NCBI RefSeq assembly: GCF_016806835.2
Contig: NZ_CP086111.1
Coordinates: forward strand, 3,111,001-3,175,000
Source: Skermanella rosea
GTDB lineage: Bacteria > Pseudomonadota > Alphaproteobacteria > Azospirillales > Azospirillaceae
Length of the DNA: 64,000 bases
Direction: 5' to 3'
Below the pieces are notes generated by a model. The model made no database searches and was not told the origin of the DNA. It saw only the letters and a list, made by a program, of their open reading frames with translations. Made by a program: the position numbers and the translations under genes. Positions 1 through 64,000 of this stretch are shown here, one piece after another (the stretch's first letter is position 1; the number at the start of each line of letters is the position of its first letter).

Positions 1-981
1 TATGTGCACAGCGACATCTCGATCGTCAGTCCGAAGATCGCCGGCTACGTCGCCGACATCCGCGTCATCGAGAACCAGGAGGTATCGGCCGGCGACATCC
101 TCGCCGTGATCGACGATTCCGAATACCGGGCACAGGAAGCGCAGGCCGACGCGGCGGTGGAAGCCGCGGAGGCCGCCATCGGCAGCATCGACAGCCGCAT
201 TATCCTCGAGCATTCCATGATCGTGCAGAGCCGGGCGACGGTCGCGGGCGCCGAGGCCGACCTGCACCGCGCCCGGCAGGATTACGACAGGGTGAAGAGC
301 CTGGTCAGCGGCGACACGGTCAGCCGCCAGCGGTACGACACGGCCGAGGCCGACCTCCGCAAGGCCGAGGCGGCGCTGAACAAGGCCACCGCCGGCCTGG
401 CTGCGGAGCACGACCAGCTCGGCGTGCTCCAGGCGTCGCGCAAGGAGGCGGAGGCGAAGCTCAGGCAGGCCGAGGCCAACCTCGACCTGGCGCGGGACAA
501 CCTGGGCCATACTGTGATCCGCGCGCCCGTCGCCGGCGTGATCGGCAACAAGGGCGTCCAGCTGGGCCAGTACGTCAAGGCGGGTTCCTCTCTTCTCGCC
601 GTCGTGCCCCTGCCCGACGTCTATGTCGTCGCCAACTTCAAGGAGACCCAGCTCGCCGGCATGCGGCGCGGCCAGCCGGTCGACCTGTCGGTGGATGCCT
701 TCCCCGGACGGGTGCTGCGCGGCACCGTCGAAAGCTTCGCGCCGGCCAGCGGTGCCCAGTTCAGCCTGCTGCCGCCGGAGAACGCGACCGGCAACTTCAC
801 GAAGGTCGTCCAGCGCATTCCCGTCCGCATCGCGGTCCCGTCCGACAACCCGCTGTCGGGCCTGCTCCGTCCCGGTCTTTCGGTGGAGGTCTCGGTCGAT
901 ACCCGCGGCGAGGGGACCGGGCCGCTGGCGGCGGGGGGGATCTTCGGAACAGCCGCCGCGGCCGAGACGGGACGCAAGTGA
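1..981 (+). CDS. EmrA/HlyD-type periplasmic adaptor of a multidrug efflux pump (5' end cut by window)
   Basis: Membrane-fusion protein that would link an inner-membrane exporter to an outer-membrane channel. The reading frame is open from base 1 (Y-V-H-S-D...), so the N-terminal cytoplasmic tail and membrane anchor lie upstream; a GTG at base 4 is in frame but is probably not the real start. The visible part opens with a biotinyl/lipoyl half-motif (SPKIAGYVADIRV, then GDILAVID), followed by about 110 residues of Ala/Glu/Arg-rich alpha-helical hairpin and the second lipoyl half (VIRAPVAGVIGNKGVQLGQYV). A beta-barrel region with VVANFKETQL closes the fold. The gene overlaps the EmrB-like exporter gene, as usual for emrAB operons. 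The transported compound cannot be told from sequence. Confidence 0.9.
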   Translation, partial: YVHSDISIVSPKIAGYVADIRVIENQEVSAGDILAVIDDSEYRAQEAQADAAVEAAEAAIGSIDSRIILEHSMIVQSRATVAGAEADLHRARQDYDRVKSLVSGDTVSRQRYDTAEADLRKAEAALNKATAGLAAEHDQLGVLQASRKEAEAKLRQAEANLDLARDNLGHTVIRAPVAGVIGNKGVQLGQYVKAGSSLLAVVPLPDVYVVANFKETQLAGMRRGQPVDLSVDAFPGRVLRGTVESFAPASGAQFSLLPPENATGNFTKVVQRIPVRIAVPSDNPLSGLLRPGLSVEVSVDTRGEGTGPLAAGGIFGTAAAAETGRK

Positions 982-2537
982 TGGCGGCCGGAGCCGCGGG
1001 GGTCCGGCCCGTCACGGCGAAGGACTGGATCGGCTTCTTCGCCATGGTCGTGGGCATGTTCATGGCGATCCTGGACATCCAGATCGTGTCGAGCAGCCTG
1101 GCGGAGATCCAGGCCGGAGTTTCGGCGAGCGCCGACGAGATCAGCTGGGTCCAGACCTCCTACCTGATCGCGGAGGTCATCATGATCCCGCTGTCCGGCA
1201 TCCTGGCGCGCGTCATGTCTACCCGCTGGCTGTTCGTCGTTTCGGCGATCGGCTTCACCACCATGAGCATCGCCTGCGCCTTCGCCTGGAACATCGAATC
1301 GCTGATCGTCTTCCGGGCTTTGCAGGGGTTCCTCGGCGGCGCCATGATCCCGACCGTGTTCGCCACCAGCTTCTCGCTGTTCCCGCCGGACCGGCGCGCC
1401 GGCGTGTCTGTCATGATCGGCCTGGTGGCGACGATGGCGCCGACCCTTGGGCCGACCCTCGGCGGCTACCTGACGCAAAGCCTGTCCTGGCACTGGCTGT
1501 TCCTGATCAATGTCGGGCCCGGCCTGGCCGTGTCCGCCTTGGCGTGGAGCTTCGTCGATGTCGACAAGCCGGACCTGGGCGTGCTCAAGGGCTTCGACTT
1601 CCCAGGCCTGGTGTTCATGGCGCTGTTCCTCGGAACGCTGGAATTCGTGGTCGAGGAAGGCCCGCGCAACGACTGGTTCGAGGATCACGCCATCGCGACG
1701 GCGGCGGCCGTGTGCGCCGTCAGTGCCGTGCTGTTCTTCCGCCGGGTCTTGACATATCACAATCCGATCGTCGGCCTGCGCGCGTTCAAGGACCGCAACT
1801 TCGCGATCGGCTGCCTCTTCAGCTTCGTCATCGGCGTCGGTCTCTATGGCGCCGTCTACATCATGCCCCTATTCCTCGACCGCATCCGCGGCCTGAACAG
1901 CCTTCAGATCGGCATGGTCATGTTCGTCACCGGCATGTTCCAGTTCATGTCGGCGCCGGTGGCCGGCATGCTGTCCAGGAAGATGGACCTGCGGCTGATG
2001 CTGGCGCTGGGTCTCGGGATGTTCGGCTTCGGCGTCTACCTCAATTCCATCCTCACGGCCGAGTCGGATTTCTGGGAGCTGTTCGTGCCGCAGGCGGTCC
2101 GCGGCTTCTCCCTGATGATGTGCTTCATCCCGATCAACACGCTGGCGCTCGGCACCCTGCCGCCCGAACAGCTCAAGAACGCGAGCGGCCTATACAACCT
2201 GATGCGGAACCTGGGCGGGGCGATCGGGCTGGCCGCGATCAACACGGTGCTGATCGACCGCTTCGCCCTCCATATGTCCCGGCTATCCGACAACGTGACC
2301 ACCGCCCGGCCGGGCGTGCAGGACATGCTGGACGGCCTCTCCGGCCAGCTGTCCGGCGTCATCGCGGGCGATCCCGACCGGGCCGCGCTGAAGATCATCC
2401 ACGGCCTGGTCGAGCGGGAGGCGATGGTCCTGACCTTCAGCGACTGCCTGCTGCTGATGGCCTGCGTCTTCGCCGCCGCGTTCCTGTTCATGCCGCTGGT
2501 CCGCAAGCCGCGCGCCGCCGTGGAAGGCGGACACTGA
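981..2537 (+). CDS. EmrB/QacA-type MFS drug exporter (DHA2 family)
   Basis: Inner-membrane proton antiporter of about 518 residues, the usual length for the 14-helix DHA2 family. The first helix carries the family's 'MAILDIQIV' segment, followed by 'DEISWVQTSYLIAEVIMIPLSG'-type sequence matching helix 2 of EmrB. The remaining sequence alternates hydrophobic helices with short charged loops. The upstream adaptor's TGA overlaps the ATG used here; a GTG three bases earlier is an alternative start. With the adaptor it should form a tripartite pump needing an outer-membrane channel that is not in view. The substrate is unknown. Confidence 0.93.
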   Translation: MAAGAAGVRPVTAKDWIGFFAMVVGMFMAILDIQIVSSSLAEIQAGVSASADEISWVQTSYLIAEVIMIPLSGILARVMSTRWLFVVSAIGFTTMSIACAFAWNIESLIVFRALQGFLGGAMIPTVFATSFSLFPPDRRAGVSVMIGLVATMAPTLGPTLGGYLTQSLSWHWLFLINVGPGLAVSALAWSFVDVDKPDLGVLKGFDFPGLVFMALFLGTLEFVVEEGPRNDWFEDHAIATAAAVCAVSAVLFFRRVLTYHNPIVGLRAFKDRNFAIGCLFSFVIGVGLYGAVYIMPLFLDRIRGLNSLQIGMVMFVTGMFQFMSAPVAGMLSRKMDLRLMLALGLGMFGFGVYLNSILTAESDFWELFVPQAVRGFSLMMCFIPINTLALGTLPPEQLKNASGLYNLMRNLGGAIGLAAINTVLIDRFALHMSRLSDNVTTARPGVQDMLDGLSGQLSGVIAGDPDRAALKIIHGLVEREAMVLTFSDCLLLMACVFAAAFLFMPLVRKPRAAVEGGH

Positions 2538-2619
2538 GGCTGCGCCGGCGCCGCATGCTTCATTCCGCCGCAAGACAAGCTGCGCGAAAGTGGTAGTATG
2601 CCGGCCACTCACGCCGTTC

Positions 2620-2650
2620 ACTTATAGTTAATTTTCTTAACGCTATAAGT
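2620..2650 (+). terminator. AT-rich inverted repeat after the exporter gene
   Basis: ACTTATAG-TTAA and TTAA-CG-CTATAAGT face each other across a 5-nt loop (TTTTC), with a 2-nt bulge in one arm. It is strikingly AT-rich in a GC-rich window and lies 83 bp past the exporter stop codon. It could end the efflux transcript. Because there is no T-run after it, it could equally be a dyad operator for a regulator. The strand is arbitrary. Confidence 0.4.
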
Positions 2651-2822
2651 CAGCAGCACCAAGCCGATATTCGCCGAAGCAGAACCCCAGGTAAGCCGTG
2701 CGACTATTCACGGCCCGCCGTGGTCTACTTCACAGGCAGATGACCTGTTCAGGGCCAGGATGTCGGCAGCGGTCCGATGGACACGCCATCGGGCACCGGC
2801 ATTCTTTCGGAGATGAAGTGTT

Positions 2823-3014
2823 ATGGCACAGTCCGTGACCCGCGCGCTCCAGGCGATCAAGCGCTATGTGCGGGATCCCGACCAGATCGATCAGGCGATC
2901 CTTGCCTCGATCAACATCACGCTCTGTCTTGCCTCCGGCGGCGACGACCGCGTCGCGGAAGGCTTCAACAACGATATCCTGACCAACGGCAAGCGGTTCC
3001 GCGCCCGCTCGTGA
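2823..3014 (+). CDS. Small protein of unknown function (63 aa)
   Basis: Not recognised. A 63-residue reading frame begins with ATG 10 nt after GGAG, a reasonable ribosome-binding site. The product starts MAQSVTRALQAIKRYVRDPD, is mixed in charge, has no membrane segment or signal peptide, and ends in a basic tail (NGKRFRARS). The central 'DQIDQAILASINITLCLASGG' region is probably helical. It stands alone between the efflux pair and sdhC, with long non-coding DNA on both sides. An overlapping frame from 2777 is longer but has a composition (rich in R, P, G) typical of a non-coding GC-rich frame. Real coding status is uncertain. Confidence 0.4.
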   Translation: MAQSVTRALQAIKRYVRDPDQIDQAILASINITLCLASGGDDRVAEGFNNDILTNGKRFRARS

Positions 3015-3620
3015 CCGGATCGGGCACCCGGTGGCGCGGCAGGGCCACCCGTTCCGCTCGGCGCTCGATGGACGGCACCGGCCCTGACGCGGTGCAGCAC
3101 TGATCCCGCACTGCGGTCGGGAAAAAAATCCACCGCTGGCACAAATGGTCGCGGCTCTCTCCGCCCGAATGCGGTTTCATCGGCAACGATGCCCATAATG
3201 TCGCCACACTGATATAATAGCCTGCAAAACCTTTCGAGGCGTTCCAGTCCCGGTCAATGGAATCGGCATGATCTGCCGATCAAGCCCTGAACTGGGTCGA
3301 TTTCTTCCCGCATCGTGGAAAGAAACGAACACCCGCCAGTGAGGCGGTGGCTTCACAGGACTGCCTCCGCCCTGTTCGGATACTTCACAACCGCAACGGC
3401 TCACATCTCTGCAGTTTGGTACCCGTCCCCGCGAAGTCCGGCTGGACAATCATCGGATGCACGCATCATGCTGCACCGCGATGCCGCAGTGCGGTCGAAG
3501 CGGGCGGGTGCCGTTGACTCGGTGGGACCGGCGGCGTAAATCAAGCACGCAAAATAAGAATCCGGGTTTTCGCACAGCCGCGCGCGTCAAGTTGCGGCAG
3601 CCCAAGCGAGGATGTCAGAT
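3015..3620. other. Non-coding stretch before the succinate dehydrogenase operon
   Basis: No convincing gene is visible in these 600 bp; the open frames are short and of arginine/proline-rich composition. The segment presumably holds the sdh promoter. A perfect TATAAT lies at 3213-3218, but nothing resembling TTGACA stands 16-18 bp ahead of it, so it is only a weak candidate. An A-rich patch (GAAAAAAATCC, about 3120) and another near 3550 (GCAAAATAAGAA) are the other low-GC spots. No tRNA fold or riboswitch motif was found. Confidence 0.4.
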
Positions 3621-4007
3621 ATGTCGAACGGCAGTCGGCCGCTTTCACCCCATCTGCAAATTTACCGACCACAGATCACGTCCGTCCTTTCGATATCGCA
3701 CCGCGTGACCGGCATCGGGCTGACTGTGGGCACGTTCCTGCTGGTCTGGTGGCTGCTCGCCGCCGCCGCGGGGCCGGAGAGCTACGCGCGCGCAGCCGGG
3801 TTCATGGGATCGTTCTTCGGCCTGCTGCTGCTGTTCGCCTGGACCTTCGCGATGTGGTTCCACTTCTGCGCCGGCATCCGGCATCTGGTCTGGGACACCG
3901 GCTACGGCCTGGAGCTTCCCCAGGTCTATCTCGGCGGCTGGATCGTCGTCGGGGCCTCCGCCGGCCTCACGATCCTGACCTGGATCGCCGCCCTGATCGC
4001 GTGGTGA
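3621..4007 (+). CDS. sdhC: Succinate dehydrogenase cytochrome b556 subunit
   Basis: Membrane anchor of complex II, which with SdhD binds haem b and ubiquinone. About 128 residues with three transmembrane helices. 'SPHLQIYRPQITSVLSISHRVTG' contains the conserved Ser and Arg of the quinone pocket, and 'FHFCAGIRHLVWDTG' holds the haem-ligand histidine and the GIRH-x3-D signature. The start is taken at the second ATG, because GCGAGG lies 9 nt before it; an ATG at 3612 touches that same element and would leave no spacing. It is the first gene of sdhCDAB, with sdhD 9 bp downstream. Confidence 0.95.
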   Translation: MSNGSRPLSPHLQIYRPQITSVLSISHRVTGIGLTVGTFLLVWWLLAAAAGPESYARAAGFMGSFFGLLLLFAWTFAMWFHFCAGIRHLVWDTGYGLELPQVYLGGWIVVGASAGLTILTWIAALIAW

Positions 4008-4016
4008 GGAAGACAG

Positions 4017-4418
4017 ATGGCTAACACAAGCTCCAATCCCGGCCTGCGCACCCAGCTCGGCCGCGTCCGCGGCCTCGGTTCGGCCAAGGCCGGCTCGCAT
4101 CACTGGATGATGTCGCGGCTGACGTCGATCGCCCTGATCCCTCTGACCCTGTGGTTCGTCTTCGGGGTGCTGAGCATTATCGGCGACGGCCATGCCGCCG
4201 CCGTCCAGTGGCTGCAGTCGCCCTTCTCCGCGATCATGATGGTCCTGTTCGTCGGTGTGACGTTTCACCACACAGCCTCCGGTATCCAGGTGGTCCTGGA
4301 AGACTATGTTCATAACGAATGGGTGAAGGTCGTGGCGATCGTCGCGGCGAAGTTCCTGTGCTTCGTCCTGGCGGTGGCCGGCATCTTCGCCGTTCTCAAG
4401 ATTGCATTCGGAGGCTGA
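4017..4418 (+). CDS. sdhD: Succinate dehydrogenase hydrophobic anchor subunit
   Basis: Second membrane anchor of complex II, 133 residues with three hydrophobic helices. The '[20 protein letters not shown]' entry segment and '[19 protein letters not shown]' are the family blocks; the latter carries the haem-b histidine and the Asp-Tyr pair near the ubiquinone site. The gene lies 9 bp after sdhC. Its last codons supply the GGAGGCTGAGG that serves as the ribosome-binding site of sdhA, so the two are probably translationally coupled. Confidence 0.94.
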
Positions 4419-4425
4419 GGCAGCG

Positions 4426-6216
4426 ATGGCGAGCGCCTATCAGATTATCGACCACACCTACGACGTCGTCGTCGTGGGAGCCGGTGGGGCCGGCCTGCGG
4501 GCCACCTTCGGCATGGCGGAAAAGGGCCTGAAGACCGCCTGCATCACCAAGGTGTTCCCGACGCGCAGCCACACGGTCGCGGCGCAGGGCGGCATCAGTG
4601 CGGCGCTGGGCAACATGGGTGAGGACGACTGGCGCTGGCACATGTACGACACCGTCAAGGGGTCCGACTGGCTGGGCGACCAGGACGCCATCGAGTACAT
4701 GTGCCGCGAGGCGATCCCCGCGATCATCGAGTTGGAACATTACGGCGTGCCCTTCTCGCGCACGGCGGAAGGCAAGATCTACCAGCGCGCCTTCGGCGGC
4801 ATGACCACCAAGTTCGGCGAGGGGCGCGCCTACCGCACCTGCGCCGCCGCCGACCGGACCGGCCACGCGATCCTGCACACCCTGTACCAGCAGTCGCTGA
4901 AGCACGAGGCCGAGTTCTTCATCGAGTATTTCGCGCTCGACCTGATCATGGACGAGGACGGCGTCTGCCGCGGCGTCATGGCCTGGAACCTGGACGACGG
5001 CACGATCCACCGCTTCCGCGCCCACATGGTGGTGCTGGCGACCGGCGGCTACGGCCGCGCCTATTTCTCCTGCACCTCGGCGCACACCTCCACCGGCGAC
5101 GGCAACGCCATGGTGCTGCGGGCCGGGCTGCCGCTCCAGGACATGGAGTTCGTGCAGTTCCACCCGACCGGCATCTACGGCGCCGGCTGCCTGATCACCG
5201 AAGGCGTGCGCGGCGAGGGCGGCTACCTGACCAACTCGTCGGGCGAGCGCTTCATGGAGCGCTATGCCCCGTCGGCCAAGGACCTGGCGTCCCGCGACGT
5301 GGTCAGCCGCTCGATGACGATCGAGATCCGCGAGGGCCGCGGCGTCGGGGCCAACAAGGACCATATCCACCTGCACCTGGAACACCTGGACCCGGCGGTG
5401 ATCCACGAGCGGCTGCCCGGCATCGCCGAGACCGCGAAGATCTTCGCCGATGTCGACGTCGCCAAGGAGCCGATCCCGGTGCTGCCGACCGTCCACTACA
5501 ACATGGGCGGCATCCCCACCAACTACCGCTGCGAGGTGGTCCGGCCGACGCCGGAAAACCCCGACCAAGTGGTTCCGGGCCTGATGGCGATCGGCGAAGC
5601 CGCCTGCGTGTCGGTCCACGGCGCCAACCGGCTGGGTTCCAACTCGCTGCTCGATCTGGTGGTGTTCGGCCGGGCCGCCGCCATCCGTGCGTCGGAGATC
5701 ATCGAGAAGGGCGCGTCCCATCGTTCGCTCCCGACGGACAGCGCCGACCTGGCGCTGGAGCGTTTCGACCGCCTGCGGCACGCCAAGGGCGAGATCCGCA
5801 CCGCCGACCTGCGGGCCGAGATGCAGCGCAACATGCAGAACAACTGCGCCGTCTTCCGCACCGGGGAGGTGCTGGAGGAAGGCGTCCAGCTGATGCAGGC
5901 GGCCTGGGCGAAGCGTCCGCACGTCAGCATCACCGACCGTACGATGGTCTGGAACTCGGACCTTGTCGAAGCCCTCGAGCTTGACAATCTTATGTATCAG
6001 GCGGTCGTGACCATGAATTCGGCCGCGAACCGCACGGAAAGCCGCGGGGCCCACGCCCGGGAAGACTATCCGGACCGCGACGACGAAAACTGGATGAAGC
6101 ACACGGTGGTCAGCATCGACGAGAGCGGCAAGACGACTTTCGAGTTCCGTCCCGTCCATCTCTACACGCTGACCAACGAAGTCCAGGTGTTCCCGCCGAA
6201 AGCACGCGTGTACTGA
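4426..6216 (+). CDS. sdhA: Succinate dehydrogenase flavoprotein subunit
   Basis: Catalytic subunit that oxidises succinate to fumarate in the TCA cycle and passes electrons to SdhB; peripheral on the cytoplasmic face. 596 residues, the normal size. The N-terminal FAD fold is [12 protein letters not shown], and SHTVAAQGG contains the histidine that binds FAD covalently. [21 protein letters not shown] and [18 protein letters not shown] form the substrate site with its catalytic arginine. The C-terminal capping domain ends in [12 protein letters not shown]. The ATG at 4426 is preferred over upstream non-ATG codons because it follows a strong GGAGG 8-10 nt earlier. Confidence 0.97.
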
Positions 6217-6308
6217 CCTGACGGGCCAAAACAAGGCCGGGGCGGCATCGGCCGTTCCGGCTCCGGGCCGCGGCTGGCGGCGGGCAAGGTATTCGAGGAT
6301 TTGATACG

Positions 6309-7088
6309 ATGGTTGAGTTCGCGCTACCCCGCAATTCGCGGATCACGCCGGGCAAGAGGGTCTCGAACGCTAAGGGCGCCAAGCGCGCCAAGAATTTCAA
6401 GATCTACCGGTGGAACCCCGAGGACGGCCAGAACCCGCACCTGGACGAGTTCGAGATCGATCTCGACAAGTGCGGACCGATGGTGCTGGACGCCCTTATC
6501 CACATCAAGAACGACATCGACGGAACGGTCGCCTTCCGGCGGTCCTGCCGCGAGGGCATCTGCGGCTCGTGCTCCATGAACATCGACGGCGTCAACACGC
6601 TCGCGTGCCTGAAGCCGATTGAGGAAGTGAAGGGCGACGTCGCGATCTACCCGCTGCCGCACATGAAGGTGGTCAAGGACCTGGTCCCCGACCTGAGCCA
6701 AGTGTACGCGCAGTACACTTCGATCAAGCCGTGGCTCCAGACCCAGTCCGCCACCCCGCCGGACCGCGAGCGGCTACAGAGCCCGGAAGAGCGCGAGAAG
6801 CTGAACGGCCTCTACGAGTGCATCCTGTGCTTCTGCTGCACCACGAGCTGCCCCAGCTACTGGTGGAACGGCGACCGCTATCTCGGCCCGGCCGTCCTGC
6901 TCCAGGCCTATCGCTGGATCGCGGACAGCCGCGACGAGATGACGGGCGAGCGGCTCGACCAACTCGAGGATCCGTTCCGTCTGTACCGCTGCCACACCAT
7001 CATGAACTGCACCCGCACCTGCCCCAAGGGTCTCAACCCCGCCAAGGCGATCGCGGAAATCAAGAAGCTGATGGTCGAGCGGCAGTAA
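6309..7088 (+). CDS. sdhB: Succinate dehydrogenase iron-sulfur subunit
   Basis: Electron-transfer subunit of complex II, 259 residues. The N-terminal ferredoxin fold carries the [2Fe-2S] cysteines in [15 protein letters not shown]...LAC. The C-terminal domain holds the other clusters in [16 protein letters not shown] and [17 protein letters not shown]. All expected cysteines are present. A 92-bp gap separates it from sdhA, longer than the other junctions of the operon. The operon appears to end just after this gene at a strong stem-loop. Confidence 0.97.
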
Positions 7089-7122
7089 GGCCGGAAGCTT
7101 CACCCCGGCACGGTATCCCGCG

Positions 7123-7176
7123 GCGCCAGCGCCGTCCCCGCACAAGGGCGGGGACGGCGCTGGCGCTGTCATCTTT
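7123..7176 (+). terminator. Strong stem-loop ending the sdh operon
   Basis: A perfect 19-bp inverted repeat, GCGCCAGCGCCGTCCCCGC (7123-7141) and its complement (7148-7166), encloses a 6-nt loop (ACAAGG) and is followed by the moderately T-rich TGTCATCTTT. It starts 35 bp after the sdhB stop. The long GC stem fits an intrinsic terminator or an mRNA 3'-end stabiliser; the T-run is weak. Confidence 0.7.
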
Positions 7177-7353
7177 AAGGCCCTCTTCCGGGGCTTTCGC
7201 GGGAAACCACTTTGTGGCGGGTTTTTGTCGAATGGGCAGTATCGTTTTCCCGCGCATCGGCCTATTGTGCGCCCGCGCCGGGAAACCGCTTGACCCGCGT
7301 GGTTCCGGCGATCACTTATCACCCCGGAATCTCCTGAACGGACCAAAGGACTT

Positions 7354-7572
7354 ATGGCAAAAGAAGATCTGATCGAATTCTCCGGCACCGTCATGGAACT
7401 GCTCCCGAACGCCATGTTCCGGGTCAAGCTGGACAACGACCACGAAGTGCTGGCGCATACCTCGGGCAAGATGCGCAAGAACCGCATCCGCGTGCTCGCG
7501 GGCGACCGGGTGAATGTGGAGATGACCCCGTACGACCTCAGCAAGGGCCGCATCACATTCCGCTTCAAGTAA
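7354..7572 (+). CDS. infA: Translation initiation factor IF-1
   Basis: Binds the A site of the 30S subunit during initiation. The 72-residue product is a complete single S1/OB-fold: [20 protein letters not shown] at the start, then [20 protein letters not shown], and [20 protein letters not shown] near the end. Length and sequence match the family throughout. It is separated from sdhB by about 265 bp holding the hairpin, so it should have its own promoter. It is followed by maf and rng, a conserved alphaproteobacterial order. Confidence 0.98.
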
Positions 7573-7606
7573 CCTGCCGCGTTGGACAGACCGTGACTCC
7601 GATGTC

Positions 7607-8221
7607 ATGAAGGTTCCGCCGGCAAACAACACGCTGGTGCTTGCTTCTGCCTCGCCCCGGCGTCTAGACCTGCTGCGCCAGATCGGAATCGACCCGGCCA
7701 GCATCGACCCAGCAGACCTCGACGAAACTCCGCTCCGCGACGAGCTTCCCGCCCAGCATGCCGCAAGGCTCGCTGCCGAGAAGGCTGCCGCGGTGGCGTC
7801 GCGCCATGCCGGCAGTTTCGTGCTCGCGGCGGATACGGTGGTGGCTTGCGGTCGCCGCATCCTGCCCAAGGCCGAGACCGAACAGCAGGCCCGCGCCTGC
7901 CTGAAGCTGCTTTCCGGCCGCCGGCACCGCGTTTATGGCGGCGTCACGCTGGTGCTGCCCGACGGACGCATCCTCGACCGGGTCGTCCAGACCGCCGTCA
8001 CCTTCAAGGTGCTGAGCTTGGAAGAGACGGAAGACTACATCGCGTCGAACGAGTGGCAGGGCAAGGCGGGCGGCTACGCCATCCAGGGACGCGCCGCGGC
8101 GCTGGTCCGATGGATCGGCGGATCCTACAGCAATGTCGTCGGACTGCCGCTGTTCGAGGTTTCCAGCATGCTGCGCGGCGTGGGCTTCGTCCCTTCATCT
8201 CCTCCCCCCGTTCCCACGTGA
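7607..8221 (+). CDS. maf: Maf-family nucleoside triphosphate pyrophosphatase
   Basis: Predicted to hydrolyse non-canonical or excess NTPs to NMP and pyrophosphate (house-cleaning). 204 residues. Diagnostic motifs: SASPRR near the N-terminus, LAADTVV with the catalytic aspartate, and the C-terminal EWQGKAGGYAIQG. The YhdE-type branch (dTTP/UTP) is likely but the exact substrate is inferred. The stop codon overlaps the GTG start of the RNase gene (GTGA), indicating translational coupling. Confidence 0.93.
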   Translation: MKVPPANNTLVLASASPRRLDLLRQIGIDPASIDPADLDETPLRDELPAQHAARLAAEKAAAVASRHAGSFVLAADTVVACGRRILPKAETEQQARACLKLLSGRRHRVYGGVTLVLPDGRILDRVVQTAVTFKVLSLEETEDYIASNEWQGKAGGYAIQGRAAALVRWIGGSYSNVVGLPLFEVSSMLRGVGFVPSSPPPVPT

Positions 8222-9381
8222 CGGACCCGTCCCGGGGCATCGAGATCCTGATCGACCGCGCCGGGCCACTGCTGCGGGCCGCAGTGGTCGAGGGCGGACG
8301 GCTGACCGATCTCCATGTCGACAGCGCCGACCGGCCGAGCCGGCTGGGCGAGGTGGCGCTGGGCCGCGTGGACCGGATCGTCACCGCCCTGAACGGCGCC
8401 TTCGTGGATATCGGCGGCACTGCCGGCCTGCTGAACAACGCCGACCTGCGCACGGCAGCCCCCACGAGCCGGAAGGCAGCGCGCGCCGGAACCACCCTTC
8501 GGGCCGGCCAGCCGGTACTGGTCCAGGTCAAGGCGGAGCCCGGCGGCGGCAAGGGTCCATCCCTGACCATGGACGTGACCCTGCCCGGCCGGTTCCTGGT
8601 GATGACGCCCTTCAAGCCGGGCATCTCGATTTCCCGCCGCTTGGCGCAGGGCGACGCGCGGGGCCGGCTTTCCCAGATGATCTCCGAGATCACCGGCGGT
8701 CTGGGCGGCGGCTGGATCGTCCGCGGCAGCGCCCTCGGCACGGACGCGGACACTCTGGCCGCCGAAGCCGAAAGCTTGGCCGTGGCATGGCGCGGCCTGG
8801 AGCGACAGGCGACCGCCATGCCCCCGGCCACGCTCCGGCCCGGCCCCTCGGCAGCGATCCGGGCGGTGATCGAGAACGGCGGCCGACCGGTCGCCGGGAT
8901 CACCGTCTCCGAACCGTCGCTACGCGACGAACTCGCTGCCTGGGCGCCCGACCTGGCCCCGCTGATCCGGGTCGAGCCCGACGCCCTGTTCGACCGCTAC
9001 GACCTCGAAGGCGAATTGATCCGCCTGACCGAACGGCAGGTCCCGCTGTCGGGCGGCGGCAGTCTGGTGATCGACCGGACCGAGGCGCTGACCGTGATCG
9101 ACGTCAATGGCGGGGAGCGCCCCAACGCCCTGGCCACCAACCTCGACGCCGTCGCGGAAATCGCCCGGCAACTCCGCCTGCGCAATGTCGGCGGCATCGT
9201 CATCGTGGATTTCATCAACATGGCGTCGCGCGCCGATGCGGAACGGATCCTCGACGGTCTTACCCGGGCCACCGCCGACGACCCGGCCAGCGTCAATGTC
9301 TACGGCATGTCGAAGCTGGGCCTGGTCGAACTCACCCGCGCCCGCCGGGGGCCGCCGCTCGCCGACCTGACCGGCCGATAA
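8218..9381 (+). CDS. rng: Ribonuclease E/G family protein (short form)
   Basis: Endoribonuclease of the RNase E/G family, 387 residues from a GTG that overlaps the maf stop. An S1-like segment (VALGRVDRIVTALNGAFVDI) lies near residue 45. The DNase-I-like catalytic core has both metal-binding aspartates, in VIDVNGGE (about residue 294) and VIVDFINM (about 331), and the family's closing motif SKLGLVELTRAR. It then stops, so the Zn-link cysteines (CxxC) and small dimerisation domain of E. coli RNase G (489 aa) are missing. Short forms linked to maf are known in alphaproteobacteria; activity is inferred from the intact core. Confidence 0.88.
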   Translation: MTDPSRGIEILIDRAGPLLRAAVVEGGRLTDLHVDSADRPSRLGEVALGRVDRIVTALNGAFVDIGGTAGLLNNADLRTAAPTSRKAARAGTTLRAGQPVLVQVKAEPGGGKGPSLTMDVTLPGRFLVMTPFKPGISISRRLAQGDARGRLSQMISEITGGLGGGWIVRGSALGTDADTLAAEAESLAVAWRGLERQATAMPPATLRPGPSAAIRAVIENGGRPVAGITVSEPSLRDELAAWAPDLAPLIRVEPDALFDRYDLEGELIRLTERQVPLSGGGSLVIDRTEALTVIDVNGGERPNALATNLDAVAEIARQLRLRNVGGIVIVDFINMASRADAERILDGLTRATADDPASVNVYGMSKLGLVELTRARRGPPLADLTGR

Positions 9382-9403
9382 GCGCGGCCTACCGGCCGGG
9401 CCG

Positions 9404-10900
9404 TCAGCCGAACACGATGCCTTGCGCCAGCGGCAGCGCGTCGGAGTAGTTCACCGTCGCGGTCTGCCGGCGCATATAGGCCTTCCAGGCGTCCGAGCCC
9501 GACTCGCGCCCGCCCCCGGTTTCCTTCTCGCCGCCGAAGGCGCCGCCGATCTCGGCACCGCTCGGGCCGATATTGACGTTGGCGATGCCGCAGTCGCTGC
9601 CGGCGGCGGACAGGAACCGCTCGGCCTCGCGCAGGTCGGTCGTGAAGATACAGGACGACAGCCCCTGCGGCACGTCGTTCTGCAACGCGATCGCCTCGTC
9701 GAGACCGTCGTAGCGCAGTATATAGAGGATCGGGGCGAAGGTCTCGTGCCGCACCGTGTCGGTCTGTCCCGGCATCTCGACCAGCGCCGGCTCGACATAG
9801 AAGGCGTCCGGGAACTCGTCGGTCAGCACACGCCGGCCGCCGGTCACGATGCCGCCTTCGGCGGCGGCGCTTTCCAGCGCGCGGGCCATGCCCTCGAATG
9901 AATCGCGGTCGATCAGGGGTCCGACCAGCTTGGACTTGTCCAGCGGGTTCCCGATGGGGATGCCCGCATAGGCCTGCCGAAGCCGCGGAACCAGCGTGTC
10001 GTAGATGTCGGAATGGACGATCAGCCGGCGCAGGGTGGTGCAGCGCTGCCCTGCCGTGCCGACCGCGGCGAACAGGATGGCACGCACCGCCAGTTCCAGG
10101 TCGGCCGAGGGCGTCACGATCATCGCGTTGTTGCCGCCGAGCTCCAGGATCGAGCGGGCGAAGCGCTGGGCGAGGCGGGGTCCGACCTCGCGGCCCATGC
10201 GCGTGCTGCCGGTGGCGCTGACCAGTGCGATCCGCGGGTTGTCCACCAGCCGCTCGCCGATCTCCCGGCCGCCTACCAGCACCGAGGACAACCCAGCGGG
10301 AGCGTCGCCGAACCGCGCCACCGCGCGCTCGAACAGGGCTTGGCAGGCGAGCGCCGTGATCGGGGTCTTCTCCGACGGCTTCCAGACCACCGGATCGCCG
10401 CAGACGATGGCCAGCGCGAAATTCCACGACCAGACCGCGACCGGAAAGTTGAAGGCGGAAATCACGCCGACGGCACCCAGCGGATGCCATGTCTCGCTCA
10501 TCCGGTGGCCCGGACGCTCCGAGGCGATGGTCAGCCCGTAGAGCTGGCGGGACAGGCCGACGGCGAAATCGCAGATGTCGATCATCTCCTGCACTTCGCC
10601 ATAGCCTTCCTGGATCGACTTGCCGCACTCCAGGGTCACCAGGCTGCCCAGCGCCACCTTGTGGGCGCGCAGCTCCTCGCCCAGCAGGCGGATCAGCTCG
10701 CCGCGCCGGGGAGCGGGCACCAGCCGCCACGCCTTGAAGGCTTCCGCCGCGGCGGCGATCTTGGCATCCGCCGTCTCGGGCGTGTCGTCCTTCAGCCGGC
10801 CGATCTCCGTGCCGTCGATCGGGCTGCGGACGATGCGGGTGCCGCCCTGAAGCAGCTCCGCGTCCAGGTTAAGGGCGGCGGCGATTTCCCGCAGGTTCAT
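9404..10900 (-). CDS. amaB: ALDH7-type aldehyde dehydrogenase (piperideine-6-carboxylate/aminoadipate semialdehyde dehydrogenase)
   Basis: NAD(P)-dependent aldehyde dehydrogenase closest to the antiquitin/AmaB family, which oxidises alpha-aminoadipate semialdehyde in lysine breakdown. 498 residues. ALDH7 hallmarks: ECGKSIQEGYGEVQEMIDIC, WHPLGAVGVISAFNFPVAVW, the glutamate in ELGGNNAMI and the catalytic cysteine in GTAGQRCTTLRRL (about residue 286). It is the last gene of a four-gene minus-strand run headed by a sugar epimerase-like gene and lies 39 bp after xylA. It may therefore serve sugar oxidation here, or simply share the transcript. It converges on rng with a 22-bp gap. Confidence 0.88.
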   Translation of the reverse strand: MNLREIAAALNLDAELLQGGTRIVRSPIDGTEIGRLKDDTPETADAKIAAAAEAFKAWRLVPAPRRGELIRLLGEELRAHKVALGSLVTLECGKSIQEGYGEVQEMIDICDFAVGLSRQLYGLTIASERPGHRMSETWHPLGAVGVISAFNFPVAVWSWNFALAIVCGDPVVWKPSEKTPITALACQALFERAVARFGDAPAGLSSVLVGGREIGERLVDNPRIALVSATGSTRMGREVGPRLAQRFARSILELGGNNAMIVTPSADLELAVRAILFAAVGTAGQRCTTLRRLIVHSDIYDTLVPRLRQAYAGIPIGNPLDKSKLVGPLIDRDSFEGMARALESAAAEGGIVTGGRRVLTDEFPDAFYVEPALVEMPGQTDTVRHETFAPILYILRYDGLDEAIALQNDVPQGLSSCIFTTDLREAERFLSAAGSDCGIANVNIGPSGAEIGGAFGGEKETGGGRESGSDAWKAYMRRQTATVNYSDALPLAQGIVFG

Positions 10901-10939
10901 GGTGTCGGCTCCTCGTTTTACTCAGGCGTGGACGCCACC

Positions 10940-12250
10940 CTAATACCTGTTAACCAGGTTCTCCAGATACTCCTGTCGGCCGGAACGGGGTTCCGGTTTC
11001 AGGTTCTGGTCGCGGGCCAGCTTGGCCAGATCGCCCAGCCCGACCCGGCCGTCCAGGATGTCGGTTCCCAACCCCTCGTTCCAGCCGGCATAGCGGTCCG
11101 CGACATGGGAGGCCAGCTTGCCCTCCAGGATCATCCGCTCCGCCATCAGCAGCCCGCGCGCCAGCGTGTCCATGCCGCCGATATGGGCGATGAACAGGTC
11201 CTCCGGGTCGATGGACTGCCGCCGCACCTTGGCGTCGAAGTTGAAGCCGCCGGTGGTCAGCCCGCCGGCCGACAGGACATGGTACAGGGCCAGCGCCGCC
11301 TCCCGGTCGTCGTTGGGAAACTGGTCGGTGTCCCAGCCGTTCTGCGGGTCGCCGCGGTTGATGTCGAAGCTGCCCATCAGGTCGTTGGCGATCGCGTAGA
11401 CGACCTCGTGCTCGAAGGAGTGGCCCGCCAGCGTCGCGTGGTTGACCTCCAGGTTCAGCTTGATCTCGTTCTCCAGCCCGTACTTCCGAAGAAAGGCGTG
11501 GACCGTCGCGGCGTCGTGGTCGTACTGGTGCTTGGTCGGCTCCATCGGCTTCGGCTCGATCAGGATCGTGCCCTTGAAGCCGATGCGGTGCTTGTGCTCG
11601 ACCACCAGGGACATGAACCGGCCGAGCTGGTCCAGCTCCCGCTTCATGTCGGTGTTGAGCAGCGTGTCGTACCCTTCCCGGCCGCCCCACAGCACATAGT
11701 TCTCGCCGCCCAGGCGGTGCGTCATCTCCAGCACGCGCGCGACCTGCGCCGCGGCGAAGGCGAAGACCTCCGGGTCGGGGTTGGTCGCCCCGCCGGCCAT
11801 GTAGCGCCGGTGCGAGAACAGGTTGGCGGTCCCCCACAGCAGCTTGACGCCGGTGCGGTCGATGCCGTCCCGTATCAGCTCCTCGATCCGGGCGAGGTTG
11901 GCGTCGCCCTCCGCGATGGTCTCCCCCAGCGGGGCCACATCGGCGTCGTGGAAGCAGAAGAACGGCACGCCCAGCTTCTCGAAGAACTCGAACGCAGCGT
12001 GGAGCTTCAGTTTGGCGTTCTCCATCGTGTCCGCCGCCTGCCAGGGGCGGTCGAAGGTCCCGGAGCCGAACATGTCCACGCCGGGCCAGCAGAAGCTATG
12101 CCACCAGCAGACCGCGACCCTCAGATGGTCCTCCATCCGCTTGCCCAGCACCATGCGGTCGGGTTCGTAGTGGCGGAACGCCAGGGGATCGTCGGATTCG
12201 GGTCCCTTGAAGGGGATGCGGCCGATCTTCTCGAAACAGGGCGCGGTCAT
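10940..12250 (-). CDS. xylA: Xylose isomerase
   Basis: Interconverts D-xylose and D-xylulose in the cytoplasm using two divalent metals. 436 residues, the normal class II length. Conserved blocks: catalytic histidine region [25 protein letters not shown], metal ligands in [19 protein letters not shown] and [20 protein letters not shown], and [13 protein letters not shown]. It lies 18 bp after a Gfo/Idh/MocA gene in the same direction. No xylulokinase gene is present nearby, so the xylulose produced must be phosphorylated by an enzyme encoded elsewhere. Confidence 0.97.
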
Positions 12251-12268
12251 GGCGAAGGCTCCGGCGGA

Positions 12269-13453
12269 TCAATGGGTCGAAAGGGCTGTCCAGGCCGCGT
12301 TGTTGCGGCTGGAATCCACGGCGGCGGAGATGAAGCGGACCCCGCGCACGCCATCGGCGACGGTAGGCACCAGCAGCGAGGCCGGATCAGGCTCGCGGCC
12401 TTCGATCCGTGCCGCGACCTGTTCGGCGATGTCGCTGTAGATCTGCGCGAAGCCTTCGAGGTAGCCCTCGGGATGGCCTGCGGGAATCCGGCTGGCATGG
12501 GCCGCGGCGGGGCCGGAACCCGGGCCGTTGCGGGTGACCAGCTGCGGCGGCTCTCCGAACCGGGTGACGCGCAGGTGGTTGGGCTGCTCCTGGTGCCATT
12601 CCAGCCCGGCCTTGTCGCCGAAGACCCGCAGGCGCAATCCGTTCTCGTGGCCGGGCGCCACCTGGCTCGACCACAGCATCCCACGTGCCCCGCTGCTGAA
12701 ACGCAGCAGCATGTTGACGTTGTCGTCCACCCGCCGTCCCTCCACGAAACTGGACAGATCGGCGGCGATCTGGGTGCAGTGGAGGCCGGTGACGAACTCC
12801 GCCAGGTTGAAGGCGTGGGTGCCGATATCGCCGATGCACCCTCCCCCGCCGGTCTGCGCCGGGTCGGTCCGCCAAGCGGCCTGCTTCTGGCCGGTCTCCT
12901 CCAGCGAGACGGTCAGCCAGTCCTGCGGATACTCGACCTGGATGACCCGGACGGTGCCGAGCCCGCCTTCGGCCACCAAGGCGCGGGCGTGCCGGACCAT
13001 TGGGTAGCCGGTGTAGTTGTGGGTCAGCGCGAACAGCCGTCCGCTCGCCTCCGCCGCTGCGGCCAGATCCTCGGCCTGGGCCACGGTCGCGGTCATAGGC
13101 TTGTCGCAGATGACGTGGATGCCGGCATTCAGGAAGGCCCGGGCGGCGGGATGGTGCAGATGGTTGGGCGTCACGATCGCGACGGCGTCGATGCCGTCAG
13201 GGCGCCCCGCCTCGGCCCGCGCCATCTCGGCGAAGTCGGAATAGGCGCGGTCGTCCGCGATATGGAGATCGGCGGCGCTGTCCCGCGCCCGCTGGGGATC
13301 GCTGGAAAGGGCGCCCGCGACCAGTTCCCACCGGTCGTCCAGGCGCGCGGCGATGCGGTGGACCCCGCCGATGAAGGCGCCGCGCCCACCGCCCACCATG
13401 CCGAGCCGGAGCCGACGCTTCGGCGCCCCGCCCTGCCTGCCTTCGATCGTCAT
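12269..13453 (-). CDS. Gfo/Idh/MocA-family NAD(P)-dependent oxidoreductase
   Basis: Predicted sugar or cyclitol dehydrogenase, 394 residues. The N-terminal Rossmann fold begins RLRLGMVGGGRGAFIGGVHRIA. 'HVICDKPMTATVAQAEDLAA' contains the family's EKP-like motif (here DKP) with the catalytic lysine, and 'GGGCIGDIGTHAFNLAEF' is the C-terminal-domain signature with GxxxDxGxH. The ATG at 13453 overlaps the stop of the preceding epimerase-like gene (ATGA). The frame stays open upstream, but that extension is arginine-rich and out of family. The substrate is unknown; the pairing suggests oxidation and isomerisation of a sugar. Confidence 0.9.
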   Translation of the reverse strand: MTIEGRQGGAPKRRLRLGMVGGGRGAFIGGVHRIAARLDDRWELVAGALSSDPQRARDSAADLHIADDRAYSDFAEMARAEAGRPDGIDAVAIVTPNHLHHPAARAFLNAGIHVICDKPMTATVAQAEDLAAAAEASGRLFALTHNYTGYPMVRHARALVAEGGLGTVRVIQVEYPQDWLTVSLEETGQKQAAWRTDPAQTGGGGCIGDIGTHAFNLAEFVTGLHCTQIAADLSSFVEGRRVDDNVNMLLRFSSGARGMLWSSQVAPGHENGLRLRVFGDKAGLEWHQEQPNHLRVTRFGEPPQLVTRNGPGSGPAAAHASRIPAGHPEGYLEGFAQIYSDIAEQVAARIEGREPDPASLLVPTVADGVRGVRFISAAVDSSRNNAAWTALSTH

Positions 13454-14523
13454 GGCTGTCCTCCCGCCCGGTCGAGGCCGAGCATGCGGCGGTTTGCGGC
13501 ATCGTCGGTGCCGGCCTCGGCGAAATCGTCGAAGGCCCGCTCGGTCACTTCGATGATGTGCGCCTCGATGAAGGCCGCCCCCTCGGCGGCACCCTGCTCC
13601 GGATGCTTCATGCAGCATTCCCATTCCAGCACGGCCCAGCCGTCGAACCCGTACTGGGTCAGCTTGGAGAAGATACCGGTGAAGTCGACCTGCCCGTCCC
13701 CCAGGGAGCGGAACCGCCCGGCCCGGTCGATCCAGGGCTGGAAGCCGCCATAGACACCCTGGCGCGGCGAGGGGTTGAACTCGGCATCCTTCGCGTGGAA
13801 CATCCGGATCCGCTCGTGGTAGACGTCAATGTAGCCGAGATAATCGAGCTGCTGGAGCACGAAATGGCTCGGGTCGTACAGGATATTGCAGCGGGGATGT
13901 CCGCCGACCCGCTCCAGGAACATCTCGAACGTCACGCCGTCGTGCAGGTCCTCGCCCGGATGGATCTCGTAGCAGAGATCGACGCCGGCCCGGTCGAACT
14001 CGTTGAGGATCGGCAGCCAGCGCTTCGCCAGCTCGTCGAACGCCGTCTCGACCAGTCCCGGCGGCCTCTGCGGCCAGGGATACAGGTAGGGCCAGGCGAG
14101 CGCCCCGGAGAACGTCGCGTGCGCCGTCAGCCCCAGGTTGCCGGAGGCCTTGGCCGCCAGCTGGAGCTGCTCGACCGCCCACTGCTGGCGCGCCGCGGGG
14201 TTGCCGCGCACCTCCGGGGCCGCGAAGCCGTCGAACGCCAGGTCGTAGGCGGGATGGACGGCGACCAGCTGGCCCTGGAGATGGGTCGACAGCTCGGTCA
14301 ATTCCACGCCCGCCTCGTTCAGGATGCCCTTGATCTCGTCGCAATAGGCCTTGCTCTCCGCCGCCTTGGCGAGGTCGAACAGGCGGGCATCCCAGGATGG
14401 GATCTGGACGCCCTTGAAGCCATGCTGCGCCGCCCAGCCGGCAATGCCGTCGAGGGTGTTGAACGGTTCGGCGTCTCCCGCGAACTGGGCGAGAAAGATT
14501 GCCGGTCCCTTGATCGTCTTCAT
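13450..14523 (-). CDS. Sugar phosphate isomerase/epimerase family protein (AP-endonuclease-2-like TIM barrel)
   Basis: Predicted metal-dependent sugar isomerase or epimerase, 357 residues, first gene of the minus-strand sugar operon. The TIM-barrel family is recognised from AAQHGFKGVQIPSWDARLFD, the metal-site glutamate and histidine in CYEIHPGEDLHDG, NILYDPSHFVLQQLDYLGYI, MFHAKDAEF and AVLEWECCMKHPEQGA. It overlaps the Gfo/Idh/MocA gene by 4 bp. That combination is typical of inositol- or sugar-catabolic modules, but the sugar itself cannot be named from sequence. Its upstream region is shared with the divergent ROK regulator. Confidence 0.87.
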   Translation of the reverse strand: MKTIKGPAIFLAQFAGDAEPFNTLDGIAGWAAQHGFKGVQIPSWDARLFDLAKAAESKAYCDEIKGILNEAGVELTELSTHLQGQLVAVHPAYDLAFDGFAAPEVRGNPAARQQWAVEQLQLAAKASGNLGLTAHATFSGALAWPYLYPWPQRPPGLVETAFDELAKRWLPILNEFDRAGVDLCYEIHPGEDLHDGVTFEMFLERVGGHPRCNILYDPSHFVLQQLDYLGYIDVYHERIRMFHAKDAEFNPSPRQGVYGGFQPWIDRAGRFRSLGDGQVDFTGIFSKLTQYGFDGWAVLEWECCMKHPEQGAAEGAAFIEAHIIEVTERAFDDFAEAGTDDAANRRMLGLDRAGGQP

Positions 14524-14716
14524 CTGGTCGGGTCCTCCCGGGGATGGAGCGGACTGTCCGCGAAGCGAAGCCGCTTGGCGCCGTGCCGCTGAATCGGCAA
14601 CGGACGCAGGGAGGGAGCGTTACGGAAATGGCTCTGCTGGCGCGGGGCTAGGCGCGGCACTGACGTTTCTCCCTCCCGTTCGATGGGGCGGCGACTTGTT
14701 TGCGCTCGGTCTCAAA

Positions 14717-14737
14717 TTAGATAGACCATCGAACAAA
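14717..14737. promoter_or_regulatory. Candidate operator in the sugar operon/ROK intergenic region
   Basis: An AT-rich imperfect dyad, TTAGATAGAC-C-ATCGAACAAA (about 6 of 10 positions symmetric), sits in the 268-bp divergent spacer, 55 bp before the GTG of the ROK gene and about 190 bp before the epimerase-like gene. XylR-type ROK repressors bind AT-rich dyads in such spacers. The assignment rests on position and partial symmetry only. Confidence 0.35.
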
Positions 14738-14791
14738 AATCAGCGTAGCCTAGAGTTTAGGCATGGTCAAGCAGGCGAGGAGAACATCGCC

Positions 14792-15967
14792 GTGTCAGCC
14801 CGGGTCAACTCGGCACTGATTCGCCAGATCAACCTGGCGCGCGTCTTTCACGCCTTGCGGGAGCATCCGGAAAGCTCGCAGCGGGATCTCGGAAAACTTA
14901 CCGGCCTGGACAAGGCGACGGTCTCGACGGTCGTCGGCCAGCTGCAGGACCTTCGGCTGGTCGAGCGGTCGGAACAGAGCAAGGCGCGCCGGGTCGGCCG
15001 GCCGGAGACCGCGCTGTCGATCCCCCGCAGCGCCGGCGTGCTGGTCGGCGTGCGGCTGGAGCCGGCCACGATCCGGGTCGTCACCACCACCCTGACCGGC
15101 GAGGTGCTCGGGCACTGCCAGCTTCCCGGCAGCCTGGACATGAAGGCGGCGTTGGTCACCCTGCGCGAGGCGGTGGACCGGGAGATCGCGGAAATCGGCG
15201 AGACCTGGTCGTCGGTCCGAGCTCTGGGCGCCGGCATACCGGGGCTGATGGACCGGGACGGGAACCTGGTGCTGGCGCCCAATCTCGGCTGGCGGGACGT
15301 GCCGATCCGCGCCATGCTGGAGGAGATCTTCGACTGCCCGGTCGATGTCGACAACGACACCAAGGCCGCCGCCATCGCCGAACGCCTGTTCGGGCTATGC
15401 CGGAAAACCGAGGATTATGTCTATCTCACCGGTGACTCCGGGGTCGGCGGCGCCTTGGTGCTGGGCGGCCGCGTGTATCGAGGCTCCGGCGGCTTCGCCG
15501 GGGAAATCGGGCACACCAAGATCTCGCCGGAGGGGCGGCTATGCGGCTGCGGCCGGCGCGGCTGCCTGGAGACCTATGTGTCGGAAGCCGCGATCCTGCG
15601 CACCTTGGCGGAGCGGGGAATAGACGCCGCCGACATCCGCGCCGTGGCCGACCTGGCGGCGGCCGGCCGGCCCGAAGTCCGGGCGTTGCTGGAAGAAGCC
15701 GGTCACCTCCTGGGCTTCGCCTTGTCGAACATCGTCAACATCCTCAATCCGGGCCTGATCGTGCTCGGCGGCAACCTCGCGGTCGTCGGCGCCCATATCG
15801 TGCCGAGCCTTGAGCGGGCGCTCTCCGAACATGCCCTCAGCCCGGCGGCGGCCGGCGTCAGCGTGCGTATTTCGCCGCTGGGGGAGGATGCCGTCCCGAT
15901 GGGCGGCATAGCCCTGGCCCTTGACGGCTTCCTGGCCCCTCCCCGCCTCTCGATCGCGCGCGGCTGA
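14792..15967 (+). CDS. ROK-family transcriptional regulator (XylR-like)
   Basis: Sugar-responsive repressor, 391 residues from a GTG preceded by AGGAG about 9 nt upstream. An N-terminal winged helix (LIRQINLARVFHALREHP, then GLDKATVSTVVGQL) is followed by the ROK sugar-kinase fold. DVDNDTKAAAIAERLFG and GEIGHTKISPEG are conserved, as is the zinc-binding CGCGRRGCLE near residue 250. It is divergent from the operon containing xylA and is therefore the likely local regulator; xylose or a related sugar is the expected inducer. The frame is open further upstream, but that sequence is not family-like. Confidence 0.88.
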   Translation: MSARVNSALIRQINLARVFHALREHPESSQRDLGKLTGLDKATVSTVVGQLQDLRLVERSEQSKARRVGRPETALSIPRSAGVLVGVRLEPATIRVVTTTLTGEVLGHCQLPGSLDMKAALVTLREAVDREIAEIGETWSSVRALGAGIPGLMDRDGNLVLAPNLGWRDVPIRAMLEEIFDCPVDVDNDTKAAAIAERLFGLCRKTEDYVYLTGDSGVGGALVLGGRVYRGSGGFAGEIGHTKISPEGRLCGCGRRGCLETYVSEAAILRTLAERGIDAADIRAVADLAAAGRPEVRALLEEAGHLLGFALSNIVNILNPGLIVLGGNLAVVGAHIVPSLERALSEHALSPAAAGVSVRISPLGEDAVPMGGIALALDGFLAPPRLSIARG

Positions 15968-15976
15968 CGCCGGGCG

Positions 15977-16711
15977 TCACACCGCCATGACCGGAACATG
16001 GGCCGGCACGATCAGTTCGGCCTCCGTCGCCGCCAGCACCTCCGCGACGGACACTCCCGGCGCGGTCTCCCGCAGCTCCGGCCCCGCGTCGGTGAAGCCG
16101 ATGACCGCCATGTCGGTCACCACCAAGCTGACGCGCCGCACCGACATGAGCGGCATGGTGCGTTCCCGCAGGATCTTCGGAGCGCCCTCGGCGGTGTGGG
16201 TCATCGCGACGATCACACGCTTCGATGGCTCAAGCCCCCCGGTTCAGCTGGTAATCCACCAGAGCGCCCGGCGTGCGGACGCTGTCGGGCGGGATCACGC
16301 CGATCGGGACGATGTCCTCGGCATCGACGATCACCACGTCGGCGGCCATCGCCATGATCGGGTTGAAGTTCTGGGTGGTCAGCGAATAGGCAGATTGCAG
16401 GCATAGTCCGCCTGCTTGGCATGGACGATCGCGAAATCGGCGCGCAGCGGGGTCTCCAGCAGGAAAGGCTCGCCATTCACCTCGATCCGAGTCTTGCCCG
16501 CCTCGACCGCCGTACCCAGGCCGGTGCGGGTCAGGATGCCGCCCAGGCCGAAGCCCCCGGCGCGCACCCGCTCGGCCAGCGTGCCCTGCGGCACCAGCTC
16601 GTCCATGATCCGCTCCGACGTGCCGACACCCATGAAGCCGCCGACCATCAGGCTGGCTCCGTCGGGAATCCGGGCGACCGCATCCTCCAGCTTGATGCCC
16701 TTCATGGTCAC
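15977..16711 (-). pseudogene. Remnant of a two-subunit 3-oxoacid CoA-transferase (AtoD/AtoA or ScoA/ScoB type)
   Basis: Fragments of both subunits of an acetoacetate:CoA-transferase-type enzyme. The alpha part starts at a GTG (16711) with [20 protein letters not shown] and [18 protein letters not shown]. It then jumps straight to [18 protein letters not shown], lacking roughly 50-60 residues found in intact relatives. Near 16390 a one-base loss (AATCTGCC where CTGGCC is expected) shifts the frame. The next frame continues with [20 protein letters not shown] and ends [13 protein letters not shown] few bases later only the last ~75 residues of the beta subunit remain (KRVIVAMTHTAEGAPKILRE to the end), so the part with the active-site glutamate is gone. 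Non-functional. Confidence 0.85.
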
Positions 16712-17301
16712 GCCGCCTCCGACCGGTCACCGCCCGATAGCACTTCGGACATGCGGGCGGCCACCTCGAACGCGCGCTCGTCGTCGCGCCCGTCGCTGTC
16801 CAGCTTCAGGATGTCCTCGATCTCCCGCTCCGCCAGGGCCACGCTGTAGCGCACCTCGCCGTCGACCACGTTCTTCTCCGTGATGACGATCTCGTAATCA
16901 CCGGCTTCGGCGCGTCGGGATGGCGCTCGGCCACCGCCCGGACGAAGACCTGCTCGGCGCGGCAGACGTCGATGATGGTCTGGCCGGGCTCCGGCTCGGG
17001 GAAGAAGATCACGAAATAGACGGGATGGCCGGCACGCAGCGCCACGCCGACCTGGCTTTCCATCTTGGAGCCGCCGATGCCGGCACCGTGCCCGGCCCGG
17101 GGATCCACGATGATGTAGGGCCGGGCCGCGGCGTCGATCTCCAGCCCGGCGGGCGGGCGGATCTGCACCAGCGCGTAGTTGACCGGCCGCTCCATCAGGC
17201 GACCGTCGACGACGATGTCGTACTCGAACGCCAGGACCGGCGGCAGCCCCTTGCGCTCCATCTCCACGAAGCCACTGCCGCGCTTCCGCAGGATGTCTCG
17301 G
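16708..17301 (-). pseudogene. Remnant of a DUF3141 (polyhydroxyalkanoate-associated alpha/beta-hydrolase-like) gene
   Basis: A fragment with the DUF3141 signature: DILRKRGSGFVEMERKG, then RPVNYALVQIRPPAGLEI, YIIVDPRAGHGAGIGGSK and VYFVIFFPEPEPGQTIIDV, ending at HPDAPKPVI. At about 16900 the frame changes to GDYEIVITEKNVVDGEVRYS and runs through a family-like C-terminus ([13 protein letters not shown]) to a TGA that overlaps the GTG of the CoA-transferase remnant. Intact DUF3141 proteins are several times longer; the N-terminal half and most of the catalytic domain are missing. The retained stop/start overlap shows that the two genes once formed an operon, plausibly for polyhydroxybutyrate or acetoacetate use. 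Confidence 0.8.
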
Positions 17302-17376
17302 GTCGGCTACGGTTCAGGTGGATTTGAATGACATCGTATCTATCGCGGCTTATTGCCACGGCAATGCCCGATGCCG

Positions 17377-17586
17377 TCAGTGGAGCCTTTCCGGATCGGC
17401 GTCGAAATCGGTCTCGATCTCCGCTTCCGGATCGTTGGCCTCGACCCGATAGACCCCGCCCAACCAGCGGTTCAGGTCCACGTCGGCGCATCGGGGCGTG
17501 CAGAACGGTTTGTACTGTGGATCGGCCGGCCGGCCGCAGATCGGGCAGGCCGGGAGCCGGCGGGGCTTTTGGGAAATCTCGCTCAT
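17377..17586 (-). CDS. yacG: DNA gyrase inhibitor YacG (zinc-binding)
   Basis: Small zinc-finger protein that binds GyrB and inhibits gyrase in E. coli. 69 residues from the ATG at 17586; an in-frame ATG at 17622 would add 12 less conserved residues. All four zinc ligands are present in CPICGRPADPQYKPFCTPRC (spacing C-x2-C-x15-C-x3-C), followed by ADVDLNRWLGGVYRV and an acidic tail. In many alphaproteobacteria it directly follows maf-rng; here it is about 8 kb away on the other strand. Confidence 0.92.
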   Translation of the reverse strand: MSEISQKPRRLPACPICGRPADPQYKPFCTPRCADVDLNRWLGGVYRVEANDPEAEIETDFDADPERLH

Positions 17587-17632
17587 GGGGTGAGAAATTG
17601 TTATGCCCGGCGGGGATTCCAAGACGGCCGGT

Positions 17633-18442
17633 TCACGCGCCGGCCCGGAGTTCCAGCATGGCCTCCCGCGTCCGGGGCCATGGCTGCGGCAGATTCATCG
17701 CTCGCGCCAGTTCCAGCAGCAGGGGCGGCCGCAGCCTCGCCAGCGCCAGCGCCTGGGCGTCCCCCAGGACGTCTGGCGCCGTTCCCCGGATCAGCGTCAT
17801 GCCCTCATGCAGGATCGCGATGTCGTCCGCCCAGGCATAGGCCAGGTCGACGTCGTGGGTGGAGAGGACCAGCGTCATTCCCCGCGCCGCAAGCCCGTCC
17901 AGGACGGCCATCAGGCGCGCAACGCCGTCGGCGTCCAGCCCGGCGGTGGGTTCGTCCAGCAGAAGCACCTCCGGCCGCATCGCCAGGGCGCCCGCTATGG
18001 CGACGCGCCGCTTCTGGCCGAAGCTGAGCATGTGTGTCGGGCGGTCGGCCAGATCCGCGATGCCCAGGTCGGCCAAGGCACCATCCACCCGCCGGCGCAC
18101 CTCCGCTTCGGGCAGATCCAGGTTGAGCGGCCCGAAGGCGACGTCGCGGGCGACCGTCGCGGCGAAGATCTGGTCGTCCGGATCCTGGAGCACCAGGGCC
18201 ACCCGGCTGCGCCAATCGCGGAGCGAGCGGCGGTCGTATCCCGCCGGAGACCCATCGAGCAGCACGCGCCCGCCGCGCGGCTTCAAGGTGCCGTTCAGGT
18301 GCAGGAACAGGGTCGTCTTGCCGCAGCCGTTCGGCCCCAGCAGGGCCAGCTTGCGCCCGCGCCCGACGGCGAGGTCGAGGCCGCGCAGCGCCTCGATGCC
18401 GCCGGCATAGTCGTAGCGGAGCGCCTGCGCCTCCAGGATCAT
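17633..18442 (-). CDS. cbiO: Cobalt ECF transporter ATP-binding protein
   Basis: ATPase of the CbiMNQO cobalt importer, 269 residues. Walker A LLGPNGCGKTTLFLHL, Q-loop LVLQDPDDQIFAATV (typical of ECF ATPases), the signature MLSFGQKRRVAIAGAL, Walker B VLLLDEPTAGLD and the switch histidine in LVLSTHDVDLAY are all intact. The ATG overlaps the cbiQ stop (ATGA). It is the last gene of the riboswitch-led cbiM-cbiN-cbiQ-cbiO operon. Confidence 0.95.
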   Translation of the reverse strand: MILEAQALRYDYAGGIEALRGLDLAVGRGRKLALLGPNGCGKTTLFLHLNGTLKPRGGRVLLDGSPAGYDRRSLRDWRSRVALVLQDPDDQIFAATVARDVAFGPLNLDLPEAEVRRRVDGALADLGIADLADRPTHMLSFGQKRRVAIAGALAMRPEVLLLDEPTAGLDADGVARLMAVLDGLAARGMTLVLSTHDVDLAYAWADDIAILHEGMTLIRGTAPDVLGDAQALALARLRPPLLLELARAMNLPQPWPRTREAMLELRAGA

Positions 18443-19188
18443 CCGCCCCTCCGCACCAGCAGCGCCGCCGACGCGATGCCGAGCGGCAGCGCCGCCCCCG
18501 CCAGCAGGCGCCACGCAGAGGGCACGCGCTCGTCGGCCGGCTGCGGCAGGTCGCCGCCGAGCCCGCGCGCCGCCATCCCGATCTCCAGCCGACGGCCGCG
18601 GGCGAGGGAGCGCTGGAACAGGCTTCCCGCCAGCCATCCGGCTGAGCGCAGGCTACGCCGGGGACCGTCGTAGCCGAGGCGGCCGATTTGGGCCTGCCTT
18701 CCGGTGGCGGCGCAGTCCAGGAAGACAAAGATCAGCCGGTAGGTCAGCAGCATCAGGTCGCGAACCAGACGCGGCACGCCCAACCGACCCAGCAGCGGCA
18801 TCAAGTCGGCGACCGGCGTGGTCAGGATCAGGAAGACGAGGCAGGAGGTCGCGGCCAGCGACCGCAGCGTCACCGCGGCCGCCGCCTCCAGCCCGCCGGG
18901 TACCAGCCCGACATGCAGGCCGTCCGAAACGTCGACCGCCAGCGCCAGCACCGGCGCACCGGTCAGCAGGAATCCCAGCGGAACAGCGAGCGTGCCGAGA
19001 ACGGCTCCCGCCGGCACGCCCGCGCCCAGGATGGTCAGGGCCAGCATGGCCGCGATCGACAGCGGCGCCGCGGGCCAGGGCGGCAGGACCAGGGTTACCA
19101 GCAGCATGCCGAGCGCGGGCAGCAGCTTTTCCAGCGGATGGAGATCGTGCCAGCGGTTGGTCCAGGCGTGGCGGTCAATCGCCAGCAT
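18439..19188 (-). CDS. cbiQ: Cobalt ECF transporter transmembrane (T) component
   Basis: Scaffold membrane protein linking the substrate-binding CbiM to the CbiO ATPase. 249 residues with several hydrophobic helices (LLPALGMLLVTLVLPPWPAA near residue 25, TSCLVFLILTTPVADLMPLL in the middle). The coupling-helix region with its characteristic basic segments (SLFQRSLARGRRLEIGMAAR) interacts with the ATPase. It overlaps cbiN by 14 bp upstream and cbiO by 4 bp downstream. Confidence 0.93.
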   Translation of the reverse strand: MLAIDRHAWTNRWHDLHPLEKLLPALGMLLVTLVLPPWPAAPLSIAAMLALTILGAGVPAGAVLGTLAVPLGFLLTGAPVLALAVDVSDGLHVGLVPGGLEAAAAVTLRSLAATSCLVFLILTTPVADLMPLLGRLGVPRLVRDLMLLTYRLIFVFLDCAATGRQAQIGRLGYDGPRRSLRSAGWLAGSLFQRSLARGRRLEIGMAARGLGGDLPQPADERVPSAWRLLAGAALPLGIASAALLVRRGG

Positions 19189-19480
19189 GGAGCTCCGTCC
19201 GGCGATCCTCCGGCCGGCCCTCGCGCCGACCCCGCCGAAGACCGATGTAATAGCCGAGCAACCCTGCGCCGAGCGCTGCCTGCAGCGAGAACAGCAGGCT
19301 CTCGATCTCGCCGCTGGGCGGTTCCCACAGGGGCTCGAACCAGGGCTGGTAACCCGCCCGGTCGATCAGGTCCTGCGCCTGCCCGTCCGAGCCGGAGAAC
19401 TCGGCATTGCCGACGACCAGCAGCGGCAGGACCACGATGGCGGCGGCGGCCAGGAGAAGAATCGCGTTGCGGCCTCTCAT
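19175..19480 (-). CDS. cbiN: Cobalt transport protein CbiN
   Basis: Small membrane protein that enables cobalt loading of CbiM; its presence favours cobalt over nickel as substrate. 101 residues with an N-terminal helix ([19 protein letters not shown]) and a periplasmic loop containing the family motif [13 protein letters not shown] followed by [20 protein letters not shown]-terminal helix ([20 protein letters not shown]) completes the topology. It overlaps both neighbours, which suggests coupled translation with cbiM and cbiQ. Confidence 0.94.
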
Positions 19481-20148
19481 TTCGCCCCCATCGCCTTGGT
19501 TCCGAACGCCAGCGCCGACAACTCGTCGCGGCTGTACTGGACCAGAAGATTGACCACCACGACCGTCAGGATCCCCTCCACCACCGCGAGCGGAACCTGG
19601 GTGATCGCGAAGATCGACAGGAACTTGACCAGCGCCCCGCCGAAGCCGGTCACCGGGTCGGGAAAGGCAAGAGCCAGCTGGACCGAGGTCGTGCAGTAGG
19701 TCGCCAGGTTGCCGAGCGCCGCGGCCAGGAAGACCGCGAAGCTCCTGCCCAGGCCGGCGGCCAGCCGCCAGACGCCGTAGGCGACCCAGGGGCCGACGAT
19801 CGCCATGGAGAAGACGTTGGCGCCCAGCGTGGTCAGCCCGCCATGGGCCAGCAGCAGGGCCTGGAACAGCAGGACGATGGTGCCCAGCACGGCCATGGCG
19901 TTCGGCCCGAACAGGACGGCGCCCAGGCCGACGCCGGTCGGGTGCGAGCAGCTTCCCGTTACCGACGGGATCTTCAGCGCCGACAGCACGAAGGCGAAGG
20001 CGCCGGACGTCGCAAGCAGCAGCTTGGTCTCGGGATGGTCATCGACCACGCGCCTGATCCGGCGGACGCCGGCGACGACGAACGGCGCCGCGGCCACCAT
20101 CCAGGCCGCGGCATGGAGAGGCGGCAGGTAGCCTTCCATGATGTGCAT
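19477..20148 (-). CDS. cbiM: Cobalt ECF transporter substrate-binding component
   Basis: Cobalt-binding membrane subunit. 223 residues starting [16 protein letters not shown]: the free N-terminal Met-His-Ile-Met metal site must sit at the very start, which fixes the ATG at 20148 although the frame is open for another 250 bp through the riboswitch. [20 protein letters not shown] is the other family block, with the second metal-contacting histidine. Seven or so hydrophobic helices follow. Translation is probably controlled by the cobalamin riboswitch and by a hairpin covering the AAAAAGGGGG ribosome-binding site. Confidence 0.95.
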
Positions 20149-20159
20149 TGAACTGATAA

Positions 20160-20182
20160 CCCCCTTTTTCGACAAAAGGAGG
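20160..20182 (-). promoter_or_regulatory. Hairpin covering the cbiM ribosome-binding site
   Basis: On the minus strand CCTCCTTTT (20182-20174) can pair with AAAAGGGGG (20168-20160): nine pairs with one G-U, loop GTCGA. The G-rich arm is the only Shine-Dalgarno candidate for the ATG at 20148 (11 nt away). This would keep cbiM closed by default and is separate from the kissing-loop element 65 bp further upstream. Confidence 0.55.
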
Positions 20183-20246
20183 TGCATGGATGAAGCGCCC
20201 ACTGAGCACGGCGACAAGGATGACGCCGACCTGGCTGGCCTTCCTC

Positions 20247-20264
20247 CCGGTGCACCCCGCCCGG
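20247..20264 (-). promoter_or_regulatory. Cobalamin riboswitch expression-platform hairpin (cbiM copy)
   Basis: Reads CCGGGCGGGGTGCACCGG on the minus strand, identical to the elements after the other two cobalamin riboswitches (22483-22500 and 41135-41152). CCGG ends can pair and expose a GCGGGG loop complementary to CCCCGC in the conserved aptamer loop, the known L5-L13 kissing arrangement. Here it is followed by GGGAGGAAGG with no nearby start codon, and it lies about 100 nt from the cbiM ATG, unlike the other two copies. Confidence 0.7.
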
Positions 20265-20277
20265 ACATACGGCTCTT

Positions 20278-20482
20278 CCGGTGACGGCAGGTCTCCTGGC
20301 TCGCAGGTCCCGGTCGGACGCCGATGCCTTCCCGGCCCTTAACGGGCCAGTGGCTTGATGCCGGCGCAGACTCGCTGCTTACAGTTGCGGGGGCAGCCAC
20401 GGATTAGGTCCCCTGGGGGGTCCGCCGCACCGTGTTCCCTATTAATCCCCCTCGACTCTCGCTCGGGGGAACCTGTCACCGG
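20278..20482 (-). ncRNA. Cobalamin riboswitch upstream of cbiMNQO
   Basis: On the minus strand: P1 strand CCGGTGACAGGT pairs with ACCTGCCGTCACCGG at the 3' end (2-nt bulge). In between are the invariant class-I blocks AGGGAACACGGTG, GGCTGCCCCCGCAACTGTAA, the B12 box GCCACTGG, GGGAAGGC and GCCAGGAGACCTGCC. It should repress the cobalt importer when adenosylcobalamin is abundant. bluB and cobD, on the same strand just upstream, could read through into it. Confidence 0.95.
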
Positions 20483-20555
20483 GAATGAAGCTAGAGGGCA
20501 AAGCGTCCGCCCGTCAAGCTTCCGTGTCTCACCCGCCGCCCCCCGCCCGGCGGAG

Positions 20556-21197
20556 TCAGCGCCGCAGCAGGACCGATGCCGCCTCGTCCCGGGCTTCCCA
20601 CCCTGCCCGTTCCAACTCGGGATCGATATGCTCCTCGACCGGCAGGCCGACGCAGAGATAGGCCACCAGGGACCAGGTGACCGGCACGTCGAGCGCCTGC
20701 CGGACGATTTCCGGATCGAGGATCGACACCCAACCCGCGCCGATGCCGTGCGCCCGCGCCGCCAGCCAGAAGGTGTAGACGGCGGTGACCGTCGAGTAGC
20801 GCAGCATCTCCGGCATGGTGCGCCGGCCGAGGCCGTGGCCGCGCGTGGTCTCGTCGTCGTTGAAGACGGCGATCTGCACCGGCGCGTCGTTCAGGCCGGC
20901 CAATTTCAGCGTCGCGTAGAGCTGGGCGCGCTCGCCCGTGTAACCGCCCAGCGCCTCGGCGTTGCAGCGTTCGAAAGCGTTGCGGACCACGGCACGGCGC
21001 CCGGGATCGTCGACGCGGACGAATCGCCACGGCCTGCTGTAGCCGACCGACGGCGCCAGCGCCGCGACCTGGACCAGCCGCTCGATCAGGGCATCGTCGA
21101 TGGGATCGGTCCGGAAACGGCGCACGTCGCGGCGCCAGCGGAACAGGTCTTCCAGCCGCTCCTGAAAACCCACATCGAAAGTCGGGACTTTCCTCAT
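20556..21197 (-). CDS. bluB: 5,6-dimethylbenzimidazole synthase
   Basis: Flavin-destructing nitroreductase-fold enzyme that makes the lower ligand of vitamin B12 from reduced FMN and oxygen. 213 residues. The FMN-binding RWRRDVRRF motif near the N-terminus, VAALAPSVGYSRPWRFVRV, RYSTVTAVYTFWLAARAHGI and GAGWVSILDP match BluB rather than general nitroreductases. Its presence implies an oxygen-using organism able to make the complete cofactor. It overlaps the upstream cobD stop by 4 bp and lies in the gap between two riboswitches. Confidence 0.93.
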   Translation of the reverse strand: MRKVPTFDVGFQERLEDLFRWRRDVRRFRTDPIDDALIERLVQVAALAPSVGYSRPWRFVRVDDPGRRAVVRNAFERCNAEALGGYTGERAQLYATLKLAGLNDAPVQIAVFNDDETTRGHGLGRRTMPEMLRYSTVTAVYTFWLAARAHGIGAGWVSILDPEIVRQALDVPVTWSLVAYLCVGLPVEEHIDPELERAGWEARDEAASVLLRR

Positions 21198-22261
21198 GCC
21201 GGGAAGATGAACGAGCCGAGGGCGTCGCGCAAGCGCGCCACCCCTGCGGCATCGGGCGGCAGGCCGAACCTCAGCCAGTCCGGCCGCGCCTCGAACGGGC
21301 GGACCAGGATCCCGGCCCGGCCAAGATGCTCGAACAGCGCGGCGGCATGGGTGGTGCGGGTCAGGCGGTAGAGATCGGTCCCGCCAACGTTTTCCAGCCC
21401 GTGGGCACCGAGCAGGCCGTCGAGGTCGCGCGCGGCCGAGGCGAGGCGGCTTCGGGTCTCCCCGATCCAGTCACTGTCGGTCAGCGCCGTGGCGCCGACC
21501 TCCAGCGCCGGTCCGGCCACCGCCCAGGGTCCCAAGTGATCCTCCAGCGCCGACACCAGGCGGGGAGGGCCGAGCGCGAAGCCGAGGCGAAGCCCGGCGA
21601 GCCCGAAGAACTTGCCGAAGGATCGGAGGACGCAGAGCCCTGGGCGGCCGGCGGCCGAGGCGACGCTGATCGTCGGCGCCACGTCGGCGAAAGCCTCGTC
21701 CACCACGAGCAACCCTCCCCGCGCGGCCAGCCGTTCGGCAAGCGCCAGGAGCCGGTCCGGATCGACCTGCCGGCCGTCCGGATTGTTGGGGTTGGTCACT
21801 ATGAGGCAGGCGGCGTCGGCGGCCTCGTCGAGCGTTTCGCACACCGCGACGTCGTGGCCGGCGAGGCTCCAGCAGCGGGCGTGCTCGGCATAGGTGAAGC
21901 CCAGGATCGCCGCCCGGCCCCGCGGCATCAGCCGGGGCACCGCCTGGATCAGCGCCTGAGACCCCGGCGCCGCCACGATGGCGGCGGGTTCCGCGCCGAG
22001 ATAGCGGCCGGCGGCGGCGAGCAGCCGGTCGAGCGCGTCCCGGTCGGGCAGGCGGGTCCAGGCATCCGGACTCGGCGCGGGCACCCGGATAGGCCAGGGA
22101 TTGATGCCGGTGGACAGGTCAAGCCACCTCTCCTTCGGGCGGCCGAATCGGGCCTCGGCCCGGGCGAGGCCGCCGCCATGGTCTCGGACCCGTTCCGGAA
22201 CCGGCGCATTGTGGATTGACGCTGATGCGGGGGGACCGTAAGACTGCTGACCCATGGACAT
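21194..22261 (-). CDS. cobD: Threonine-phosphate decarboxylase (CobD/CobC, PLP-dependent)
   Basis: Makes (R)-1-amino-2-propanol phosphate for the nucleotide-loop linker. Histidinol-phosphate-aminotransferase-like fold, about 355 residues. WLDLSTGINPWPI near the N-terminus and CLIVTNPNNPDGR fit the family, with the PLP lysine in LRSFGKFFGLAGLRLGFALG and the C-terminal LFEHLGRAGILVRPF. ATG codons exist at 22261 and 22255; either places the start against the 5' edge of the opposite-strand riboswitch. Coupled to bluB by a 4-bp overlap. Confidence 0.9.
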   Translation of the reverse strand: MSMGQQSYGPPASASIHNAPVPERVRDHGGGLARAEARFGRPKERWLDLSTGINPWPIRVPAPSPDAWTRLPDRDALDRLLAAAGRYLGAEPAAIVAAPGSQALIQAVPRLMPRGRAAILGFTYAEHARCWSLAGHDVAVCETLDEAADAACLIVTNPNNPDGRQVDPDRLLALAERLAARGGLLVVDEAFADVAPTISVASAAGRPGLCVLRSFGKFFGLAGLRLGFALGPPRLVSALEDHLGPWAVAGPALEVGATALTDSDWIGETRSRLASAARDLDGLLGAHGLENVGGTDLYRLTRTTHAAALFEHLGRAGILVRPFEARPDWLRFGLPPDAAGVARLRDALGSFIFPA

Positions 22262-22464
22262 TGGTTCCTTTGCGTCCCCGTTCGGGCGCGAGGTGAAAAG
22301 GGAACACGGTGCGGCCGGGCTGTAAAGCCGTATGCCAAATCCGTGGCTGCCCCCGCAACTGTGAGCAGTGAGTCGGTTCCGATTTCACGCCACTGGCCCA
22401 GATCGCGGGCCGGGAAGGCAACGGCCCCGACGGCGACCTGCAAGCCAGGAGACCTGCCGGTGTC
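22257..22464 (+). ncRNA. Cobalamin riboswitch upstream of cbiX-cobH-cobL-cobI-cbiG/cobJ-cobM
   Basis: P1 is formed by GACATTGGT and ACC...GGTGTC (two G-U pairs). The conserved core has AGGGAACACGGTG, GGCTGCCCCCGCAACTGTGA, B12 box GCCACTGG, GGGAAGGC and AAGCCAGGAGACCTGCC. It ends 50 nt before the cbiX ATG, and the shared 18-bp platform hairpin lies in between. It is expected to switch off the six-gene corrin operon when cobalamin is plentiful. Confidence 0.95.
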
Positions 22465-22482
22465 GCTCGCAACAACAAGGGA

Positions 22483-22500
22483 CCGGGCGGGGTGCACCGG
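22483..22500 (+). promoter_or_regulatory. Cobalamin riboswitch expression-platform hairpin (cbiX copy)
   Basis: CCGGGCGGGGTGCACCGG, identical to the copies beside cbiM and cobU. It lies directly before the GAGAGAGGA ribosome-binding site and 13 nt from the ATG, so closing of the stem and pairing of GCGGGG with the aptamer's CCCCGC would block ribosome access: a translational switch. Confidence 0.75.
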
Positions 22501-22513
22501 TGAGAGAGGAACG

Positions 22514-23644
22514 ATGAACGCGATCGCCAAACCCTCCCAGGGGCCGGCACAGGCTTCTTCCGAAAAGCTCGGCGTCATGCTGTGCGGCCACGGCAGCCGG
22601 GACACCGGCGCCGTGCAGGAGTTCGCCGTCGTGGCCGGCCAGCTCCGCGCCAAGCTGCCGTTCGACGCGGTGGAGTACGGCTACCTGGAATTCGCCAAGC
22701 CGATCATCCGCGACGGCCTGGACAAGCTGCGCGCCAAGGGCGTGACGAAGGTGCTGGCGATCCCCGGCATGCTGTTCGCCGCCGGCCACGCGAAGAACGA
22801 CATTCCCTCGGTGCTGAACGCCTATCAGGCGCAGAACGAGGGCATGACCATCCATTACGGCCGCGAGCTGGGCATCGACCTGAAGATGCTGCGGGCCGCC
22901 GGCGACCGGGTGGCCGAGGCGCTGGCCCTGGCCGGCGGCGACGTGCCGCGCCATGAAACCCTCCTGATGGTGGTCGGCCGGGGCTCCTCCGATCCGGACG
23001 CCAACTCCAACGTGGCGAAGGTGACCCGCATGCTGTGGGAGGGGATGGGCTTCGGCTGGGCCGAGACGTCCTATTCCGGCGTCACCTTCCCGCTGGTCGA
23101 GCCGGGGCTGGAGCACGCGGCGAAGCTGGGCTATCGGCGCATCGTGGTGTTCCCGTATTTCCTGTTCACCGGGATCCTGGTCCGGCGGATCTACGATTAC
23201 GCCGACGCCGTGGCGGCGCGCCACCCGAACATCGAATTCATCAAGGCCGGCTATCTCAACGACCACCCGATGGTGCTGGAGACCTTCTCGGACCGCGTCA
23301 CCGAAATCCTCCAGGGCACCGGCAACATGAACTGCCAGATGTGCAAGTACCGGGAGCAGGTCCTGGGCTTCGAGGCCGAGGTCGGCCTGCGCCAGGAAAG
23401 CCACCACCATCACGTGGAAGGCATCGGCACCGGAGAGGCGCACGGTCATGACCACGGGCACCACCATCATGACCACGGGGATCATCACCACGCCCACGGC
23501 CATGGGCATTCCCACGGACATGATCACGCGCATGGTCACGGCCATTCCCACGACCATGGCGGCGCCGGGCACCATCACCACCCCTACCCCCACGCCGACC
23601 ATCCGCTGGGGCCGAGAAGCATGACGAAGCAGGCTCGCGACTGA
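22514..23644 (+). CDS. cbiX: Sirohydrochlorin cobaltochelatase CbiX with His-rich C-terminal tail
   Basis: Type-II chelatase that inserts cobalt into sirohydrochlorin. 376 residues with two chelatase half-domains: LGVMLCGHGSRDTGAVQEF, with GMLFAAGHAKNDIP as metal site, then LLMVVGRGSSDPDANSNVAK. CQMCKYREQVLGF near residue 280 carries the CxxC of long CbiX proteins. From about residue 296 to 362, 32 of 67 residues are histidine (HGHDHGHHHHDHGDHHH and similar), a probable cobalt store or delivery arm. It is the first gene of the riboswitch-led corrin operon. The ATG follows GAGAGAGGA; the longer upstream frame runs through the riboswitch and is rejected. Confidence 0.94.
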   Translation: MNAIAKPSQGPAQASSEKLGVMLCGHGSRDTGAVQEFAVVAGQLRAKLPFDAVEYGYLEFAKPIIRDGLDKLRAKGVTKVLAIPGMLFAAGHAKNDIPSVLNAYQAQNEGMTIHYGRELGIDLKMLRAAGDRVAEALALAGGDVPRHETLLMVVGRGSSDPDANSNVAKVTRMLWEGMGFGWAETSYSGVTFPLVEPGLEHAAKLGYRRIVVFPYFLFTGILVRRIYDYADAVAARHPNIEFIKAGYLNDHPMVLETFSDRVTEILQGTGNMNCQMCKYREQVLGFEAEVGLRQESHHHHVEGIGTGEAHGHDHGHHHHDHGDHHHAHGHGHSHGHDHAHGHGHSHDHGGAGHHHHPYPHADHPLGPRSMTKQARD

Positions 23645-23651
23645 TCCGGTG

Positions 23652-24278
23652 ATGGACTATCTGCGTGACCCGGCGGAGATCTACCGCCGCTCCTTCGCGA
23701 TTATCGCGGAGGAGGCGGACCTGTCCGGCCTGCCGCCCGATGTGGCCGAGCTGGCAACCCGCCTGATCCACGCCTGCGGCATGGTCGATCTGGTCCGCGA
23801 CCTCGCCTGGAGCCCGGACGTGATGTCGGCCGGCCGGGCCGCGCTGGCTGCGGGAGCCGCCGTCCTGACCGATGCCCGCATGGTGGCCTCCGGCATCATG
23901 GCGTCGCGCCTGCCGGCCGGCAACCCGGTGCTGTGTACCCTGGCCGAACCTGCCGTGCCGGCCCTGGCCGCCGGGCTCGGCACTACCCGGTCGGCCGCCG
24001 CCCTGGATCTCTGGCTGCCGCACATGGAAGGGGCGATCGTCGCGATCGGCAATGCCCCGACCGCCCTGTTCCGCCTGCTGGAACTGCTGGATGCCGGAGC
24101 GCCCCGCCCGGCGGTGATCCTGGGTTTTCCCGTGGGTTTCGTCGGCGCCGCCGAATCCAAGGCCGAGCTGGCCGCCGATCCGCGCGGCGTTCCCTTCATC
24201 ACCGTCCGCGGCCGGCGCGGCGGCAGCGCCATGGCGTCGGCCTCGGTCAATGCGCTCGCGATCGGGGCTTCGGCATGA
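23652..24278 (+). CDS. cobH: Precorrin-8X methylmutase
   Basis: Moves a methyl group from C11 to C12 to give hydrogenobyrinate (or its cobalt form). 208 residues. YLRDPAEIYRRSFAIIAEEA is the usual opening; LATRLIHACGMVDLVRDLAW contains the catalytic histidine. VLTDARMVASGIM and VILGFPVGFVGAAESKAEL are further family blocks. It starts 7 bp after cbiX, with a GTG immediately ahead as an alternative start, and its stop overlaps cobL by 4 bp. Confidence 0.96.
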   Translation: MDYLRDPAEIYRRSFAIIAEEADLSGLPPDVAELATRLIHACGMVDLVRDLAWSPDVMSAGRAALAAGAAVLTDARMVASGIMASRLPAGNPVLCTLAEPAVPALAAGLGTTRSAAALDLWLPHMEGAIVAIGNAPTALFRLLELLDAGAPRPAVILGFPVGFVGAAESKAELAADPRGVPFITVRGRRGGSAMASASVNALAIGASA

Positions 24279-25480
24279 CAGGCTCCGCCGGGGCGTGGCT
24301 GTCCGTCGTCGGCATCGGCGAGGACGGACTGGACGGCGTGTCTCCGGCCGGCCGCCGTTTGATCGATGCCGCCGAAGTGCTGATGGGCGGTGAGCGCCAC
24401 CTCGCCATGATCCCCGACGACGGGCGCGAGCGCCTGGCCTGGCTGTCCCCCTTCAGCGAGGGGATCGAGCGGCTGTTGGACCTGCGCGGGCGCAGGGTCT
24501 GCGTGCTGGCGAGCGGCGACCCCTTGGACCACGGCGTCGGCGCCACCCTGGCACGCCGGATTCCGGCCGGCGAGACGATCGTCGTCCCGGCGCCGGGAGC
24601 CTTCGCCCTCGCCTGCGCCCGGATGGGCTGGCCCCGGGCGGAGGTCGAAACCCTGTCGCTCCACGGCCGTCCGGCGGCCTTGCTCCATGCTTATGTCCAG
24701 CCCGGCGCCCGCCTGCTGATCCTGTCCGAGAACGGCGCGACGCCGGGAGTGATCGCCGGCCTGCTGCGGCAGCGCGGCTATGGCGGCAGCCGGATCACCG
24801 TGCTGGAGCACCTGGGCGGGCCGCGGGAGCGGTGCCGCGAGTGGCGCGAGTCGGAAGTCTACGCCGACCTGAACACGGTCGCGGTCGAATGCGTCGCCGA
24901 TCCCGGAGCGCCGCTGCTGCCGCGGACGCCGGGATTGCCGGACGAGGCGTTCCGCCATGACGGCCAACTGACCAAAAGGGAGGTCCGGGCGGCGACGCTG
25001 GCGGCGCTGGCACCGGTTCCCGGACAGCTCCTGTGGGACGTGGGGGCCGGATGCGGCTCCATCGCCCTGGAATGGATGCGCCATCACCCCGCCTGCCGCG
25101 CCGTTGCGATCGAGCCGCGCGGCGACCGCCTGGCCCTGATCGCGGCGAACGCCGAGGCGCTGGGCTGTCCCCGTCTCGCCATCGTCGAGGGCAAGGCGCC
25201 GGCGGCCCTGGCCGGCCTGTCCGCGCCGGACGCGGTCTTCATCGGCGGCGGCATCACGGCGCCAGGATTGTTCGAGACCTGCTGGGAAGCGCTGCCCCCC
25301 GGCGGCCGGCTGGTCGCCAACGCCGTCACCATCGAGGGCGAGCAGGTGCTGACCGGGGCCTATGCCCGGCTGGGCGGCAGCCTGACCCGAATCGCGATTT
25401 CCAGGGCCGAACCCGTCGGCCCGTTTTCCGGCTGGCGTCCCCTGATGCCGGTCACCCAACTGGCGCTGAACAAGATATGA
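24275..25480 (+). CDS. cobL: Precorrin-6Y C5,15-methyltransferase (decarboxylating), CbiE-CbiT fusion
   Basis: Two-domain enzyme methylating C5 and C15 and removing the C12 acetate carboxyl. 401 residues. The N-terminal CbiE-type tetrapyrrole methylase has WLSVVGIGEDGLDGVSPAGR and VLASGDPLDHGVG. The CbiT-type Rossmann methyltransferase begins around residue 225 (LTKREVRAATLAAL) with the SAM site WDVGAGCGSIALEW near 255. The start ATG overlaps the cobH stop and the end overlaps cobI, so translation of the operon is chained. Confidence 0.95.
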   Translation: MTGSAGAWLSVVGIGEDGLDGVSPAGRRLIDAAEVLMGGERHLAMIPDDGRERLAWLSPFSEGIERLLDLRGRRVCVLASGDPLDHGVGATLARRIPAGETIVVPAPGAFALACARMGWPRAEVETLSLHGRPAALLHAYVQPGARLLILSENGATPGVIAGLLRQRGYGGSRITVLEHLGGPRERCREWRESEVYADLNTVAVECVADPGAPLLPRTPGLPDEAFRHDGQLTKREVRAATLAALAPVPGQLLWDVGAGCGSIALEWMRHHPACRAVAIEPRGDRLALIAANAEALGCPRLAIVEGKAPAALAGLSAPDAVFIGGGITAPGLFETCWEALPPGGRLVANAVTIEGEQVLTGAYARLGGSLTRIAISRAEPVGPFSGWRPLMPVTQLALNKI

Positions 25481-26181
25481 GCGGAACCCTCTACGGCCTG
25501 GGTGTCGGGCCGGGCGACCCGGAACTGATCACCCTGAAGGCCTTGCGCCTGCTGCGGTCGTCCCCCGTCGTGGCATACCCGGCGCCGGAGCATGGCGATA
25601 GCCTGGCCCGCGCCATCGTCGCCGGCCACCTGCCCGGCGGGCAGACTGAAGTGGCGATCCGCATGCCCATGCTGGTCGAGCGCTTCCCGGCGCAGGAAGT
25701 CTACGACCGCGCGGCGGCTGATCTGGGCGGCCATCTGGCGGCCGGGCGCGATGTCGCCGTGCTGTGCGAGGGCGATCCCTTCTTCTACGGGTCGTTCATG
25801 TACCTGTTCGGCCGCATGGCGGAACGTTTTCCGGTGCAGGTGGTGCCGGGCGTCTCCTCGCTGACGGCCTGCGCCGCCGCCCTGGGGGCGCCGCTGGCAG
25901 CCCGGAACGACGTGTTGACCGTAATCCCGGCCCCGCTTTCGGCCGACCTGCTGCGCGAGCGGCTGGCCCAGACCGACGCCGCCGCGATCATGAAGCTGGG
26001 GCGGCATTTCGCCAAGGTGAGAGGCGTGCTGGAAGACCTGGGCTTGTCCGGCCGGTCGCGTTACGTGGAGCGTGCCACCATGGCGAACCAGCGGCTGCTG
26101 CCGCTGGACCAGGTGGACGCCGATTCCGTTCCCTATTTCTCGATGGTGCTGGTCCACCGCCGGGGTGAGGCCTGGGCATGA
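25477..26181 (+). CDS. cobI: Precorrin-2 C20-methyltransferase
   Basis: SAM-dependent methylase forming precorrin-3A, 234 residues. LYGLGVGPGDPELITLKALR is the typical first block, FAVLCEGDPFFYGSFMYLF-like sequence (VAVLCEGDPFFYGSFMY) the second and VVPGVSSLTACAAALG the third. The upstream-extended frame inside cobL is out of family, so the ATG in the ATGA overlap at 25477 is used. It ends in another ATGA overlap with the cbiG-cobJ gene. Confidence 0.95.
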   Translation: MSGTLYGLGVGPGDPELITLKALRLLRSSPVVAYPAPEHGDSLARAIVAGHLPGGQTEVAIRMPMLVERFPAQEVYDRAAADLGGHLAAGRDVAVLCEGDPFFYGSFMYLFGRMAERFPVQVVPGVSSLTACAAALGAPLAARNDVLTVIPAPLSADLLRERLAQTDAAAIMKLGRHFAKVRGVLEDLGLSGRSRYVERATMANQRLLPLDQVDADSVPYFSMVLVHRRGEAWA

Positions 26182-27980
26182 GCGCACCCGTCTTCGTCGT
26201 CCTGTCGCAATCCGGGTTCGAGGTCGCTTCCGGCGCCCGGACCGTCCTGCCCGGCGCCGAGATCCACGGGCTGGCCCACCGGGTCGCCGGGGCGGACAGG
26301 AGTTTCTCCGCAACCCTCGACCATCTGCGGGCGCTGTTCGCGGCCGGCACGCCGATCATCGGCGTGTTCGCCGCCGGCATCCTGATCCGCGCGCTGGGTC
26401 CCGTCCTGTCGGACAAGCGCGCCGAACCTCCCGTGCTGGCTCTGGCGGAGGACGGCAGCGCGGTCGTCCCGCTGCTGGGCGGCCACCACGGCGCCAACGA
26501 CATGGCGCGGAGGCTGGCGGCGGCGCTGGGCATCGAGCCGGCCATCACGACCGCCGGAGACCTGAATTTCGGCGTGGCCCTGGACGAGCCGCCGGCAGGC
26601 TGGCACCTCGCCAACCCGGAGGACGCCAAACCTTTCACCGCCGCCCTGATGGCCGGAGCACGGGTCAGGCTTGAGGGCACCGCCCACTGGCTGACCGCCG
26701 CCCGCCTTCCCTTCTCGGCCGACGGCACCCTGACGCTGCGCGTCACGGAACAGGCCGAGGCCGGCTCCGAAACCTGCCTGGTCTATCATCCTCCGGTGCT
26801 GGCGGTCGGCGTCGGGTGCGAGCGCGGCGCTTCGGCGGAGGAAGTGACGGCGCTGGTGCGCGAGACCCTGGCCTCCGCCCGCCTCGCCGAGGGGGCCGTG
26901 GCGGCGCTGTGCTCGATCGACGTCAAGATGGACGAGCCGGCGATCCACGCCGCCGCCGCCGTTCTTGGTGTCCCGGTGCGCTTCTTCGACGCCGCCCGGC
27001 TGGAGGAGGAGGCTCCACGGCTCGCCAATCCGTCCGACCTGGTGTTCCGCGAGGTCGGCTGCCATGGGGTCGCCGAAGGGGCGGCGCTGGCGGCGTCGGG
27101 CGGAACGCTGCTGGTGCCCAAGCGGAAGTCGGCGCGGGCGACCTGCGCCGTCGGGCTGGCGCCGGCGCCGCTCCACGCCGACACCATCGGGCGACGCCGC
27201 GGACGGCTCTCGGTCGTCGGCATCGGGCCGGGCAGCGACGGCTGGCGCACGCCGGAGGCCGACCGCTGGCTGGCGAGCGCCACCGACCTCGTCGGGTATC
27301 ATCTCTATCTCGATCTCCTCGGCGAACTGGCGGCCGGCAAGCGGCGGCATGGCTATGAACTGGGGGCCGAGGAGACGCGGGTGCGCGTCGCCCTCGACCT
27401 CGCGGCGGAAGGCCGCGACGTGGCCCTGGTCTCCAGCGGCGATGCCGGCATCTATGCCATGGCGACGCTGGTGTTCGAACTGGTCGAGCGCGAGAGGCGC
27501 GCCGACTGGGCGCGGCTCGACATCGCGGTCACGCCCGGGATCTCAGCGCTCCAGGCCGCCGCGGCCCGGGCCGGCGCCCCGCTGGGCCATGACTTCTGCA
27601 CGATCTCCCTGTCGGACCTGCTGACCCCCTGGCCGGTGATCGAGCGGCGGATCCGCGCCGCCGCCGAGGGCGATTTCGTGATCGCCGTCTACAATCCGGT
27701 GTCGCGCCGGCGCACGGAGCAGCTTCCGGCCATGAAGGCGGTCCTGCTGGAACACCGTCCCGCCGCCACGCCGGTGATCCTGGCCCGCAACCTGGGCCGG
27801 CCGGGCGAGACCATCGCGGTGACCACCCTGGCGGCGCTGGACGTGGCCGACGTGGACATGCTGACCCTGGTGCTGATCGGCTCCAGCGAGACCCGCGCGG
27901 TGCCGCGCGGCGACGGCGGCACCCGGGTCTACACCCCCCGCGGCTATGCCGCGAAACATCCGGACGAAAGACCCACATGA
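26178..27980 (+). CDS. cobJ: CbiG-CobJ fusion: cobalt-precorrin-5A hydrolase-like plus precorrin-3B C17-methyltransferase
   Basis: A 600-residue bifunctional protein. Residues 1 to about 340 are Cbi[37 protein letters not shown], then a C-terminal CobE-like part ([18 protein letters not shown]). From about 344 onwards it is Cob[71 protein letters not shown] and [13 protein letters not shown]. CbiG opens the ring lactone after ring contraction and is normally an anaerobic-type enzyme, while CobJ does the contraction methylation. No CobG is present here. The gene is chained by 4-bp overlaps to cobI and cobM. Confidence 0.93.
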
Positions 27981-28744
27981 CGGTTCACTTCATCGGCGCG
28001 GGTCCCGGCGCTCCCGACCTGATCACGATCCGCGGGCGCGACCTGATCGCCCGCTGCCCAGTCTGCCTCTATGCCGGGTCGCTGGTACCCCCCGAGGTGG
28101 TGGCCTATGCGCCGGAGGGCGCCCGGGTGGTGGACACCGCCCCGCTGACGCTGGACGACATCCTGGCCGAGATCGAGGCCGCCCACGCCGACGGCAAGGA
28201 CGTGGCGCGGGTCCATTCCGGCGACCCCTCCCTCTACGGCGCGATCGGCGAGCAGATCCGCCGCCTGGATGCGCTGGGCATCCCGTACGACATCACCCCG
28301 GGCGTGCCGGCCTACGCCGCCGCCGCCGCCCTGCTGCGGACCGAGCTGACGCTGCCGGAGGTCTCCCAGACCGTCATCCTGACCCGCACGGCCATGAAGT
28401 CGTCGCCGATGCCGAACGCGGAGACGCTCGACATCCTGGGCCGGTCGGGCGGAACGCTGGCGATCCATCTGTCGATCCGCAACATGACCAGGATCGTCGA
28501 GGAGCTGTCGCCCCATTACGGCGCCGATTGCCCGGTCGCGGTGGTCTACCGGGCGACCTGGCCGGACGAGCTGGTGATCCGCGGCACGCTCGCCGACATC
28601 CGGGAGAAGGTGCGCGAGGCGAAGATCACCCGCACCGCGCTGGTGATCGTCGGCCGTGTCCTGGCGGCGGAGGATTTCCGCGACAGCGCGCTCTACGACC
28701 CGGAGCATGTCCATGTGCTGCGGCCCGAGCGCAAGGTCCGGTGA
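27977..28744 (+). CDS. cobM: Precorrin-4 C11-methyltransferase
   Basis: SAM-dependent methylase acting on C11, 255 residues. [60 protein letters not shown] and [19 protein letters not shown] are the diagnostic CobM/CbiF blocks. It is the last gene of the plus-strand corrin operon. Its final 52 bp overlap the 3' end of the convergent cbiD-cobK gene, so both C-termini are encoded on opposite strands of the same DNA. Confidence 0.95.
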
Positions 28745-30561
28745 AGCCACTCCAGCGCTTCCTCCGCGGTGCGGGCGCGGGGTCCGGCCGGCGGCGCGGG
28801 ACGGCGGACCATGATGACCGGGATTCCGAATTCCCGCGCGGCGGTAAGCTTCGGCTGGCTGGCGCCGCCGCCGCTGTTCTTGGCGACCACGACGGTGATG
28901 CCGTGGTCCGCCAGCAAGGCCCGTTCGGCATCCAGGTCGAAGGGGCCGCGCCCCGTCACCAGGGCGATGTTGGGGCCCGGCGGTTCCTGGGAGTCGATCA
29001 CCCGCGCCAGGAACCAGGCGTCGGCGCGCGACGCGAAGGGACCGAGTTCCTGGCGGCCGACGGTCAGGAACGCGCGGGCGCCGCTCGGCACCGCCGCCAC
29101 GGCGGCCTCCATGCCGCCCACCTCTATCCAGCGGTCAGCGGGTCCGGCCACCCATTCCGGCCGCACCAGCGCCAGCCGGGGCACGCCGGTCTGCCGGCAG
29201 GCCTCCTCCGCATGGCGGGAGATCGTGGCGGCGAAGGGGTGCGTGGCGTCGATGACGGCGGCGACCGCATTCTCCCTCAGATAGGCCGCCAGCCCCTCCG
29301 CCCCGCCGAATCCGCCGATGCGGACTTCTCCCGGCAGGGCGGCCGGCGCGCGGGTGCGGCCGGCCAGCGAGGTGACCACCGGCATTCCTTCCAGGCTGCG
29401 GGCCAGTTCCGCCGCCTCCGTCGTGCCGCCGAGGATCAGGACCTTGCCGGGAACGGTCGAGACGAAGCCGGCGCGTCCTTCCAGTCCGCCCTTGCGATCG
29501 AACACAAGCACTTCCACGTCGGTGCCGCAGTCTCTCAACGTGTCGAGCGCCACCGCCCGCGCGCGGGCCGCGATGAGGTCGGCAAGCGGAAGGCCGGCGG
29601 CGACCGCACGGGTCAGCACCTGGTTCGCGGTATTGGAATGTCGGGTGCGTTCGATCTCGTCGGGCGAGGCGCCCAAATCGGCCATTCGGTCGGCAAGCCA
29701 GTTGAAATCGACCTGACTGCGGCCCGAGTGAAGGTCCAGGAAACCCTGGGCCATTTTAGACAACTTACCGAAACCGCCCGCGATCGTCAAGCGCGGCACG
29801 GGATGGCGGCGCAGATACTTCAGCATTCCTCCGGCGAAATCCCCCATGTCGAGCAGCGCCAGGTCGGACAGCCCATGAAGCCGCTGGACTGCCTGCTCGG
29901 AGGTGGAGCCGGTCGAGCCCGCGACATGGCCGATCCCGTTGGCCCGCGCCACGTCGATGCCCCGGTGGATGGAGTGGATCCAGGCCGAGCAGGAGAACGG
30001 CACCACGATGCCGGTAGTGCCCAGGATCGACAGCCCACCGACAATGCCGAGGCGGGGGTTCCAGGTCTTGAGCGCGATGTCGCCGCCGCCCGGAATCGAG
30101 ACCTCGATCACCACGTCGCCCGCGTCGCCGTGGGCCGCCGCCAACTCGGCCACGGCCTCCGACATCATGCGGCGGGGAACGGGGTTGATCGCCGGCTCGC
30201 CGGGCGGGATCGGCAGACCCTCCTTGGTGACGGTCCCGACGCCCTCGCCGGCGCGGAACGTGATGCCGGACCCGGGAGCGCCGCGGCCGACGGTCGCGAT
30301 CACCAGGGCGCCGTGGGTCACGTCGGGATCGTCGCCTGCATCCTTGACCACGCCGGCGGCGCAGCGATCGGGGCCGCGCGCCTCCCAAGCGAGGGCGAAG
30401 GCAGGTGTTTCCCCGCCCGGCAGGCGGATCGTCACGGGGTCCGGGAACTCGCCGGTGAGCAGCGCCGCGTAGGCCGCGCGGGTGGCGGCGGTGGCGCAGG
30501 CTCCGGTCGTCCAGCCACGGCGCAGGGGACGATCGGGGACGTCTTCCGGTTGGTCGGTCAT
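28693..30561 (-). CDS. cbiD: CbiD-CobK fusion: C1-methyltransferase (CbiD) plus precorrin-6A reductase (CobK)
   Basis: A single 622-residue frame with two whole enzymes. Residues 1 to about 370 are Cbi[71 protein letters not shown] and [10 protein letters not shown]. From about 373 ([20 protein letters not shown]) to the end is CobK/CbiJ, with [20 protein letters not shown] and [20 protein letters not shown]. CbiD methylates C1 and substitutes for CobF; CobK then reduces precorrin-6A, so consecutive steps are joined. Start chosen at 30561; the frame is open 18 codons further, but that part overlaps the divergent cobA start. No riboswitch precedes it. Confidence 0.93.
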
Positions 30562-30568
30562 GGCGTGG

Positions 30569-30597
30569 CTTATAGACGCGGTGTAAAGTGGCGGCAA
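30569..30597 (-). promoter_or_regulatory. Candidate promoter of cbiD-cobK
   Basis: On the minus strand TTGCCG (30597-30592), a 17-bp spacer and TATAAG (30574-30569) resemble a sigma-70 promoter. The -10 ends 7 nt before the ATG at 30561, so transcription would begin at or next to the start codon and the message would be leaderless. The -35 overlaps the cobA initiation region on the other strand. Confidence 0.45.
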
Positions 30598-31421
30598 TGA
30601 TCCCCTCATCCTCACCCCTCCCCTTCCCCGAGTTCGAACCCGGCTGGGTCTGGCTCGCGGGCGCCGGTCCGGGAGACCCCGGCCTGCTCACCCTCCATGC
30701 CTGGCACGCGCTGCGCCATGCGGACGTGATCGTCTATGACGCGCTGGTCGGGCCGGACATCCTGGGCATGGCCCGGCCCGAAAGCCGGCTGGAGTTCGCC
30801 GGCAAGCGCGGCGGGCGGCCATCGCCCAAGCAGCCCGACATCTCCCGGCGGCTGGTCGAACTGGCCCGGCAGGGCCTGCGCGTGCTGCGCCTGAAGGGCG
30901 GCGATCCCTTCGTGTTCGGGCGCGGCGGCGAGGAAGCGCTGATGCTGGTCGAGCACAAGGTGCCGTTCCGCGTGATCCCGGGCATCACCGCCGGGATCGG
31001 CGGCCTGGCCTATGCCGGCATCCCCGTGACCCACCGCGACCGGAACCACGCCGTGACCTTCATGACCGGGCACAGCGCCTCCGGGCTGGTGCCGGACACG
31101 ATCGACTGGACCGCCGTGGCGCGCGGCTCGCCGGTGATCATCATGTACATGGCGCTGAAGCACCTCGCCCTCATCGCGGACCGCTTCATGGAAGCCGGGC
31201 GCCCGCGCGACCAGGCGGTCGCGGTCGTGACCAACGCGACCCTGCCGAACCAGCACGTGCTGGAGACGACCCTGGAGCGCGCGGCATCGGACGTGGCGGA
31301 GCACGGCATCGAGCCCCCGGCCATGGTGGTGGTCGGAGACGTGGTGCTGCTCCGGCCGGCGCTGGACTGGCTGGGCGCCCTGTCCGGCCGCGTCCTGACC
31401 ACCAGCGGCGTGGCTGGCTGA
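30588..31421 (+). CDS. cobA: Uroporphyrinogen-III C-methyltransferase
   Basis: Adds methyl groups at C2 and C7 of uroporphyrinogen III to give precorrin-2, the branch point to B12 and sirohaem. About 277 residues without a CysG-type dehydrogenase domain. VWLAGAGPGDPGLLTLHAWH, DVIVYDALVG, RLKGGDPFVFGRGGEEALML, PGITAGIGGLAYAGIPVTHR and VTFMTGH are canonical. The start is GTG at 30588 or ATG at 30597; neither has an obvious Shine-Dalgarno sequence. It heads the cobA-cobB-cbiB unit and diverges from cbiD-cobK across only 26 bp. Confidence 0.95.
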   Translation: MAAMIPSSSPLPFPEFEPGWVWLAGAGPGDPGLLTLHAWHALRHADVIVYDALVGPDILGMARPESRLEFAGKRGGRPSPKQPDISRRLVELARQGLRVLRLKGGDPFVFGRGGEEALMLVEHKVPFRVIPGITAGIGGLAYAGIPVTHRDRNHAVTFMTGHSASGLVPDTIDWTAVARGSPVIIMYMALKHLALIADRFMEAGRPRDQAVAVVTNATLPNQHVLETTLERAASDVAEHGIEPPAMVVVGDVVLLRPALDWLGALSGRVLTTSGVAG

Positions 31422-31425
31422 GGCC

Positions 31426-32727
31426 GTGGCGGCACCGGGGCTCGTGCTGGCGGCTCCCGCCTCGGGCAGCGGCAAGACCGTCACGGTCCTGGCGCTGCTG
31501 AGGCATTTCAGCCGGTCCGGCGTGGCGGTGGAATCGCGGAAGGTTGGGCCGGACTATATCGACCCCCTGTTCCACGCGGCGGCCAGCGGCAGGCCCTGCC
31601 TCAACCTGGACCCCTGGGCGATGCGCCCGGGCACGCTGGCCCGGCTGGCGGAGGCCGACGCGGAGCTGCTGGTGGTCGAGGGGGTCATGGGCCTGTTCGA
31701 CGGCGCGGCGGACGGCTCCGGCTCGACCGCCGACCTGGCGGCGCAGGCGGGATGGCCGGTCGTGCTGGTGGTGGATGCCAAGTCCCAGGCGCAGTCGATC
31801 GCGGCGCTGGTCCATGGGTTCGGCAGCTTCCGGCGGGACGTGACGGTCTCGGGAGTGATCCTGAACCGGGTCGGCAGCGCCCGGCACGAGGCCCTGCTGA
31901 GGACCGCCCTGGAACCGCTCGGCGTCCCGGTATTGGGCGCCCTGCCGAGGCTGGAGGCGCTGGAACTGCCGGACCGCCACCTGGGGCTGGTACCCGCCGG
32001 GGAGCATGTGGGGCTGGACGCCTTCCTCGACCGGGCGGCGGATGCCGTGGCCCGGCATGTGGATACCGCGGCCCTGCGCCGGCTGGCCCGCCCGGCGGCG
32101 TTCCCGGCGGAGGCAGGGGGTGCGCCGCTGGCGCCGCCCGGACAGCGCATCGCGGTGGCCCGCGACGACGCCTTCGTCTTCGCTTACCCGCATCTGCTGG
32201 CGTCCTGGACGAAGCAGGGCGCCGAGCTGGTGCCCTTCTCCCCCCTGGCGGACGAGACGCCGGACGCCGGGGCCGACGCGGTCTTCCTGCCCGGGGGCTA
32301 TCCGGAACTTCATGCCGGGCACCTTGCCGCGGCGGGGCGGTTCCTGGACGGCATCAGGGCCGCAGCCGAACGCGGGGCCGTGGTCTATGGGGAGTGCGGC
32401 GGCTACATGGTGCTGGGCAGGGTGCTGGAGGATGGTGACGGCGTCCGGCACGCCATGGCCGGGCTGCTGCCGCTTGAGACGTCCTTCGCCAAGCGCCGGC
32501 TGCACCTGGGCTACCGCGAGGCGGTGGCGCCCTTGGCGACCCCGTTCGGCCCCGCCGGCACGGTGCTGCGCGGGCACGAGTTCCACTATGCCAGCATCAC
32601 GGCGGAGGAGGCCGACCCGCCGCTGTTCAGGGTCCGCGACGCGCGGGGCGACGACCTCGGCGGCATGGGCGCCCGGCGCGGCACGGTGATGGGATCGTTC
32701 CTCCATGTGGTGGATGCCCGGGAATGA
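31426..32727 (+). CDS. cobB: Cobyrinic acid a,c-diamide synthase
   Basis: ATP- and glutamine-dependent amidation of the a and c acetate side chains. 433 residues from a GTG 4 bp after cobA. The P-loop-like LAAPASGSGKTVTVLALLRH, KVGPDYIDPLFHAAASGRPC and VVEGVMGLFDGAADGSGSTA form the dethiobiotin-synthetase-like domain. The C-terminal class-I-type glutaminase domain has VFLPGGYPELHAGHL and the nucleophile cysteine in YGECGGYMVLG. It overlaps cbiB by 4 bp. Confidence 0.95.
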   Translation: MAAPGLVLAAPASGSGKTVTVLALLRHFSRSGVAVESRKVGPDYIDPLFHAAASGRPCLNLDPWAMRPGTLARLAEADAELLVVEGVMGLFDGAADGSGSTADLAAQAGWPVVLVVDAKSQAQSIAALVHGFGSFRRDVTVSGVILNRVGSARHEALLRTALEPLGVPVLGALPRLEALELPDRHLGLVPAGEHVGLDAFLDRAADAVARHVDTAALRRLARPAAFPAEAGGAPLAPPGQRIAVARDDAFVFAYPHLLASWTKQGAELVPFSPLADETPDAGADAVFLPGGYPELHAGHLAAAGRFLDGIRAAAERGAVVYGECGGYMVLGRVLEDGDGVRHAMAGLLPLETSFAKRRLHLGYREAVAPLATPFGPAGTVLRGHEFHYASITAEEADPPLFRVRDARGDDLGGMGARRGTVMGSFLHVVDARE

Positions 32728-33698
32728 ACCAGGACGCCGTCCTCCTTCTAGCCCTGGCGATCGACGCGGCGTTCGGCGAGCCGGCCTGGATCTACGCCCG
32801 TCTGCCCCATCCCGTGGTCCTGTTCGGCCGGCTGGTCGGCCTGCTGGACCGGACGCTGAACCGCGATGGCTGGAGGCCGGCGGCGCGACGGCTTGCGGGT
32901 GTCGTGGCGGTGCTGGCGCTGCTGGCCGTGACCGCCGGCCCGGCCTGGCTCGCCAGCCTGGCTTTCGAGGCCATGCCGCTCGGCTGGGTCCTGGAAGCCC
33001 TCCTGGCGAGCACGCTGATCGCGCAGCGGAGCCTCTACACCCATGTGGCGGCGGTGGCATCGGCGCTGGAGAGCGAGGGGCTGGCGGGCGGGCGGCGGGC
33101 GGTGTCCATGATCGTCGGGCGCGACCCGGAAAGCCTCGACGAGCATGGCGTCTGCCGTGCCGCCATCGAGTCTTGCTCGGAGAACTTCTCCGACGGCATC
33201 GTGGCGCCGGTGTTCTGGTTCGCGGTGTTGGGGTTTCCCGGTCTGGTCGCCTACAAGGCGATCAACACGGCGGACAGCATGATCGGCCACCGGACCCCGC
33301 GCCACCGGGCTTTCGGCTGGGCGGCGGCGCGGCTGGACGATCTGGTGAACCTGATGCCGGCGCGGCTGGCCGGCCTGTTCATCATCCTGGGCAGCGCCAT
33401 CGCCCTGCGCGGCAAGCGGTTGCGGCGCGCCCACGCCGCCTGGAAGACCATGCTGCGCGACGCCGGCAAGCACAAGTCGCCCAACGCGGGCTGGCAGGAA
33501 GCCGCCATGGCCGGCGCGCTGGGCCTCGCGCTGGCAGGGCCGCGCCGCTACGGGGCCGTCGTGGTGGACGATGCCTGGATGGGCGAAGGCGGCCGGCGGG
33601 AGGCGACCTTGGACGATATCCGCCGGGCGCTCCGCATCATGGCCGCCGCGTGCGGCCTTCAGGCCGGGCTGATCGCGACGCTGGCGTTCCTGCTATGA
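32724..33698 (+). CDS. cbiB: Adenosylcobinamide-phosphate synthase
   Basis: Membrane enzyme attaching the aminopropanol (phosphate) arm to adenosylcobyric acid; called cobD in the Pseudomonas naming. 324 residues with several hydrophobic helices. DAAFGEPAWIYARLPHPVVL, VSMIVGRDPESLDEHGVCRA, ESCSENFSDGIVAPVFWF and KAINTADSMIGHR are invariant family blocks. It closes the cobA-cobB-cbiB unit, and its stop lies 10 bp from the convergent cobQ stop. Confidence 0.95.
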   Translation: MNQDAVLLLALAIDAAFGEPAWIYARLPHPVVLFGRLVGLLDRTLNRDGWRPAARRLAGVVAVLALLAVTAGPAWLASLAFEAMPLGWVLEALLASTLIAQRSLYTHVAAVASALESEGLAGGRRAVSMIVGRDPESLDEHGVCRAAIESCSENFSDGIVAPVFWFAVLGFPGLVAYKAINTADSMIGHRTPRHRAFGWAAARLDDLVNLMPARLAGLFIILGSAIALRGKRLRRAHAAWKTMLRDAGKHKSPNAGWQEAAMAGALGLALAGPRRYGAVVVDDAWMGEGGRREATLDDIRRALRIMAAACGLQAGLIATLAFLL

Positions 33699-33708
33699 GC
33701 CGGGCGGA

Positions 33709-35160
33709 TCACAGGGCGAGCAGCGCGTCCAGGTCCAGGTGGGTTTCCAAATGGCCGGCCAGCGCGTCCAAGGTGGCTTCTACCGTGTCCTCGTAGTTCA
33801 GGCCGGTCGCGGCCCGGTCGCGGATGCCGGCGAGGAAGGCGTGGCGGAAACCGTCGGCGGAGAACATTCCGTGGACGTAACAGCCGCCGATACGGCCGTT
33901 CGGGGAGACGGCGCCCTCGGGGCGGCCGGACAGGTCGAGCATCGGGTGATCCAGCGCGGGGCCTGTGGTCCGGCCGATATGCATCTCGTAGCCGAGCAGT
34001 TCCGCTCCGCTGGCGAGGTGCCGGCCGGCCACCTCGACCAGGGTCTTGGGACCGTCCAGAACCGTTTCGAGATCGAGAAGACCGAGGCCGTCCACGGCGC
34101 CGGGAGCCCCCTCGGTGCCCGCCGGGTCGTCGAGGCGGCGGCCCAGCATCTGGAAGCCGCCGCAGATCCCGAGCACGTGCCCGCCCCGGCGGACATGGGC
34201 GGCGAGGTCGATGTGCCAGCCCTGGGCGCGGAGGAACTCCAGGTCGGGGATGGTCGCCTTGGTCCCCGGCAGGATCACGAGGTCGGCGTCGCCCGGCAGC
34301 GGCTGGCCCGAGGGGATCATCTCGACCGTGACGTCGGGTTCCGCGCGCAGGGGATCGAGGTCGTCGAAATTGGCGATCCGGGAGAGTTGCGGCACGGCGA
34401 TCCGGATCGCGCGGCCCTCGGCTGATCGCCGCGAGGACAGGGCCAGGGCGTCCTCCGGCGGCAGCCGGTCGGCCTCGGCGAACCAGGGAACGACGCCGAG
34501 GCTGGTCAGGCCGGTATGCTCGTGGATGATCCGCAAGCCGTCGTCGAACAAGCTGGTGTCGCCCCGGAACTTGTTGATCAGGAAAGCCTTGAGCCGCGCC
34601 CGTTCGGCCGGCGGCAGGACCGCGCAGGTGCCGACGATGCCGGCGATCACGCCGCCGCGCTCGATGTCGCCGATCAGGACGACGGGCAGGTCGGCGGCCT
34701 CGGCGAAGCCCATGTTGGCGATGTCGCCGGCCCGCAGGTTGACTTCCGAAGCGCTCCCCGCCCCTTCGACCAGGATCAGGTCGGCGTCGCGGCCCAGGCG
34801 ATGGAAGCTTTCCAGCACGGCGGGCATCAGCTCGCCCTTGCGGGTCTGGTACTCGCGGGCCCTCATGGCGCCCACGACGCGGCCCTGGACCACCACCTGG
34901 GCGCCGATGTCGGTCTGGGGCTTGAGCAGCACCGGGTTCATGTCGGGAACCGGAGCCACCCGGCAGGCCCGCGCCTGGAGCGCCTGGGCGCGGCCGATCT
35001 CGCCGCCGTCCGCCGTGACGGCCGCGTTGTTGGACATGTTCTGCGGCTTGAACGGCCTGACCCGAAGGCCCCGGTTCGTGAAGGCGCGGCACAGCCCGGC
35101 GACGATCATGGACTTGCCGACGTCGGAGCCGGTGCCCATGAACATGATTGCCCTGGTCAA
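33709..35160 (-). CDS. cobQ: Cobyric acid synthase
   Basis: Glutamine-dependent amidation of side chains b, d, e and g. 483 residues if started at the TTG at 35160, giving [17 protein letters not shown], which matches how family members begin and overlaps the cobO stop by 4 bp; an ATG at 35145 is the alternative. N-terminal ATPase-like domain: [20 protein letters not shown] and [21 protein letters not shown]-terminal glutaminase-like domain: [10 protein letters not shown] with the nucleophile and GCYVHGMF with the histidine. It is the last gene of the cobU-cobW-cobN-cobO-cobQ unit. Confidence 0.95.
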
Positions 35161-35780
35161 AACTCGATGCCCGCCTGGGCCTTCACGCCGTCGCGGAAGG
35201 GGTGCTTGACCATGGTCATCTCGGTCACGAGGTCGGCGATCTCCAGCAGCTCGTCCTTGGCGTTGCGGCCGGTCACGATGACGTGGGTGTCCTCCGGCTT
35301 GGAGCGGAGGACCTCGATGACTTCCTCCAGCGGCAGGTAGTCGTAGCGCAGCACGATGTTGAGCTCGTCGAGCAGCACCATCTTGTAGGCCGGGTCGCGG
35401 ATCAGGTTGACCGCCTGGTCCCACGCGGCCCGGGCTGCGGCGATGTCGCGCTGGCGATCCTGGGTCTCCCAGGTGAAGCCCTCGCCCATGGTGTTGATGG
35501 TAACCTGGTCGGCGAAACGCTCCAGCACGACCCGCTCGCCGGTCTCCCACTTGCCCTTGACGAACTGAACGATGCCGACCTTGAAGCCGTGGCCGATCCC
35601 CCGCATCACCATGCCGAGCGCTGCGGTGGACTTGCCCTTGCCCTTGCCGGTGTGGACGATCAGAAGCCCTTTCTCCAGGGTCTTGGTCGCGATCATGCGG
35701 TCGCGGGCGGCCTTCTTCTTGGCCATCTTCTCGGCGTGCCGCGCGTTGATCTCTTCCTCGGTCATGCCTTCGGTCTTCAT
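35157..35780 (-). CDS. cobO: Cob(I)yrinic acid a,c-diamide adenosyltransferase (CobA/CobO/BtuR type)
   Basis: Transfers adenosyl from ATP to the reduced corrinoid. 207 residues. The lysine-rich N-terminus ([12 protein letters not shown]) and P-loop [20 protein letters not shown], followed by [37 protein letters not shown] and [20 protein letters not shown], are characteristic. The ATG at 35780 sits in an ATGA overlap with cobN; the longer open frame upstream lies within cobN and is not real. Confidence 0.96.
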
Positions 35781-38700
35781 GGCGTCTCTCCCCGGCTCAG
35801 ATTCTTCAGCGTATCGTAGGCGGCATTGGACTTCGGACGCCACAAGCCGCGATCCTGGGCCTCGGCCAGCCGCTCCGCCATCTCGCGGAGTGCGGCGGGG
35901 TTGGCCCCGGCCATGAAGTCGCGGACCTGGGCGTCGGCCACATAGGCGTCGAACACCGCGTCGAAATGGTGGTCCCGGACGCACCGCGCCGTCGCGGCGA
36001 AGGCGAAGAGGTAATCGACGGTCGCGGCCAGTTCGAAGGCACCCTTGTAGCCGTGGCGCATGACCCCGGCGATCCATTTCGGATTGACCACCCGGCCGCG
36101 GACGACGCGGGCGATCTCCTCCTCCAGGGTCCGGACGCGGGGGCTTTCCGGGCGGGAGTGGTCGTTGTGGTAGACGGTCGGCGCCCGGCCCGACAAGGTC
36201 CGCACGGCGACGCTCATTCCGCCCTCGAACTGGTAATAGTCGTCGCTGTCCAGCAGATCGTGCTCCCGGTTGTCCTGGTTGTGCAGGACGGCCTCGATGG
36301 AGCCGAGCCGGGTTTCGAAGAGGGCCCGTTCCGGCGCCCCGTCCACCCCGCCGCCATAGGCGTAGCCGCCCCAGGCGAGATAGGCCTCGGCGAGGTCCTT
36401 CTCGGTCTCCCAGCCGCGCTCGTCGATCAGGGCCTGGAGGCCGGCGCCATAGGCTCCCGGCTTGGAGCCGAAGACGCGGTGGCCGGCCCGGCGCCGAGCC
36501 GCGGCGGGATCGACGCCAGCCTCCACCAGCGCCGCGGCGTCGGTCCGGACGCGGGCGGCCAGGGGGTTCACGTCGTCGGGCTCGTCCAGGTCGGCGATCG
36601 CCCGGGCGGCGCTGTCCACCAGATCCATCTGCGCGGGGAAGGCGTCGCGGAAGAAGCCCGAGACCCGGAGCGTCACGTCCACGCGGGGCCGGTCCAGCAC
36701 GCCGGCCGGCATGATCTCGAACCCTGTCAACCGGCCCGTGCCGGTGTCCCAGGTCGGCCGGGCTCCCATCAGGGCCAGCGCCTGGGCGATGTCGTCGCCG
36801 CCGGTCCGCATGTTGGCGGTCCCCCACGCCGACAGGGCCATGGTGCGGGGATAGTCGCCGTTCTCCTGGAGGTAGCGATCGACCACGCGGGAGGCGGACT
36901 TCCAGCCCAGGTGCCAGGCGGCGGGCGTGGGCACGGCGCGGGTATCGACCGAATAGAAGTTGCGCCCGGTCGGCAGGACCTCCGGCCGGCCCCGGGTCGG
37001 GGCGCCGGACGGGCCGGGCTCCACGAAGCGGCCGTCCAGCCCGCGCAGCAGGCCTTTCAGCTCGGCGGCGCCGCAGGCGGCGACGGTCGGCTTAAGGTCC
37101 GACAGGATGTAATCCAGGACGATGCCGGCACGGGTCCATTCCGGCTCCGCAACGGCATCGCCGGCGACCAGCCGCCGGGCCAGTTCCTCCAGCCGTTCTA
37201 CGGTGTCGCCGTGGCTGCGCCAGACGCCGCCGGTGTCGAGGGCGGCCGGGCGCGGACCCGTCCAGGGCTCGGCCATGGCGCAGTCCAGCGGGTCGAAGCC
37301 GAGCCCCCCGAGCCCCAGGTCCGCCGCCAGCGCCCGGATCAGCGAGGCGTCCCGCCCTTCCCCCTTGCCCCTGGGCAGCCGGGTCAAAGCCACCAGCAGG
37401 TCGGTCAGCAGGCCGCCCTCGGGAGCCTCCCCGAAGACATGGAGGCCGTCGCGGATCTGGAGTTCCTTCAGTTCGCACAGGTGGCTGTCGAGCTTCGCCA
37501 AGGCCTCCTGCGGCTCGTCGTCCCGGCTGACGCCGCAATCCACGTCCAGGCCGGTCGCGGCGCTGAGTTCAAGGATGCGCTCGCGCAGGACGGCGATGCG
37601 GCGCGGATCGACGCCGGCAGCCTCGTAATACTCGTCCACCAGCATTTCCAGCTCGCGGAGCGGGCCGTAGCTCTCCGCCCGGGTTAGCGGCGGGGTCAGG
37701 TGGTCGATGATGACGGCGGCGGCCCGGCGCTTGGCCTGGGTCCCCTCGCCCGGATCGTTGACGATGAAGGGATAGAGATGCGGGACGGGTCCCAGCGCCA
37801 CCTCCGGGAAGCAGTCCTCCGACAGGGCCAGCGACTTGCCCGGCAGCCATTCCAGATTGCCGTGCTTGCCGAAATGCACGACGGCGTGGGCGTCGAACGC
37901 CCGTCGGACCCAGGCGTAGAAGGCCAGGTAGGCGTGCGGCGGCACCAGGTCGGGGTCGTGGTAGGTCTTGGACGGATCGATCTGGTAGCCGCGCGCCGGC
38001 TGGATCGCGACGGCGACGTTGCCGAACCGGACCGCGGGCAACAGGAACCGCCCGTCCCGCACGTACGGGTCCTCCTCCGCCGCACCCCAGCGCCCCATGA
38101 CCGCGGTACGCACGGCTTCGGGCAAGGTCGCGAAGAACGTACGGTAGGCATCCAGGGACAGCGTCTCGGAGACCGCGCGCCAGTCCAGCGCCGTCAGGTC
38201 GTTGGTCACGCCGGCGCCGATCCGCTCCATCAGCGCGGCGGAATCCGGTGGCGCCCCGGTGACCGCGTAGCCCGCCTCGGCCAGGGTCCGGAGCGACCGC
38301 GCAACGCCCGCCGGCGTGTCGAGGCCGACGCCGTTGGCAAGGCGGCCGTCGCGGTTCGGGTAGTTCGCCATGACGACCGCAACGCGGCGCTCGGCTGGCG
38401 GCGTCCGGCGCAGCCGCGCCCAGGATGCGGCCAGAGCTGCCACGAAACCGACGCGGTCGGCGACGGGCCGGTAGGACAGGACCCAACTCTCGGTCGCCTC
38501 ATGGCGCCGGGCCTCCGCCTTGAAGCTGACGGCGCGGGTGATCAGCCTGCCGTCCACCTCCGGCAGAGCCACGTTCATGGCGATGTCGCGGGCGGACAGG
38601 CCGGTCGTCCCGCCACGCCACGACGCCTCCGACCCTCCGGAGAACACGACCTGGAGGACGGGGCAGTCCGAGCCGTCGAACGGCGTCGCCGACCGCGCCG

Positions 38701-39526
38701 CCCCCGGCTGGGACACCGCGAAGGAGGTCGCGTTGAGGATCACGTCGGGCTCCGCCCGCGCCAGCAGGTCGGCGACGATGCCGGCCGCGATCTTCTCCTT
38801 GAGGCTGGTGGTCGCGATCGGCAGCGCGTTGACCCCGGCCCCGCGCAGGGCGTCTATCAGCGCATCGATGACGGCCGTGTTGGCCGCCTGCTCCAGCGCG
38901 CGGTAGAACAGGATGGCCGCTACGGGAGCTCCCGGCGTCCAGGCCCGGCGCAGGTCGTCCAGTCCAGGCCGGTCGCGGCCCGGCCAGTAGATCCCGGCCC
39001 GCATCAGCGGCATCGGCTCCCGCCAACCGTCGCCGCCCCGGCCGATCAGCGACGCCGCGTAGCGCAGCAACCCGGCGGCGTTCTCGACGCCGCCCTGGAC
39101 GCAGTACTGCCACAGCCGATGGACCGCATCGCCCGGAAGGGTCGAGAAGCGGACCAAGTCCGGGTCGGGCTGGTCGTCGCCCGGCAGAACCGCCAGCGCG
39201 ATGCCGCCGCGCCGGCAGGCGTCCGCCACCTGCTCGATCCCGTAGGGCCAATAGCGCTCTCCCCCCAGCAGGCGGACCACCACCAGCTTTGCCTTCGAGA
39301 CGACCCGCTCGACATGGAGGTCGATCGACAGGTTATGGCCGAGTTGGAGCAGGCTGGCGAGGCGCAGGCTGGGGAAATCGGCCCCCAGCCGGTCATGGGC
39401 CGAGGCCAGGCAGGCGAGTTCGGTGTCGGCGGCCGACAGGAAGACGATGTCGCCCGCGGTCTGGCCGAGATCGACGGCCTCGCTGCCGTCGGAGACGGTG
39501 CCGGGCTGGGCGGCCAGCAGATGCAT
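35777..39526 (-). CDS. cobN: Cobaltochelatase subunit CobN
   Basis: Large subunit of the ATP-dependent aerobic-type cobaltochelatase that inserts cobalt into hydrogenobyrinate a,c-diamide with CobS and CobT; neither partner gene is in view. 1249 residues, close to the usual ~1275. Family blocks: [20 protein letters not shown] near the N-terminus, [39 protein letters not shown] and [18 protein letters not shown]. Near the C-terminus are [20 protein letters not shown] and [20 protein letters not shown]. It lies between cobW and cobO in the riboswitch-3 operon. Confidence 0.96.
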
Positions 39527-39532
39527 GGCGGC

Positions 39533-40564
39533 TCAGCCGCGCAGGATGGATTCGACCGCCGCCCGGTCGAGCCCGCGCTGACCGATCACCACCAGCTCGC
39601 TCCGGCGCTCCTCCTCCGGCTTCCAGCGCCGGTCATAGTAGCGCTGGATACGGTCGCCGACGCCCTGCACCACATGGCGCATCGGCTTGCCTGCCACATC
39701 CAGGAAGCCCTTGATCCGAAGGATATCGTGGGCGGCGACGGCGGCCAGGATCCGCGCCTCGACCGCTTCCGGCGTCTCCACCGTGCCGAGCCCGATCACG
39801 AAGCTGTCGAAATCGTCATGGTCGTGGTCCTCGCCCTCCAGCTCATGGTGGGACGGGCGGCTGTCCAGGTCGTCCTCCGCCGCGGCGCCCAGGCCCAGCA
39901 GGACCAGCGGATCGATGCCGCCCTGGACCGACACCACCGTCTTGACGGCGGGGCGCAGGTGCCTGGCGACGGTCGCGGTCACCGCCTCCAGCGTGGCGGC
40001 ATCGACCCGGTCGGCCTTGTTCAGGACGACCATGTCGGCGCACTGGACCTGCTCCTCGAACAGCTCCTCCAGCGGGCTTTCATGGTCGAGGGAGTCGTCC
40101 GCCTCGCGCGCCGCCTGCACGGCATCGGGATCGCTGGCGAAACGGCCGGCGGCGACGGCCTCGGCGTCGATCACGGCGATCACGCCGTCCACCGTCACGC
40201 GGGTGCGGATCTCCGGCCAGGCGAACGCCTTGACCAGCGGCTTGGGCAGCGCGAGGCCGGACGTTTCGATCACGATATGGTCGGGCGGCTGCGGCTGGTT
40301 CAGCAGCTTCTCGATGGTCGGCAGGAAATCGTCGGCGACGGTGCAGCAGATGCAGCCGTTGGTCAGCTCGACGATGTCCTCCTCCCGGCAGTTCTCGACG
40401 CCGCAGCCGGCCAGGAGCTCGCGGTCGACGCCGAGGTCGCCGAACTCGTTGATGATCAGGGCCAGCCGGCGGCCGCGGGCGTTCTCGATCAGGTGGCGGA
40501 CCAGGCTGGTCTTGCCGGCGCCGAGGAAGCCGGTGATGACCGTCGCGGGGATCTTGGTGCTCAA
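39533..40564 (-). CDS. cobW: CobW-family metallochaperone GTPase
   Basis: G3E GTPase thought to deliver cobalt to the cobaltochelatase. 343 residues. Walker A is VITGFLGAGKTSLVRHLI, the metal site is NGCICCTV (CxCC), with INEFGDLGVDRELLAGC and VIETSGLALPKPLV as G-motifs and VVLNKADRVD as the base-recognition motif. An acidic/histidine stretch (ELEGEDHDHDDFD) in the linker may also bind metal. It lies 6 bp upstream of cobN and 9 bp after cobU, a standard arrangement. Confidence 0.96.
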   Translation of the reverse strand: MSTKIPATVITGFLGAGKTSLVRHLIENARGRRLALIINEFGDLGVDRELLAGCGVENCREEDIVELTNGCICCTVADDFLPTIEKLLNQPQPPDHIVIETSGLALPKPLVKAFAWPEIRTRVTVDGVIAVIDAEAVAAGRFASDPDAVQAAREADDSLDHESPLEELFEEQVQCADMVVLNKADRVDAATLEAVTATVARHLRPAVKTVVSVQGGIDPLVLLGLGAAAEDDLDSRPSHHELEGEDHDHDDFDSFVIGLGTVETPEAVEARILAAVAAHDILRIKGFLDVAGKPMRHVVQGVGDRIQRYYDRRWKPEEERRSELVVIGQRGLDRAAVESILRG

Positions 40565-40573
40565 GGAAGGTTC

Positions 40574-41122
40574 CTAACGGTTGCTTTTGACGGTCACGGG
40601 CAGCCCCGCGACCAGGAGATAGACGCTGTCAGCCACCGCTGCCACCTCCTGGTGGAGCCGGCCGGCATGGTCGCGGAAAGTCCGCGCCATGGCGTTGTCC
40701 GGCACGATGCCGAGCCCGACCTCGTTTGAGACGAACACCACGGGGCCGGCCAGGGCCGGCAGGCATTCGACGAGGCCGCGGGTCTCGTGCGCGACGTCGC
40801 GCTCCTCCAGCATCAGGTTGGTGACCCACAGGGTGAGGCAGTCGACCAGCACGACCGCGTCGGGCGACGCGAGGCCCGGCAGGATGCCGGCGAGGTCGAG
40901 GTGTTCCTCGACCGTGGTCCAGTGCGGGCCGCGCCTGTCGCGGTGCTCGTCGATGCGGCTGGCCATCTCGGTGTCCCATGCCCTGCCGGTCGCGAGATAG
41001 ATCGGCCTCGGCGCCCGTTCGGCCATGGCTTCGGCGAAGCGGCTCTTGCCCGACCGGGCGCCGCCTAGGACGAGGGTCACGCCGGGCGGCGCCCCCGAGG
41101 GGTCTTCTGGAATCGACATCAT
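40574..41122 (-). CDS. cobU: Adenosylcobinamide kinase / adenosylcobinamide-phosphate guanylyltransferase
   Basis: Bifunctional CobU/CobP enzyme that phosphorylates adenosylcobinamide and transfers GMP. 182 residues. P-loop [39 protein letters not shown], the GMP-accepting histidine region [17 protein letters not shown], and [19 protein letters not shown]. Tandem ATGs at 41122 and 41119 follow GGAGGTGGGGC. It is the first gene after the third cobalamin riboswitch and leads cobW-cobN-cobO-cobQ. The upstream-open frame crosses the riboswitch and is rejected. Confidence 0.95.
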
Positions 41123-41134
41123 GCCCCACCTCCG

Positions 41135-41152
41135 CCGGTGCACCCCGCCCGG
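41135..41152 (-). promoter_or_regulatory. Cobalamin riboswitch expression-platform hairpin (cobU copy)
   Basis: CCGGGCGGGGTGCACCGG on the minus strand, identical to the cbiX and cbiM copies. It is followed at once by CGGAGGTGGGG, the ribosome-binding site of cobU, with the ATG 13 nt downstream. Pairing of its GCGGGG loop with the aptamer's CCCCGC would close the site when cobalamin is bound. Confidence 0.75.
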
Positions 41153-41171
41153 CCGTGATTGAAACGACGGC

Positions 41172-41378
41172 GCTCGACGGCAGGTCTCCTGGCTTCGCGG
41201 GTCCATGCGGGCGCCAGCGCCTTCCCGGATGCCGCGGGGCACCAGTGGCTTGAAGTGGACGACACCCGCTCGCCGCTTACAGTTGCGGGGGCAGCTCCGG
41301 ACTCGGGCGGCTTGGCGCGCCCCCACCGGATTCCCTCTTGGCGGCCCGGCGGCGGCAAGCCGCCCGGCACCATCGAGC
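41172..41378 (-). ncRNA. Cobalamin riboswitch upstream of cobU-cobW-cobN-cobO-cobQ
   Basis: On the minus strand P1 is formed by GCTCGATGGT and ACC...TCGAGC. Core blocks are AGAGGGAATCCGGTG, GAGCTGCCCCCGCAACTGTA, the B12 box GCCACTGG, GGGAAGGC and AAGCCAGGAGACCTGCC. At 207 nt it is nearly the same length as the other two. It should repress the five-gene late-pathway operon. Confidence 0.95.
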
Positions 41379-41457
41379 GGGCGCACTATCGGCGGCAGGG
41401 CCCGGCCCTGTCAATGCTCCCTCTCGGGCACGGGTCGAAAGCGGGATCTCCGGCCGC

Positions 41458-42192
41458 TCAGGCGGCGGCGAGTCCGGGGCCGGAGCCCCGGGGCCTGGGG
41501 CCGGGGATCAGGTCGGGCATAGACGACAGGGCGGTGGCCGAAGGGAGGGCGTCGAAGCGCCGGGTCATCCTCCGCTTGCCCCGAAGGTCATCCTTGGTCA
41601 CTGCCTCGGCGCGCGGAGCCGGCGGCACGGACACGGGAGCGGCGGCCGGCGCGGGTGCGGGTGCGGGTGCGGGTGCCGGCGCGGATCGTGGGGCGGATTC
41701 GGGAGCGGGGAAGCGGATATGATCGAGTTCCTCTTCCGGATCGCAGTCCAGCCGTTCCAGGTCAGCGTCGGGATGGGCGACATCGAGGTGATAGTGATGG
41801 GCGATCCGCTTGTCCTGGATGATGCCCTCCAACTTCAGGCGGAATTCCACTGCCTTGAATGCAAGGCCGAAGCTGCTCGCCTTCAGGGCACCGTCGAGGA
41901 TCTCGCTGACCACGGCGACCGCGTCGTCCAGGCGGAGTTGCCGATGGGCATTGCGGGCCATCCGTATCTGGTCGATGCGCACCCGGATTTCCGGCTGGCG
42001 CATCAGCAGGGCGGCGCGCTGCTTGGCGCCGTTGGGCGAGTAGCCGGCCCGGCGGGCCGCCTCCGCACCCCCGACACCCAGGACCATCGCGGCGCAGAAC
42101 GCCTCCTGGCGCAGGGTCAGGGTGATCGCGGGGGCGGGATCGGGCCGGGCCGAGCCCGCTGCCGGGGATGCTGCGCGGGACGGGGACTGCAT
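41458..42192 (-). CDS. Terminase small subunit-like DNA-binding protein (orphan)
   Basis: 244 residues. Positions about 24-80 (LTLRQEAFCAAMVLGVGGAE, then AARRAGYSPNGAKQRAALLM and RQPEIRVRIDQIR) match the helix-turn-helix region of phage terminase small subunits (Terminase_2 type), which recognise packaging sites. The rest differs: an acidic middle (HPDADLERLDCDPEEELDHI), a proline-alanine repeat (APAPAPAPAPAPAAAP) encoded by a run of GCGGGT-like units at about 41651-41675, and a basic C-terminal part (GKRRMTRRFDALPSATAL). No large terminase, portal or other phage gene is nearby, so it looks like a domesticated or stand-alone regulator. Function unknown. Confidence 0.75.
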   Translation of the reverse strand: MQSPSRAASPAAGSARPDPAPAITLTLRQEAFCAAMVLGVGGAEAARRAGYSPNGAKQRAALLMRQPEIRVRIDQIRMARNAHRQLRLDDAVAVVSEILDGALKASSFGLAFKAVEFRLKLEGIIQDKRIAHHYHLDVAHPDADLERLDCDPEEELDHIRFPAPESAPRSAPAPAPAPAPAPAAAPVSVPPAPRAEAVTKDDLRGKRRMTRRFDALPSATALSSMPDLIPGPRPRGSGPGLAAA

Positions 42193-42266
42193 GGCACAAC
42201 TCCTTAGGAACGATGTTCACAGAGAAAGGAATTTATACCGATAGAAGATCCCGCGCAACATTCCCG

Positions 42267-44268
<2,002 letters not shown>

Positions 44269-44340
44269 TACGCCGATCCTCAGGGCATCGCCGCCGCTTG
44301 TCAAGCCGTCCGTCGCCTGAAGTGACCGGTGCCGACGCCT

Positions 44341-45252
44341 TCAGGGCCGCTTCAGGAAATAGGGCCGGCTGCGGACCGCGACCGGGTCGGACTGGAAGGT
44401 CTGGATCGCATTGGCCGGGGTTCCCTCCAACAGGTCCCGCATGACGACGCCCATCGGATGGGGGCTGGCGCCGTATGTCAGCCGCACCCGATCCGCCGGT
44501 CCGTCATCGGCGATGAAGAAGGTGTCGAAGGGCCGGGCGACGCTCCAGCGGGAGCCGACCGGCCGGCCCGCGGACACGCCGTACCGGGTCACCGGGGAGA
44601 TCGTGCCGGGAATCGGGGTCAGTCCGGTGGTGTCGACCAGGACGGTGAAAATGCAGTCGGCCGGGTCGTCGGGGTCGGTGACCCGGAATCCCCAGGTCTG
44701 CATCCACTCCGTCTCGGCGGTCGCGGCCCTGCCGTCACGGACAGGATCGGGCGATGGAAGGTTGACCAGGAAGCCGGTCAGGAACATCGGGTCGCCGAAC
44801 AGTTCCCTGCCGACCGAGACGGCCGCCGGATCATCGCAGGGCACGAACAGGCGGTGGTTTCCCAGCAGATGGGTCTGCTCGTCGCCCATGAGCCACTGGT
44901 CGAAGGTGATGTCCGGAACCTCGTCCCAGCGGCCTTCCGGACAGGCCACGATGCTCAGTTCCAGTTCCTGGACGATCCCGGCCGCCGACGGCGACCAGTG
45001 TTCGGGCGGCAGGTTCAGCCCGGCCGACCGGAAGGCGCCGTGGACATGGAAGCCGTAGCTGACCGAGGCGTGGTCGCCGAAAATGGCTGGCCGCAGCCCG
45101 CTCCCTTCAAAGAGGTCGGTCACCCTGGCGGGATCGACGAGGTGATGGACCACGCAGCTGGACAGCGCGGCTTGATGGAACGGCGGAGCCACCCCCGGCA
45201 GGATCGGAGGCAACCGGGTGGGGGTATCGAGCTTCCTGGCTGTGGTCGGCAT
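44341..45252 (-). CDS. Conserved-looking protein of unknown function (303 aa)
   Basis: Not recognised. 303 residues from an ATG preceded by AGGAAGCCAGGAC; a TTG 27 bp upstream would add nine residues. No signal peptide or membrane segment. Notable parts are VAPPFHQAALSSCVVHHLVD near the start, FGDHASVSYGFHVHGAFRSA, LELSIVACPEGRWDEVPDIT, FVPCDDPAAVSVGRELFGDP and TRYGVSAGRPVGSRWSVARP. Balanced codon use and composition argue that it is real. It lies upstream of the thiC riboswitch on the same strand, with 72 bp between its stop and the aptamer, so a shared transcript is possible but not shown. A distant relation to acetoacetate-decarboxylase-like beta folds was considered; the evidence is too weak to call. 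Confidence 0.7.
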   Translation of the reverse strand: MPTTARKLDTPTRLPPILPGVAPPFHQAALSSCVVHHLVDPARVTDLFEGSGLRPAIFGDHASVSYGFHVHGAFRSAGLNLPPEHWSPSAAGIVQELELSIVACPEGRWDEVPDITFDQWLMGDEQTHLLGNHRLFVPCDDPAAVSVGRELFGDPMFLTGFLVNLPSPDPVRDGRAATAETEWMQTWGFRVTDPDDPADCIFTVLVDTTGLTPIPGTISPVTRYGVSAGRPVGSRWSVARPFDTFFIADDGPADRVRLTYGASPHPMGVVMRDLLEGTPANAIQTFQSDPVAVRSRPYFLKRP

Positions 45253-45446
45253 GTCCTGGCTTCCTGCGGGGATGTGCAAACAGGAGAGATAAAACTTCGG
45301 ATAGGCAAAACTCCACCCTTTTCTTCCGCGCTCGCATTACCGATCCGAAACCGTTATCCTGTTTGACGAAACCATGGCCGGAATCTAGGGAAACTTCAGG
45401 AAGGCCCCGCCACCGCGCCTACTCCGGACGGTGGCGGGACAAGAGC

Positions 45447-45671
45447 CTACTTCTCGGTTTTCGCGAGGACGTGGAGTGCCTGAGCCCACAGGAAGTATTT
45501 GCACGTCGCCAGTTCTTCGATCGTGTCGATCCCGAAGGCTTCCTTGAGTTTGAGCGCGTCGCCCTCGGTGACGCCCGCGAGGGCGGCAGGCGATTGGGAC
45601 ATCAATTGCTTGGGCGTCATGCCCTCATAGGTCTTGTCAAGGATCGCTTTGAGACTCTCGATTGCGGCCAT
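45447..45671 (-). CDS. Small helix-hairpin-helix-like protein (74 aa)
   Basis: Short cytoplasmic protein of unknown role. The ATG follows GGGAG by about 6 nt. Sequence begins MAAIESLKAILDKTYEGMTP, then KQLMSQSPAALAGVTEGDAL and KLKEAFGIDTIEELATCKYF. The LAGVTEGDALKLKEAFGI segment followed by TIEELA resembles the helix-hairpin-helix repeats of DNA-binding or protein-docking domains. The frame stays open upstream to 45800, but that extension is cysteine-rich and unlike a conserved N-terminus. It diverges from the signalling set to its right across a roughly 295-bp AT-rich spacer. Confidence 0.7.
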   Translation of the reverse strand: MAAIESLKAILDKTYEGMTPKQLMSQSPAALAGVTEGDALKLKEAFGIDTIEELATCKYFLWAQALHVLAKTEK

Positions 45672-45881
45672 CGCCAGCTCCCTGATAGAAGTTTCGGCAC
45701 ATAGCAAGATCAACCAACAAGCATCCGCACTAACTTTGGATAAGGACACTGATATACATATTGCACAAAAGAAATCCAAGCCAAGAGCCAGAAATCTCAT
45801 CCCGTTGCGAATGGAACATTCCGCTTAGCCTGCAAACGGTCGGGTTCCGGTGAGGATATTATTTGACTGGCATGGCCCGTC

Positions 45882-45910
45882 TTTACAAAAATTGGATTAA
45901 ACCGTATTTT
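45882..45910 (+). promoter_or_regulatory. Candidate promoter of the cNMP-EAL/FecR/cyclase unit
   Basis: TTTACA (45882-45887), 17-bp spacer, TATTTT (45905-45910), in an AT-rich patch between divergent genes. The predicted start of transcription, about 45917, falls on the in-frame ATG at 45918. That supports the downstream TTG at 45966 (with GGAG 8 nt before it) as the real translation start. Confidence 0.5.
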
Positions 45911-45965
45911 CTCGAAAATGCTTTTTCCGGTTCGGCAGCCGGCGGTCCTCCGTGGAGACCCTCCC

Positions 45966-47162
45966 TTGATCCGCAAGACGTTTCGACCAGGTGCAACGAT
46001 CTTCTTCGAGGGACAGCCGGCCGACTGCGCCTATATCGTGGAGCGGGGACAGGTCGAGATCTGCGCCACCCGGGACCGGACCCACATCACGCTGGCGACG
46101 CTCGGCCGGGGCGAGATCTTCGGCGAGATGGCCGTACTGGACGACAGCGTCCGGTCGGCCGCGGCCCGGGCGATGGAGGAGACCGAGGTGCTGATCATCC
46201 GGCGTGATCAGCTGAAGCGGCGCATCCAGGAAGTGGAGCCGATCGTCGGGCAACTGCTCGGCAGCCTGATCAGCCGGTTCAGGCAGGCGCAGAGCGGCCT
46301 TCTCAACGACCTGCCAGGCCGAGACCGGGGGACGGCGAACCATCTGGTGGTATCGGCGCCCACCGGCGGCACCGAGCGCGGCGAATCGGCGCTCAACTGG
46401 ATACACCGCGAATACGATCTGGAACGCGGCCTCGGCGCCGGGGAGTTCGAACCGTTCTTCCAGCCGATCGTGACGATCGCGGACGGCGAACTCGCCGGGT
46501 TCGAGGCCCTGGCCCGCTGGCGTCATCCCGACCGCGGCCTGGTGCCGCCGTGCGAGTTCATCGACCTGGGCGAGAAGAGCGGCCTGATCCGGCACATCGA
46601 CTTGGTCATCATGGCGGATGCCTGCGCGCTGCTGCGCCGGACGGCCGGCGGCCGCCCCCTGCCCTTCCTGAGCGTCAACCTGTCGTCGCAGCATTTCACG
46701 GACATGGATGTGGTGACGGGCTTGGCGGAGCGGCTGGCGACGACCGGTTTCCCCGCCGAACGGCTGAAGGTCGAACTGACCGAGACGGCGCTGGTCCACG
46801 ATCCCCACCAGGCCTACGAGGTCATGTGCAGGATCAAGGACCTCGGCGTGACCCTGGCGCTCGACGATTTCGGGACCGGTTACTCCAGCCTTTCCTACCT
46901 GCACAAGTTCCCGTTCGACGTGCTCAAGATCGACCAGTCGTTCGTCCGGGCGCTGGGCGAAGAGGGACGCACCCATCACATCGTCGAAACCATCATCACC
47001 CTGGCCCGCCGCATGGGCATGGAGGTGGTGGCGGAGGGAGTCGAGACGGCCGACCTGATCCGGCCGCTTCGGGAACTGGGATGCACGTTCGGCCAGGGCT
47101 ATCATTACAGCCGGCCGGTCCCGGCGGACGTCATGGGCGGGATGCTCGACCAAAGGCGTTGA
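45966..47162 (+). CDS. Cyclic-nucleotide-binding domain plus EAL-domain c-di-GMP phosphodiesterase
   Basis: About 398 residues. The N-terminal cNMP-binding domain has FRPGATIFFEGQPADCAYIV and the phosphate-binding cassette FGEMAVLDDSVRSAAARA, with the E and R that contact cAMP or cGMP. The EAL domain follows from about residue 140: FFQPIVTIADGELAGFEALA, SVNLSSQHF, ELTETALV, LALDDFGTGYSSLSYL, LKIDQSFV, VVAEGVET and QGYHYSRP. All metal-binding and catalytic residues of active EAL enzymes appear present, and there is no GGDEF domain. A cyclic nucleotide could therefore gate c-di-GMP breakdown. The start is the TTG after GGAG; the ATG at 45918 is an alternative. Confidence 0.9.
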   Translation: MIRKTFRPGATIFFEGQPADCAYIVERGQVEICATRDRTHITLATLGRGEIFGEMAVLDDSVRSAAARAMEETEVLIIRRDQLKRRIQEVEPIVGQLLGSLISRFRQAQSGLLNDLPGRDRGTANHLVVSAPTGGTERGESALNWIHREYDLERGLGAGEFEPFFQPIVTIADGELAGFEALARWRHPDRGLVPPCEFIDLGEKSGLIRHIDLVIMADACALLRRTAGGRPLPFLSVNLSSQHFTDMDVVTGLAERLATTGFPAERLKVELTETALVHDPHQAYEVMCRIKDLGVTLALDDFGTGYSSLSYLHKFPFDVLKIDQSFVRALGEEGRTHHIVETIITLARRMGMEVVAEGVETADLIRPLRELGCTFGQGYHYSRPVPADVMGGMLDQRR

Positions 47163-47192
47163 TCGGGCATCCCGCCCATGACGTCCGCCGGG
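47120..47192. repeat. 26-bp perfect inverted repeat spanning the EAL-gene stop codon
   Basis: Bases 47120-47145 and 47167-47192 are exact reverse complements (26 of 26), with a 21-nt spacer that contains the TGA of the EAL gene. The left arm is coding sequence for the conserved-looking PADVMGGML; the right arm is non-coding. GGT/ACC outside the arms extend it past a one-base bulge. The RNA would fold into a very stable hairpin. There is no T-run, so a classical terminator is unlikely. Confidence 0.9.
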
Positions 47193-47288
47193 TACCCGAT
47201 TTGAACCCAGGCCCGTCCATAATTTCAGCGCGTCCCGCCGCCCGTTTCCAGGAAAATGCCTGGGCGGAACCAATGGGGAGGCTCGGAC

Positions 47289-47933
47289 ATGGGAATCGCT
47301 GGTAGGATTCCGCCGATGCTGCTGGCCGGCCTGATGATGGCCTCGTCGGCGTCGGCGGCGGACATGACGCCGGCCGACCGGGCGCCGGTCGGACGGGTGG
47401 TGCGACAGGAAGGCAGCACCGTGATCCTGCGCGACGACATCCGGTCCCCGTTGCTGATCGGCACCTCGGTCTTCACGTCGGACGTGATCGAGACAGGCTT
47501 CTCCTCCCGGGTCACGGTCCAGTTCAGAGACGGCAGCAGCCTTGTCACCGGGCCGGAAAGCCGCGTCCAGGTCTCGGACTACACGATCGATCCGCAGGGC
47601 GGGCGGACGTCGGCGCTCTTCTCCATGCTGTCCGGCATCGTCCGTGCCGTGGTCGGTCAAGCGGGGTTGGGCAGCTTCGCGGTGCAGACCGACACGGCGG
47701 TCGCGTCGGCCCGCTCGACCGAATGGACGGCGGAGATCACGCCGGCCGGCACCGCGGTGCTCGGCCTGGAGGGAGTGGTCGAGGTGCGCAGCCGTTCGAC
47801 TGGGGCGGCCGTCACCCTGGCGCCGTCCCAGGGGACCGACGTGGCGGCGGGACGTGATCCGACGCCGCCCGTCACCTGGGGAGCGCCCAGGGTGGACCGG
47901 ACCCTCCGCCTCGTCGGCCCGGCCAACCGTTGA
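47289..47933 (+). CDS. Secreted FecR-domain protein
   Basis: 214 residues with a signal peptide (MGIAGRIPPMLLAGLMMASS, cleavage after SASA). The FecR-like beta-domain has VGRVVRQEGSTVILRDD, LLIGTSVFTSDVIETGFSSR, VQFRDGSSLVTGPESRVQV and SALFSMLSGIVRAVVG, followed by AVASARSTEWTAEITPAGTA and a C-terminal beta segment. Such proteins occur in the periplasm beside CHASE2 cyclases, and this gene is followed 3 bp later by exactly such a cyclase. It is a plausible extracytoplasmic partner of the CHASE2 sensor. It is not a sigma-factor-linked FecR, as no ECF sigma gene is present. Confidence 0.87.
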   Translation: MGIAGRIPPMLLAGLMMASSASAADMTPADRAPVGRVVRQEGSTVILRDDIRSPLLIGTSVFTSDVIETGFSSRVTVQFRDGSSLVTGPESRVQVSDYTIDPQGGRTSALFSMLSGIVRAVVGQAGLGSFAVQTDTAVASARSTEWTAEITPAGTAVLGLEGVVEVRSRSTGAAVTLAPSQGTDVAAGRDPTPPVTWGAPRVDRTLRLVGPANR

Positions 47934-47936
47934 GCG

Positions 47937-50003
47937 ATGGGCAGGCGGAGTTCCTGGCTGCTGGCGGCGCTCGCCGTCCCGCTGGTCCTCGCCGGGCTCC
48001 GGCTCGCCGATGCCGAACCCGGATGGCTGCAAGGGCTTGAAGGCCGGAGCCTGACGCTGCGCTACGGGTTGCGCGGGCCGCTGAAGCCCTCGGGCACCGT
48101 GGCGCTGCTGATGATCGACGACAGGACGCTGGCGGAGCATGGCCGCTGGCCGCTGTCCCGGCGGCTGATCGCCGACGCCGTTCGCCGGCTGGCGGCGGAC
48201 GGCGCGCGCGTCGTCGCGATCGACCTGCTGTTTCCCGAACCCGAGGCGCCGCTGCCGGCCGAGGTCGCCGACATCCTGGACGACGCCCGCAGCCGGATGC
48301 CGCGGTCCGCGGACGGGCTGGCCGTCCGGATCGACCGACTGCTCGAAGCCGCCGACCCCGACGGTGCCCTGGCGGCCGCGCTGGGATCCACCGGGATCGG
48401 CGTGCTGGGCTTCGCCTTCGGCTTCGACCCGGACGGCACCGCACCGGCCGGCGGTGCGGTCCCCGACGCGCTTCGGAATGCCGCGTTCCGCGTGGTGCGG
48501 GAACCGGCGATCCCGGACCACCGCGACGACCATCCGGCATCGGTCGTCGTTCCGGTGCCCGTCCTGGCCCGGTCGGCGGCGCTCGGACACCTCACCGTGC
48601 GGATCGAGGCCGACGGCGTGCTGCGCCACGACCAGTCCGCGATCCGCTTCGGCGACGCCTGGTATCCGAGCTTGCCGGTCGAGGCCGTCCGGCGGTATCG
48701 CGGCCTGGATGCAGACGATGTGGCTCTCCATGTCGGGCACGGTATCCGGGTCGGACCGGACTTCGTCGCCACCGACCGCCGGATGAGGCTGCCGGTCAAC
48801 CATTACGGCCCGCGCGGGACCATCGAGACCCGCTCGCTGGCCGACCTGTTGGCCGGTCGAATCCCGCCGGGCAGCTATCGCGGGCGGATCGTGCTGATCG
48901 GCGCTTCCGCCCAAGGCGTCGGCGACAGCTTCCACACCCCGTTCGGCCGCGCGCTGCCGGGCGCCGAACATCTCGCCACGGTGATCGACAACCTGCTGAC
49001 CGGACGGACGCCGAAGGATCGATCCTCCCTGCTGCCGGCCGATATCGCCGCGATCCTGGGCGGCGGGCTGCTGGGAGCAGCGCTCGGGTCCGCTCTGGCG
49101 CCGGTCGCCGCGACGGCCGGCACGGCGATCCTGGTCGCCGGCTGGCTCGCCGCGACGGCGGTGCTGTTCGCCACGGCGGACCTGTGGCTAGCAGTGACCT
49201 CGCCGGTGCTGGCGGCGGGGCTTGGCTTCGCCCTGTTCGCCGCACGCCGCTCCCAGGTCGGCGAGCAGGCGCGGCGCCTGGCCGAGCGGCAGCGGCGCAA
49301 CCTGATGCGCTATTTTTCGCCGGCGGTCGCCGAACGGCTGATGAACAGCAACCGGCCCGGACTGGAGGACCGGATCCAGCCCGTGACCATCCTGTTCGTC
49401 GATCTGGTGGGGTTCACCGGGATCAACGAGCGCCTGTCGCCCCGTGAGGCGATGGACGTGCTGCGCGGATTCTACGGCCATGTCGAAGCGGCGGTGCTGG
49501 ACCGGGGCGGCGTGGTCGACAAGTTCCTGGGCGACGGCGCGATGGCCATATTCGGCATCCCCGAGCCGACACCCCACGACGCCGGGGACGCCCTGGCGGC
49601 GGCACGGCAGATCGCCGACGGTATGGAGGACTGGAACCGGGAGCTTGCGTCCGTGGGCCTGCCGGCGCTGACCGTCGCGATGGGGCTGCACCTGGGGCCG
49701 GTCCTGATCGGCGACACCGGCGGCACGAGGCAGTTCACCTTCACGATCATCGGCGACGCGGTGAATGTCGCGAGCCGCCTGGAAGCCCTGACCCGCGAAC
49801 TGGGCGTGACGATCGCGGCCTCCGACGCGGTGATCGAGGCGGCGCGCTCCACCGCCGGGAGCGCGGCGGTGGAGGGCTTCGTCGAACTGCCGCCCCGGCC
49901 GTTGCGCGGGCGGGAACGTCCGATCGGCGTCTGGAGCTGGCCGGCCCCGGTTGGAACGGCCGCGCCGCACGGCCTGTTATCGCCACCGGATCAGACCCGG
50001 TGA
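47937..50003 (+). CDS. CHASE2-domain adenylate/guanylate cyclase
   Basis: Class III nucleotide cyclase with a periplasmic sensor, 688 residues. An N-terminal helix (SWLLAALAVPLVLAGLRL) is followed by a CHASE2 domain: VALLMIDDRTLAEHGRWPLS, ARVVAIDLLFPEPEAP, NYHGP-like NHYGPRGTIETRSLADLLAG, and IVLIGASAQGVGDSFHTPF. Three helices span about residues 360-435. The cyclase domain from about 480 has both metal aspartates, in LFVDLVGFTGINERL and VVDKFLGDGAMAIFGIPEP, plus IIGDAVNVASRLEAL with the transition-state Asn and Arg. It should be active; ATP versus GTP specificity is not certain from sequence. Together with the upstream cNMP-EAL gene it could form a signal relay. Confidence 0.92.
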   Translation: MGRRSSWLLAALAVPLVLAGLRLADAEPGWLQGLEGRSLTLRYGLRGPLKPSGTVALLMIDDRTLAEHGRWPLSRRLIADAVRRLAADGARVVAIDLLFPEPEAPLPAEVADILDDARSRMPRSADGLAVRIDRLLEAADPDGALAAALGSTGIGVLGFAFGFDPDGTAPAGGAVPDALRNAAFRVVREPAIPDHRDDHPASVVVPVPVLARSAALGHLTVRIEADGVLRHDQSAIRFGDAWYPSLPVEAVRRYRGLDADDVALHVGHGIRVGPDFVATDRRMRLPVNHYGPRGTIETRSLADLLAGRIPPGSYRGRIVLIGASAQGVGDSFHTPFGRALPGAEHLATVIDNLLTGRTPKDRSSLLPADIAAILGGGLLGAALGSALAPVAATAGTAILVAGWLAATAVLFATADLWLAVTSPVLAAGLGFALFAARRSQVGEQARRLAERQRRNLMRYFSPAVAERLMNSNRPGLEDRIQPVTILFVDLVGFTGINERLSPREAMDVLRGFYGHVEAAVLDRGGVVDKFLGDGAMAIFGIPEPTPHDAGDALAAARQIADGMEDWNRELASVGLPALTVAMGLHLGPVLIGDTGGTRQFTFTIIGDAVNVASRLEALTRELGVTIAASDAVIEAARSTAGSAAVEGFVELPPRPLRGRERPIGVWSWPAPVGTAAPHGLLSPPDQTR

Positions 50004-50015
50004 AGGACAAGAAAG

Positions 50016-50561
50016 ATGACGGAAACCCTGCCCGGCGACATGCCGGACGATGTAGACCAGTGCGTCCAGCAGGTGCTGGAGACCGCCTGCCGCCAGGAGA
50101 TCATGATCGCCACGGCGGAAAGCTGCACCGGCGGCCTGCTCGCTTCCCTGCTGACCGACATCACCGGTTGCTCCCATGCCTTCGAACGCGGTTTCGTGAC
50201 TTATACCAACGACGCAAAGAACGAGATGCTGGGCGTTCCGCCGGCGCTCCTGGAAGATCCCGGCCCGGTGTCGGAAGAGGTCGCCCGCGCCATGGCGGAG
50301 GGTGCCATCGCCAATTCCCGCGCCCATCTCAGCATCTCCATCACGGGTTTCGCCGGCCCCGCCGGTCCGGACGACGAGCCCGGTCTCGTCCATTTCGCGA
50401 TGGCGCGCAAGGGACTTCCGACCCGGCACCGGGTGGAGCATTTCGGCGATCTCGGCCGCGGCGGGGTCCGCCTGGAATGCGTCCGCACCGCCCTGTCGAT
50501 GCTGCGCGCGGAACTGGAAGGCGTCGGCGGAACTCGGCAAACCGTGCCCCAGACCTCCTGA
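50016..50561 (+). CDS. pncC: Nicotinamide-nucleotide amidase (CinA C-terminal family)
   Basis: Hydrolyses NMN to nicotinate mononucleotide in the pyridine-nucleotide salvage cycle. 181 residues, a stand-alone CinA C-terminal domain. IMIATAESCTGGLLASLLTD contains the catalytic serine, GCSHAFERGFVTYTNDAKNE and LSISITGFAGPAGPDDEPGL the other active-site blocks. It begins 12 bp after the cyclase gene and may be cotranscribed with it, though no functional link is evident. Confidence 0.93.
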   Translation: MTETLPGDMPDDVDQCVQQVLETACRQEIMIATAESCTGGLLASLLTDITGCSHAFERGFVTYTNDAKNEMLGVPPALLEDPGPVSEEVARAMAEGAIANSRAHLSISITGFAGPAGPDDEPGLVHFAMARKGLPTRHRVEHFGDLGRGGVRLECVRTALSMLRAELEGVGGTRQTVPQTS

Positions 50562-50743
50562 AAGCCGAAAGGGTTAACCATCCCGGATCGGTTGACCCCC
50601 CTCCAGACCGCCTCCAGAGTGGAAGCCATCCTGAAACCGATCGCTGAGGCAGTCCGCTGTTTCATCATGCGGTCAGGGCAAACCCGTGACCACAAAGGCA
50701 AAATCGGCACGGGAACATAGCTTTCCTTGAGGGAGGAAACGGA

Positions 50744-52039
50744 ATGACAGTCTTTCGCAGGGCATCGTGCGCGGCGGTGCTGGCTCTCGCCTTCGGCATG
50801 TCCCAGCCGGCGCAGGCCCAGGAGACGTTCAAGGTCGGCATCGTCACCTTCCTGTCCGGTCAGGCGGCGGAGAGCTTCGGCGTTCCCGCCTGGAACGGCG
50901 GCAAGGTCGTGATCGAGGCGCTCAACAAGGGCGAGGCGCCAGCCCCTTACGACAAGGTCGGTTTCGGCGGCATGACCATCGAGACCGTCGTGGTCGACGA
51001 GGCCGGCGGCGCCACCAAGCAGGTGCAGGAGTTGCGCAACCTGTACCAGCGCGAGAACGTGGACGTGGTGATCGGCTATGTCAGCTCCGGCGACTGCCTC
51101 GCCGTGGCGCCCGCGGCGGAGGAACTGAAGCGGCTGCTGATCCTGTACGACTGCGGCACGCCCCGGATCTTCGAGGACGGCAAGTACGAATACGTGTTCC
51201 GCACCGCCTCCCACGCCACCATGGATAACGTGGCCCTGGCCCGGTACATGAAGACCCAAGGGGTTAAGGCGGGCACCGTCAGCGCGATCAACCAGGACTA
51301 TGCCTGGGGCCACGACTCCCGGAACGACTTCCTGGCCGCCATGGAGCAGCTCTATCCCGGCTTCAAGGCGGAGGCCGACCTGCTGCCGAAGTTCGGCGCC
51401 GGCCAGTACGGCACGGAGATCTCGGCCCTGGTCCGCCAGGGCTCGGACGTGGTCCATTCCAGCCTGTGGGGCGGCGACCTCCAGGCCTTCATCCTCCAGG
51501 CGGGCCCGCGCGGGCTGTTCAAGCGGAGCCAGGTGGTGCTGAGCGCCGCCGACCACGTGCTTCCCTCCCTGGGCGACAAGATGCCCGACGGTACGATCAT
51601 CGGCGCCCGCGGCGCCTATGGCCTGCTGGCCCCCAAGAGCGACCTGAACGACTGGTTCTGGAAGGTCTACCAGGACGCCTACGACGTCTATCCGGTCCAG
51701 GCCCCCTACCGCATGGTCCAGGCGATCCTGGGCCTGAAGGTCGCGGTCGAGAAGGCGATGGCCGAGAACGGCGGCACCAAGCCGACCAAGGAGCAGATCG
51801 CGGCGGCGCTGAAGGGCTCGGAGTGGCATTCCCCGGCCGGCACCATCCGCATGGCGCTGGGCGACGGGCACCAAGCGATCCAGCAGACCGCCATCGGCCG
51901 CACCCGCTTCGACGAGGGCCGCAAGATGGTCGTGCTGGACGACATCCAGAACTTCAAGGCCGAATGCGTCAACCCGCCCCCCGGCCAGAAGAGCATCGAG
52001 TGGATCAAGGCAGGCTTCCCCGGCGCGCAGTGCGACTGA
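50744..52039 (+). CDS. Branched-chain amino-acid-type ABC transporter substrate-binding protein
   Basis: Periplasmic Leu/Ile/Val-binding-type receptor, 431 residues. The signal peptide ends at QPAQAQ, followed by ETFKVGIVTFLSGQAAESFG, the type-I fold opening. VVDEAGGATKQVQELRNLYQ, VIGYVSSGDCLAVAPAAEEL and VSAINQDYAWGHDSRNDFLA are typical of the Peripla_BP_6 group that often binds organic acids or aromatics rather than amino acids. It has a strong ribosome-binding site (GAGGGAGGAAACGG). It is the first gene of a five-gene transporter unit that ends with an acyl-CoA synthetase. Confidence 0.92.
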   Translation: MTVFRRASCAAVLALAFGMSQPAQAQETFKVGIVTFLSGQAAESFGVPAWNGGKVVIEALNKGEAPAPYDKVGFGGMTIETVVVDEAGGATKQVQELRNLYQRENVDVVIGYVSSGDCLAVAPAAEELKRLLILYDCGTPRIFEDGKYEYVFRTASHATMDNVALARYMKTQGVKAGTVSAINQDYAWGHDSRNDFLAAMEQLYPGFKAEADLLPKFGAGQYGTEISALVRQGSDVVHSSLWGGDLQAFILQAGPRGLFKRSQVVLSAADHVLPSLGDKMPDGTIIGARGAYGLLAPKSDLNDWFWKVYQDAYDVYPVQAPYRMVQAILGLKVAVEKAMAENGGTKPTKEQIAAALKGSEWHSPAGTIRMALGDGHQAIQQTAIGRTRFDEGRKMVVLDDIQNFKAECVNPPPGQKSIEWIKAGFPGAQCD

Positions 52040-52065
52040 CGCCGCGCAGCTGAAGGCGCCTTCCC

Positions 52066-52962
52066 ATGGATCTCGCACTGACCATTCTCCTGGATGGGCT
52101 GATCTACGCCTCGTGGCTCTTCATCGTGGCGCTCGGCCTGACGCTGGTATTCGGCGTCCTCAAGATCCTCAACATCGCCCATGGCAGTCTCTACGCCATC
52201 GGCGCCTACGCGGCGGCCAGCTTCGTGGCGTTCTTCGCGTCGCTCGGGCTGGCGCCGGAATGGTCGCTGGTCGCCATGCTTCTGGCGGCCGTCGCGGTCG
52301 CGGTCGTCGTCGGCCCGCTCCTGGAGCGGGGCCTGCTGCGGCTGTTCTACGGCCGGGACGAGGTGCTGCTGGTGCTGGTCACCTACGCCCTGTTCCTGAT
52401 GCTGGAGGACGTCACCAAGCTGATCTGGGGGGTCAACCCCTACTACGTCTCCGAGCCCTACACCCTGTTCGGCGATGTGGAGTTCGGCTCGCTGTTCTAT
52501 GTCGGCTACGACCTGATGATGATCGTCCTGGCCGTGGTCTGCGGCCTGGGCGTCTGGTTCGGCCTGAACCGAACGGTGACCGGCAAGATCGTGCTGGCCG
52601 TGATCCACAACGAGGAAGTCAGCGCCAGCATGGGGGTGAACGTCAACCGCGTCTATGTCGCGGCCTTCACCGTCGGCGTCTTCCTGGCGGCGCTGGGCGG
52701 AGCCTTCACGGCGCCGATGATCTCGGTCCAGCCGGGGCTCAGCGTGGGCGTGATCATCCTGAGCTTCGCCGTCGTGATCATCGGCGGGCTGGGCAGCATC
52801 GAGGGGGCGGCGATCGGCGCCGTGGTGGTCGGCCTCGCCCGCGCGGCAGCGGTCCACCTGATGCCCGACGCGGAGCTTTTCAGCATCTACATCGTCATGG
52901 CGGCTGTCCTGATCTTCCGACCGGAAGGCCTGTTCCAGCGCGTCTCCGCCCGCAAGATCTGA
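52066..52962 (+). CDS. livH: Branched-chain amino-acid-type ABC transporter permease (LivH-like)
   Basis: Inner-membrane permease, 298 residues with about eight hydrophobic helices. ILLDGLIYASWLFIVALGLT followed by LVFGVLKILNIAHGSLYAIG is the family opening. SASMGVNVNRVYVAAFTVGV and ALGGAFTAPMISVQPGLSVG contain the EAA-like cytoplasmic loop region. It lies 26 bp after the binding-protein gene and 22 bp before livM. The name marks the family; the substrate is not necessarily a branched-chain amino acid. Confidence 0.93.
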   Translation: MDLALTILLDGLIYASWLFIVALGLTLVFGVLKILNIAHGSLYAIGAYAAASFVAFFASLGLAPEWSLVAMLLAAVAVAVVVGPLLERGLLRLFYGRDEVLLVLVTYALFLMLEDVTKLIWGVNPYYVSEPYTLFGDVEFGSLFYVGYDLMMIVLAVVCGLGVWFGLNRTVTGKIVLAVIHNEEVSASMGVNVNRVYVAAFTVGVFLAALGGAFTAPMISVQPGLSVGVIILSFAVVIIGGLGSIEGAAIGAVVVGLARAAAVHLMPDAELFSIYIVMAAVLIFRPEGLFQRVSARKI

Positions 52963-52984
52963 CCGGCGGGAGCCCCTTTCCGAT

Positions 52985-53992
52985 ATGAGTGACATGACGC
53001 GCCGACCCTTTCTTCCGGCAGCCCTGGCAACATCCGCGACCGTCGCGGCGCTGCTCGCGGCCGGACTTCTCATGCCGCGCTGGCTCCTTTTCCTGGGGAC
53101 CATCGCCGCCTCCTACGGCATCGTGACGCTCGGCATCGTGCTGCTGATGCGGAGCGGCGTCGTGTCGTTCGGCCAGGGACTGGTCTATGCGGCCGGCGGC
53201 TATGTCGCCGGCCTCGCCCATACCCGGCTCGGCATCACCGACGCCGTCCTGCTGATGCTGGTCGGCGGAACGGCGGCGGCGCTGGCCGGCGCCGTGGTCG
53301 GGCCGCTGCTCGCCCGCTACCGGGGCATCTTCTTCTCCATGCTGACCCTGGCGCTCTCCATGGTGCTCTACGGCGCCCTGGTGAAGTCGCCCGCGATCGG
53401 CGGATCGGACGGCTTCAATGTCGGGCGGCCGACGATGCTGGGCTGGACGCCGCCGGACGCCTATGCGGACTATTCCATCTACGCGCTGGCGATGGTCGTG
53501 ACCGGCATCTTGGCCTTCCTCGCCACGGTCTATTTCCGCTCGGCCCGGGGGCTGGTGTCGCTGGCGATCCGCGACAACGACCTGCGGGTGGAATATCTGG
53601 GCGCGTCCGTCCAGGCGGCCATCGCGGTCAACTTCACCCTGGCCGCGGCGCTGGGCGGGATCGGCGGCGCGTTGACGGTGATGGCGCTCGGCCACATCGA
53701 TCCGAACTTCGCCTATTGGACCACGTCGGGCGAGTTCGTCTTCGTGGCGATCCTGAGCGGTCACCATGGGGTGGTCGCGGTGTTCATCGCCTCCGTCCTG
53801 CTGGAACTGGTCCGGTCCTTTTCCAGCCTGTACTTCCCGCACATGTGGCAGTTCTCCCTGGGCCTTTTCCTGCTGCTGGTGATCCTGTTCCTGCCGCGCG
53901 GCATCGGCTCGCTGTGGTCCAAGCGGGCCGCGACGGCGGGACGGAGCCGCGCGCCTGCCGTCCGGTCCGCCCGCGGGGAGGCCGTGCCATGA
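52985..53992 (+). CDS. livM: Branched-chain amino-acid-type ABC transporter permease (LivM-like)
   Basis: Second inner-membrane permease, 335 residues. ASYGIVTLGIVLLMRSGVVS, FGQGLVYAAGGYVAG and GIFFSMLTLALSMVLYGAL match LivM, and SLAIRDNDLRVEYLGASVQA is the conserved cytoplasmic loop that contacts the ATPases. The last residues form a basic, non-conserved tail (SKRAATAGRSRAPAVRSARG). Its TGA overlaps the livG ATG by 4 bp. Confidence 0.93.
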   Translation: MSDMTRRPFLPAALATSATVAALLAAGLLMPRWLLFLGTIAASYGIVTLGIVLLMRSGVVSFGQGLVYAAGGYVAGLAHTRLGITDAVLLMLVGGTAAALAGAVVGPLLARYRGIFFSMLTLALSMVLYGALVKSPAIGGSDGFNVGRPTMLGWTPPDAYADYSIYALAMVVTGILAFLATVYFRSARGLVSLAIRDNDLRVEYLGASVQAAIAVNFTLAAALGGIGGALTVMALGHIDPNFAYWTTSGEFVFVAILSGHHGVVAVFIASVLLELVRSFSSLYFPHMWQFSLGLFLLLVILFLPRGIGSLWSKRAATAGRSRAPAVRSARGEAVP

Positions 53993-54741
53993 CCTCGGTC
54001 CTGTCCGCCCATGATCTGGGCAAAAGCTTCGGTGCCGTCGTGGCCGCGTCGGGACTGTCGATGGAGGTCCCCGCCGGCCAGCGGGTCAGCCTGATCGGCA
54101 GCAACGGTGCGGGAAAGACAACATTCGTCAACATGGTGACCGGGTACCTGAAGCCGGACAGCGGGCGAATCCTGCTGGAGGGCCGCGACATCACCGCCCT
54201 GGCGCCCCGGCGGATCAGCCGCATGGGAGTCAGCCGGTCGTTCCAGATTCCGCAGCTCTGCATCGAGTTGACCGCGCTGGAGAACATGCTGGTGGCTCTC
54301 GCCGCCTCCGATCCGGGCGGCCGCCTGTCGTTCTGGAAACCCGCCCATGCCGACGACCAGCGGATCCGGGCGGAGGAACTGCTCGACCGCTTCGGCCTCG
54401 CCGAATACGCCGACCGGCCGGTTTCCGAACTGGCCGGCGGCGTGCGCAAGCTGCTGGACATCGCCATGGCCCTGACCGGCCGCCCGCGCCTGCTGCTGCT
54501 GGACGAACCGACCAGCGGCGTCAGCGCGGAGGAGAAATTCCCGATGATGGAGACGGTGATGGGGGCGCTGGCCCGCGAATCCGTCACCGTCCTGTTCGTG
54601 GAGCACGACATGGATATCGTGACCCGGTACGCCGACCGCGTGGTCGCCTTCTTCAACGGCCGCATCATCGCCGACGACCCGCCCGACCGGGTGCTGGACG
54701 ATCCCGAGGTGCAGCGGTACGTCACGGGGACCGCCCGGTGA
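53989..54741 (+). CDS. livG: Branched-chain amino-acid-type ABC transporter ATPase (LivG-like)
   Basis: ATP-binding subunit, 250 residues. Walker A SLIGSNGAGKTTFVNMVTGY, FQIPQLCIELTALENMLVAL (Q-loop region), Walker B LLLLDEPTSGVSAEEK and switch histidine in LFVEHDMDIVTRYADRVVAF. The signature loop reads ELAGGVRKLLDIAMAL, a departure from LSGGQ but in the range seen for LivG. It overlaps livM and livF by 4 bp each, so the three are translated together. Confidence 0.94.
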   Translation: MTSVLSAHDLGKSFGAVVAASGLSMEVPAGQRVSLIGSNGAGKTTFVNMVTGYLKPDSGRILLEGRDITALAPRRISRMGVSRSFQIPQLCIELTALENMLVALAASDPGGRLSFWKPAHADDQRIRAEELLDRFGLAEYADRPVSELAGGVRKLLDIAMALTGRPRLLLLDEPTSGVSAEEKFPMMETVMGALARESVTVLFVEHDMDIVTRYADRVVAFFNGRIIADDPPDRVLDDPEVQRYVTGTAR

Positions 54742-55409
54742 CCGGCGAAATCCTGGCCGTGGACGGAATCCACGTGACCATCCAGTCGGTCACCGCGCTG
54801 CGCGGGTTCGGCATGACCGTGGCGCCCGGCGAGATGATCGGGCTGGTCGGCCGCAACGGTGCCGGCAAGACCACCATGATGCGGACCATCATGGGCCACC
54901 TGGCCCCGGTCCAGGGGCGGATCAGCATCGACGGGACCGACCTGCGCACGGTCGCCCGCCACCACCGCGCCGACCTGGGCATCGGCTACATGCCGGAGGA
55001 CCGCGGGCTGATCCCCGCCCTGACAGTGGAGGAGAACATCCTTCTGCCGACCTGGGTGACCAAGCGGCTGGACGACCGGCAGCGGCTCGACTTCGTCTAC
55101 GGCATCATGCCGGAGTTGAAGGCCATGCGGGAGCGCAAGGCGCTGCTGCTGAGCGGCGGCCAGCAGAAGATGGTGGCGCTGGGCCGCGCCCTGGCGGTCG
55201 GCACCCGCCTGCTGCTGCTGGACGAGCCGTTCGAGGGCGTGGCCCCCGCGCTGTCGCAGCGCTTGTCGGAGGTGATCTCCGCCCTGAAGGGCAAGGATCT
55301 GGCGGTGGTGATTTCCCAGTCGGATCTGAACCATTCCCAATCCCTGTTCGACCGCGAATACATCATCGAGCGTGGCGCCAACGGGACCATGCGGGAGAAG
55401 GCGCACTGA
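54738..55409 (+). CDS. livF: Branched-chain amino-acid-type ABC transporter ATPase (LivF-like)
   Basis: Second ATP-binding subunit, 223 residues. Walker A GLVGRNGAGKTTMMRTIMGH, LGIGYMPEDRGLIPALTVEE as the LivF-type Q-loop region, signature LLSGGQQKMVALGRAL, Walker B LLLLDEPFEGVAPALSQRLS and a late VVISQSDLNHSQSLFDREYI that replaces the usual switch-histidine motif (S-Q-S instead of E-Q/H). The TGA overlaps the ATG of the acyl-CoA synthetase gene (TGATG). Confidence 0.93.
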   Translation: MTGEILAVDGIHVTIQSVTALRGFGMTVAPGEMIGLVGRNGAGKTTMMRTIMGHLAPVQGRISIDGTDLRTVARHHRADLGIGYMPEDRGLIPALTVEENILLPTWVTKRLDDRQRLDFVYGIMPELKAMRERKALLLSGGQQKMVALGRALAVGTRLLLLDEPFEGVAPALSQRLSEVISALKGKDLAVVISQSDLNHSQSLFDREYIIERGANGTMREKAH

Positions 55410-56980
55410 TGGCTTGGCCCGACGATCCATTGCCGGCGACCCGGATGGAGGCCCATTTCGGCGACCGGGTCGTCCGCTGCTTCACCGGGCGTCCCGGCAG
55501 CCTGATCGCCATGCTGGCGGATGCCGTTGATCGCAACCCGGACGGCGACGCGGTCGTCTGCGGCGACAGGCGCCTGAGCTACCGCCGGCTTGGCGAGGAG
55601 GTGGACAGCCTGGCCGCCGGCTTGTCGGAGCGCGGCATCCGGCCCGGCGACCGGGTAGCGCTTCTGCTGGGCAACCGGGTGGAGTTCGTCACCTCGCTCT
55701 ACGCCGTGGCAAGGCTCGGCGCCATCGCGGTGCCGCTGAGCGTGCGGGAGCAGAAGCCCGGCCTGGAGTATGTGCTGGACGACTGCGGCGCCGCGATGGT
55801 GATCCACGAGGCGGACCTGACGGACCGGCTGCCGGACATCGCGGGGCTGATGCGGGTCGCGGTGCCGACCGAGAGGCTGCATTCCCCCGCCCCGCCGCCG
55901 CCCATGCCGACGGTGCGGGAGGAGGATACCGCCGTCATCCTCTATACCTCGGGCACGACCGGCAAGCCCAAGGGGGCGATGCTGACCCATCTCGGCATCT
56001 GTCATTCCGCTCTCCATTACGAAACCTGCATGGGCCTGACCGCGCGGGACCGCTCGGTTCTGGCGGTCCCGGGCAGCCACGTGACCGGGCTGATCGGCAT
56101 GGTCGCGGCGATGCTGCGCGTCGCCGGCGCGCTGCTGATCCTGCCGTCCTTCAAGGCACGCGACTTCCTGGCCCTGGCGGCGGCGGAGCGCATGACCCAC
56201 ACCATCCTGGTGCCGGCCATGTACAATCTATGCCTGCTCCAGCCGGACTTCGCCGAATTCGACCTGTCCGCCTGGCGGATCGGCGCCTTCGGCGGCGCCC
56301 CGATGCCGGACGCGACCATCGCGGCGCTGGCCCGCACGGTGCCGGGCCTGACCCTGATGAACGCCTACGGCGCCACCGAGACCACCTCGCCCGCCACGAT
56401 CATGCCGATCGGCCACACGCCCGGGCGGCTGGACAGCGTCGGCCGCGCGGTGCCCTGCGCCGAGATCCGCGTGATGGACGCCGAGGGGCGCGAGGTCCCG
56501 GCCGGCGAGACGGGCGAGCTGTGGATCCGGGGTCCGATGGTGGTGAAAGGATACTGGAACAAGCCCGAGGCGACCGCCCAGGGCTTCACCGCCGGGTTCT
56601 GGCATTCCGGCGACATCGGCTCGGTCGATGCGGACGGTTATGTCCGGGTATTCGACCGCATGAAGGACATGATCAACCGCGGCGGCTACAAGATCTTCAG
56701 CGCCGAGGTCGAGAACGTGCTGAGCCACTTCCCCGGCGTCCAGGAGGTCGCGGTCGTCGGATACCCCTGCCCCGTCCTGGGCGAACGCGTCCACGCCTTC
56801 ATCGCGGCGGAGGCCGCGATCGACACGGCGGCCTTGCGGGCGTTCTGCGCGGAGCGCCTGTCGGACTACAAGGTGCCGGAGGGCTTCACGATCGAGTCCG
56901 GCACGCTTCCGCGCAATCCGAACGGGAAGGTGATCAAGCGGACATTGCGGGAGAGGCTATTGCATAACGCGGGGTCATAG
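55409..56980 (+). CDS. AMP-dependent acyl-CoA synthetase (class I adenylate-forming enzyme)
   Basis: Activates a carboxylic acid via an acyl-adenylate and transfers it to CoA. 523 residues. AVILYTSGTTGKPKGAMLTH is the P-loop-like A3 motif, MNAYGATETTSPATIMPIGH the A5 motif, FWHSGDIGSVDADGYVRVFD the A7 motif and MKDMINRGGYKIFSAEVENV the hinge A8. LPRNPNGKVIKRTL holds the A10 catalytic lysine. It is translationally coupled to livF, so the substrate is most likely what the transporter imports: a fatty, dicarboxylic or aromatic acid. Exact specificity is unknown. Confidence 0.92.
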   Translation: MAWPDDPLPATRMEAHFGDRVVRCFTGRPGSLIAMLADAVDRNPDGDAVVCGDRRLSYRRLGEEVDSLAAGLSERGIRPGDRVALLLGNRVEFVTSLYAVARLGAIAVPLSVREQKPGLEYVLDDCGAAMVIHEADLTDRLPDIAGLMRVAVPTERLHSPAPPPPMPTVREEDTAVILYTSGTTGKPKGAMLTHLGICHSALHYETCMGLTARDRSVLAVPGSHVTGLIGMVAAMLRVAGALLILPSFKARDFLALAAAERMTHTILVPAMYNLCLLQPDFAEFDLSAWRIGAFGGAPMPDATIAALARTVPGLTLMNAYGATETTSPATIMPIGHTPGRLDSVGRAVPCAEIRVMDAEGREVPAGETGELWIRGPMVVKGYWNKPEATAQGFTAGFWHSGDIGSVDADGYVRVFDRMKDMINRGGYKIFSAEVENVLSHFPGVQEVAVVGYPCPVLGERVHAFIAAEAAIDTAALRAFCAERLSDYKVPEGFTIESGTLPRNPNGKVIKRTLRERLLHNAGS

Positions 56981-56996
56981 CCCCGCCTTCGTTCTG
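56969..56996 (+). terminator. Stem-loop overlapping the acyl-CoA synthetase stop codon
   Basis: GCGGGG (56969-56974) and CCCCGC (56981-56986) pair around TCATAG, which contains the TAG stop codon. The stem is followed by CTTCGTTCTGAATTTGTTCT, a T-rich but interrupted tract. It is likely to end or attenuate the transporter/synthetase transcript. Confidence 0.5.
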
Positions 56997-57102
56997 AATT
57001 TGTTCTAAATCCGCGTTTATGTCAAGGCGTTTTCGGGTGAATGGGAACGACTCGATGGCGATCCGTTTCCGAAGCGACGGCGCGATGCTGTCGAACCCGA
57101 AG

Positions 57103-57513
57103 CTACTGGGCGACCACCCAGTTTTCCGTCCGCAGGCCGGCGTAGCAGGCGAAGTCACCGACATTGTTGGTCACCAGCGTGACGTCCAGTGCGATCGCAT
57201 GGGTCGCGATGAGCTTATCCAGGGCATCGCGCTTACGGTCGGGGGCTGAGAGACGGACTGGACCATAGGCCCGTCCTGCAGCCTGATCAAACCCCATGAC
57301 CGGAATATCCTGAACGAGGATCTCGAGAGCAGCCTCATTCTGAGCCATTCGATCACCCGACACGGACACACCGTAAGCCAGCTCAGCATATGTGATGGCC
57401 GACATGACGACCTCGCCGACTTTACACTGGGCGAAACGTTGACCGACCGAGGGTGGATGTTTCTTTATCAGGTAGATGCAGATGTTCGTGTCGAGCATGA
57501 ACTTGGGTTTCAC
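57103..57513 (-). CDS. vapC: VapC-type PIN-domain toxin
   Basis: Predicted ribonuclease toxin, 136 residues. The PIN-domain acidic residues are present: KFMLDTNICIYLIKKH, SAITYAELAYGV, RKRDALDKLIATHAIAL and LVTNNVGDFACYAGL. The sequence resembles the MvpT-like branch, whose characterised members cut initiator tRNA; that activity is inferred. The start overlaps the antitoxin stop (ATGA). The locus is visibly lower in GC than its neighbours, consistent with horizontal transfer. Confidence 0.93.
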   Translation of the reverse strand: MKPKFMLDTNICIYLIKKHPPSVGQRFAQCKVGEVVMSAITYAELAYGVSVSGDRMAQNEAALEILVQDIPVMGFDQAAGRAYGPVRLSAPDRKRDALDKLIATHAIALDVTLVTNNVGDFACYAGLRTENWVVAQ

Positions 57514-57746
57514 AGCGTGTTTCGCTCACTCTCGCTGTTGTCGCCCCGACCTTCCGCCATGAAATCGTCCGAGAAGGCGCTGAACTTCTCCATCACCGTG
57601 TCCAATTTGCGTGCCACCGGACGAATGCGAAGTTCATCACCGACCCGTTCGATTTCCACATCCATGTCATTCCTATCAAATGCCATGTCAGAGGGAATTC
57701 GAACCACCTGCGAGTTGCCGTCTTTGAACACTTTCGTGATGTGCAT
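57510..57746 (-). CDS. vapB: VapB-type antitoxin (AbrB/SpoVT fold)
   Basis: 78-residue antitoxin. The N-terminal swapped-hairpin DNA-binding fold reads MHITKVFKDGNSQVVRIPSD, MAFDRNDMDVEIERVGDELR; the C-terminal half (KLDTVMEKFSAFSDDFMAEG) should wrap around the toxin. It is encoded first and overlaps vapC by 4 bp, the usual order ensuring antitoxin is made ahead of toxin. The pair probably represses its own promoter in the 83-bp spacer before mtnN. Confidence 0.92.
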   Translation of the reverse strand: MHITKVFKDGNSQVVRIPSDMAFDRNDMDVEIERVGDELRIRPVARKLDTVMEKFSAFSDDFMAEGRGDNSESERNTL

Positions 57747-57829
57747 GGCTGTGTTCCCGATACGGAAGTTCGAGTGGTGAAGCTAAGCACATGGACGCTA
57801 GCACAAGTTCGTCCGCGTTGTCGCCGATG

Positions 57830-58597
57830 CTACACGACCGCGACCAGCCGGCGGATCAGCACCGCCGCTCCTTCCGCCGCGGCTCCGCAGAAGGCGGCGA
57901 AGTCCATGTGGCTTTCGGCGCCGGCGAGATCGCTGAGGGAGCGGACGACGAGGCAGGGGATGCCGTAGCGCTCGGCGACCTGGGCGACGGCGGCGCCTTC
58001 CATCTCGATCGCCAGCGCTTCGCCGAAGTCGCGGTGAAGGCGTTCGCGGGTTGCTTCGCAGTTGAGGAAGGTGTCGCCGGTCAGGATCGTGCCGAAGTGG
58101 ATCGTTGGCACGCGCGGCTCGGCGCCGGTCGCCTTGGCATCGAAGGCAGGCAGGGCGATGTTGTTCAGGGCGGCCCGGACCTTGTCCTCCAGGGCGGGGA
58201 CCAGGGCGTAGCCATGGGTCTCGTCGAAACCGGGAAGCGGCGGGACGCCGGGCTGGTAGGGGCGGATGCGGCCGTCGACCAGGGCGCCGTAGTCGTGCTG
58301 GACCAGGCGCGTCGCGACCACCACGTCGCCGATGCCGAGCTTCGGGTCGAGGCCGCCGGCGACGCCGGAGAACAGCAGGGCATGGCAGCCGAAGATTTCC
58401 GCCAGCAGGGTCGAGACCACCGCCGCGTTGACCTTGCCGATGCCGCTTTCCACCATCACCGTGGGCCGGCCTTCCAGGGTGCCTTCGCGGAAGGTCAGCC
58501 CGGCCAGGGTCCGCGACGCCGTCTCGGTGAAGCTGGAGCCGAAATGGGCGATCTCGTCGGGGATGGCGCAGATCAGGCCGAGGGGGTTTGCGGTCAT
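57830..58597 (-). CDS. mtnN: 5'-methylthioadenosine/S-adenosylhomocysteine nucleosidase
   Basis: Cleaves the glycosidic bond of MTA and SAH in methionine salvage and methyl-cycle recycling. 255 residues, slightly longer than the E. coli enzyme. LICAIPDEIAHFGSSF at the start, VMVESGIGKVNAAVVSTLLA, LLFSGVAGGLDPKLGIGDVV, AIEMEGAAVAQVAERYGIPC (with substrate-contacting Met-Glu) and VVRSLSDLAGAESHMDF with the catalytic aspartate are all in place. It is divergent from the DEXH helicase across 64 bp. Confidence 0.92.
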   Translation of the reverse strand: MTANPLGLICAIPDEIAHFGSSFTETASRTLAGLTFREGTLEGRPTVMVESGIGKVNAAVVSTLLAEIFGCHALLFSGVAGGLDPKLGIGDVVVATRLVQHDYGALVDGRIRPYQPGVPPLPGFDETHGYALVPALEDKVRAALNNIALPAFDAKATGAEPRVPTIHFGTILTGDTFLNCEATRERLHRDFGEALAIEMEGAAVAQVAERYGIPCLVVRSLSDLAGAESHMDFAAFCGAAAEGAAVLIRRLVAVV

Positions 58598-58661
58598 GTC
58601 GGTGTTCCCGGGGTCGAAGGCGGCTGGTTATCAGTCATACCGGCTTTTATAGTCCGCTGTC

Positions 58662-61142
58662 ATGGATGACATGGTTCAGAACGATGCGCTGCTGCCGCCG
58701 AACTTCCTCGGCTGGTTCTCCAATCGCGGCTGGTCGCCGCATGCCCACCAGATCGAGATGCTGCGGGCCGCCCGCGACGGCGCCGACGCGCTGCTGATCG
58801 CTCCCACCGGCGGCGGCAAGACGCTGTCCGGGTTCCTGCCCAGCCTGATCGACCTGTCGGAACGGCCCCGCGACGGACTGCACACGCTGTACATCTCGCC
58901 GCTGAAGGCCCTGGCGGTCGATATCCAGCGCAACCTGGAAAGCCCGGTCGCCGAGCTGCGCCTGCCGATCCGGACGGAGACCCGGACGGGCGATACCTCC
59001 GCCGCCAAGCGCCAGCGCCAGCGGTCGAAGCCGCCGCAGGTGCTGATGACGACTCCGGAGAGCCTGGCGCTGATGCTGTCCTATACGGACGCGGAGAAGA
59101 TCTTCAAGGGGCTGCGCTGCGTCGTAATCGACGAGTTGCACGCCCTGGCCGGGACGAAACGCGGCGACCTGCTGGCGCTGGGACTGGCGCGGCTGGCGAA
59201 GCTGGCGCCCGGCGGGCGGCGCGTCGGGCTGTCGGCGACGGTGGCTCACCCGGACCATCTGATCGCGTACCTGTCGAAGACCGGCAAGGCCGGGGGCGGC
59301 GACGTGCGGACCGTCACGGGCCGGTCGGGAGCCCGTGCCCAAGTCGATATCCTGACGACCCGCGAGCGGCTGCCCTGGTCCGGCCGCATGGCGGTCCACG
59401 CGCTGGGCGAAGTCTATGAGCAGATCCGCCGGGCCGGCACCACGCTGGTGTTCGTAAATACCCGCGCGCAGGCCGAACTGGTCTTCCAGGAGCTTTGGAA
59501 GATCAACGAGGACGGGCTGGCGATAGCGCTCCATCATGGCAGCCTGGCGGCGGAGCAGCGCCGCAAGGTCGAGGCCGCCATGGCGCGCGGGGCCTTGCGG
59601 GCGGTCGTCGCGACCTCGTCCCTGGACCTGGGAATCGACTGGGCCGCCGTCGATCTGGTCGTGCAGGTCGGGGCGCCCAAGGGAGTCAGCCGGCTGCTCC
59701 AGCGGATCGGCCGGGCCAACCACCGGCTGGACGAGGCGAGCCGCGCCGTGCTGGTGCCGGCCAACCGGTTCGAGGTGCTGGAATGCCGCGCCGCCGTGCA
59801 GTCGATCGCGACCCATACGCTGGACGGCGACCCACCGCGCCCCGGCGGGCTGGACGTTCTGGCCCAACATATCCTGGGCATGGGCTGCGCGGCCCCGTTC
59901 GATGCGGATGACCTGTATGCGGAGGTGATCTCGGCGGCGCCCTACTCCGCCCTGACGCGCGCGGATTTCGACGACGTGCTGAACTTCGTCGCGACCGGAG
60001 GCTACGCGCTCGGCAGCTACGACCGGTTCAAGCGGCTGGCGCGGGACGAGGCGGACGGGCTGTACCGGGTCGCCGGGCCGGTCGTCGCCCGCCAATACCG
60101 AATGAATGTCGGGACGATCGTCGCGGCGGTGACGCTCAAAGTCCGGATGGGCCGGTCCCAGGTGCTGGGCGAGGTCGAGGAGTCCTTCGTGCAGTCGCTG
60201 ATACCGGGCGACACCTTCCTGTTCGCCGGGCAGCTGCTGAAATTCCTCGGTATCCAGGAGACCTATGTCAATTGCGCGCGGGGCGGACAGGGCGACCCCA
60301 AGGTGCCGGCCTATGCCGGCGGCAGGATGCCGCTGTCCACCCATCTGGCCGATGAGGTCCGGGCCATGCTGGCGGACCCCGGCGTCTGGGGCGATTTGCC
60401 GGCGGCGGTGCAGGAATGGCTGCGCCTCCAGCGGCTGAGGTCGGTGATGCCGCCGCGGGAAGGGCTTCTGGTCGAGAGCTTTCCGCGCGGGAAGCAGCAT
60501 TTCCTCGTGGCCTACTGCTTCGAGGGGCGCAACGCCCACCAGACGCTGGGCATGCTGCTGACCCGGAGGATGGAGCGCGCCGGGCTGAAGCCGCTGGGCT
60601 TCGTCGCGACCGACTATGTGTTGTCGGTCTGGAGCCTGCGGCCGGTCCGGGACGTGGACGCCCTGTTCGACCAGGACATGCTGGGCGACGACCTGGAAGC
60701 CTGGATGGACGAGTCGAGCATGCTGCGCCGGACCTTCCGGAACGTGGCCGTGATCTCCTGCCTGATCGAGCGGCGGCATCCCGGCCAGGAGAAGACGGGG
60801 CGGCAGGTGACTTTCAGTTCGGACCTGATCTACGACGTGCTGCGCAAGCACGAGCCGAACCACGTGCTGCTGCGGGCGACCCGGGCGGATGCTGCGGGCG
60901 GGCTGACCGACGTGCGGCGGCTGGCCGACATGCTGGCCCGCGTCAACGGCCGCATCACCCACCGCGCGCTGACCCGGGTGTCGCCGCTGGCCGTGCCCGT
61001 GCTGCTGGAGGTCGGGCGCGAGCAGGTCTCCGGCTCGGCCCTGGACGACCTGCTGGGCGAGGCGGAACAGGAACTGATCGACGAGGCGATGCCGGAACTG
61101 AGGGGCGGCCGGGCGCTGGACCAGGGGATGCTGCCGATATAG
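58662..61142 (+). CDS. Ligase-associated DEXH-box DNA helicase
   Basis: Lhr-like superfamily 2 helicase of the 'ligase-associated' DNA-damage-response group. 826 residues. Motif I LLIAPTGGGKTLSGFLPSLI (about residue 46), VVIDELHALAGTKRGDLLAL with the DELH box (about 156), SATVAHP, ALHHGSLAAEQRRKVEAAMA, ATSSLDLGIDWAAVDLVVQV and motif VI LLQRIGRANHRLDEASRAV (about 346), followed by the family's C-terminal DUF4011/winged-helix-like region. In relatives it is encoded with an ATP-dependent DNA ligase, an exonuclease and PdeM; here only PdeM follows. No ligase gene is in view. Confidence 0.93.
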   Translation: MDDMVQNDALLPPNFLGWFSNRGWSPHAHQIEMLRAARDGADALLIAPTGGGKTLSGFLPSLIDLSERPRDGLHTLYISPLKALAVDIQRNLESPVAELRLPIRTETRTGDTSAAKRQRQRSKPPQVLMTTPESLALMLSYTDAEKIFKGLRCVVIDELHALAGTKRGDLLALGLARLAKLAPGGRRVGLSATVAHPDHLIAYLSKTGKAGGGDVRTVTGRSGARAQVDILTTRERLPWSGRMAVHALGEVYEQIRRAGTTLVFVNTRAQAELVFQELWKINEDGLAIALHHGSLAAEQRRKVEAAMARGALRAVVATSSLDLGIDWAAVDLVVQVGAPKGVSRLLQRIGRANHRLDEASRAVLVPANRFEVLECRAAVQSIATHTLDGDPPRPGGLDVLAQHILGMGCAAPFDADDLYAEVISAAPYSALTRADFDDVLNFVATGGYALGSYDRFKRLARDEADGLYRVAGPVVARQYRMNVGTIVAAVTLKVRMGRSQVLGEVEESFVQSLIPGDTFLFAGQLLKFLGIQETYVNCARGGQGDPKVPAYAGGRMPLSTHLADEVRAMLADPGVWGDLPAAVQEWLRLQRLRSVMPPREGLLVESFPRGKQHFLVAYCFEGRNAHQTLGMLLTRRMERAGLKPLGFVATDYVLSVWSLRPVRDVDALFDQDMLGDDLEAWMDESSMLRRTFRNVAVISCLIERRHPGQEKTGRQVTFSSDLIYDVLRKHEPNHVLLRATRADAAGGLTDVRRLADMLARVNGRITHRALTRVSPLAVPVLLEVGREQVSGSALDDLLGEAEQELIDEAMPELRGGRALDQGMLPI

Positions 61143-61232
61143 CCGGGCCCATCCCTGTGGTTTGCAATTGACGCGCCCTCCCCGATCGGCGACACCTATG
61201 CCGGAACCTAAAGTGAACATATCGGGTTTTCC

Positions 61233-61928
61233 GTGAATTCGCCAGAGAGTTTAATCCTGAACGGCGTGCCGCTGGTGGCCGACCTGTCCGGGGCGCTGCT
61301 GTGGCCGGAGAGGCGGCTGATGGTGGTGGCCGACCTGCACCTGGAAAAGGGCTCCGCCTTCGCCCAGCGTGGCCAGTTGCTGCCGCCCTACGACACGGGA
61401 GCCACGCTGGCGCGGCTGGAAGCGCTGGTCGAGAGCCGGCGGCCGGAGACCGTCATCTGCCTGGGCGACAGCTTCCACGACCGGCGCGCCGCCGAGCGGC
61501 TTTCCCGTCCCGACGCCGAACGGATCGCTCGGCTGACGGCGGGCCGCGACTGGATCTGGGTGACCGGCAACCACGACCCGGAGCCGCCGGCGCATCTGGG
61601 CGGGCGGATCGAGGATACGGTCGTCCTGGGGCCGCTGTGCTTCCGGCACGAGGCGACCGCCGGGGCCGGGGGCGAGGTTTCCGGCCACTATCACCCGGTC
61701 GCCGCCGTGCGGGTCCGGGGCCGGCGGGTGCGGGCGCGGTGTTTCGCCGGCGACGGGCGACGGCTGATCATGCCGTCGTTCGGCGCCTATACGGGCGGGC
61801 TGAACGTGCTGGACCGCGCGCTGGTGCCGCTGCTGGGCCGGCGGTTCCAGGTCCATATGATGGGCAGGGAGCGGCTGTTCGAGTTTCCCAGCGCCCGGCT
61901 GGAGCCGGACCTGGAGCGGGTGTCCTGA
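61233..61928 (+). CDS. pdeM: Ligase-associated DNA-damage-response endonuclease PdeM
   Basis: Metallophosphoesterase of the same repair group as the preceding helicase, 231 residues. The five phosphoesterase motifs are present: VVADLHLEKGSAF, VICLGDSFHDRRAAE, WVTGNHDPEPP, VSGHYHPVAAV and the C-terminal GRRLIMPSFGAYTGGLNVLD. It begins 90 bp after the helicase gene and is probably cotranscribed with it. The nuclease activity is taken from the family. Confidence 0.92.
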   Translation: MNSPESLILNGVPLVADLSGALLWPERRLMVVADLHLEKGSAFAQRGQLLPPYDTGATLARLEALVESRRPETVICLGDSFHDRRAAERLSRPDAERIARLTAGRDWIWVTGNHDPEPPAHLGGRIEDTVVLGPLCFRHEATAGAGGEVSGHYHPVAAVRVRGRRVRARCFAGDGRRLIMPSFGAYTGGLNVLDRALVPLLGRRFQVHMMGRERLFEFPSARLEPDLERVS

Positions 61929-62041
61929 GCAGCGGGAGCGGTCCGGCGGACGGCATGGATTGATCCGGCGCCGAAGGGGTATAGATCGCTGGAGCGGGCG
62001 CCCTGCCCCGCCGCCGTTCCCTCCCCGCCTGCAAAGTCCCC

Positions 62042-63514
62042 ATGACATCGCGATCTCCCGTCATCGTCTGGTTTCGCCACGATCTGCGCCTTGCCGACAA
62101 TCCCGCCCTTCACCGCGCGGTGGAGAGCGGAGCGCCGGTGATTCCCTTGTATGTGCTTGATGATGGCGGTGCCGACGGCGTGAGGCCGCCGGGAGGCGCC
62201 GGGTCCTGGTGGCTTCACCATAGCCTGGAGAGGCTGGGTGCGGCGCTCGCCCGGCTGGGCTCGCCGCTGGTGCTGAGGCGGGGGCCGGCCGGGCAGATCC
62301 TCGATCGCCTGATCGCCGAGACCGGGGCCGGCCTTGTGGTATGGAACCGCGAATGCGAGCCGTCAGCGGCCCGGCGGGATGCTGCCGTACGGGAGAAGCT
62401 GGCGGAGTGCGGCGTCGCGGTCGAGAGTTTCAACGGCGGCTTGCTGGTCGAGCCCGAGCAGGTCCGGTCCAAGGCCGGAACGCCCTTCAAGGTCTTCACG
62501 CCGTTCTGGAAGACGCTTTCCACCGCGCATGATCCGGCGCGCCCGCTGCCCGCCCCCGCGGCGCTGAAGCCGCCGGGAAGTGCGGTGGCTTCGGATGTCC
62601 TGGCCGCCTGGGGATTGCTGCCGACCTCGCCCGACTGGGCCGGCGGTCTGCGGGACGACTGGACTCCCGGGGAGGAGGCCGCGGCGGGGCGGCTCGCGGA
62701 TTTCCTGGACGCGATCCTGCGGGATTACAGGACCGGCCGCGACCGTCCCGGCCGGGACGGCACCTCACGGCTGTCGCCGCACCTGCACTGGGGCGAGATC
62801 TCCCCCCGCCAGGTCTGGCACGCGGCGCGGCATCGGGCCGAAGCGGCGACCGGGCTGGAACCTGCGGTGGAGGCCTTCCTGCGCGAGATCGGCTGGCGGG
62901 AATTCACCCACGGGCTTCTGCTGACCAACCACGACATGAGGACGGAGCCGATGGACAGTCGGTTCAAGGCCCTGCCCTGGCGGAACGACGATGCCGGCCT
63001 GAAGGCATGGCAGCGGGGGCGGACAGGGTATCCGATCGTCGATGCCGGGATGCGCCAGCTCTGGCGGACGGGATGGATGCACAACCGGGTGCGGATGATC
63101 GTCGGCTCCTTTCTGGTCAAGGACCTGCTGCTGCCGTGGCAGTCGGGGGAGGAATGGTTCTGGGACACGCTGGTGGATGCGGATGCCGCCAACAACAGCG
63201 CGAACTGGCAGTGGATCGCCGGCTGCGGCGCCGATCCCGCGCCGTTCTTCCGGGTGTTCAACCCCGTCCTCCAGGGCCGCAAGTTCGACCCCGACGGCAG
63301 CTATGTGCGGCGGTACGTGCCGGAACTGGAACGGCTGCCCGACCGCTACATACACGAGCCCTGGAGCGCCCCGGCCGAGGTTCTGGCGAAGGCCGGCGTG
63401 ACGCTGGGCCGGACCTATCCAAAGCCGATCGTGGACCATGGTGCGGCACGCGACCGGGCGCTGGAGGCCTTCCGGGCGGTCAAGGCGGCGGGGAAAGTCG
63501 CTCCCCCGGGCTGA
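62042..63514 (+). CDS. phrB: Deoxyribodipyrimidine photo-lyase (CPD photolyase)
   Basis: Light-driven repair of cyclobutane pyrimidine dimers. 490 residues. The N-terminal antenna-binding Rossmann domain begins VIVWFRHDLRLADNPALHRA. The C-terminal FAD domain contains RLSPHLHWGEISPRQVWHAA, EFLREIGWREFTH-like AFLREIGWREFTHGLL, RTGYPIVDAGMRQLWRTGWM, HNRVRMIVGSFLVKDLLLPW and DTLVDADAANNSANWQWIAG, all hallmarks of class I photolyases. Orthodox length and full motif set. It forms a repair cluster with the helicase and PdeM genes. Confidence 0.95.
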   Translation: MTSRSPVIVWFRHDLRLADNPALHRAVESGAPVIPLYVLDDGGADGVRPPGGAGSWWLHHSLERLGAALARLGSPLVLRRGPAGQILDRLIAETGAGLVVWNRECEPSAARRDAAVREKLAECGVAVESFNGGLLVEPEQVRSKAGTPFKVFTPFWKTLSTAHDPARPLPAPAALKPPGSAVASDVLAAWGLLPTSPDWAGGLRDDWTPGEEAAAGRLADFLDAILRDYRTGRDRPGRDGTSRLSPHLHWGEISPRQVWHAARHRAEAATGLEPAVEAFLREIGWREFTHGLLLTNHDMRTEPMDSRFKALPWRNDDAGLKAWQRGRTGYPIVDAGMRQLWRTGWMHNRVRMIVGSFLVKDLLLPWQSGEEWFWDTLVDADAANNSANWQWIAGCGADPAPFFRVFNPVLQGRKFDPDGSYVRRYVPELERLPDRYIHEPWSAPAEVLAKAGVTLGRTYPKPIVDHGAARDRALEAFRAVKAAGKVAPPG

Positions 63515-63594
63515 GGCCGCAAATGTCAGCATTTGTGATAGTCGAGGGCGCGTCATGTCAACATGCCCCCCCGGGAGGAAGGCCGCAAATGTCA
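63514..63594 (+). repeat. Direct repeat after the photolyase gene
   Basis: AGGCCGCAAATGTCA occurs at 63514-63528 and 63580-63594, 66 bp apart. The similarity extends left through CCCCCGGG in both copies. The first copy begins at the photolyase stop codon. It could be a partial tandem duplication or a short recognition repeat; no gene lies between the copies. Confidence 0.75.
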
Positions 63595-63905
63595 TGATCC
63601 GCATCGACGGACGAAGGTCGCGGAGGAGCATCCGCCGGACGCCGGCTGGCTCACCGGGAACTCCTGCCGTCGGGGAACATGATCGAATGGTGTTGATGGG
63701 GCAGAAGCATACAGGAAGTTAGGACAAAAATCCACTCATGACTTCTACTGCAAGTCTCGACGGGGCGTGCCTACCCGGGCCGGGGCAAGTATGCGCTTGA
63801 TCCGGCAGACATCGACGGATCGAGCGCGCTGGCGCTTCCCGAAGGGTTGCGATGCCTTATCAGCAGGTGAATATTGATGATCAACCTGTCATTATCGGTG
63901 ACATC
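63515..63905. other. Non-coding stretch between photolyase and the terminal antitoxin gene
   Basis: About 390 bp without a convincing gene. It contains the 15-bp direct repeat and, at its right end, the dyad TGTCA-N7-TGACA (63887-63903) directly before the antitoxin ATG. GC content drops clearly in the last 150 bp. No tRNA-like fold was seen that could serve as an integration site. Confidence 0.5.
63887..63903. promoter_or_regulatory. Candidate autoregulatory operator of the terminal antitoxin gene
   Basis: TGTCA-TTATCGG-TGACA is a short symmetric dyad ending two bases before the ATG at 63906. Antitoxins commonly repress their own genes through dyads at this position. The call rests on symmetry and location only. 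Confidence 0.35.
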
Positions 63906-64000
63906 ATGCCCATTCAAATCGCCAATCCGAAGGTTATCGAGAAAATCGACCGGCTTAGCCGCCTGATGGGTCTGGGCAAGACGGCGACGGTCGAAGCGGC
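63906..64000 (+). CDS. VapB-type antitoxin (Rv0623-like), cut by window end
   Basis: The first 31 codons of a gene: MPIQIANPKVIEKIDRLSRL, MGLGKTATVEA. This matches the N-terminus of the short antitoxins related to Rv0623 (pattern: beta strand, 'NP-V--KI--L---G-SKT-AV--A'), normally followed by a PIN-domain VapC gene. An in-frame ATG at 63852 would add 18 residues. The remainder and the expected toxin lie beyond the window. Confidence 0.65.
   Translation, partial: MPIQIANPKVIEKIDRLSRLMGLGKTATVEA

What the first reader, a model, noticed from the sequence alone, without database searches (positions are those of the whole stretch)
45882..50003. Possible cAMP/cGMP-to-c-di-GMP relay encoded as one three-gene unit
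Seen: a cNMP-binding domain fused to an apparently active EAL phosphodiesterase, then a secreted FecR-domain protein, then a CHASE2 class III cyclase with all catalytic residues, on one strand. The last two are 3 bp apart. Known: CHASE2 is an extracytoplasmic sensor; cNMP domains bind cAMP or cGMP; EAL domains degrade c-di-GMP. Inference: an outside signal, perhaps via the FecR protein, drives the cyclase, and its product switches the EAL enzyme. Encoding producer, receiver and effector together would make a self-contained cross-talk module.
Basis: partly seen in the sequence, partly recalled or inferred. Interest (0 to 1): 0.7.

Follow-up and report, generated by a model that had tools for sequence, protein, structure and literature searches.

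The report
cAMP-to-c-di-GMP relay genes, inversion-joined
Three signalling genes that could pass a signal from outside the cell, through cAMP, to the biofilm messenger c-di-GMP lie side by side here only because a chromosome inversion recently joined them, yet the same set of genes is a conserved cluster, often with a protein-export system, in a distant order of bacteria.

Summary
The three genes are real and look catalytically intact: a cNMP-EAL phosphodiesterase of the Bd1971 type, a small exported FecR protein, and a CHASE2 class III cyclase predicted to make cAMP. In this genus (Skermanella) they are not a unit. In all four congeners the EAL gene and the FecR-cyclase pair are apart: over 1 Mb in two genomes, on different contigs in the other two. 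A single inversion of about 1.18 Mb, private to the window genome, made the adjacency; both junctions were found, and a new 26-bp inverted repeat marks the one in the window. The genome has 17 class III cyclase matches, so a closed circuit is unlikely here. The wider idea holds elsewhere. In an unnamed alphaproteobacterial order, 32 of 34 sampled genomes carry cNMP-EAL next to a CHASE2 cyclase, in about half with a FecR surface protein between; the cyclase is often the last gene of a type I secretion operon. In 21 of these genomes it is the only class III cyclase, and always linked. None of 20 control EAL loci was linked. Each part has a characterised relative; the combination was not found in the library searched. 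Verdict: partly supported; new variant of a known kind.

The parts
45918..47162 (+). cNMP-EAL phosphodiesterase gene, 414 aa (start possibly TTG at 45966); Bd1971-type
   Evidence: Pfam; best PDB match Bd1971 by sequence profile and by fold; residues
45975..46229 (+). cyclic-nucleotide-binding domain; phosphate-binding cassette at residues 68-81 (46119-46160)
46416..47117 (+). EAL phosphodiesterase domain, all catalytic residues present
47120..47145 (+). left arm of a 26-bp perfect inverted repeat (3' end of the EAL gene)
47167..47192 (+). right arm of the inverted repeat: an inverted copy of the EAL 3' end, absent from G001/G002; lies on the inversion junction
   Evidence: RNA fold z = -6.9 for 47110-47260
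47153..47192 (.). inversion breakpoint: synteny with the EAL locus of relatives ends here and synteny with their FecR-cyclase locus begins at 47188-47191
   Evidence: reciprocal junction in L176
47289..47933 (+). exported FecR-domain protein (214 aa; 225 aa if started at 47256), signal-peptide-like N-terminus
   Evidence: FecR domain; start conserved; signal peptide read by eye only
47937..50003 (+). CHASE2 class III nucleotidyl cyclase, 688 aa, predicted adenylate cyclase (K529, T603)
47985..49079 (+). CHASE2 sensor domain
49371..49823 (+). class III cyclase catalytic domain

Best explanation
The window joins two separate signalling units of Skermanella. Unit 1 is a cNMP-EAL enzyme of the Bd1971 kind: a soluble dimer that binds cAMP (or cGMP) through its N-terminal domain, which switches the EAL domain on to hydrolyse c-di-GMP. 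Unit 2 is a two-gene envelope sensor: the exported FecR protein and the CHASE2 receptor-cyclase, which makes cAMP when an envelope or outside signal is sensed. The link between them is the diffusible cAMP pool, so they need not be adjacent, and in the rest of the genus they are not. A single inversion of about 1.18 Mb in this lineage cut between EAL and an HD-GYP gene and between a histidine kinase and FecR, placing EAL in front of FecR. In a distant alphaproteobacterial order the same parts do form a conserved unit, usually with type I secretion genes and often with a large FecR surface protein. Shown here: domains, residues, the inversion with both junctions, and the conserved linkage elsewhere. 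Inferred: cAMP as product and ligand, activation of the EAL domain, the role of FecR, and any physiological link between the two units in Skermanella.
For: Domains and residues. Profile search of PDB: Bd1971 first, E 3e-132, full length, next hit 2e-95 covering EAL only; the AlphaFold model gives Bd1971 as its first six fold hits. Biochemistry of Bd1971 (PMC6717892). EAL and cyclase orthologues present but apart in G001-G004. Synteny breaks at 47153-47192. The reciprocal junction HD-GYP|HK lies at L176 near 11826-11911. HD-GYP is at C1:1.976 Mb in the window genome. Elsewhere: linkage in 32 of 34 sampled genomes of one order, in two genomes of another family, 0 of 20 controls. EAL and cyclase trees place the Skermanella proteins outside the linked clades.
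Against: No biochemical or expression data exist for these Skermanella genes. The cyclase's second specificity residue is Thr, so product identity is predicted, not shown. With 17 class III cyclase matches and 29 cNMP-domain matches in the genome, nothing ties this cyclase to this EAL enzyme. The inversion rests on one assembly of the window genome; reads were not available.
Confidence: 0.65

Rival explanations
1. One reading: EAL, FecR and cyclase are one co-transcribed, self-contained relay in this genome.
For: Same strand, EAL-FecR gap about 126 bp, FecR-cyclase gap 3 bp. The same partners are conserved neighbours in a distant order and in another family, so the chance adjacency may have been kept by selection.
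Against: Adjacency absent in all four congeners and made by an inversion. A strong 26-bp hairpin sits between EAL and FecR, and sequence upstream of FecR conserved with G001/G002 may carry its own promoter. 17 class III cyclase matches in the genome. EAL and cyclase belong to clades that are unlinked elsewhere.
Confidence: 0.12
2. The two units are unrelated neighbours: the EAL enzyme answers to cAMP or cGMP from other cyclases, and the FecR-CHASE2 cyclase serves other cAMP receptors such as CRP-type regulators.
For: Units apart in relatives; many other cyclases and cNMP proteins in the genome; in three of the four congeners the EAL gene is next to an HD-GYP gene instead.
Against: The same pair of protein kinds is linked in other lineages with cyclases of different clades, which argues for a functional affinity between them.
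Confidence: 0.2
3. The junction is an assembly artefact; the true window genome has the ancestral arrangement.
For: Only one assembly; a short inverted repeat lies on the junction.
Against: Both reciprocal junctions are present and coherent, a search with the junction repeat found no second copy in the genome, and another congener (G002) has its own different rearrangement upstream of FecR, so this spot is prone to breakage.
Confidence: 0.05

Closest known systems
Bd1971 of Bdellovibrio bacteriovorus (PMC6717892)
   Same: cNMP-hinge-C-helix-linker-EAL order over the full length; cassette FGEMALIDNQNRSA against FGEMAVLDDSVRSA; Arg108 equivalent R120; EAL catalytic residues
   Different: About 33% identical; activity not tested here. 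The paper names candidate cyclases for Bd1971 but does not assign one, whereas related genes in the order found here have one next to them
Xanthomonas XC_0250 / XC_0249 (PMC3770947)
   Same: Class III cyclase gene linked to a cNMP-domain c-di-GMP enzyme; conserved as adjacent genes in xanthomonads
   Different: The receiver makes c-di-GMP (GGDEF) and prefers cGMP; here the receiver should destroy c-di-GMP (EAL) and the cyclase is a CHASE2 receptor predicted to make cAMP
Sinorhizobium meliloti CyaD1 (CHASE2) with the nearby FecR-domain protein SMc02177 (PMC5498481)
   Same: CHASE2 adenylate cyclase with a FecR-domain gene in the same neighbourhood
   Different: Output is the regulator Clr; SMc02177 was not needed for sensing the plant signal, which weakens a sensor role for FecR there
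Campylobacterota CHASE2-cyclase clusters (PMC9239204)
   Same: CHASE2 adenylate cyclase clustered with a FecR-domain outer-membrane protein
   Different: The phosphodiesterase there is described as hydrolysing cAMP, not as a cNMP-controlled c-di-GMP enzyme

Membership tests
Bd1971-type cNMP-controlled EAL phosphodiesterase | cNMP domain, C-helix, flexible stretch, linker helix, EAL in one chain | tested here: met
Bd1971-type cNMP-controlled EAL phosphodiesterase | Intact phosphate-binding cassette and C-helix Arg | tested here: met
   G69, E70, R79, S80, R120
Bd1971-type cNMP-controlled EAL phosphodiesterase | All EAL catalytic residues | tested here: met
   invariant in 72 of 72 sequences
Bd1971-type cNMP-controlled EAL phosphodiesterase | c-di-GMP hydrolysis stimulated by cAMP or cGMP | not testable with these tools
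   needs assay
CHASE2 class III adenylate cyclase | CHASE2 domain followed by class III catalytic domain | tested here: met
CHASE2 class III adenylate cyclase | Two metal Asp, transition-state Asn/Arg, Lys for adenine | tested here: met
   D489, D533, N610, R614, K529 in 36 of 36
CHASE2 class III adenylate cyclase | Makes cAMP rather than cGMP | not testable with these tools
   T603 (S in most relatives) with K529 suggests adenylate; assay needed
Conserved cyclase-receiver gene unit (XC_0250/XC_0249 kind) | Adjacency conserved in close relatives | tested here: not met
   G001-G004
T1SS-linked cNMP-EAL/CHASE2 cluster (order of G350) | Cyclase downstream of OEP-ABC-HlyD genes | tested here: not met
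   no match to those proteins in the window

The most novel reading that the evidence does not exclude
In the order of G350 a CHASE2 adenylate cyclase, often the only class III cyclase in the genome, is built into a type I secretion operon and paired with a Bd1971-type phosphodiesterase and often a FecR surface protein. It would form a near-closed circuit in which an envelope signal raises cAMP, cAMP switches on local c-di-GMP breakdown, and this sets export or retention of the surface adhesin: a Lap-like control run by cAMP. The window's inversion would be an accidental reassembly of such a circuit.
Probability: 0.3. Interest if true: 0.75.

Novelty: new variant of a known kind. Interest (0 to 1): 0.58.

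Why it matters
Direct cAMP control of a c-di-GMP phosphodiesterase is known biochemically from Bd1971, but the cyclase that feeds it was not assigned there. A lineage in which the only class III cyclase lies beside such an enzyme, type I secretion genes and often an adhesin-like protein would make signal, producer, receiver and output testable together. The window case is also a caution: same-strand neighbours with plausible logic can be the product of one recent inversion.

Tried and rejected
Co-occurrence by a named-genome scan found full-length relatives only in Skermanella stibiiresistens and S. aerolata; the other hits matched the EAL part. Plasmid search: 7 of the 5000 listed records covered 80% or more of the query, none followed up. 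The idea that Skermanella inherited the linked module was rejected: EAL and cyclase both fall outside the linked clades and EAL-HD-GYP is the arrangement in three of four congeners. GC skew across the inverted segment was too noisy to decide anything. No tRNA lies in the window to explain the breakpoint. Sigma-70-type and terminator scans: two weak promoter-like sites before EAL, no terminator with a T-run between EAL and FecR. Literature searches for CHASE2 with EAL and cyclic nucleotide-binding gave no paper, and a 2024 review of cAMP and c-di-GMP does not mention Bdellovibrio, CHASE2 or cNMP.

Full report
Observation. The three genes are present as described: cNMP-EAL 45918-47162, FecR 47256-47933 (start probably 47289), CHASE2-cyclase 47937-50003, followed by a CinA-domain gene at 50016. 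Catalytic and ligand-binding residues are intact. By sequence profile and by fold the nearest solved structure to the whole cNMP-EAL protein is Bd1971. The model has high confidence within both domains and low confidence in residues 1-16 and 133-153, so the relative placement of the domains is not claimed.

The adjacency is young. Four congeners have orthologues of both the EAL protein (96, 93, 83, 73% identical) and the cyclase (95, 85, 71, 65%), but far apart: about 1.03 Mb in G002, 1.11 Mb in G001, and on different contigs in G004 and G003. DNA alignment shows left synteny ending at 47153-47192 and right synteny starting at 47188-47191. In G001, G002 and G003 the EAL gene is followed by a converging HD-GYP gene. 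In G001, G003 and G004 a histidine kinase precedes FecR. In the window genome the HD-GYP gene is at C1:1,975,985-1,977,825 and is joined to that same histidine kinase (L176). These are the two products of one inversion of about 1.18 Mb. The window junction carries a 26-bp perfect inverted repeat (47120-47145 and 47167-47192) whose second arm is an inverted copy of the EAL end and is missing in G001 and G002. The FecR-cyclase pair itself is conserved in all five species.

The same partners are a conserved unit elsewhere. A search of 385 alphaproteobacterial genomes gave full-length cNMP-EAL relatives. Of 27 loci fetched, six had a class III cyclase within 5 kb, in several orientations, some with FecR: G113 and G227 (FecR and EAL on one strand, CHASE2-cyclase divergent), G350 and G269 (convergent), G219 (a cyclase without CHASE2), G120 (4.8 kb away). 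In the order of G350, 101 of 142 genomes have a match to the cNMP-EAL profile at E 1e-108 or better, nearly all full length. Of 39 loci examined from 34 genomes, 31 showed a cyclase in the fetched stretch, and one more (L226) lies about 6 kb away by coordinates. By genome this is 32 of 34; for one of them (G828) the linked copy is judged from coordinates alone, and the exceptions are G788 and G921. Five of the seven unlinked loci are second copies in genomes whose other copy is linked. The EAL and CHASE2-cyclase genes are always convergent there, and where FecR is present it lies between them on the EAL strand. None of 20 EAL loci without a cNMP domain had a cyclase, CHASE2 or FecR gene within about 5 kb. 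The controls came from other alphaproteobacterial genomes, not from that order. The loci were chosen for contig length, not at random, and genomes within the order share descent, so the counts are not independent.

In 21 of the 34 genomes only one class III cyclase is found, and in all 21 it is the linked one. By contrast the window genome has 17 such matches, and 29 cNMP-domain matches. The genomes in the order also have other cNMP-domain proteins (two to seven matches per genome in all), so the cAMP there may have further receivers. In L171 and L173 the cyclase is the last gene of an OEP-ABC-HlyD set, and ABC and/or HlyD relatives lie directly upstream of the cyclase in thirteen or more further loci. 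The FecR proteins there are about 700 to 1600 aa and several carry FG-GAP, cadherin, RTX or weak BapA-prefix matches, which suggests surface adhesins.

Trees (quick method, SH-aLRT only) place the Skermanella EAL protein with unlinked relatives and the Skermanella cyclase next to another unlinked, FecR-adjacent cyclase. The linked cyclases of the order form one clade (98), and those of G113/G227 fall elsewhere. So the pairing probably arose more than once, and the window's is an independent, recent case.

Mechanism. Most likely the EAL enzyme is activated by cAMP as Bd1971 is, and the FecR-CHASE2 pair is an envelope sensor that makes cAMP. FecR next to CHASE2 recurs: before CHASE2-PAS-GGDEF-EAL proteins in G011 and G013, beside a second CHASE2 cyclase in the window genome as a FecR-TPR-TonB-barrel protein, in Campylobacterota (PMC9239204) and near CyaD1 in S. 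meliloti (PMC5498481). That it senses is inferred; SMc02177 was not required for sensing the plant signal.

Known or new. Each step has a characterised relative. The combination of CHASE2 cyclase, cNMP-EAL and type I secretion genes was not found in the papers searched; the library holds open-licence papers only, so absence there is weak evidence of novelty.

Noticed in passing
L171:2130-9268; L173:10604-17738; L208-L213, L216, L222, L238, L240, L241: CHASE2 cyclase directly downstream of type I secretion genes (OEP, ABC with C39-like domain, HlyD) in the order of G350.
   Followed up: partly
window 47120-47192: 26-bp perfect inverted repeat on the inversion junction, its second arm new relative to G001/G002; how it formed is unexplained.
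   Followed up: partly
L268:3-3119 (G000 C1:966500-978500): A 1039-aa FecR-TPR-TonB-barrel protein beside another CHASE2 cyclase of the genome, like the Campylobacterota clusters.
   Followed up: partly
L040, L041: FecR gene directly upstream of a CHASE2-PAS-GGDEF-EAL protein in G011 and G013.
   Followed up: partly
L104, end of the EAL gene (query positions 1853-1900): A dispersed repeat of about 48 bp with some 20 or more copies in the window genome lies between EAL and HD-GYP in G002.
   Followed up: no
L105 upstream of 12941: G002 has a different gene set upstream of FecR, so this interval was broken a second time independently.
   Followed up: partly
window 50744-54741: Substrate-binding protein, two permeases and an ATPase resembling a branched-chain amino acid ABC transporter, read from ORF translations only.
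   Followed up: no
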